From IMG/VR virus record IMGVR_UViG_3300030406_001084, positions 14,689 to 40,094 of that record: a stretch of DNA of 25,406 nt; one strand, given 5' to 3'. The notes beneath the pieces are model-generated. The model did no database searches. It was not told where the DNA came from and worked only from the letters and a program-made list of their open reading frames with translations. Of the stretch, positions 1-25,406 are shown one piece after another. This DNA is from a virus. The position numbers and the translations under genes were made by a program. How positions within the stretch are numbered: position 1 is the stretch's first letter; every line of letters starts with the position of its first letter.

Positions 1-1563
1 ATCATGCGAACTCTAGGAGAAGTTGAAGCGTCTGATGTAATTAAAAGTATGATCCCGATGCGAGACGGGGTTAGTATACTAAAGCAGCTTTTAGGGGTAA
101 CTGTAGACGATCAAGGAAAGTTTCTAAAACAAGCTGATTTAAGTTTTGGGCAACTAGCGGGAATGCAAAATGCTTTAAACACTTTGTTCATGGAAAGTAA
201 TGACCGTGGTGTTAGACAAGTTGCCATGGATTTACGCGATGCTGTAGAGGCTCAAATAGATGATTTAATTACGTTTACAGCTCGCAAGCAATTAGCCGCA
301 GAAGGAGTAGAAGCGCCCACTGCTAAAGTGTTAGGTGAAAAAATACAAGAAATAGCTGGGCCACTAATTAGAGCTCAAGAGAATTTAGTTGCTGCTAATA
401 AAAGTATTGAACGTAGATTTATCCGAGAGTTAGTGGATAAAGAACCCTCAGAGATAGCTGGGTTTGTTTTATCATCTAGTCCCAGACAGATCACCCAGTT
501 ACTAGATCAAATTTACCAACTCCCTGATTCTATTGTTCGTATGCAAAATCTTCGACAACTTGTTGTAGAGAATATGCGAAAGAGTTTAGGAAATTTACCG
601 TTAGCTGAACAAAATAAAGCCTACGCAAAATTTATCGAAAAGAACGAAGATCAACTTCAAGCTCTATTCCCTGAAGCTCAATTTTTAAAACTTAAAAACT
701 TTCAAGAAGTCCAAGATCAAGCAGAAAGAGAAATAACAGAAATTTCAGAAAACTTGATTGAACTAGAGAAAAAATTAGGCAAATCTCCTGCCGACTTTAT
801 CAAAGACTTTTTATTGCAGGGTCGTAGCGCCCGATTAACAGGGGCTGCTGAAATGTCTCGTCGAGAGTTTGGAGAGGTGATTCGACAAAACCCTGAATTA
901 CAACCTTATGTAACAGCCTTAACTAAAGATTTTTTCAGAGGATCTTTTGAAACTCCTCGCACTGGTTCAGATGAAATGTTTGAGACAGGAGGTTTTGACG
1001 TTGATGGTTTCGTTAACTTTATAAACGCAGGAATAAAACAGGGGTCGGAGGGAACTTCTCAATTAGCTGGGATATTTACCCCGTTGTTAGGTAAAGAAGA
1101 AGGCACAAAATACGCTAAAAATTTACGAATGATTGCTCAAATACTAGACCGAGGTTCTAAAAGAGCTTCAAGAAGTCCTATGACTCAAGGTGCCGCAGCA
1201 AATCGAACAATAGATGATCATTTAGAAGAACTCTCTTTCGGTGTTCGTTTATTTGTAGCTCCTTTAACTCAGACAGGTAGAAGAATTACTGCATTTATTG
1301 GGGGTTATAGGGAAAGAGCAAAAAGCGATGTGTTAGAAATTTTAGCTGATCCTCGAAAATTAGATGTTTTATTAAAAGACCGACAAGAAAAATTATCTCG
1401 TCGTGAGTTTTATAGATTTTTAGGAGCATTAGCTATCTCCCGAGAAGTGGATATTGGATCAGAAACGGGTGAAGATAGATTCGATAGAGCTATAAAAGGT
1501 GTTCAAGGAAAAGTAGAAGGCGTTTCCGATTTGTTCTCAAGGATGTTTGACGATGAAGATTAA
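1..1563 (+). CDS. Long helical phage protein, probably structural (5' truncated)
   Basis: The reading frame is open from the first base of the window. The first ATG is at base 4 with no visible ribosome site, so the true start probably lies upstream and this is the C-terminal part. The visible 520 residues are almost entirely predicted helix, rich in Glu, Gln, Arg and Leu. There is no signal peptide, membrane segment or catalytic motif. A Gly-rich stretch near residues 325-365 breaks the helical pattern, and the end is acidic (DDED). It is followed, with a short overlap, by a repeat-rich protein that also looks like virion material. Long helical proteins next to the last tail genes are often internal virion or ejection proteins in podoviruses, but that is inference from position and composition. 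I do not recognise the family. Confidence 0.75.
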   Translation: MMRTLGEVEASDVIKSMIPMRDGVSILKQLLGVTVDDQGKFLKQADLSFGQLAGMQNALNTLFMESNDRGVRQVAMDLRDAVEAQIDDLITFTARKQLAAEGVEAPTAKVLGEKIQEIAGPLIRAQENLVAANKSIERRFIRELVDKEPSEIAGFVLSSSPRQITQLLDQIYQLPDSIVRMQNLRQLVVENMRKSLGNLPLAEQNKAYAKFIEKNEDQLQALFPEAQFLKLKNFQEVQDQAEREITEISENLIELEKKLGKSPADFIKDFLLQGRSARLTGAAEMSRREFGEVIRQNPELQPYVTALTKDFFRGSFETPRTGSDEMFETGGFDVDGFVNFINAGIKQGSEGTSQLAGIFTPLLGKEEGTKYAKNLRMIAQILDRGSKRASRSPMTQGAAANRTIDDHLEELSFGVRLFVAPLTQTGRRITAFIGGYRERAKSDVLEILADPRKLDVLLKDRQEKLSRREFYRFLGALAISREVDIGSETGEDRFDRAIKGVQGKVEGVSDLFSRMFDDED

Positions 1564-3691
1564 AGTATTCGAGCCACCGTTACCTGACTTCGACCAGATG
1601 TCCGAAGGCGGCGAAGTCGAACCTCGTAAAATGTTTGGTGGTGGGGGGTTTAATCTTGAAGGGTTTTCTCCAGACCTAAAAAGATTTTCTAATCCTGATT
1701 TTTCAGCACAAATACAAAAGTCGGTACAAGAAGCTTTAGCTAATCAAAACATACCAGACTTTTCTAAGAACATCGAGGATCTCGAAAAAAGATTATCGGA
1801 AATTTCTTCAGGGGTTTCTGAACAAGACGTAGCTAGTCAAATATCACAAGCGGTAGCTGGTTTACCAGCGGGGATTACTGAGGCAGACGTACAGAGGATT
1901 GTCGATGCTAATCCTGGGCTAACTAAAAATGAAGTCGTTTCATTAATTAAACAAAATCCTGGGATTCAATTATCAGATGTTCAATCTGAAATAGATAGAG
2001 CGATTAGAACAGGAGAATTCGTTACTCAATCTGAAATAGATAGAGCTATATCAAATTTACCAGAAGGTATCACTGAAACAGACGTACAAAAGATTGTCGA
2101 CGCTAATCCTGGCTTAACTAGAAACGACGTTATTTCTTTGATCCAACAAAACCCTGGGATTCAATTATCAGATGTTCAATCTGAAATAGATAAAGCTGTA
2201 GCTAATTTACCAGAAGGACTTTCTGAAGCAGATGTAGAAAGAATTTTAGGTGGTGCAGATACAGTTAGCTCAAGGGATCTAGCAGAAGCATTAGCTAATA
2301 TTCCTAGTGGTGATGCTACCAGAGAAGAATTACGAGAATTAGCTGAAGAAATTTACAGAGAACAAGGGCGGTTCGCTTCTGAAGCTGGACAGGGGGACAT
2401 TGGTCTCGGATCGCAGCAATTTAAAGAGGAAGAAATAGAACGGATACTTGATCGTTTATTAGCAAATGCAGGGATAACAGGGGGCACTCAAACCGCTGCT
2501 CCTGTTAATACAGGAGTAGATCAAGAAACAGTTACGCAAACTATTCAGGATATGCTTTCTGCGGGTACTTTAACCCCAGAAGAAATACAAAGAAGAATCG
2601 ACGCAGGAGACATTACTAAAGAAGATGTGCTCTCGATTATTCAAGGTGGTTTTGAATTAAGTGAAGAGCAACTTGCTCAACTATTTGAATCAGGAGTTCT
2701 TACTAGAGAAGAAATAGCTGATTTAGTTAACCAAGCTATTGCTGATATTGAAGATTCAGATGAAGGGCTTACTGAAGATGATGTTGAAAGAATAGCTGGG
2801 GCTACAGGTCTTTCTGAAGAAGATGTCTTACGGATAATCGGTGAAGCAGGGTTCGCTCCTGAAGGAGATTATGCGACCGAAGAGGGGATGGAAGCTTATA
2901 ACAGAATTATCCAAGACCAGTTTAAAGGCATAACTGATCAATTAGGAGGGTTTGCTACTCAAGAACAACTTTCAGGTCTTGAAAGTATGTTTCAAAACTA
3001 TTTAACTCCTGAACAACTACAGGGTTATCTTCCTGCAGAAGGAACGTACGTTACACCTGAGCAATTAGCAGAAGCTACAGCTAATGATTACGACGATATT
3101 ATTAAAGGGCTTACTGATAAATTAGGGGAGTTAGAAACTAAATATCAAAACGTAACTGATCAGTATGAAGCTGATGCTGTTAATGAACAAATTAATAAAA
3201 CTAAAGATGATTTAAATACTTTCTTTAGAGGAGCGGTGCCTACTGGCCCACGAACAGGATCTACTTCACAGTTTACTTCTGGGGCTTCTTTCCTTCCTGG
3301 GGGTAGTCCGATGGCAAATCTTATTGCTGGTCAAAGACAAGGATTAGGACAAGACCCGTTTAGCACTTATCTAAAAACATTTACACCTAGCTACAGTGCA
3401 TACGATGCCCCAGTTACTGCTGAAGAATATGGTCTAGCAAGTCTGCCGTTGATAGACACTCAATATAGTAATCCGTTTACAGGCGGGGCTTCATACAGAA
3501 GCTCTTCTCCGACCAGTGTAACTACCGCTGGGGCTGATGGTAGACAATACGGGCTTACCGTAATGCCTGATGACGGTGGAGGTTATAATCAAGGGGGACA
3601 AGTTTCTAACGGTATTATGGATTTAACTAATTTCCAAACTAATGTCCAACCTTTTCAAAATGCTTTTAGGCCGAATGTACCAAGGAATTAA
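1553..3691 (+). CDS. Repeat-containing structural or tail-associated protein, 712 aa
   Basis: The best start is the ATG at 1553, with AAGGA nine bases upstream; an in-frame TTG at 1547 would add two residues. It overlaps the preceding gene. The N-terminus (about residues 1-40) is Pro/Gly-rich. From about residue 104 there are imperfect repeats built on LPEGITETDVQKIVDANPGL and NPGIQLSDVQSEIDRA, with a shift of 65 residues between the first two units. Looser helical units of the type LTxEDVxxII run to about residue 430. The last 170 residues are Gly/Ser/Thr/Tyr-rich and low in charge, with a GGGYNQGGQVSNGIMDL segment of the kind found near the end of marine phage tail-region proteins. No enzyme motif is visible. 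Position among late genes and repeat architecture favour a virion role, with medium certainty. Confidence 0.8.
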   Translation: MKIKVFEPPLPDFDQMSEGGEVEPRKMFGGGGFNLEGFSPDLKRFSNPDFSAQIQKSVQEALANQNIPDFSKNIEDLEKRLSEISSGVSEQDVASQISQAVAGLPAGITEADVQRIVDANPGLTKNEVVSLIKQNPGIQLSDVQSEIDRAIRTGEFVTQSEIDRAISNLPEGITETDVQKIVDANPGLTRNDVISLIQQNPGIQLSDVQSEIDKAVANLPEGLSEADVERILGGADTVSSRDLAEALANIPSGDATREELRELAEEIYREQGRFASEAGQGDIGLGSQQFKEEEIERILDRLLANAGITGGTQTAAPVNTGVDQETVTQTIQDMLSAGTLTPEEIQRRIDAGDITKEDVLSIIQGGFELSEEQLAQLFESGVLTREEIADLVNQAIADIEDSDEGLTEDDVERIAGATGLSEEDVLRIIGEAGFAPEGDYATEEGMEAYNRIIQDQFKGITDQLGGFATQEQLSGLESMFQNYLTPEQLQGYLPAEGTYVTPEQLAEATANDYDDIIKGLTDKLGELETKYQNVTDQYEADAVNEQINKTKDDLNTFFRGAVPTGPRTGSTSQFTSGASFLPGGSPMANLIAGQRQGLGQDPFSTYLKTFTPSYSAYDAPVTAEEYGLASLPLIDTQYSNPFTGGASYRSSSPTSVTTAGADGRQYGLTVMPDDGGGYNQGGQVSNGIMDLTNFQTNVQPFQNAFRPNVPRN
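1862..2248 (+). repeat. In-gene tandem repeat of about 195 bp encoding helical units
   Basis: The units begin at 1862, 2057 and 2207, each opening with a codon run for LP(A/E)G. The first two units are offset by 195 bp (65 codons). They share an exact 40-bp stretch at 1958-1997 and 2153-2192. The second unit is shorter (50 codons) because it lacks a TGEFVTQSEIDRAI-like insert. The third unit diverges after about 14 codons. Near-identity at DNA level over 40 bp suggests recent duplication or ongoing recombination within the gene. Confidence 0.85.
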
Positions 3692-3693
3692 TT

Positions 3694-4014
3694 ATGGCTA
3701 TGCCCCTTAACGAAATGCCCAGCCGTTTAGATCAAATGAGAGATGAAGCTAGTAACCCAATGATGGGTGGGCCAATGCCTCCAGCACCGATGCCTCCTGC
3801 TGCAGAACCTCCTGCTGCTGATCGTATGGGCGAACTTTTAGCTGCATTAGGGGGGGAAGATGAGAGGATGTCCCCCGAACCCGCAATGGAAGAAAGCCCT
3901 ATGGTTATCGGTAGTGCGTTAGCTCAAGCTGCTGTAGAAAACACGGGTTCTGTCGCAGAAGCAAAAGCATCTCTTGAAGTTGCTTTAGCTGAATTAGAAG
4001 CTATATCAGCTTAA
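3694..4014 (+). CDS. Small Pro/Met/Ala-rich protein, probably late gene product
   Basis: The start at 3694 has AAGGA at 3682-3686, seven bases upstream and inside the end of the preceding gene, so the two are probably co-translated. The 106-aa product opens with MAMPLNEMPSRLDQMRDEAS, then a Met/Pro-rich linker (residues 20-45), an acidic segment, and an Ala/Glu/Leu-rich C-terminal helix. It has no Cys and no recognised motif. Small Pro/Met-rich proteins directly after tail-region genes are common in marine phages. The function is unknown to me and a minor virion role is a guess from position. Its last nine bases overlap the convergent helicase gene. Confidence 0.7.
   Translation: MAMPLNEMPSRLDQMRDEASNPMMGGPMPPAPMPPAAEPPAADRMGELLAALGGEDERMSPEPAMEESPMVIGSALAQAAVENTGSVAEAKASLEVALAELEAISA
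3998..4012. other. Short hairpin at the convergent gene junction
   Basis: AAGCT-ATATC-AGCTT is a perfect five-base-pair stem at the 3' ends of the convergent genes ending at 4014 (plus) and 4006 (minus). On the plus strand a T run follows seven bases later. It is weak as an intrinsic terminator, but it is the only candidate at this junction. Confidence 0.35.
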
Positions 4015-5451
4015 CCAGTTTTTCCATTTTTCATCGCCTAAAACTTCTTGGGCGAGGTCAAGTTTATTACGCAAAGCTGTTACAATCTTTTCGTCTATCG
4101 TATCTTTAGCTACTAAATCAACATAAGTAACTTTGTTGACTTGTCCGATACGATGGGCGCGATCTTCTGATTGCAAACGTTTTTCTAAATCAAAACTGTT
4201 TGAGTAATAGATTACATTCTGTGCTTCGGTAAGGGTGATACCATAGCCTCCTGTTTGTGTATTACCTACGAAAAACCGTAACGGTGACTCAGGGTCTTGG
4301 AACTGTTTAATCGCTAACTCTCGTTCATCTGTATCAGTATCCCCAAAATAACTAGCTACTGCATCAGCTCCAAATAAACCTTGTAACGTTTCTACAATCT
4401 CTAAAATATTTTGTCGATAGTTTGCCCAGATAATAATCTTGCCCTGCATTTCCCCTATAACTTCTATTAGCTCGTCAATCCTGTTACTCTCTACAGGGGT
4501 CTCTGTTCCGTCATCGCTTTTTACATGGCCACATACGATCTGATGCAGCCTTAACAGTTGTGTGAGTATATTCGTAACACTTATTGTTTCTTTATTCTCA
4601 AGCTCAGTAATCGCTAGTTCTTTTAGTTCAGAGTACAGTTTCTTCTGTTCCGCTGTAAGAGTGACATCTCTCCGTATATACAGTTTATCCGGTAGGTCTA
4701 GGCAATCCTTTTTTAGTACCCTATAAGAGAACGTATCTAGTCTCTTAGTAAGTTCTTCTAGGTTCCTATACCCTACTACCTGTCTAACGGTACGGCCCCC
4801 AAAATAGCGATTTACGACCTCTCCGAAGTGGTTCTGAAAAGAATAAAACGACGTATACCCTAACATCGCTGGCCCTAGGACTTCTGTCTGACTGTACAAG
4901 TCAAGAGGGGATTTAGTAATCGGTGACCCTGTTAGCAATCTTTTGAACTTAGTGTTCTTAGCTAATTTGACTACAGCTTTCGTTCGTGCTGCTTTCGGGT
5001 TTTTTATCGTTGTAGATTCATCAACCGCGAGTAGTGTCTGGTGTCCTAAGATAAAATTCTCAGTAAACTTAACACCTTTCTTTGTGCTTAAAGCTTCGAC
5101 GTTTATAACGAAGATCTTTAACTTATCTACATTGATATCGAACAACTTCATCAATGCAGCTTTTTCGTCTTTGCGAGGGGCAGGAGACCATACCGCTACA
5201 TGACGGTCGATATATTCAGGCATATGGTCTGGTATCTCTTTAGTAGACCAATTCTTAAATACTCCTTTCGGTGCAATAATAACAGCTGAGTCAATAGCTC
5301 CTTTACCGTACAAGATGCCGATGGTGTCTATAAGAACTTTAGACTTACCTGTTCCCATCTCCATAAAAAGCCCATAAGACTTCTTATTCCAAGAACGGGT
5401 AAGCGCCGTTTTCTGATGCGCAAACGGTTGCGTCTTAAATTCGTACTTCAA
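4006..5451 (-). CDS. SNF2-type (SF2) DNA helicase/translocase
   Basis: The product is 481 aa with a full set of SF2/SNF2 motifs. A Q-motif-like PFAHQ lies at residues 9-13, Walker A MGTGKS at 32-37, and the Walker B/motif II variant VDEST at 143-147, followed by KNPKAARTKA. LLTGSPI is motif III, and RAHRIGQ at 431-437 is the SNF2-signature motif VI. The family couples ATP hydrolysis to translocation on duplex DNA; phage members are probably used in replication restart or recombination. The start is TTG at 5451, supported by GAAAGGAA just upstream on the minus strand and no better ATG. It is the only credible minus-strand gene, convergent with the structural module and divergent from the replication genes. 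The role in this phage is inferred. Confidence 0.93.
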   Translation of the reverse strand: MKYEFKTQPFAHQKTALTRSWNKKSYGLFMEMGTGKSKVLIDTIGILYGKGAIDSAVIIAPKGVFKNWSTKEIPDHMPEYIDRHVAVWSPAPRKDEKAALMKLFDINVDKLKIFVINVEALSTKKGVKFTENFILGHQTLLAVDESTTIKNPKAARTKAVVKLAKNTKFKRLLTGSPITKSPLDLYSQTEVLGPAMLGYTSFYSFQNHFGEVVNRYFGGRTVRQVVGYRNLEELTKRLDTFSYRVLKKDCLDLPDKLYIRRDVTLTAEQKKLYSELKELAITELENKETISVTNILTQLLRLHQIVCGHVKSDDGTETPVESNRIDELIEVIGEMQGKIIIWANYRQNILEIVETLQGLFGADAVASYFGDTDTDERELAIKQFQDPESPLRFFVGNTQTGGYGITLTEAQNVIYYSNSFDLEKRLQSEDRAHRIGQVNKVTYVDLVAKDTIDEKIVTALRNKLDLAQEVLGDEKWKNWLS

Positions 5452-5535
5452 CGATGTTCCTTTCTAAGTTCTATAGAGAAGTTTAAGAATAGATATAAAG
5501 AAAAGAAATGATTTCTTTGTGCTACGAGGCCTCTT

Positions 5536-5697
5536 TAATAGATCTAATAGATTCTATTGTTTTTCACTCTTACAGGATTCTCTTACGCAACAGTAACTTA
5601 GACTCTAAATTATTAGATCTATTACTCTATTAGACGATTCTGTTAAATTTTTTTAAAAATTTTTTATTTCTAAATAGACTAATACAAGTAATACGGC
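5536..5697. repeat. TAATAGA-type heptamer cluster, left copy
   Basis: Direct nonamer-spaced copies lie at 5536-5551 and 5680-5694. A minus-strand pair at 5615-5635 has eight-base spacing. The core is TAATA(G/C). The same arrangement recurs at 23734-23759 at the other end of the rightward gene block, where it is again preceded by an A/T tract. Confidence 0.6.
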
Positions 5698-5745
5698 TTT
5701 ACTTCCGAAAAGCCTAGAGGTTAAGGTAACTCTCTATAAAGGAGA
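5695..5745 (+). promoter_or_regulatory. Box-hairpin-RBS leader element, copy A
   Basis: The GCTTTACTTCCG box (5696-5707) lies inside a perfect six-base-pair stem, GGCTTT and AAAGCC. TAAGGT follows 18 bases after TTTACT. AAAGGAGA ends eight bases before the ATG at 5753. This is one of seven similar leaders in the window, probably a promoter for the gene block that follows. Confidence 0.55.
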
Positions 5746-5752
5746 AATTAGA

Positions 5753-6088
5753 ATGACTGTTTATATCGTCCAAGAGGTCTCTGGAAGGAACCTTGTACCC
5801 GCTGCAAAATATGGCGAGTTAAAACCCTTGCTCCCAGCGAAGACTAATCTAATGCTTTCTACAGGCCCAGAAGTAGCTAGGCTCAAAAGAAAGTTAGTTG
5901 ATTTCAACGACGACGATTACCTATTACTTATAGGTGACCCCGCCGCGATCGGATTATGTTGCGCTATAGCAGCATCTATCAATGGTAGATTTTCTGTCCT
6001 CAAATGGGATAGACAGGAGATGACCTATTACCCCGTATCCTTCGATATCCGAGGGAACGCAACGGACTTGGGAGAAGTCTATGTCTGA
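5753..6088 (+). CDS. Conserved phage protein of unknown function, 111 aa
   Basis: This is the first gene of the rightward replication block, with a strong AAAGGAGA ribosome site. The 111-aa product begins MTVYIVQEVSGRNLVPAAKY and contains a hydrophobic core, DDDYLLLIGDPAAIGLCCAIAA, near residues 61-82, then KWDR and a short beta-rich end. I recall similar short proteins with a YxVQExxGRN start and a DPAAIG segment as common in marine phages, without an assigned activity. Position next to replication genes suggests an early role. It is not a membrane protein: the hydrophobic run is short and holds charged neighbours. Function unknown. Confidence 0.75.
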   Translation: MTVYIVQEVSGRNLVPAAKYGELKPLLPAKTNLMLSTGPEVARLKRKLVDFNDDDYLLLIGDPAAIGLCCAIAASINGRFSVLKWDRQEMTYYPVSFDIRGNATDLGEVYV

Positions 6089-6659
6089 AGAAGAAAACGC
6101 TTTGTCGTTCGAAGAACTGACGGGTGCAGCCTCGCAAGAGGAATGGAACGAAACGACGCTCGACAGTGAGTATCGAAAGATAAGTTCTATAGCTCAACAG
6201 TTACAAAAACTGCAAGAGGAAGTTAAGGAAACAGAACTGTTATTACATGCACAAAAAGAAGCCTTACGCATGTACGAAGAACAAGCTCTACCCGAGGCGA
6301 TGCAAGCAGCTAACCTCAGAGAGATTGTATTGACCAACGGTTCAAAAATTACCGTAAACGAATTCTATAAAGGGTATATCTCTGAAAAGAATCGCGAAGC
6401 AGCACACGCATGGCTTTTATCTAATAATCATGGCGGCATTATCAAACACGAAGTATCTCTTAAGTTCGGTAAGGACGAAGGAGAAAAAGCGCAAGACGCC
6501 GTGCAAAGTCTTAAACAGAAAGGGTTAGACCCTGCTGTTAAAGAGAGTGTTCATCCACAAACGCTTAACGCATTCGTGAAAGAACAACTGACGAGTGGGA
6601 AAGACCTTCCTGCTGAACTATTCGGGGTTTACGTCGGATCCCGCGCCAAACTTAAGTAG
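6081..6659 (+). CDS. Coiled-coil protein upstream of SSB-like gene, 192 aa
   Basis: The start at 6081 overlaps the previous gene by eight bases and has GGGAGA upstream, suggesting translational coupling. The N-terminal 20 residues are acidic. A heptad-like helix then runs from about residue 34 to 75 (IAQQLQKLQEEVKETELLLH and on), and the C-terminal half is mixed and lysine-rich. The shape recalls Gam-type DNA-end-binding proteins, which pair a long coiled coil with a small globular part, but I see no decisive motif. Its place directly before an SSB-like protein and a primase makes a replication or recombination accessory role reasonable. Function not established. Confidence 0.7.
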   Translation: MSEEENALSFEELTGAASQEEWNETTLDSEYRKISSIAQQLQKLQEEVKETELLLHAQKEALRMYEEQALPEAMQAANLREIVLTNGSKITVNEFYKGYISEKNREAAHAWLLSNNHGGIIKHEVSLKFGKDEGEKAQDAVQSLKQKGLDPAVKESVHPQTLNAFVKEQLTSGKDLPAELFGVYVGSRAKLK

Positions 6660-6667
6660 AGGTACCT

Positions 6668-7456
6668 ATGGCTGATAAGAAAGTAGCAGAAGCGACAGCT
6701 TCTGATTTAATCCCCTTCGATGACGATTTGTTATCTGCAGGGACTGGTTTAGAAGAAGCGAGTGCAGATGACTATGCGATTCCGTTTTTACGAGTGTTGC
6801 AATCAATGTCCCCGCAACTTAAGAAAAGTGACGGTAAATATATTCAAGGTGCTGAAGAAGGCAACTTGTTTAACACTGTTACTGAAACTGTTTACGATGG
6901 AACGGAAGGCGTCGTACTCATACCTTGTGCGTATAAGAAAAAGTTTATCGAATGGATTACAAGAGAAAACGGAGGAGGTTTTGTTGACGATAGCCACCCT
7001 GCTACGATTCTTAAATCGTGTAAGAAAGATGATAGCGGGAGATTTATCTTAGAAAACGGTAATCAGATTTCTGAAACTGCAGAGTATTACTGTATCGTCG
7101 CGCAAGACGAGAATGCACCAGAGCAAGTTTTACTCAGTCTTACTTCTTCGCAACTAGGGTTTTCCAGACGCTGGAATACGATGCTTAACAACGCTCGCGT
7201 ACAAAATGCGAAAGGAGAGACTGTCCCTGCCCCTATGTTTTCGTATATGTACAACCTTACGACTATCCCTCAGTCTAACGACCAATATAGCTGGATGGGA
7301 TTATCTGTAGAAAAAAGTAGACCTACACCTATGCCACTTGCGGTAGCTGCGTTGGAGTTTATGAAAGCAGCTCGTTCAGGCGATGTCGAGGTAAGACAAG
7401 AGCAAGAGGGAGTAAACGCATCTTCTGATGTGGGAGAGGAAGAAGTACCGTTTTAG
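6668..7456 (+). CDS. Probable phage single-stranded DNA-binding protein
   Basis: The 262-aa product has a mixed beta-rich body. Its disordered, acidic C-terminal tail (from about residue 238) ends GEEEVPF. An acidic tail with a terminal Pro-Phe is the hallmark of bacterial SSB (DDDIPF), used to dock replication partners; phage SSBs such as T7 gp2.5 have a comparable acidic tail ending in Phe. Aromatic residues (Trp, Tyr, Phe) are frequent in the body, consistent with base stacking. The gene lies directly before primase and helicase. I infer a role in coating ssDNA; there is no clear OB-fold signature by eye, so the family is not certain. The start has AGAGGT upstream. Confidence 0.7.
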   Translation: MADKKVAEATASDLIPFDDDLLSAGTGLEEASADDYAIPFLRVLQSMSPQLKKSDGKYIQGAEEGNLFNTVTETVYDGTEGVVLIPCAYKKKFIEWITRENGGGFVDDSHPATILKSCKKDDSGRFILENGNQISETAEYYCIVAQDENAPEQVLLSLTSSQLGFSRRWNTMLNNARVQNAKGETVPAPMFSYMYNLTTIPQSNDQYSWMGLSVEKSRPTPMPLAVAALEFMKAARSGDVEVRQEQEGVNASSDVGEEEVPF

Positions 7457-7473
7457 TTGATCAAAGGTGAGCA

Positions 7474-8997
7474 ATGTCGTTAGAAGAGGAGTTTGCCCAC
7501 CGTTTCGCGGGGTTGAGACACGGTTATAGTGTCTTTACCCCGACGAAAGAAAAACGGGAAGATGGGAAAGCAAAAGGAAAATATGTAACCATTTCACAAA
7601 CTCTCAACCAGAAAGAACTACAAGCTGTGTGGAGAGAGCACTTAAGAGGAGATAAAGGATTAGGGATAGTCCCTATTGACGAAAACAATACTTGTGTTTG
7701 GGGTGCAATAGATATTGACGAATTTAGCGTAGACCTAAAAGGGCTGGCTAAAAAACTAAAACAGTTTAAATTACCACTTGTCGTTACTCGTTCTAAGAGT
7801 GGGGGAGCGCATGTATTTTTATTCGTATTTGACCCAGTACCAGCATCGAGTATGCAAAGGAAGTTACGTCAGATAGCAGCAGCGATTGGGTTCGGACAAT
7901 CAGAGATATTTCCTAAACAGACTAAATTATTGTTAGAAAGAGGGGACAGGGGAAGTTCTCTTAATATGCCGTATTTCGGTGGCGAGGACTCCACTGGATA
8001 CGGGTTTAGTGCAACAGGTAAAGTGCTCAGCCCAAAAGAGTTCATTGAGTACGTTGATGGTCTTGTACTAACAGAAGAAGAATTAGAAAAGCTGGAGGTT
8101 ACTCCAGTCTTAGAGGAGTTAGAGTGGATGGATCAAGCACCGCCGTGTCTTGAACATCTAATAGCTCAAGGGTTCCCTAAAGGAATGAGGAACTCAGGTC
8201 TGTTTAACGTTGGGGTTTTTCTTAGAAAGAAATATCCAGATGATTGGGAGCCTAGATTAGAGGACGCGAACCATAAACACTTTAACCCGCCACTAAGTGC
8301 GCAAGAAGTTTTAACCGTAACGAAACAAGTACAAAAGAAAGATTACTTTTATAAATGCAATGACCAACCAATAGCTGGACATTGCAATAGCCCGTTATGT
8401 AGAACGAAGAAATTTGGTATCGGTGCTTCTGGGGGTACTCCTTTATTTAGTAATCTTACAAAACAAAATAGTGACCCACCAATCTGGTTCTTAGATGTTG
8501 AGGGGGGTAGGTTAGAACTTGAGACTGAAGAACTGTTAAACCAAACGCGGTTCCAACGAAAGTGTATGGACAGCCTTAATATTATCCCTCCGAAAGTACG
8601 GGATAACGTATGGCGCACAATTATACAGCAGCTTCTCGATACGCTGACGATTATCGAAGTACCGAAAGATGCTTCGACAGAAGGTCACTTTAACGAACTC
8701 CTAGAGACTTTTTGTACAGAACGTCCAGCTAGGGAACGGGACGAGTTACTGTTAGGTAAACCTTGGACAGATAACGAAAGAACTTATTTTCGTTTAGCTG
8801 ACCTGATGGACTTTTTACATCGTAAAAACTTTAGGGATTACCCGCGCAATAAACTTACGGCTAAGTTGAAAAATATGGGAGGAGACTCTCACTTTTTTAA
8901 TATTAAAGGTAAGGGTGCGAATGTCTGGCATATACCAGAGTTTCAGGCGCAAACTGAGTCACACACGTTGCCTGAGTTTAACGACTCCCCGCTATGA
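7474..8997 (+). CDS. Archaeo-eukaryotic-type primase, TOTE-like
   Basis: The 507-aa product carries AEP primase motifs in order. GAIDIDEF (residues 78-84) supplies the metal-binding Asp pair DxD, SKSGGAHVFLF (107-117) matches the nucleotide-binding SGGxH strand, and SEIFPKQT (143-150) and SLNMPYFGG (162-170) follow. This arrangement matches the primase domain described for TOTE conflict systems. A Cys/His cluster near residues 294-310 (CNDQPIAGHCNSPLC) could bind zinc. The remaining 200 residues resemble a helical PriCT-type C-terminal region. It would make primers for the polymerase encoded at 13885. It ends in an ATGA overlap with the UvrD-like helicase, so the two are probably translated together. 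The ribosome site is AAGGTGA. Confidence 0.85.
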   Translation: MSLEEEFAHRFAGLRHGYSVFTPTKEKREDGKAKGKYVTISQTLNQKELQAVWREHLRGDKGLGIVPIDENNTCVWGAIDIDEFSVDLKGLAKKLKQFKLPLVVTRSKSGGAHVFLFVFDPVPASSMQRKLRQIAAAIGFGQSEIFPKQTKLLLERGDRGSSLNMPYFGGEDSTGYGFSATGKVLSPKEFIEYVDGLVLTEEELEKLEVTPVLEELEWMDQAPPCLEHLIAQGFPKGMRNSGLFNVGVFLRKKYPDDWEPRLEDANHKHFNPPLSAQEVLTVTKQVQKKDYFYKCNDQPIAGHCNSPLCRTKKFGIGASGGTPLFSNLTKQNSDPPIWFLDVEGGRLELETEELLNQTRFQRKCMDSLNIIPPKVRDNVWRTIIQQLLDTLTIIEVPKDASTEGHFNELLETFCTERPARERDELLLGKPWTDNERTYFRLADLMDFLHRKNFRDYPRNKLTAKLKNMGGDSHFFNIKGKGANVWHIPEFQAQTESHTLPEFNDSPL

Positions 8998-10490
8998 CAT
9001 TAAAGTCAGATGCACAAATAATCCTTGGGCCTCCTGGAACTGGAAAAACCAGTACCTTGTTAGGTTTGTTAGAAGAAGAACTAGACCGAGGAACGTGCCC
9101 AGAAGATATAGGTTTCTTCACATTTACTAAACAAGCGGTACAAGAGGGAAAGAGCCGAGCGATGTCTCGGTTTGCGATAGCTAATAACCAACTACCGTAT
9201 TTTAGAACGCTGCATTCACTTTGTTTCTTTCAATTAGGGCTGAGTAAAGAAAGCGTATTTTCTGCTTCAGATTTTAGAGACCTTAATGACAAATTAAATC
9301 TACGACTGACAGGATCAATCAACTCTGAAGAGGGGCATGTCTCTGGGATATCTAAAGACGACCGACTACTATTTATCGAAAACTTATCTCGTATGAGGCA
9401 AGTTAGTTTAGAAAGCCAGTGGCATGACTCTGATGACGTGGTCGGTTGGTTTGAGTTAGAACGATTCTCTCGAGGATTAGAACTGTTTAAGAAAGACAGG
9501 ATGCTAATCGACTATACCGATATGTTGAACTTATTTCTGACTAGAGGTAGAGCACCGAAGTTAGATGTAATGTTCGTAGATGAAGCGCAAGACTTGTCTC
9601 CGCTACAGTGGGCGGTAGTTAGAAAACTCTGTGAGTCTGCAGATAGGATTTATATCGCCGGTGATGATGACCAAGCTATCTACCGCTGGGCTGGCGCAGA
9701 CGTTGATTACTTGATCCGTAATTCAAAAGATGCGATGGTTCTCAAACAGTCCTACAGAATCCCTAAATCTATTCATAACCTTGCCGAGCGTTGTATAGGA
9801 CAGGTTGGGGCGCGAGTACATAAAACTTGGAACCCTAGAAAAGAAGAAGGACACGTTTCTTGGGAACCGTCTTATGAATCTATAGATATGGAAAGCGGTG
9901 AGTGGTTAGTGCTTGCTAGAACAAATTACTTACTAAACGGTATTGAAGAACACTGTCGTTCGGAAGGATGGTTCTATAAAAACAAAAATAGACCTAGCGT
10001 TTCCGAAAAGAAGATCATGGCAGTGAGGGCTTGGGAGAATTTTAGGAAGGGCGGTCTTATACCAATCATAGAACTTACCAAAGTCTTAAATTATTTAAAG
10101 ATTCGGGTACCTAGTTCCCTCGAGATGATCGACTTTGATACTAATGTTTCTTTCGAACAAGCTAAAAAATACGTTCCTAGGTTGGTAAACGAATATTGGT
10201 ACGACGCTTTCGTAGGTGTATCAGTATCTGAACGAAGTTATATCCGAGCGATGCTTAGAAGAGGAGAAAAGATTACTAAAGAGCCAAGAATCAAACTATC
10301 AACTATTCATGCTGCTAAGGGAGGGGAGGCAGAAAATGTAATTTTGCTTACCGATATCTCTAACAGAATTTATAAATCGTTCCAAAGTAATCCTGACGAT
10401 GAGTCAAGAGTGTTTTACGTTGGATTAACAAGAGCAAAGGAGAACTTATTTTTAATTGAACCACAAACTCAAAAGTATTTCCCGCTTTAG
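8994..10490 (+). CDS. UvrD/PcrA-like superfamily 1 helicase
   Basis: The 498-aa product has a complete SF1A set. Walker A GPPGTGKT is at residues 12-19, motif Ia FTFTKQA at 42-48, motif II VDEAQD at 195-200 and motif III GDDDQAIYRWAGA at 223-235. Motif IV is LKQSYRIP, motif V LSTIHAAKGGEAENV, and motif VI VFYVGLTRAKENL near the end. These enzymes unwind DNA 3' to 5'. It is shorter than cellular UvrD (about 720 aa), mainly through a reduced 2B region. The start codon overlaps the primase stop (ATGA), implying coupled synthesis and probably a joint task at the fork. Assignment is firm; in vivo role inferred. Confidence 0.95.
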   Translation: MTLKSDAQIILGPPGTGKTSTLLGLLEEELDRGTCPEDIGFFTFTKQAVQEGKSRAMSRFAIANNQLPYFRTLHSLCFFQLGLSKESVFSASDFRDLNDKLNLRLTGSINSEEGHVSGISKDDRLLFIENLSRMRQVSLESQWHDSDDVVGWFELERFSRGLELFKKDRMLIDYTDMLNLFLTRGRAPKLDVMFVDEAQDLSPLQWAVVRKLCESADRIYIAGDDDQAIYRWAGADVDYLIRNSKDAMVLKQSYRIPKSIHNLAERCIGQVGARVHKTWNPRKEEGHVSWEPSYESIDMESGEWLVLARTNYLLNGIEEHCRSEGWFYKNKNRPSVSEKKIMAVRAWENFRKGGLIPIIELTKVLNYLKIRVPSSLEMIDFDTNVSFEQAKKYVPRLVNEYWYDAFVGVSVSERSYIRAMLRRGEKITKEPRIKLSTIHAAKGGEAENVILLTDISNRIYKSFQSNPDDESRVFYVGLTRAKENLFLIEPQTQKYFPL

Positions 10491-10543
10491 TCCTTTACTT
10501 TCAAAAAGGCGCTAAGGTAAAGTAGTAATCCGTAGAAAGGAGA
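10491..10543 (+). promoter_or_regulatory. Box-hairpin-RBS leader element, copy B
   Basis: CTTTACTTTC (10493-10502) begins right after the helicase stop. CTTTAC at 10493-10498 is matched by GTAAAG at 10517-10522. TAAAGT follows 18 bases after TTTACT. AGAAAGGAGA precedes the ATG at 10549. This is probably a promoter for the base-modification block. Confidence 0.55.
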
Positions 10544-10548
10544 AACAA

Positions 10549-11403
10549 ATGGCATCTATAAGAAAGAAGCTAGAAGTAAATGTAAATAATAGCAAGAACA
10601 CCCGCATGGATATTGCAAGCGGGAATATGCTAGGTAATTGGCGACCCGATGAAATAACTCATATGACGAGGTATGACAAAATATCTTCGTTATGTATTGA
10701 AGAAGCTAACAAGTTCAATAGACCTATAGATGTACTTGAAGCAGGGTGTGGAGAGATCTGGGTTTTAAGAAACTTGTATAAAGCATATACGGTTAAAAAG
10801 TCAGACATTATTCATTCTTATCGGGGGGTCGATATTGACCCTGCATGCTTACAAGAAAAACAAGGGTATAGCAGCCCGACAGGATTAGTTGAAGACTCGA
10901 CTTGGTTTGCTAATTTTAACGGCAAGATAGATATTCAAGACTTAACTATAAACCCTGTATTCGATTTACCTGACGAATCCATAGATTTCTTCTGGACTAC
11001 AGAAGTAATAGAACATATGAACCGAGAGTTCATCGCTCCATGGTTAGAAGACGCTAATAGAGTTTTACGTCCAGGAGGATTGATTTACGTTTCTACTCCA
11101 AACCACGACGGTTCTAATGATAAGTTACCTGAAGACCATATTTACGAGTGGGGGTTTGAAGAACTTAAAGAAGAACTCAGCAGTCGTTGGGAACTGCAAT
11201 CAGTCGTTGGTACGTTCTGCCAGATGCCTAAGCTCAAAAAAGCTATGGCAAAAGACAACCGTGAATCTGAGTGGAAATGGCACCCTGATCAGTTCAAGCT
11301 TTTACAAGAGCGGTACGGTAAACAATTCTTACGAGTAGTTGCTGCGACGTTCTATCCAGAAGTATCTAATAATTGTGCATGGATACTAAGAAAGCCTAAA
11401 TGA
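10549..11403 (+). CDS. Class I SAM-dependent methyltransferase
   Basis: The 284-aa product shows the Rossmann methyltransferase pattern. Motif I is DVLEAGCGEIW (about residues 62-72), an acidic strand end follows in RGVDIDPAC, then FDLPDESIDFFWTTEVIEHM and a post-motif LRPGGLIYVSTPNHDG. The EVIEHM and LRPGG segments are typical of type 11/12 methyltransferases rather than adenine- or cytosine-C5 DNA methylases: no DPPY or PC motif is visible. The substrate is unknown. It opens the block that holds an aGPT-pyrophosphorylase-like protein and a ThyA-fold enzyme, so a modified nucleotide or base is a reasonable guess but unproven. Its stop overlaps the next start (ATGA). It has its own box-hairpin leader. 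Confidence 0.88.
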   Translation: MASIRKKLEVNVNNSKNTRMDIASGNMLGNWRPDEITHMTRYDKISSLCIEEANKFNRPIDVLEAGCGEIWVLRNLYKAYTVKKSDIIHSYRGVDIDPACLQEKQGYSSPTGLVEDSTWFANFNGKIDIQDLTINPVFDLPDESIDFFWTTEVIEHMNREFIAPWLEDANRVLRPGGLIYVSTPNHDGSNDKLPEDHIYEWGFEELKEELSSRWELQSVVGTFCQMPKLKKAMAKDNRESEWKWHPDQFKLLQERYGKQFLRVVAATFYPEVSNNCAWILRKPK

Positions 11404-12305
11404 CAAACTTTATCGCTGCAGAGGTAGATCGTTACGTCTATTGGATAGAGGAACGGGAACGTATACGTCATCTAAAAGAGGAGGTTCAACAAGAACCTCC
11501 TTGGACAGAAGACCCAATACTTCGAGAGTTTAAGTTCTGCCAAGTATTCCGAGAAGACGACAGAACTACGCGCTGGTTCCGACATTATATAAGAGAACCG
11601 TTAAGAAACGATCCCGAAGTATTTATGGCAACCGTCGCGTTTAGATTTTTTAATCTTATTGAGACGGGAGAAACTTTACTCGACCACAACTTGCATATCG
11701 AATGGGATCGAGAAAAGGCTATCGAAGAAATTAAAAAGCAAAACAAGTGGATTACTGGGGCGTATATCGTAAAAAGTCCTAATCGTATGGATAAAGTTAC
11801 AGGAGTAGCTGAATGCGTCTCGCATATCTGGGCTGAACGTGATCGAATATTAAAAGATTTCTCTCATCTCAAATCTTTATGTGATGCGTGGAATTACTTA
11901 CTGAGGTTTCCATATATTGGGCCGTTCGTTTCTTACGAAATGGTTACGGATTTACGACACACACATTTATTAGAAAACGCAGAAGATATTTTCTCATGGG
12001 CTAACGCTGGTCCAGGAGCGATGAGAGGATTAAATAGACTTACAGGGAGACCTTTAGAGTTTTGCAAACGTAGTTGGGACTGGAACAGTGAGATGCAAGC
12101 GTTGTATCAGTGGTGTATAGAACGCCTCGACTTAAATAAGTTTCATAGACCTTTTGAGATGCGGGAGATAGAAGGCGGTCTATGTGAGTTCGATAAGTAT
12201 TCTCGAATACTACACGGACAAGGTCGAACACGGAGCGTTTATGACTACTCACAAAAAGATCGACCGTTAATTAAAGAGTATGAGAGGAAGAATGGGAAAA
12301 CTTAA
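11400..12305 (+). CDS. Putative aGPT-pyrophosphorylase/HMUDK-helical-type thymine modification protein
   Basis: The 301-aa product has the features I associate with the alpha-glutamyl/putrescinyl thymine pyrophosphorylase superfamily (later members are called amino acid:DNA transferases), which includes the helical domain of 5-hmdU DNA kinases. FKFCQVFREDDRTTRWF (residues 44-60) corresponds to the family's F-x-N/C-x-x-R-x-x-D-R signature. LRFPYIGPFVSYEMVTDL (168-185) resembles a helix-hairpin-helix. GPGAMRGLNRL (204-214) and LCEFDKYSRILHGQGRTR (261-278) match the remaining conserved blocks. Known relatives act on pyrophosphorylated 5-hydroxymethyluracil in phage DNA. There is no P-loop, so this is not a full kinase. 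It sits between a methyltransferase and a ThyA-fold enzyme, overlapping the former by ATGA. Assignment is from memory of family motifs: good but not certain. Confidence 0.72.
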   Translation: MTNFIAAEVDRYVYWIEERERIRHLKEEVQQEPPWTEDPILREFKFCQVFREDDRTTRWFRHYIREPLRNDPEVFMATVAFRFFNLIETGETLLDHNLHIEWDREKAIEEIKKQNKWITGAYIVKSPNRMDKVTGVAECVSHIWAERDRILKDFSHLKSLCDAWNYLLRFPYIGPFVSYEMVTDLRHTHLLENAEDIFSWANAGPGAMRGLNRLTGRPLEFCKRSWDWNSEMQALYQWCIERLDLNKFHRPFEMREIEGGLCEFDKYSRILHGQGRTRSVYDYSQKDRPLIKEYERKNGKT

Positions 12306-12531
12306 ACAACTAATTATAGATTTAGAAAACTCAGATATAGATTTCGTAATGACGTGTTACGGGTCATTCTTACAATATTGTGTGAAAAATAAACGTGTTC
12401 CTAATACTTGGCGGGATGCGATCGACGCGATTCATTGGTCAGCGTATTTAGCAGGAAAAATACACTTAAACCGTTTGCAGATCGAACATATCCTCACATT
12501 GCAAACGGAGAGCCTTTATGAAAGTGATTGA
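12292..12531 (+). CDS. Small helical protein in the modification block
   Basis: I prefer the ATG at 12292, inside the end of the preceding gene, with AGAGGA close upstream; an in-frame ATG at 12280 would add four residues. The product is about 79 aa, helical, with KLKQLIIDLENSDIDFVM at the start and a WRDAIDAIHWSAYLAGKI segment in the middle. It ends 14 bases after the ThyA-fold gene begins, so all three genes look translationally linked. There is no recognised domain. It may be an accessory to the modification enzymes, judged only from its location. Confidence 0.6.
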   Translation: MGKLKQLIIDLENSDIDFVMTCYGSFLQYCVKNKRVPNTWRDAIDAIHWSAYLAGKIHLNRLQIEHILTLQTESLYESD

Positions 12532-13588
12532 CGTAAGGAACGTTAACCAAGCGTTTATGTGGGGGGTAGATTTATTTAACTCAGACGTTAATTACCGAGA
12601 ACAAGAAAGCCGCAACGGGCCGACTAGAGAGATCCTCACCCCTGTTACAACGATATATTCTCACCCTTGGCAGAGAGTGTTATTTCGTGAAGAACGAGAC
12701 GCTAATCCTTTCTTTCATTTATATGAGTCAATATGGATGTTAGCGGGTTCTCGTAATCTACAGAAGCTGACACATTTCAACGCAGGGATGGCTAACTTTT
12801 CTGATGACAACGAGACCTTGAATGGCTCGTACGGATATCGTTGGAGATATCAGTTTGCGCATGATCAGTTAATTAGTGTGATCGATATGCTTAAAAGAGA
12901 TCCTGATTCCCGTCGAGTAGTCTTACAGATGTGGGATGCTGTTTATGATCTTGACAGCCCAAGTAAAGACATCCCCTGCAACACTAATATCTATTTCAAG
13001 ATCAGAGACAACAAGTTACAGATGACGGTCTGTAATAGATCGAACGATATGATTTGGGGAGCCTACGGTGCGAACGCAGTCCATATGTCTGTGTTACAAG
13101 AATACATCGCGGCGACTCTAGGGCTAGAGATGGGGCCGTATTATCAGATAAGTGATAGCTTCCATATTTATCTCAATAAAGAGTGGGACAAAGTAAAACA
13201 TATCGACGGGGTAGATTTTTATGATCGTCAATATTGGAATGCAATGGGATATCCCGAGCCACATTATCCCCTCGTTACTGAGGGACAGGCTGATAATTTT
13301 ATAAAAGAGTGCGAACAGTTTTTATTTTCTATCCCGCCTCGACGTGTTGCTGGTAATCCAGAACTTGTAAACGATTGGCCTAATATGTTTGGAGCAAGTG
13401 GGTATACGAACAAGTTTTTCCCTGACGTCATGATCCCGATGACCCATGCCTATCTAAAGCATAAGGAACGGAAGTATGAAGATTGCTACAAATATCTCGG
13501 AGAGATTAAAGCAGTTGATTGGCAGCAAGCCTGTTTTACTTGGGTCAAACGACGAGAACGTAATTGGAGAAATAAAAATGGGTCTTGA
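12518..13588 (+). CDS. Thymidylate-synthase-fold enzyme, possibly dUMP hydroxymethylase
   Basis: The 356-aa product aligns with ThyA through the core. Glu70 in FFHLYESIWMLAG is equivalent to E. coli Glu58. GSYGYRWR binds like GPVYGKQWR. DSRRVVLQMW supplies the phosphate-binding arginines. Cys154 in DIPCNTNIYF is the nucleophile. Arg174/Ser175/Asp177 in NRSND match RSCD, Asn186 in GANAV matches the dUMP-selecting Asn177, and His216/Tyr218 in DSFHIYLN match HLY. Unusually, the region equivalent to the Trp80 segment (TIWDEW) has no tryptophan; it reads AGMANFSDDNE (residues 89-99). The tail after about residue 260 is also atypical. Retained Asn implies a uracil substrate. A lost Trp and the neighbouring modification gene suggest hydroxymethylation rather than methylation, which is inference. 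A divergent thymidylate synthase remains possible. Confidence 0.9.
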   Translation: MKVIDVRNVNQAFMWGVDLFNSDVNYREQESRNGPTREILTPVTTIYSHPWQRVLFREERDANPFFHLYESIWMLAGSRNLQKLTHFNAGMANFSDDNETLNGSYGYRWRYQFAHDQLISVIDMLKRDPDSRRVVLQMWDAVYDLDSPSKDIPCNTNIYFKIRDNKLQMTVCNRSNDMIWGAYGANAVHMSVLQEYIAATLGLEMGPYYQISDSFHIYLNKEWDKVKHIDGVDFYDRQYWNAMGYPEPHYPLVTEGQADNFIKECEQFLFSIPPRRVAGNPELVNDWPNMFGASGYTNKFFPDVMIPMTHAYLKHKERKYEDCYKYLGEIKAVDWQQACFTWVKRRERNWRNKNGS

Positions 13589-13910
13589 TGTTAAGTGGAC
13601 GGAGATGAAAGATATCGCCCAGCAAGACATTGTAAGCTTGATCGAATCAGAAAAGTCTTACGGAGATTCATGGAAACGTAGAGGGGGTACGGGAGCTTTT
13701 ATGATGCTCGCCCGTAAGTTCGACCGGATCGAACAACAAGCCGAATCTTGTAATTACGACGTATTCGAAGCAGGAGCTAAGTTCAACGGAGAAGATGGAT
13801 TACTCGACGATATTGGAGACCTTAGACGATATTTGTTTTTAGTAGAGCACCACATTCGATACGGTATACAGGATATTGACCCAGATGCAGATACCACTGA
13901 TTCAGCCTGA
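13578..13910 (+). CDS. Probable nucleotide-modification-associated (Nmad1/DUF1599-like) protein
   Basis: The start at 13578 has GGAGA upstream; longer frame extensions lack a ribosome site and sit inside the ThyA-fold gene. The product is 110 aa and helical, with KSYGDSWKRRGGTGAFMMLA at about residues 26-45, then RKFDRIEQQ and an acidic C-terminal helix, LLDDIGDLRRYLFLVEHHIR. The YGDSW plus metal-pair-like acidic helices resemble DUF1599, named Nucleotide modification associated domain 1, with a MazG-like helical shape. That name fits its place after the ThyA-fold enzyme. I am moderately sure of the family. A nucleotide pyrophosphohydrolase-like activity would be an inference. Confidence 0.65.
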   Translation: MGLDVKWTEMKDIAQQDIVSLIESEKSYGDSWKRRGGTGAFMMLARKFDRIEQQAESCNYDVFEAGAKFNGEDGLLDDIGDLRRYLFLVEHHIRYGIQDIDPDADTTDSA

Positions 13911-15747
13911 GAGCGATTGGGTCGCCCCTGATATATTGCCACGTTTCGATCCTAACGAAACGTTAGCTGTTGACTTAGAAACTTACGATCCGAATCTGAA
14001 TAACCGTGGTCCAGGATGGGCTACAGGTGACGGGTACGTCGTAGGTGTAGCTATAGCATCAGATAGTTGGTCAGGGTATTTACCGATCAGGCATGAGAAC
14101 GGCGGTAATTTAGAAGAGGAAATAGTCTTACGTTGGCTAAAAAGAACGTTTGAAAATCATAAAGGTACGATGGTTTTCCATAATTCACTTTATGATGTAG
14201 GGTGGCTAAAACGTGAAGGAATAAACTTAACTTGTCCTCTCCGCGATACGATGTTTGCGGCCCCGTTATTTGACGAAAACCGTTGGTCGTATTCTTTAAA
14301 TAATCTCGGTATGGATTTTTTAGGAGAAACTAAAGACGAGACATTACTTGAGATGGCTGCTAAAGCATGGGGCGTAAATGCAAAAAGCGGGATGTGGTCT
14401 CTCCCTGCTAAATATGTTGGGCCATACGCTGAACAAGATGCAGTAATGACTCTTAAGTTATGGAAGATATTTAAAAAGAGGATCGAGATAGAAGGATTAC
14501 AAAAGATTTTCGACCTCGAATGTGACCTAATACCTTTACTGATCGAGATGCGATGGAGAGGTGTTCGGATCGACACAGCTAAAGCAGAGAAAGCTTCGGA
14601 GCAGATGTCGAAGAAAGAACAACAGTTGCTCGTAGAAATAAAACGTAAATTCGGAACGTCGATCGATATTTGGGCGAGCGCGTCGATACAAAAAGCATTC
14701 GACGCTAACGGAATCTGGTATCCCCATACAGCGAAAGGTGCGCCTAGTTTCCAAGGCCCGTGGTTAGAATCTCACGAACATGAACTACCGAAGATGATCG
14801 TAGAAGCTCGTAGAATTAATAAAGCTCGAACTACGTTTATCGAGGGAGCAATTTTAGAATACTCACATAACGGTCGGATACATGCTGAAGCGCACCCGTT
14901 AAAGAATGATGGTGGGGGTACAGTGACGGGTCGGTTTAGTTATTCCAACCCAAACTTACAACAGATCCCTGCTCGAGACCCACAGATCGGTAAGATGATC
15001 AGGTCGTTATTTATCCCAGAAGAAGGAGCAACGTGGGGTATTTTCGATTACTCTCAGCAAGAGCCTAGGATTACGGTGCATTATTCGTCATTACTCGGAC
15101 TTCCAGGAGCAGCTGATGCAGTCAATGCTTACTCTAACGAAGGTGCTGACTTCCACCAGATCGTAGCAGATATGGCAGGGATACCTAGGAAACAAGCTAA
15201 AGACATTAATCTCGGGCTGACTTACGGGATGGGTAGAGAGAAGTTGATTAGAGAGTTAGGGCTAGAGCAAGATGAAGCTGCTAGATTGTTAGAGGTTTAC
15301 CATGCGAGAGTTCCTTTCGTTCGAGCAATACAAGATAGGTGTACTCGGACTGCGCAAGATCGAGGATACATAACGACACTTGCGGGTCGGAAGTGTCATT
15401 TTGATTTATGGGAACCAGTAGGATATTTAGCCGACGAAAAGAAAACACCGTTACCTGAACGAGAAGCTCGAGACCAATACGGAGATAACCTTAAACGGTC
15501 TTTTACATATAAGGCTTTAAATAAACTAATCCAAGGATCAGCTGCGGATATGACGAAGTTAGCGATGCGGGAGCTGTGGAAAGAGGGGATGGTACCGCAT
15601 ATACAAATTCATGATGAACTAGATTTTTCAATATTTAATAAAGAACAGTCGGAGATAGTAATAGATAAAATGGTCAACTGTGTCGATATGAGAGTACCAC
15701 TGGTAGTAGATTACGAATCAGGAGATAACTGGGGAGAAGCGGTATGA
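13885..15747 (+). CDS. polA: Family A DNA polymerase with 3'-5' exonuclease, Leu762 type
   Basis: The 620-aa product lacks a 5'-3' exonuclease domain, as usual for phage enzymes. The proofreading domain is intact: AVDLETYD (Exo I, about residues 28-35), VFHNSLYDVGWL (Exo II) and YAEQDAVMTL (Exo III). The polymerase domain has TVTGRFSYSNPNLQQIP, motif A IFDYSQQEPR (near 386), motif B with Arg435, Lys439, Leu443, Tyr447 and Gly448, and motif C IHDELD with His576-Asp577-Glu578. Leu443 aligns with E. coli Phe762, a site known to vary in marine viral polymerases and to affect speed and ddNTP selection. ATG 13885 is preferred over TTG 13876 because AGGA lies 11 bases upstream of it. The gene overlaps the previous one by 26 bases and the next by ATGA. 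Confidence 0.97.
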   Translation: MQIPLIQPESDWVAPDILPRFDPNETLAVDLETYDPNLNNRGPGWATGDGYVVGVAIASDSWSGYLPIRHENGGNLEEEIVLRWLKRTFENHKGTMVFHNSLYDVGWLKREGINLTCPLRDTMFAAPLFDENRWSYSLNNLGMDFLGETKDETLLEMAAKAWGVNAKSGMWSLPAKYVGPYAEQDAVMTLKLWKIFKKRIEIEGLQKIFDLECDLIPLLIEMRWRGVRIDTAKAEKASEQMSKKEQQLLVEIKRKFGTSIDIWASASIQKAFDANGIWYPHTAKGAPSFQGPWLESHEHELPKMIVEARRINKARTTFIEGAILEYSHNGRIHAEAHPLKNDGGGTVTGRFSYSNPNLQQIPARDPQIGKMIRSLFIPEEGATWGIFDYSQQEPRITVHYSSLLGLPGAADAVNAYSNEGADFHQIVADMAGIPRKQAKDINLGLTYGMGREKLIRELGLEQDEAARLLEVYHARVPFVRAIQDRCTRTAQDRGYITTLAGRKCHFDLWEPVGYLADEKKTPLPEREARDQYGDNLKRSFTYKALNKLIQGSAADMTKLAMRELWKEGMVPHIQIHDELDFSIFNKEQSEIVIDKMVNCVDMRVPLVVDYESGDNWGEAV

Positions 15748-15953
15748 GAATACGAAGCCTCAGCCAAGAGCAAATTGCTAGTAACGAGGAATATTATCGT
15801 TCTGTTTATGAGTTATGGAAAAAGGGTATTACTTTTCGAGAGATCGGAGAGAAGTTTGAAGTTACTAAACAACGAGCTTGGCAGATTGTAGAGAGAATGA
15901 AACAAGGAGACGGAGACTATTATTATAAACATCGGAACAGGGAGTCTTTGTGA
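15744..15953 (+). CDS. Small HTH protein resembling sigma region 4
   Basis: The 69-aa product overlaps the polymerase stop (ATGA). Residues 27-53, covering KKGITFREIGEKFEVTKQRA and WQIVERM, match the helix-turn-helix of sigma-70 region 4.2, where EIGxxFxVTxxRxxQI is the usual pattern. The remaining sequence is charged, and the end is Tyr- and Arg-rich. It could bind promoter DNA, act as an anti-sigma or sigma-appropriation factor, or regulate the recurring box elements in this window; none of these is shown. Sigma regions 2 and 3 are absent, so it is not a full sigma factor. Confidence 0.75.
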   Translation: MRIRSLSQEQIASNEEYYRSVYELWKKGITFREIGEKFEVTKQRAWQIVERMKQGDGDYYYKHRNRESL

Positions 15954-16234
15954 TCGCTCCTCGTGATTGGAAACAGATAGTTGTCGAGACCGATGATGAA
16001 GAGGTAAATGAAATATTTATCATGCTTCATGACTGGTTAGCAGAAACTAATAAAGAACGTATAGATATGTTCGAAGTTTATCGCGCGATGACTTTAGTCG
16101 GAGCAGTTAATGTTTTTCATATGTGCGGTTCAGATATAGAACGAGCGACTGACTTTATGAATGAACTTAGAGAAATAGCTTTTATCTTTTTATCGCATCA
16201 CGGGAATGATGGTGAGCAACCAATTAAACATTGA
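15950..16234 (+). CDS. Small helical protein of unknown function
   Basis: This gene starts with GTG at 15950, overlapping the HTH gene stop (GTGA), with GGGAG upstream. The 94-aa product is acidic and helical, with RIDMFEVYRAMTLVGAVNVF in the centre and a hydrophobic segment REIAFIFLSHH near the end that is too short for a membrane span. No family is recognised. It is part of a tightly overlapping run from the polymerase to the nuclease, so it is probably early and linked to replication. Confidence 0.65.
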   Translation: MIAPRDWKQIVVETDDEEVNEIFIMLHDWLAETNKERIDMFEVYRAMTLVGAVNVFHMCGSDIERATDFMNELREIAFIFLSHHGNDGEQPIKH

Positions 16235-16646
16235 GATCGATATGCCAAAAGAAGCTTCACTTTGGTCTTTAGTAAAAGACCATATGCCGAAAGAGATTCA
16301 CTCTCAGCGGATCGAGACAGGAGGAACAGGGAGAGGAGTTCCTGATGTCAACTATTGTCATCGAGGCAAAGAAATTTGGATGGAGTTGAAATCGATCGAC
16401 GGATTAAAATCTGAGCTCAGTCCTTTTCAAATGGCATGGTTATTTAATCGAGCTAAGGTCGGAGGGAACTGTTTTGTCTTGATCAGAAAGACTAATAGTA
16501 AAGAGAAAGAGATTAAGTTATATCATATAAAAGACATGACAATCAAAGAGTTAGGAGATCTGAATTGGAAGACCGAAGCATCGTATACTCTTAAAACTCC
16601 TTACGATTGGGAGGAATTCTTCGCTTTCATTTTAGCGTCTGTTTAG
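16206..16646 (+). CDS. PD-(D/E)XK nuclease, VRR-NUC/resolvase-like
   Basis: The 146-aa product carries the PD-(D/E)XK core. An early Glu sits in the first helix, then TGRGVPDVNY (Asp47), IWMELKS (Glu60-x-Lys62), and LSPFQMAWLFNRAKVGGNCF with Gln75, the usual helix after the catalytic strands. The layout fits VRR-NUC or small Holliday-junction-type nucleases, which cut branched DNA in recombination or packaging. The start is uncertain: ATG 16206, ATG 16209 and ATG 16242 are all in frame. The overlap with the preceding gene favours 16206. The stop codon TAG sits inside the conserved box of leader element C. Confidence 0.82.
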   Translation: MMVSNQLNIEIDMPKEASLWSLVKDHMPKEIHSQRIETGGTGRGVPDVNYCHRGKEIWMELKSIDGLKSELSPFQMAWLFNRAKVGGNCFVLIRKTNSKEKEIKLYHIKDMTIKELGDLNWKTEASYTLKTPYDWEEFFAFILASV

Positions 16647-16740
16647 TGCTTTACTTTCGTAACCCTCGCGGTTAACGTATTAAAAGTAGCGCCGTGACAG
16701 CGTTACGACAAAACTTAGAAAGTAGAACTTGTATAAGGAG
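16643..16740 (+). promoter_or_regulatory. Box-hairpin-RBS leader element, copy C
   Basis: TTAGTGCTTTACTTTCG (16643-16659) is followed by GTAACC-CTCGC-GGTTAAC, an imperfect hairpin, then TATTAAAAGTAG. A further ACTTAGAAAG box and AAGGAG (16735-16740) precede the ATG at 16748. Here the TTTACT to TATTAA spacing is 22, too wide for a standard sigma-70 pair. Confidence 0.55.
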
Positions 16741-16747
16741 ACTACCC

Positions 16748-17797
16748 ATGGTAGCAGCAGTAGAAAGTATGGCTTGGACAGGCCAAGTCCCTTGGCACGG
16801 AGAAGGCGTTGAGGTATCTAACGACCTTACGCCTCACGAGATGATGGTTGCGGCAGGACTTGATTGGTCTGTTAGTAAGCGACCAACTTGGACTTCCGCT
16901 AAGCCTATTGATCAATACGAGAAAGACGCTGATGGTAATATCGCGCTCGAACTATTAGAAGACCCTAGCCGGTTTACGATAGTACGCGATACCGATAACG
17001 CGATCCTTTCTTCATGTGGTTCAGGTTATAAACCAATACAAAACGAACGCATCTTTGACTTCTTCGCGAAGTTTGTTAAAGAAGCTAACGTGAGTATGGA
17101 GACCGCTGGTAGCTTACGTGGTGGTAAAGATGTGTGGGCGTTAGCCAAACTAAACGAAACGTTTGAACTTCCTGGTGGTGATGAGATTAACGATTACTTT
17201 TTGTTTCGTCAACCTCACGAAGCGGGACACGCTATGATCATACGCGAGACCGAAATACGCGTCGTATGTAATAACACTTTGCAGTTCGCGTTAGGCCAAG
17301 CATCTCGCGGTGAGTTCCGTATGACACACAATACAGAGTTTACCGACGATATTGCTAAGAAAGCAGCCGAAGCGTTAGGGCTTATGAAAGAGTCCCATCA
17401 AAACTTCCAAGATGCTGCGCATTTACTTGCGTCTAAGAAAGCCAAGCACAGTGACGTGCTTGAGTTTATCGCTCGCCTTAACCAACCTGATTTATATAAA
17501 GAACAACTTGAACACGTTCGGTTGTTAGAAGAAGGTAAGAAAGTTGGCGATATGTTCCCGCTACGCGACCAGTTTACGAAATACTCTGAACTAACGGTAC
17601 GCGCTTTAGAAGAGTCTCCAGGAGCTACTATGAAATCTTCTAAAGGTACATGGTGGGGCGCACTTAACGCAGTAACTTTTGTCGAAGATCACCAACGTAG
17701 TGGCGAAAACCGAGCGTACAGTACGATGTTCGGCGAAAGCTCCAAGCGTAAATCAAGAGCACTTAACCTTGCTATTGAATATGCGGAGGCAGCGTAG
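16748..17797 (+). CDS. DUF932 (phage/plasmid-like) protein
   Basis: I choose ATG 16748, seven bases after AAGGAG; a longer frame from 16694 has no ribosome site. The 349-aa product has the family's N-terminal GQVPWHGEGVEV (about residues 12-23, compare PWHGLG), then a body with QPHEAGHAMII, ETEIRVVCNNTLQFALG and a C-terminal TWWGALNAVTFVEDHQRS, all typical of DUF932. The family is widespread in phages and plasmids. Its activity is unknown; links to DNA metabolism are suggested by genome context only. It heads a block with three small genes. Confidence 0.9.
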   Translation: MVAAVESMAWTGQVPWHGEGVEVSNDLTPHEMMVAAGLDWSVSKRPTWTSAKPIDQYEKDADGNIALELLEDPSRFTIVRDTDNAILSSCGSGYKPIQNERIFDFFAKFVKEANVSMETAGSLRGGKDVWALAKLNETFELPGGDEINDYFLFRQPHEAGHAMIIRETEIRVVCNNTLQFALGQASRGEFRMTHNTEFTDDIAKKAAEALGLMKESHQNFQDAAHLLASKKAKHSDVLEFIARLNQPDLYKEQLEHVRLLEEGKKVGDMFPLRDQFTKYSELTVRALEESPGATMKSSKGTWWGALNAVTFVEDHQRSGENRAYSTMFGESSKRKSRALNLAIEYAEAA

Positions 17798-18072
17798 TGT
17801 CCCACGTTTTCAAACTAGGAAATGCTGTTGTGATTGATCAGGCTTTGATCAGCGAAACGTGGTGTTTGCTACATGAGCTATCAGACCCTGAAGTTCTTAA
17901 CAGACCCCTAGAGCAATTTACAGAAATACAAGAAACCGCGAGATACGTCTCGCGGCAACTTGCCCTAAAGATGGCGCAGCAAGACTGCGCTTTATCTGAA
18001 GCCGTTAAGACACACGGATATTTATCTGAGTGGACTAACTCAATAGAAGAAGGAGGAAATAATGTCGAATGA
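17797..18072 (+). CDS. Small unknown protein after DUF932 gene
   Basis: GTG start at 17797 overlaps the DUF932 stop by one base (TAGTG), with GGAGG seven bases upstream. The 91-aa product is mostly helical and acidic, with Cys residues scattered (ETWCLLHELS, QQDCALSEAV) but no paired zinc pattern. Family not recognised. The coupling to DUF932 suggests a partner, without further support. Confidence 0.65.
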   Translation: MSHVFKLGNAVVIDQALISETWCLLHELSDPEVLNRPLEQFTEIQETARYVSRQLALKMAQQDCALSEAVKTHGYLSEWTNSIEEGGNNVE

Positions 18073-18352
18073 CCCATGGGCTGACTTTAAGCCTGATATG
18101 GATGTCCCGTTACCAACGGATACTCGAAACTCTACCAGTTACCCTTGGGATAAGTTTCAAGTAGGTGCTTCGTTTTTCTTCCAAACAGACCGAGATAACG
18201 ATACATCGAAACGATTAAAGAATCGACTCGACCAATCGACTCGGACGTTTGCGAGGAAACAGGTGCCACCTTGGAAATTTACGCTTCGCGTAAAATTAGA
18301 AAAGGTTGATGGAAAAGAAATAAGTGGTGTCCGAGTATGGAGGATCGAGTAA
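18062..18352 (+). CDS. Small unknown protein with beta-rich C-terminus
   Basis: The start at 18062 has AGGAGG upstream and overlaps the previous gene by 11 bases. The 96-aa product begins MSNDPWADFKPDMDVPL, followed by YPWDKFQVGASFFFQTD, a basic central part with KRLKNRLDQSTRTFARKQ, and alternating hydrophobic strands (WKFTLRVKLEKVDGKEISGV) ending RVWRIE. No family is recognised. The layout resembles small DNA- or protein-binding beta domains in phages; this is a weak impression only. Confidence 0.65.
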   Translation: MSNDPWADFKPDMDVPLPTDTRNSTSYPWDKFQVGASFFFQTDRDNDTSKRLKNRLDQSTRTFARKQVPPWKFTLRVKLEKVDGKEISGVRVWRIE

Positions 18353-18576
18353 TGACAGATATCCGTGAAGATTTAATTGCTCTTGAAGCAGAAGTAACAA
18401 TCTTACGCAATGATCTAAATAGAATGAGTAATCGGTGTGCAACTTTAGTTGACATGCTAAACATTTTATTACAAGAGAAAAGTGTAGTTATTGAAAATAC
18501 TTTTAAACAAGACAGTCAAACAGAGATGTTTGATACAGGAGAACCGACATCTGCTTACGTCAACCAGGATCGGTAG
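18352..18576 (+). CDS. Small coiled-coil protein
   Basis: I prefer ATG 18352, overlapping the previous stop (TAATGA) with GGAGG eight bases upstream, over ATG 18337. The 74-aa product has a heptad-like helix, IREDLIALEAEVTILRNDLN and on to MLNILLQEK (about residues 4-42), then a polar tail. Such short coiled coils often mediate dimerisation. Function unknown. It ends six bases before leader element D. Confidence 0.65.
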   Translation: MTDIREDLIALEAEVTILRNDLNRMSNRCATLVDMLNILLQEKSVVIENTFKQDSQTEMFDTGEPTSAYVNQDR

Positions 18577-18578
18577 TT

Positions 18579-18666
18579 ACTGCTTTACTTTCGCGCTCGT
18601 CTTTAGTAAAGTAGTAAACGCTGGTATAAACCAGTTAGAAAGTATAACGTCATCATAGAAAGGAGA
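18579..18666 (+). promoter_or_regulatory. Box-hairpin-RBS leader element, copy D
   Basis: GCTTTACTTTCG lies at 18582-18593. CTTTACT (18583-18589) is matched by AGTAAAG (18605-18611). TAAAGT lies 17 bases after TTTACT. A second hairpin, CTGGT-ATAA-ACCAG, a TTAGAAAG box and AGAAAGGAGA follow before the ATG at 18672. This copy best fits a sigma-70-like spacing. Confidence 0.6.
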
Positions 18667-18671
18667 ATGAC

Positions 18672-19061
18672 ATGGCTACAGCCAAAAAAGCAGCACCCGC
18701 TGCGAAGAAAAAAGCTGCCCCTGTAAAGAAAGCAGCAGCGACCGTAACTACGATTACGGTAAAAGCACCAGAGACTGCGAAACGCGGTCGGGTTGCACAG
18801 AAGTTTGCGTATACGGGTAGAGAACTTTCTCAAACGAAAGTAAAGACCCCACAGTTTCAAGCCCTTGTTATTTCGATGCAGGATATCGAGAACAAAGAGT
18901 TTGATCCTAAAAACTTCACTATGCAAGAGGTTGTTGATCTAGGTGTTGAGGAAGGACATATCAGTATGCCTAATACTAAAAACCCAGAGAAACAGAAAAA
19001 ACGCATTATCGCGTGCTACAAAAAACCCCTGATCGAAGAAGGGTTTATTGTCTCACTCTGA
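18672..19061 (+). CDS. Basic protein with histone-H1-like Lys/Ala tail
   Basis: The 129-aa product has an N-terminal tail (residues 1-38) of Ala/Lys/Pro blocks such as AAKKKAAPVKKAAA, like histone H1 tails and bacterial Lys/Ala-rich nucleoid proteins. A compact C-terminal part (about 40-129) contains KTPQFQALVISMQDIENKEF and TMQEVVDLGVEEG, then a basic helix with PEKQKKRIIACYKKPLIEEGFI, which could be a winged-helix-like fold. The tail should bind DNA non-specifically. Possible roles are host nucleoid takeover, transcription control or phage DNA condensation; none is proven. It has its own leader element and a strong terminator directly after, so it is a one-gene unit and probably highly expressed. 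Confidence 0.8.
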   Translation: MATAKKAAPAAKKKAAPVKKAAATVTTITVKAPETAKRGRVAQKFAYTGRELSQTKVKTPQFQALVISMQDIENKEFDPKNFTMQEVVDLGVEEGHISMPNTKNPEKQKKRIIACYKKPLIEEGFIVSL

Positions 19062-19067
19062 TAGATC

Positions 19068-19088
19068 GGGGGCTACGGCCCCCATTTT
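19068..19088 (+). terminator. Intrinsic terminator after basic protein gene
   Basis: GGGGGC-TACG-GCCCCC forms a six-base-pair GC stem seven bases after the stop codon, followed by ATTTT. The short T run makes it moderate rather than ideal. Confidence 0.75.
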
Positions 19089-19103
19089 CCATAGGAGAAA
19101 GAT

Positions 19104-19778
19104 ATGGAACTTGCACCTTATCCGAAAAAGATACATAGCGTATCTCACGCTCTGTACAGAGCAATTGAGGAGCTAGCCGGAACTGATTATGCCGAAGATT
19201 CAGACGTTCTTAGAAGACTAAAAGAGTTTTGGAAAGAACATGAATATATCGGTAAACCTCCTGCTAATTTAGACGACTTGCATAAACTCGTTGGAGTTTC
19301 AGGAACACCTTATATCGAAATGGATACTTTACCAAAAAAGAATAAGGCTGTCAGACATCGGTATCGGATCGCACGTTACGATACTTATACTGATAAAGAA
19401 GCTCCTAGAGTTTGGGCTAGATGCGTTTATACACATAAAAAGATCGAAAGAGGCGAAGAGTATGCGACACCTGAGCGTATCGCTAAACTCGAAAGGAAGA
19501 TCGAAGATCCTTGGCAAGCTGTTCGAGACAGTAGACCTCCCCGAATAGTTCCTGAAGAACAGAAACCTGTCCCTTATCGTATGAAACATAACTCTGCAGC
19601 GATTAAAACAATCGTTAAAGAGACCGCAAGAAAACATCCTCAACTTGTTGAAAATAGAACACCCGATTTTAAATCGGAGTCTATGAATAAAGTTGAGCGT
19701 ATAGCGATACTTTGCGGAGCAGCGTTTATTATGGCGATGGTTGCTTTTACAGTTTCCGTAGTTAAAGATCTAATGTGA
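19104..19778 (+). CDS. Putative tail-anchored membrane protein, unknown function
   Basis: The 224-aa product begins after ATAGGAGAAAG. The first 195 residues are hydrophilic and basic, with many Arg, Lys and Pro, including LRRLKEFWKEHEYIGKPPAN and a YxRIARYDTYTDKEAP segment. The only hydrophobic span is at the C-terminus (about residues 199-221, IAILCGAAFIMAMVAFTVSV) and is flanked by KVER and KDLM, so a single C-terminal membrane anchor with the bulk in the cytoplasm is likely. There is no signal peptide. Family not recognised. A role in membrane-linked host takeover is possible but unsupported. Confidence 0.68.
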   Translation: MELAPYPKKIHSVSHALYRAIEELAGTDYAEDSDVLRRLKEFWKEHEYIGKPPANLDDLHKLVGVSGTPYIEMDTLPKKNKAVRHRYRIARYDTYTDKEAPRVWARCVYTHKKIERGEEYATPERIAKLERKIEDPWQAVRDSRPPRIVPEEQKPVPYRMKHNSAAIKTIVKETARKHPQLVENRTPDFKSESMNKVERIAILCGAAFIMAMVAFTVSVVKDLM

Positions 19779-19788
19779 GGGAATAACT

Positions 19789-19923
19789 ATGATTAATAAA
19801 CAAACACAACGACGGATAGATGCGGTACGCAAATGTGCCGACCGCGCTAAAGATCAGAAGATGAAAGTTTATTGGTACAACGTCGAATGGCGTCTCAGGA
19901 ATCCCGAGAAGCTTCGGGCTTAG
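19789..19923 (+). CDS. Short basic protein, 44 aa
   Basis: ATG at 19789 follows GAGGGA by eight bases and lies ten bases after the previous stop. The 44-aa product is Arg/Lys-rich (QRRIDAVRKCADRAKDQKMK), then aromatic (VYWYNVEWRLRNPEKLRA). The stop TAG lies inside the conserved box of leader element E. The start, ribosome site and position between packed genes make it likely real. Function unknown; a small DNA- or RNA-binding peptide is possible. Confidence 0.6.
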   Translation: MINKQTQRRIDAVRKCADRAKDQKMKVYWYNVEWRLRNPEKLRA

Positions 19924-19994
19924 TGCTTTACTTTCGGGGTAGTCGCCGCTACGCTTTAGTAGTAGGCGCTACCCGCGCCCCCATAGAAAGGAGA
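19920..19994 (+). promoter_or_regulatory. Box-hairpin-RBS leader element, copy E
   Basis: TTAGTGCTTTACTTTCG (19920-19936) is followed by a long hairpin spanning 19937-19974: GGGTAG and CGCC pair with GGCG and CTACCC, with a one-base bulge and an inner CTAC/GTAG stem. AGAAAGGAGA precedes the ATG at 19999. Confidence 0.6.
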
Positions 19995-19998
19995 ATAT

Positions 19999-20244
19999 AT
20001 GAATTGGCGTGACGATTACGATAGGCAGACCGATTTACTCGACGCTGCTTTCGAATTATTACCAGAAGAAATCCAGCTTTGTTATAACGACGATTGTCGT
20101 TCATGGATCTCGGACGGTTCTGTAGAGGGATACGCAACAGTGCGTTGTTTACATTGTAAATTTCATAAAGTTTTATACAAAGAGATGCCTAAGATCTCTG
20201 ACGAACTTTGGGATAGGCTGCAATATGAAGCAGCTAGTGAATAG
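19999..20244 (+). CDS. Small protein with zinc-ribbon-like cysteines
   Basis: The 81-aa product has two Cys pairs, LCYNDDC (residues 28-34) and VRCLHCKFH (about 48-56), spaced as in a minimal zinc ribbon. An acidic N-terminus and a short C-terminal helix surround them. Zinc binding is inferred from spacing. It lies between leader element E and the structured region at 20274-20393. Function unknown. Confidence 0.65.
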   Translation: MNWRDDYDRQTDLLDAAFELLPEEIQLCYNDDCRSWISDGSVEGYATVRCLHCKFHKVLYKEMPKISDELWDRLQYEAASE

Positions 20245-20273
20245 AATATCGGTGGGGGTATTTAGTCAGGTGA

Positions 20274-20393
20274 CTGGTAGCGTCAGGCTGATTCCTACCC
20301 TTCGGGGTGAAGAGAAATAGATACGATGAAGTCGGGCCTCACCCTTCCTCGACGACGGGAAGTTTTCATTGTCGCAATCGTATCGACTACCAG
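20274..20393 (+). ncRNA. Candidate structured RNA element upstream of the gene at 20423
   Basis: In a 178-bp gap the transcript could form a nested multi-branched fold. The outer stem is CTGGTAG (20274-20280) with CTACCAG (20387-20393). The second stem is GATACGAT (20320-20327) with ATCGTATC (20377-20384). Inside it, GTCGGG (20331-20336) can pair with CTCGAC (20348-20353). Between the two outer stems lies ACCC-TTCG-GGGT (20297-20308), a UUCG tetraloop hairpin. The stems nest without conflict. No known RNA class is recognised. It could be a cis-acting leader or a small phage RNA. Confidence 0.5.
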
Positions 20394-20422
20394 ACCATAA
20401 ACTTAATAGAAAGGAGAAAGAA

Positions 20423-20866
20423 ATGAAGGAATATAACTTCTTCCACGACTCTGACTACGGTTGGTTAGAAGTGGAGTTTAGTGAGCTGCTCGAACTGGGA
20501 ATACACCAAGAGATTAGTAAACATAGTTATGTTTCAGGATCGAAGGTTTACCTCAGTGAAGATTTCGATGCCGTTACGTTTTTTATTGCATTAGAAGATC
20601 AGAAAGGTATCTCCGCTGAAGTCGATATCAAGTTTGAAATGAACAGTATTCATAAAGGCGTTGACCCTCGTCAGATGACAGAGTACGACTACAACGTAGA
20701 ACACCAATGTTGCGTATGTGACGGGCCGATCGACGTACAAAGTAACGGCTGGGCGCATGGACATAACGCACAGCCTATCGCAGACGGACAGTGTTGTAGT
20801 AGTTGCAATACAGTCGTTATTCAACAACGTTTAGAAGATATGAGGAGCACAGTAAATGACTGTTGA
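20423..20866 (+). CDS. Unknown protein with C-terminal zinc-finger-like cysteines
   Basis: ATG 20423 follows AGAAAGGAGA; a longer frame from 20369 would run into the structured element and lacks a ribosome site. The 147-aa product has a beta-rich, acidic N-terminal half, WLEVEFSELLELGIHQEI and VYLSEDFDAVTFFIALE. Its C-terminal part has CCVCDGPI and QCCSSCN separated by about 28 residues, with a nearby His, consistent with a zinc ribbon or treble-clef finger. No family is named. The pattern suggests nucleic-acid or protein binding. Confidence 0.72.
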   Translation: MKEYNFFHDSDYGWLEVEFSELLELGIHQEISKHSYVSGSKVYLSEDFDAVTFFIALEDQKGISAEVDIKFEMNSIHKGVDPRQMTEYDYNVEHQCCVCDGPIDVQSNGWAHGHNAQPIADGQCCSSCNTVVIQQRLEDMRSTVNDC

Positions 20867-21080
20867 TGTTGATCGCTTACGCGAATTAAGTGACGCTATC
20901 CTGATCGAAAAGCATTTCGGCGGGGATGAACCTGAACCTGAGGAGTCGTTATTAGAACGGTTCCAAACATTACTATTAGAAGTTGGTGCACGGCTTTCCG
21001 ATGATAGTGATTACGACGAAGAGATTCGTCCGAGATTAGGGGAACTTATGGATTATCTCGAAGACAACGTCGAGGAGTAG
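20856..21080 (+). CDS. Small acidic protein, unknown function
   Basis: ATG 20856 overlaps the end of the previous gene by 11 bases, with AGGAG upstream. The 74-aa product is strongly acidic (many Glu and Asp, few Lys), predicted as two helices joined by EPEPEES and DDSDYDEE loops. DNA-mimic or inhibitor proteins of phages look like this in composition, but so do many others. No function can be assigned. Confidence 0.65.
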   Translation: MTVDVDRLRELSDAILIEKHFGGDEPEPEESLLERFQTLLLEVGARLSDDSDYDEEIRPRLGELMDYLEDNVEE

Positions 21081-21085
21081 TCGCG

Positions 21086-21174
21086 TTAGTGCTTTACTTT
21101 CGCGGTACTCGTAAGTACCTTATATATACCGCGCCGCCTACGGGCGCGGATAACTTAGAAAGCAGAAAGGAGAC
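21086..21174 (+). promoter_or_regulatory. Box-hairpin-RBS leader element, copy F
   Basis: TTAGTGCTTTACTTTCG (21086-21102) is followed by CGCGGTA (21101-21107) with TACCGCG (21127-21133), an inner GGTAC/GTACC stem, TATATATA, and a separate perfect hairpin CCGCGCC-GCCTACG-GGCGCGG (21129-21149). ACTTAGAAAG and AAAGGAGA precede the ATG at 21179. Confidence 0.6.
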
Positions 21175-21178
21175 AGAT

Positions 21179-21661
21179 ATGTCTGATAAATTTGACGAGC
21201 ACGACCTTGAGTATCGTGTATTCCGACGGCACTTCGAGTCGTTAGGATTCAGTAGTAACCTTGCTGGTAAATTACACGACTTCATGCAAGAAGCCCACGC
21301 TGAGTTGCGTACGATAGGTAGTTCGATACCTACCGAGACACTCGCAGCTTACCCCGAGATTGTTAGCCTAGCGATTACTTACGGTAAGTGGCACCCCCGT
21401 TCGACTCCTATCAACGAGGATACCCCGCATTATTCGCTAGAAGATTACAAAGCTCGCACTAGATTGCTTGACCAGTGGTTACTCGAAGAGCGACGTGAGG
21501 CAGACAATAGCGACTACCGCTCTGATAGGAAGTGGGTAAAAAACATTGATAATTACCGCGACGATCTTGCAGGTGAGATGGCAGCGTACCCGATATACCC
21601 GATTACGTTCCCCGACGAGGTCGACGATGACCGTAACCTAGCGGATTATGCAGATGCCTAG
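21179..21661 (+). CDS. Unknown acidic helical protein, 160 aa
   Basis: ATG 21179 follows AAAGGAGACAG; a longer frame from 21089 starts inside leader element F and has no ribosome site. The product begins MSDKFDEHDLEYRVFRRHFE and is rich in Asp, Glu, Arg and Tyr. It contains LHDFMQEAHAELRTIGSS and a central DYKARTRLLDQWLLEERREA helix, with a proline-rich C-terminal stretch. No membrane span, signal peptide or Cys pair is seen. Family not recognised. Confidence 0.7.
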   Translation: MSDKFDEHDLEYRVFRRHFESLGFSSNLAGKLHDFMQEAHAELRTIGSSIPTETLAAYPEIVSLAITYGKWHPRSTPINEDTPHYSLEDYKARTRLLDQWLLEERREADNSDYRSDRKWVKNIDNYRDDLAGEMAAYPIYPITFPDEVDDDRNLADYADA

Positions 21662-21680
21662 ACGTTATAAACCATTACCT

Positions 21681-21709
21681 CGGAGTCGGGCGAAAGCCCG
21701 ACCCTTCCG
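21681..21709 (+). other. GAAA-tetraloop hairpin between genes
   Basis: GTCGGGC-GAAA-GCCCGAC (21685-21702) is a perfect seven-base-pair stem with a GNRA loop. CGGA (21681-21684) and TCCG (21706-21709) can extend it across a small internal loop. No T run follows, so it is not a classic terminator; RNA processing or stability is more likely. AGTCGGGC and CCCTTCC also occur in the structured element near 20330. Confidence 0.6.
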
Positions 21710-21725
21710 ACCATTGACTCTGACT

Positions 21726-21893
21726 ATGCGTGTCGACGACCACCGAGAAAAATACCCTTCTCGATTACCGAAGACCGATTGTACTCAGAAGCCAGATACG
21801 CGACCGACGACCCGTGCGACGATCGCCCCCGCCTATAACAAAGGCGCTTACCAAGTGATACCCGACTCGGATATCGAACATATCGGGAGATGA
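21726..21893 (+). CDS. Short phage protein with conserved C-terminal motif
   Basis: The C-terminal stretch AYNKGAYQVIPDSDIEHIGR strikes me as a recurrent ending of short marine phage proteins, which supports the frame. The start is unclear. ATG 21726 gives 55 aa but has no good ribosome site. The open frame reaches 21648, but that extension translates the hairpin at 21681-21709 into Arg/Pro-rich sequence and is unlikely. The product is basic and Thr/Pro-rich, probably a small single-domain or disordered protein. Function unknown. Confidence 0.5.
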   Translation: MRVDDHREKYPSRLPKTDCTQKPDTRPTTRATIAPAYNKGAYQVIPDSDIEHIGR

Positions 21894-21894
21894 T

Positions 21895-22095
21895 ATGCAA
21901 AACGAAAAAGGCGAAACGCCACTCGACGTGGCGAGAGGAAACGTACTACAAGAGATTTACAATCTCATTGAACATTCTTCGGACGAGTATTATAGGACTA
22001 AGTTCGATAAAGTTACGATCGGACATTACAAATCAATTTATTTCAAACTAGCTTCTGATTGGAAGATCGATATCCCTTCGAGTATTTTGATATGA
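21895..22095 (+). CDS. Small unknown protein, 66 aa
   Basis: ATG at 21895 lies one base after the previous stop, with GGGAGA upstream. The 66-aa product is mixed helical (PLDVARGNVLQEIYNLIEHS and HYKSIYFKLASDWKI). It overlaps the next gene by ATGA at 22092. No family recognised. Confidence 0.6.
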   Translation: MQNEKGETPLDVARGNVLQEIYNLIEHSSDEYYRTKFDKVTIGHYKSIYFKLASDWKIDIPSSILI

Positions 22096-22304
22096 AGTAT
22101 TACATAAGCCGATTAAAAACTGCGAACCTGTCGATCTCGACTGTAGTTAAACGATTGAAAGATTTCCGACCAGCCGAAGGTGAACAGTATGTTGTTCGCA
22201 CTAAAGCAGATTTAGATGCTGATTCTTTTTCCTCACTCCCAGTATACAAAGGTGTCGACGGGAAACTTAAGAAAGAGAAAGACCATTTCGTGATGTTGTT
22301 TTGA
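22092..22304 (+). CDS. Small basic protein, 70 aa
   Basis: I choose ATG 22092, overlapping the previous stop (ATGA), over the upstream TTG at 22059. The product begins MKYYISRLKTANLSISTVVK, with a basic helix RLKDF and then YVVRTKADLDADSFSSLPVY before a Lys-rich end. It may be a compact alpha-beta domain. Function unknown. Confidence 0.6.
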   Translation: MKYYISRLKTANLSISTVVKRLKDFRPAEGEQYVVRTKADLDADSFSSLPVYKGVDGKLKKEKDHFVMLF

Positions 22305-22314
22305 GGAGAATATA

Positions 22315-22608
22315 GTGATCGATTACAACAAACTTTACGACATGGCTCGAGAACAGTTTTACGACCGCTTACAAACTAAAGATAGTTTTGCAATGTGGGC
22401 GCAAAAACATACAGCGATAGACCATACCAATGGTGCACTCATAATACGAACGCCTATTAACGAAACCCATGACGGGGAGATAGAGTTTCACGATGAGTAT
22501 TCGTTTTTATTAACAGATGGCGATAATGAGGGCACCGATTCAGCGTATTTCGAAGCACTGCTGTTTACAGCATTAGACGCCAGAGAGGGTCGCGCCGAAT
22601 CGGCTTAG
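22315..22608 (+). CDS. Small unknown protein, 97 aa
   Basis: GTG start at 22315 is well supported by GAGGAGA. The product is acidic with alternating strands (GALIIRTPINETHDGEIEFH and EYSFLLT) and a helical end (YFEALLFTALDAREG). No motif is recognised. The stop TAG lies inside leader element G, as seen for the genes ending at 16646 and 19923. Confidence 0.65.
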   Translation: MIDYNKLYDMAREQFYDRLQTKDSFAMWAQKHTAIDHTNGALIIRTPINETHDGEIEFHDEYSFLLTDGDNEGTDSAYFEALLFTALDAREGRAESA

Positions 22609-22692
22609 TGCTTTACCCTCGTTTTTTCCCGCCTTATTATAGGCTTACGGGCGCGGCTACGCGCCCTAGGATTTTTAACGATAGAAAGGAGA
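22605..22692 (+). promoter_or_regulatory. Box-hairpin-RBS leader element, copy G
   Basis: TTAGTGCTTTACCCTCG (22605-22621) is a degenerate box. TATTAT lies 17 bases after TTTACC. GCCT/AGGC flanks TATTAT. GGGCGCG-GCTA-CGCGCCC (22649-22666) is a perfect hairpin followed by TAGGATTTTT, so part of this leader may also attenuate transcription. AGAAAGGAGA precedes the ATG at 22698. Confidence 0.58.
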
Positions 22693-22697
22693 ATAAA

Positions 22698-23618
22698 ATG
22701 ATTGAGACACAAACCGAAAGAGTTTCTATGCAGGAACTCGCCTACCAAATTAGAGAGGAGTTAAAACCTGTTACGAAACTTTTTGATAGCTTCGAGGAAG
22801 ATAACGAGTTTTTACTTGTGAGATCGTGTTACTTCCCACTTACTAAGATCGATTTTTGTTTGAGAGCACGTAAATTAGATTACGATTACGTTACAGATCA
22901 TTGTCTCGAAACAGAAACGTATAGACCGAAAAAACGGATCTTGATTGATATAAGTGACGATTACTTAGCCGACGATCCAAAGTCTTTAGAAGATTTAGCC
23001 GAAGACGATTTTATTGATAAGACGGCACTTTGGAACGGGTTATTACAAGTTGATTTTCAACTAGGGGAAACTTTTTCGAGAGGATTCTTAATCACTACAG
23101 GTGAGGGGTTGAAATACTTAAAGAGACGACGCCCTGACATTCACCGTGGGTTAACCCAACAAGCCGACGGTACATTAGACCAAGGTTCATTTAGTATCGA
23201 CGAATATAAACGTGAAACATACGAACACCCCTCGAAAGCATCCTGGAGAAACACTAAACGTGATTACGTTGGTGGGAAACGGGTCGACGGAGAATGGGTC
23301 GACGGGTACTGGAAAGACGTAAAACATACTGATATCGAAACCGATAACTTTGTTTGGTGGTTTTACGAATACAGCGAAAACGGTATGGAATTAATACCAT
23401 GGGAGCGAGAAGCACATCAAACGATCCGCTGCGCCCGTAGCGAAGAAGATAAAGAAAAGATAGCAAGTTACTTAAAAAGTTTTGACGGTCGGCGGAAAAA
23501 GAAAGTATTAGCACACAGTGTTCAAGAACAGAAACAACGACTCTCTATCGAAAGAGATTTACTTAACGAAGTGTACCAACACATTGACCTCAGGTGTCTT
23601 CTGACTCGTAGGTACTAA
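22698..23618 (+). CDS. Unknown protein of 306 aa at the end of the rightward block
   Basis: ATG 22698 follows AGAAAGGAGA; the frame extends to 22608 only through the leader element. The 306-aa product is hydrophilic, Asp/Glu/Lys/Tyr-rich, with repeated DDYLADDPKSLEDLAEDDF in the N-terminal half and a Gly/Trp motif GGKRVDGEWVDGYWKDV near residues 192-208. The end is basic and helical (FDGRRKKKVLAHSVQEQKQR). No membrane span and no catalytic pattern is evident. It closes the rightward run and is followed by a strong terminator. Function unknown. Confidence 0.72.
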   Translation: MIETQTERVSMQELAYQIREELKPVTKLFDSFEEDNEFLLVRSCYFPLTKIDFCLRARKLDYDYVTDHCLETETYRPKKRILIDISDDYLADDPKSLEDLAEDDFIDKTALWNGLLQVDFQLGETFSRGFLITTGEGLKYLKRRRPDIHRGLTQQADGTLDQGSFSIDEYKRETYEHPSKASWRNTKRDYVGGKRVDGEWVDGYWKDVKHTDIETDNFVWWFYEYSENGMELIPWEREAHQTIRCARSEEDKEKIASYLKSFDGRRKKKVLAHSVQEQKQRLSIERDLLNEVYQHIDLRCLLTRRY

Positions 23619-23636
23619 TACCCACTAACCGCGATT

Positions 23637-23659
23637 AGCCCACTTCGGTGGGCTTTTTT
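23637..23659 (+). terminator. Strong intrinsic terminator ending the rightward block
   Basis: AGCCCAC-TTCG-GTGGGCT is a perfect seven-base-pair stem with a UUCG tetraloop, followed directly by five T. It lies 18 bases after the stop of the 306-aa gene. Confidence 0.95.
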
Positions 23660-23952
23660 GTGCCTATTAGAAAGATTAGAGATATTGTCTATTTGGAAAA
23701 AAAACTTTTTTTTATTTTTTTAACAAAAACAGCTAATAAACTAATAGAAGTAATAGAATGATGATGAAAGCCTCGTGGGACATGGCTTGGGGACCGTGTT
23801 GAGTGTTGCTGAAAAGTAATAGAAAACGTATTAGTTATTGAAACTGAAACAGAGAATAGAGTAGATAGGCCGCGAGCGAAATCTTTTCTTTTTTATAAAA
23901 ATATTATTTTTTAGATTATAGTAGTGATCCTCAGACCCCTCGGATTCATTGC
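23660..23952. promoter_or_regulatory. AT-rich control region before terminase, second TAATAGA region
   Basis: This gap holds an A8-C-T8 inverted tract (about 23696-23713) and a further T tract. Three direct TAATA-type repeats lie at 23734-23759 (TAATAAAC, TAATAGAAG, TAATAGAAT). A GC-rich patch at 23770-23812 follows, then TAATAG at 23818 facing TATTAGTTATTG at 23829, and a last A/T tract (23883-23913). No ORF or tRNA is seen. The layout mirrors 5536-5697, so a shared operator, promoter or origin function is likely. Confidence 0.55.
23734..23759 (+). repeat. TAATAGA-type direct repeats, right copy
   Basis: Three head-to-tail units, eight or nine bases each, share TAATA(A/G)A. CTAATAGAAGTAATAG here matches CTAATACAAGTAATAC at 5679-5694 with only G/C changes at two places. 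Both copies sit just downstream of an A/T tract. Confidence 0.65.
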
Positions 23953-24528
23953 ATGAAAGAGCTACAGTATACTCCCATGACCCCATCTGACGATGGTAAT
24001 GGCTTCATCGACCCCGATGGTAAGAGGTGGCACCCGCTAAATCCGAAGCAAAAGAAGTTCGCTCGAGAGTATCTGAAAGGCCAAAACGCTACCGAAGCAG
24101 CCGTTAAAGCTGGATATACGAAGAACAGAGCAGCCGCCAAGAGACAAGGCAGCGTCTTACTCAACCACAACCCGTTACTCCGAAACTATCTGATCGACCA
24201 GGAAATCAAGGAGGCAGAGAGGGATAGGGTTTCCATGGAGGGCCACCTATCCGCGCTTCATGACTTGCGCGAGGAGGCACGCGATCAGGGACAGATTAAC
24301 GCAGCCATCACCGCAGAGATTCACCGAGGGAAGGTCGGCGGCCTTTACATCGATCGACGCGAAGTATTGACCGCGAAGATCGACTCACTATCCAAGGACC
24401 AGCTGATCGATCGACTCGGACAACTCATCACGAAACGTGTACCGCAAACGATCGAGGGACAGATTACGAATCGGATCGGATCGATCGACGGATCGACTGA
24501 TCGATCGATCGACTACATAGAAAAGTAG
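23953..24528 (+). CDS. terS: Terminase small subunit
   Basis: The 191-aa product has the Terminase_2 signature, LNPKQKKFAREYLKGQNATE followed by AAVKAGYTKNRAAAKRQGSVLL (about residues 28-70), the N-terminal helix-turn-helix that binds the packaging site. A central helical oligomerisation region (VSMEGHLSALHDLREEARDQ and on to AEIHRGKVGGLYID) and a C-terminal tail complete it. It recognises phage DNA and hands it to the large subunit, which is not in this window. The ATG at 23953 has no strong ribosome site. The 3' end of the gene is very GATC-rich and higher in GC than the replication genes. Some phages place the pac site within or beside this gene. Confidence 0.93.
   Translation: MKELQYTPMTPSDDGNGFIDPDGKRWHPLNPKQKKFAREYLKGQNATEAAVKAGYTKNRAAAKRQGSVLLNHNPLLRNYLIDQEIKEAERDRVSMEGHLSALHDLREEARDQGQINAAITAEIHRGKVGGLYIDRREVLTAKIDSLSKDQLIDRLGQLITKRVPQTIEGQITNRIGSIDGSTDRSIDYIEK
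24474..24510. repeat. GATC-dense tract at the 3' end of terS
   Basis: Seven GATC sites start at 24474, 24479, 24483, 24491, 24499, 24503 and 24507, mostly as overlapping CGATCGAT. Further sites lie upstream in the gene at 24352, 24378, 24405, 24409 and 24450. The tract still codes for protein (SIDGSTDRSIDY). Confidence 0.8.
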
Positions 24529-24537
24529 CAGGGGGCC

Positions 24538-24605
24538 GCGCCCACCCACCCACCCACCCACTTATTCACGCAGCGACCGACGGACGACAGCGACCGACGG
24601 ACGAC
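24538..24605. repeat. Tandem repeats downstream of terS
   Basis: A CCCA repeat (about 24541-24561) is followed by two exact 17-bp copies of AGCGACCGACGGACGAC (24572-24588 and 24589-24605). There is no ORF. Position immediately after terS makes a packaging-site or end-related role possible. Confidence 0.8.
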
Positions 24606-24710
24606 AGACTCACCGAAACCGTTAGACCGCGCGACGGAGGCGACCCGTTAGAGCCAGCGACAGTGTAGACTTGTTGGACATATAGTTAACTAGGCGACTA
24701 TATTTATTGC

Positions 24711-24738
24711 TTGCGTTAGATGGTCAGCTATATATAAT
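24711..24738 (+). promoter_or_regulatory. Sigma-70-like promoter before the last gene
   Basis: TTGCGT (24711-24716) and TATAAT (24733-24738) are separated by 16 bases, close to the bacterial consensus. This style differs from the box elements of the rest of the window. Confidence 0.6.
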
Positions 24739-24746
24739 AGACGCAT

Positions 24747-24765
24747 CCCGACAATACCTGTCGGG
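24747..24765 (+). other. 5' leader hairpin
   Basis: CCCGACA-ATACC-TGTCGGG is a perfect seven-base-pair stem lying just after the predicted transcription start and 20 bases before the gene at 24786. It could stabilise the message or serve as an operator. Confidence 0.65.
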
Positions 24766-24785
24766 CACTATTAGGACTATATGCA

Positions 24786-25265
24786 ATGAATGCTAAGACT
24801 AAAACCAAAGACCAAACTGTGGCCGATGCTATTTCTAACCTTAACGCTAATGGTTCAACATTAGCGCCAGAGTTAACGCCGCTACAGAAACTCAAGCAAC
24901 AAGCTGCTAATAAGGTATATGTAGATGGCGGCAGCAGTAACCTAGTTGGTACCTTTAAAGTAGCCAATGAGGATGACCCGCGTTGGGCTAAAGTGTTTGA
25001 CGTAATGACCCCGCAAGGCGGCAAGTTAGCGCAAGGCATGCTTGCACTGTTAGATGACAATAACCAGATTGTTATTGATAGCAAGCAAGCGGCTATTATT
25101 GAGGAATCAATAAAGGGTAAATCAGACAACAACAATGTACTAGGTACCTACTTGCCGTTATTGTTGGGTAAGCCTTGGCCTAGAAACCGTGGCAACCAAG
25201 ATATGCGCGACGTGCTTAACGACGGCCCTACGCCCTCGTTTGCCATGTTCAAGCGTATCAGCTAG
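24786..25265 (+). CDS. Unknown 159-aa protein with distinct codon use
   Basis: ATG 24786 follows AGGA by nine bases. The product begins MNAKTKTKDQTVADAISNLN and has a Gly/Ser turn (VYVDGGSSNLVGTFKVANED), a hydrophobic middle (GGKLAQGMLALLDDNNQIVI) and a Trp/Pro-rich segment, YLPLLLGKPWPRNRGN. It has no signal peptide, Cys or known motif. GGC, GCG, ACC and AAC codons are used more than in the phage genes to the left, and it has its own promoter, leader hairpin and terminator, so it looks like an independent unit. It may be a cargo gene, a late gene from another lineage, or sequence joined by assembly. Function unknown. Confidence 0.7.
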   Translation: MNAKTKTKDQTVADAISNLNANGSTLAPELTPLQKLKQQAANKVYVDGGSSNLVGTFKVANEDDPRWAKVFDVMTPQGGKLAQGMLALLDDNNQIVIDSKQAAIIEESIKGKSDNNNVLGTYLPLLLGKPWPRNRGNQDMRDVLNDGPTPSFAMFKRIS

Positions 25266-25268
25266 GCT

Positions 25269-25282
25269 TAACTAGCTAGTTA
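25269..25282. repeat. 14-bp perfect palindrome after the last gene
   Basis: TAACTAGCTAGTTA is self-complementary and lies four bases after the stop. TAACTA and CTAAC words recur downstream, for example GGCTAAC-A-GGCTAAC near 25319-25333. Possible protein-binding site. Confidence 0.6.
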
Positions 25283-25286
25283 GTAA

Positions 25287-25309
25287 GGGTACCGTGTGTG
25301 CCCTTTTTT
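25287..25309 (+). terminator. Intrinsic terminator of the last gene
   Basis: GGGTAC-CGTGT-GTGCCC gives a six-base-pair stem (one G-T pair) followed by six T. It closes the transcript of the gene at 24786. Confidence 0.8.
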
Positions 25310-25406
25310 AGGTTAGGTGGCTAACAGGCTAACTAAGCCCTACCAATATAACTAAGGGGGGCATACCCCCAAGCAAAAACGCGCCCGCGTCCCACCCGCC
25401 CTCCCT

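Follow-up and report, generated by a model that had tools for sequence, protein, structure and literature searches.

A SAM-dependent methyltransferase belongs to a candidate thymine-modification cassette of marine phages

The window, a stretch of 25,406 nucleotides from a viral record (IMG/VR IMGVR_UViG_3300030406_001084, positions 14,689 to 40,094), carries a five-gene block in which a methyltransferase (MT) belongs to a module shared with an HMUDK_hel/aGPT-Pplase1 protein (HEL) and a ThyA-fold enzyme. There it is a fixed alternative, mutually exclusive with the 5-hydroxymethyl-dU (5-hmdU) kinase and amino acid:DNA transferase (ADDT) and with the TET-associated glycosyltransferase (TAGT). The pair of ThyA and aGPT-Pplase1 near PolA is known, having already been described in HTVC023P-type pelagiphages (PMC9599517); what is new is the membership of MT in the module, the uniform absence of kinase, ADDT and TAGT from 27 long contigs, the mutual exclusion around HEL, the company that distant relatives of MT keep with a cytosine-type hydroxymethylase, and the solved fold nearest to HEL, a phage 5-PmdU glycinyltransferase. 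The chances are about even that the block serves to modify thymine after replication, with MT standing in for the known finishing enzymes and methylating the hydroxymethyl group of 5-hmdU.

An earlier note, made from the letters of the window, had described five consecutive overlapping or closely spaced genes, and all five open reading frames were found at the positions it gave, each gene overlapping the next; all features given here lie on the + strand. A Shine-Dalgarno-like AAAGGAG, read from the sequence (10536..10542), stands 6 bases ahead of the start codon of MT (10549..11403; 284 aa), the proposed decorator. HEL (11400..12305; 301 aa), a homologue of M6 gp55 and PaMx11 gp50, is followed by a small conserved protein (12280..12531), by a ThyA-fold enzyme, a putative pyrimidine hydroxymethylase of the dUMP type (12518..13588; 356 aa), and by a conserved fifth protein (13476..13910). 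Most related loci have a homologue of the small protein in the same place, after HEL and before ThyA; judged from these relatives its true start is probably 12292 (MGKLKQ...), and profile searches with it gave no convincing family match. The fifth protein, which by the same kind of comparison probably starts at 13578, carries the motifs SYGDSWKRRGGxGAFMMLARKFDRIE and LLDDIxDLRRYL and occurs in 135 of the 142 loci with MT and in 69 of the 73 with TAGT. It had no Pfam match in a profile search, and its earlier description as Nmad1-like is not supported, the Nmad1 profile (DUF1599, PF07659) having produced 0 matches among 24 members and 11 genomes at E<=10. The block is flanked by a UvrD-like helicase (8994..10490; PF00580, 5.4e-28) and a family A DNA polymerase (13876..15747; PF00476, 1.3e-60).

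Across 234 HEL loci ThyA is nearly constant, and MT (142 loci), TAGT (73) and kinase/ADDT (7) never occur together. MT goes together with HEL in every one of its 142 related loci, which represent 82 distinct proteins, and the two genes usually overlap; 89 distinct MT-HEL junctions were found in marine metagenomes, where the group is common. All MT-linked HEL sequences fall in one clade, and the MT-HEL link here is thus a single acquisition that was kept, not repeated. The TAGT profile (PF20691) matched four HEL records, all without MT, and nothing in this phage or in 27 MT contigs. The pairing of a methyltransferase with such a cassette, which had been remarked on as unfamiliar, is indeed unusual.

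In the proposed route, the ThyA-fold enzyme probably makes 5-hydroxymethyl-dUMP, and 5-hmdU, once incorporated, would replace some or all of the thymine. HEL, predicted to share its fold with the phage 5-PmdU glycinyltransferase and with Ogg DNA glycosylases, would then engage 5-hmdU in DNA, probably flipping the base, whichever finishing enzyme it is paired with. MT would finally move the methyl group of SAM onto the hydroxymethyl side chain, probably onto its oxygen, the simplest product being 5-methoxymethyl-dU, and no 5-hmdU kinase, ADDT or TAGT would take part. Gene content and order, conservation, the residue pattern, the mutual exclusion and the predicted folds are what the analysis establishes; the enzyme activities and the base itself are predictions. 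The methyl acceptor is read only from the neighbouring genes, and a nucleotide, an RNA or a protein could be the substrate. Several points count against the route: the link with HEL in this group goes back to one acquisition, methyltransferases of the type found in Stenotrophomonas phage AXL3 are only distantly similar to MT, some of their loci have no ThyA, and those loci lack HEL, so that the role of HEL in a methyl route is unexplained.

The proposed kinship of the second protein with aGPT-Pplase and HMUDK_hel was borne out by profile search, HEL matching PF18723 at 3.5e-45 (155 bits, curated cut-off 25) over profile positions 4-278 of 281, and phrog_2396 at 2e-58. The three conserved blocks that had been singled out in it were all located (FKFCQVFREDDR, GPGAMRGLNRL and CEFDKY); among 36 homologues the majority of the positions in these blocks vary little or not at all, and many acidic and basic residues of HEL are invariant. 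The predicted model is entirely helical (pLDDT 93.2) and finds as its top fold match 8z2n, the 5-PmdU glycinyltransferase (PUGT, PaMx11 gp46), at a TM-score of about 0.45 and a Foldseek E of 0.05, with Ogg glycosylases next; a sequence search of solved structures with HEL returned nothing significant. HEL matches PF18723 alone and not the ADDT/PUGT family PF18724, and profile comparisons of HEL with ADDT were weak throughout (P 0.02-0.04; 25 columns and P 0.04 at the first attempt). A larger alignment placed GPF/GPW and E-[IV]-E-x-x-L-C motifs in register, its score still weak, and the link between the two families thus rests on fold.

It is possible, if somewhat unlikely, that HEL is itself a transferase that adds a small group to 5-hmdU without a separate kinase, and that MT methylates this group (a carboxylate, amine or hydroxyl) and not the hydroxymethyl oxygen. 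The glycinyltransferase as nearest solved fold and the motifs in register with ADDT are consistent with this, as is the wealth of invariant charged residues, which suggests catalysis. The top TM-score among the solved-fold matches listed for the MT model, 4htf, also fits; we take it to be E. coli CmoM, which methylates a side chain on C5 of a tRNA uridine. HEL also occurs with TAGT glycosyltransferases, however, which require no such group, AXL3-type methyltransferases appear to work without HEL, and the weakness of the HEL-ADDT comparison argues in the same direction.

MT belongs to the class I SAM-dependent methyltransferases by its Rossmann fold and its glycine-rich SAM motif, E64-x-G66-C67-G68-E69, which is invariant. 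Its description as a type 11/12 enzyme stands for Methyltransf_11 (3.6e-8) but not for Methyltransf_12, where the match stays under the family cut-off, and the best match is to Methyltransf_23 (2.7e-10). The solved folds nearest to the AlphaFold model (pLDDT 82.8) belong for the most part to methyltransferases of small molecules, AtmM and RebM among them, and several are O-methyltransferases. The N-terminus is conserved yet disordered, and with a dN/dS of ~0.04-0.07 MT is under purifying selection across wide divergence. In bacterial genomes MT was found on 3 contigs only, one of them close (55%, a 5.2-kb contig of a Maricaulis MAG). AXL3-type homologues are distant (25-29% identity); 70 of their 84 loci hold a ThyA-fold gene close by, and HEL is absent; in 9 of the 84 several kb of downstream sequence are present and hold no ThyA. 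Their ThyA-fold enzymes are of the cytosine type, D being present in 69/69 where the group of this phage has N in 138/138; for dTMP, AXL3 carries ThyX as a further gene. The AXL3-type loci are an independent association of the methyltransferase family with a hydroxymethylase, which speaks for the proposed route.

Methyltransf_23/11 is a very broad class and no DNA-methyltransferase family is among the Pfam matches of MT, which would also suit an enzyme that does not act on DNA bases. Its substrate would then be a nucleotide, RNA, protein or host factor, its gene would share no more than a transcript with the 5-hmdU cassette, and plain 5-hmdU would be the end product, as in phages such as SP8 (PMC6449724). 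This is unlikely, given that the family accompanies hydroxymethylases in two otherwise different settings, with HEL where these are of the uracil type and without it where they are of the cytosine type, and that MT is never found with TAGT or kinase/ADDT.

The fourth protein has the ThyA fold that had been read from its active site (PF00303, 5.2e-24; phrog_5131, 9e-106) and is ~41% identical to M6 gp58. In E. coli numbering, C146 and the uracil-type N177 are kept in 138/138 ThyA sequences here, N177 as in M6 and PaMx11; W80 is absent from every member, as it is in those two phages, and H147 is replaced by N. The fold, the catalytic Cys and the uracil-type Asn together mark the enzyme as a putative dUMP hydroxymethylase of the phage M6 type, of which the loss of W80 and the best PDB match, the CMP hydroxymethylase MilA, ranking above true thymidylate synthases, are indirect signs. 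That ThyA is an ordinary thymidylate synthase and the DNA unmodified is decidedly unlikely in view of the missing W80, the replaced H147 and the MilA match, and HEL, its partner, belongs to hypermodification loci; the annotation 'thymidylate synthase' carried by ThyA families and the occurrence of the uracil-type Asn in true thymidylate synthases are what favour it. The thymine-modification cassette that the earlier note saw around ThyA and aGPT-Pplase1/HMUDK_hel is supported.

No 5-hmdU DNA kinase lies in the window, as that note had said, and a search beyond it extended the absence to 27 long related contigs (51-84 kb, most near the complete-relative size of 57.6-60.9 kb), in which neither the kinase (PF18748) nor ADDT (PF18724) was found. 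A hidden or diverged kinase was likewise sought with an unfiltered HMM of three kinases and two Walker-A patterns, which left UvrD as the sole plausible P-loop protein; in Walker-A scans of nine related genomes the UvrD-like helicase was the only plausible classical match, with no extra kinase. A search for a hidden ADDT likewise found none. The outgroup genome G028 (locus L064), which bears an M6-like set, served as control and scored for the kinase (below cut-off) and for ADDT. The P-loop kinase and ADDT of the M6/PaMx11 amino-acid pathway are missing from these contigs, as is the PF20691 protein of a TAGT-type glycosylated 5-hmdU cassette. The earlier suggestion of a partial or novel pathway tilts towards a distinct variant, because MT is a fixed, exclusive alternative to kinase/transferase and TAGT. 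A decayed or incomplete M6-type pathway, with the kinase supplied by the host or by a second phage in the same cell, would account for HEL and ThyA without kinase and ADDT. It is highly improbable given genes that are intact and that purifying selection has maintained across wide divergence, an absence uniform in the 27 mostly near-complete-size contigs, and a dedicated MT in the place of the missing enzymes.

The preferred reading, methylation of the 5-hmdU hydroxymethyl group, implies a hydroxymethyl-pyrimidine core whose finishing enzyme varies among phage groups, and predicts that hydroxymethyl methylation is one finishing route with thymine and cytosine versions. More tentatively, a family of hydroxymethyl O-methyltransferases may make 5-methoxymethyl-2'-deoxyuridine here and 5-methoxymethyl-2'-deoxycytidine in the AXL3 type, HEL being a general 5-hmdU handler for three interchangeable finishing routes, one by methylation, one by glycosylation and one by phosphorylation together with amino-acid transfer. 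The occurrence of HEL without a recognisable 5-hmdU kinase raises the question of the role of aGPT-Pplase1/HMUDK_hel.

The flanking polymerase is 48-52% identical to those of HTVC023P, HTVC027P and 023Pt_psg01, its closest relatives, and together with the same primase-UvrD-PolA order places the phage among HTVC023P relatives. Relatives without the block lose all of it, UvrD being followed by PolA with 0-3 small genes between; HTVC023P and HTVC027P, both in culture, are cases of such a complete loss. The pelagiphages of that type share the lineage and the ThyA/aGPT-Pplase1 pair near PolA, whereas the word methyltransferase is absent from the main text of their report, and the passages of it drawn on here hold no discussion of a missing kinase or transferase (PMC9599517).

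M6 and PaMx11 likewise combine a ThyA-fold dUMP hydroxymethylase and an HMUDK_hel protein (gp55 and gp50) with an adjoining family A polymerase, but they also encode the kinase for 5-hmdU (gp54/gp49), an ADDT (gp51/gp46) and enzymes for tailoring, in whose stead the methyltransferase stands here. PUGT, the nearest solved fold to HEL, belongs to a different sequence family (PF18724 against PF18723). The HEL + TAGT loci (L068, L070, L071 and most of L285-L345) share HEL, the uracil-type ThyA and the fifth protein, with PF20691 in place of MT. In the AXL3 nucleotide module a homologue of MT (gp31) lies upstream of a hydroxymethylase with the ThyA fold, but the latter is of the cytosine type, accompanied by a MazG-like NTP-PPase and a P-loop kinase-like protein, with no HEL. 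AXL3 DNA is strongly restriction-resistant: 35 of 37 enzymes failed to cut it and the two that did have A/T-only sites, a resistance reported in 2020 with the base not identified (PMC7504290). The DNA base predicted here has not yet been described, and AXL3, as a cultured relative, offers a test.

All five genes that the earlier note had assigned to a thymine-hypermodification cassette are present (10549-13910), flanked by genes for a UvrD-like helicase (8994-10490) and a family A polymerase (PolA, 13876-15747). Profile searches bore out most of its names: the first protein (MT, 10549-11403) is a SAM methyltransferase (Methyltransf_23, 2.7e-10), the second (HEL, 11400-12305) matches HMUDK_hel (PF18723, 3.5e-45) and carries the three motifs quoted from it, FxxCxxFRxDDR, GPGxxRGLNRL and CEFDKY, all strongly conserved, and the fourth (12518-13588) is a ThyA-fold enzyme (PF00303, 5.2e-24; phrog_5131, 9e-106). 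The small third protein (12280-12531) matched no family in these searches, and the name Nmad1-like was dropped for the fifth (13476-13910), which has no DUF1599/Nmad1 match. The fifth protein matches no family, is conserved and common to loci with MT and loci with a TET-associated glycosyltransferase (TAGT, PF20691), and may be part of 5-hmdU metabolism.

The 40,094-base IMG/VR source record, of which the window is C1:14689-40094, has tail and lysis genes in its left part and is probably incomplete, since it has no end repeats and none of its genes was seen to encode a large terminase, portal or capsid protein. Within the window, an SNF2-type helicase gene (4006-5451, minus strand), kept in 119 loci, lies between the structural and replication genes; three successive genes (5753-7456) match Pfam families named for gp32, gp33 and gp34 of cyanophage Pam3, which also has HEL and ThyA; and a primase (7474-8997) matches the TOTE-type archaeo-eukaryotic family.

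HEL and MT, each used as a query against viral contigs, returned overlapping sets, and loci were scored with HMMs built for this analysis. Every one of the 142 window-type MT loci encodes HEL, 140 encode ThyA and 135 the fifth protein; because many contigs were fetched twice, distinct sequences were also counted (82 MT proteins, 89 MT-HEL junctions). The two genes overlap or abut in most loci by an ORF-based count. MT-linked HEL sequences all fall in one clade (support 0.91), so the link arose once within the group and was then kept.

The earlier note had reported the absence of a 5-hmdU DNA kinase for the window only; profile searches of 27 MT contigs, 51-84 kb long, found neither this kinase (PF18748) nor the amino acid:DNA transferase (ADDT, PF18724). 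Complete relatives measure 57.6-60.9 kb and most of these contigs are near or above that size, so incompleteness, while possible for any individual contig, is unlikely to explain the absence. Across nine genomes, UvrD was the sole plausible classical P-loop protein by pattern, and no relatives of the kinase, ADDT, PLP, radical SAM, FAD or acetyltransferase proteins of the hypermodified Pseudomonas phages M6 and PaMx11 were found. The outgroup record G028 (L064; HEL 38% identical) resembles M6 in having kinase, ADDT, PLP and radical SAM genes; it matches both PF18748 and PF18724, its kinase falling below the curated cut-off and being confirmed against that of PaMx11 (1.5e-28).

A further HEL search that started from the L068 type added 79 loci, 69 of them with TAGT and ThyA. 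The 234 HEL loci scored divide into 142 with MT, 73 with TAGT, seven with kinase/ADDT (M6 and PaMx11 counted in) and 12 with none, several of which are short or edge fragments. The three classes never co-occur, and TAGT was found neither in the 27 long MT contigs nor in G028; HEL is thus not bound to the kinase. A large marine group (L068 and L070, with the same neighbouring genes, and most of L285-L345) combines HEL, uracil-type ThyA and TAGT without the kinase, which suggests glycosylated 5-hmdU. Three HEL loci (L066:4762-6482, L065 and L076) hold the uncharacterised protein family c72 and possibly form a fourth decorator class; in L066 a weak sulfotransferase match adjoins ThyA. Another family, c19 (e.g., L055:4506-5096, L068:132-719), lies near UvrD in ~80 related loci but is missing from the window; the protein of this family in L068 matches 2OG-Fe(II)/AlkB-like oxygenases.

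We strongly infer that ThyA would produce hm-dUMP. 5-hmdU would then be incorporated into DNA, where HEL, judging by its fold and company, would engage it and MT would methylate its side chain, most simply to 5-methoxymethyl-dU. This reading as a whole has about an even chance of being right, and 5-methoxymethyl-dU as the exact product is a more tentative proposal. The HEL model is all helical (pLDDT 93.2), and its top solved match is 8z2n, the PaMx11 5-phosphomethyl-dU glycinyltransferase (probability 0.99, E 0.05, TM 0.45-0.48), followed by archaeal Ogg glycosylases; a profile comparison with ADDT is weak, with GPF/GPW and E-[IV]-E-x-x-L-C motifs in register. HEL might accordingly be pictured as attaching a group that MT then methylates, which we consider rather unlikely, as distant relatives of MT occur in loci where HEL is absent.

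Among 50,697 phage records, MT relatives (25-29% identity) were found in four phages only, in all four shortly upstream of a ThyA-fold hydroxymethylase and in a module with a MazG-like NTP-PPase, a P-loop kinase-like protein and a dCMP deaminase; the background rate of window-like ThyA is 1,396 of these records (~2.8%). Loci of this type, named for the cultured Stenotrophomonas phage AXL3, were also recovered from viral contigs, with ThyA in 70/84 and HEL in 0/84; five of the 14 without ThyA have <600 bases downstream. Their ThyA carries Asp at the E. coli N177 position (69/69), as does the CMP hydroxymethylase MilA. Of 37 enzymes tried on AXL3 DNA, only two cut it, each recognising a site of A/T alone, and its authors suggested altered G/C nucleotides (PMC7504290). 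AXL3 has a separate ThyX gene, and a scan of eight of its hypothetical proteins revealed no recognisable glycosyltransferase. The two MT types have features in common beyond the SAM core (STPNHDG versus STPCYDG; C-terminal NNCAWILRK versus NNLWVCRK). Since MT keeps company with uracil-type and cytosine-type hydroxymethylases alike, and no third partner is common to the two settings, its target is most simply the hydroxymethyl group present in both products. That MT acts on something else is unlikely. The closest structural matches of the MT model (pLDDT 82.8) include the small-molecule methyltransferases AtmM, TleD and RebM; the E. coli methyltransferase 4htf has the top TM-score among the matches listed. 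The first 28 residues of MT, conserved and predicted to be disordered, are possibly a partner-binding stretch.

HEL-linked ThyA has Asn at the N177 position throughout (MT 138/138, TAGT 72/72, kinase/ADDT 6/6, none 7/7). We give little credence to an ordinary thymidylate synthase here. A decayed pathway, for all its missing kinase and ADDT, is highly improbable, with MT dN/dS at ~0.04-0.07 among relatives with estimable dS, on par with HEL and ThyA.

The phage SN1 paper sets the earlier nomenclature against the order of the M6 genes, so that aGPT-Pplase1 can be equated with HMUDK_hel (M6 gp55) and aGPT-Pplase2 with ADDT (M6 gp51). A thymidylate synthase with aG/PT-PPlase1 near PolA was reported in 2022 for clades of the HTVC023P-type lineage (PMC9599517), so the pair is not new; the word methyltransferase is absent from the paper's main text, and the relevant passages do not discuss a kinase. 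The window polymerase is 48-52% identical to those of Pelagibacter phages HTVC023P and HTVC027P, environmental genome 023Pt_psg01 and DSL-LC04, where UvrD precedes PolA with only 0-3 small genes between, so the block is gained or lost whole. A close MT relative (L363, 55% identity) lies on a 5.2-kb contig assigned to a Maricaulis genome bin, which may point to a host or reflect a binning error. To our knowledge, no methylated hydroxymethyl base has been reported in phage DNA; a literature search by term, whose coverage excluded key papers, returned none. The cassette belongs with phage 5-hydroxymethyl-pyrimidine modification and is no new kind of system; what is new in it is that a conserved methyltransferase replaces the known finishing enzymes.
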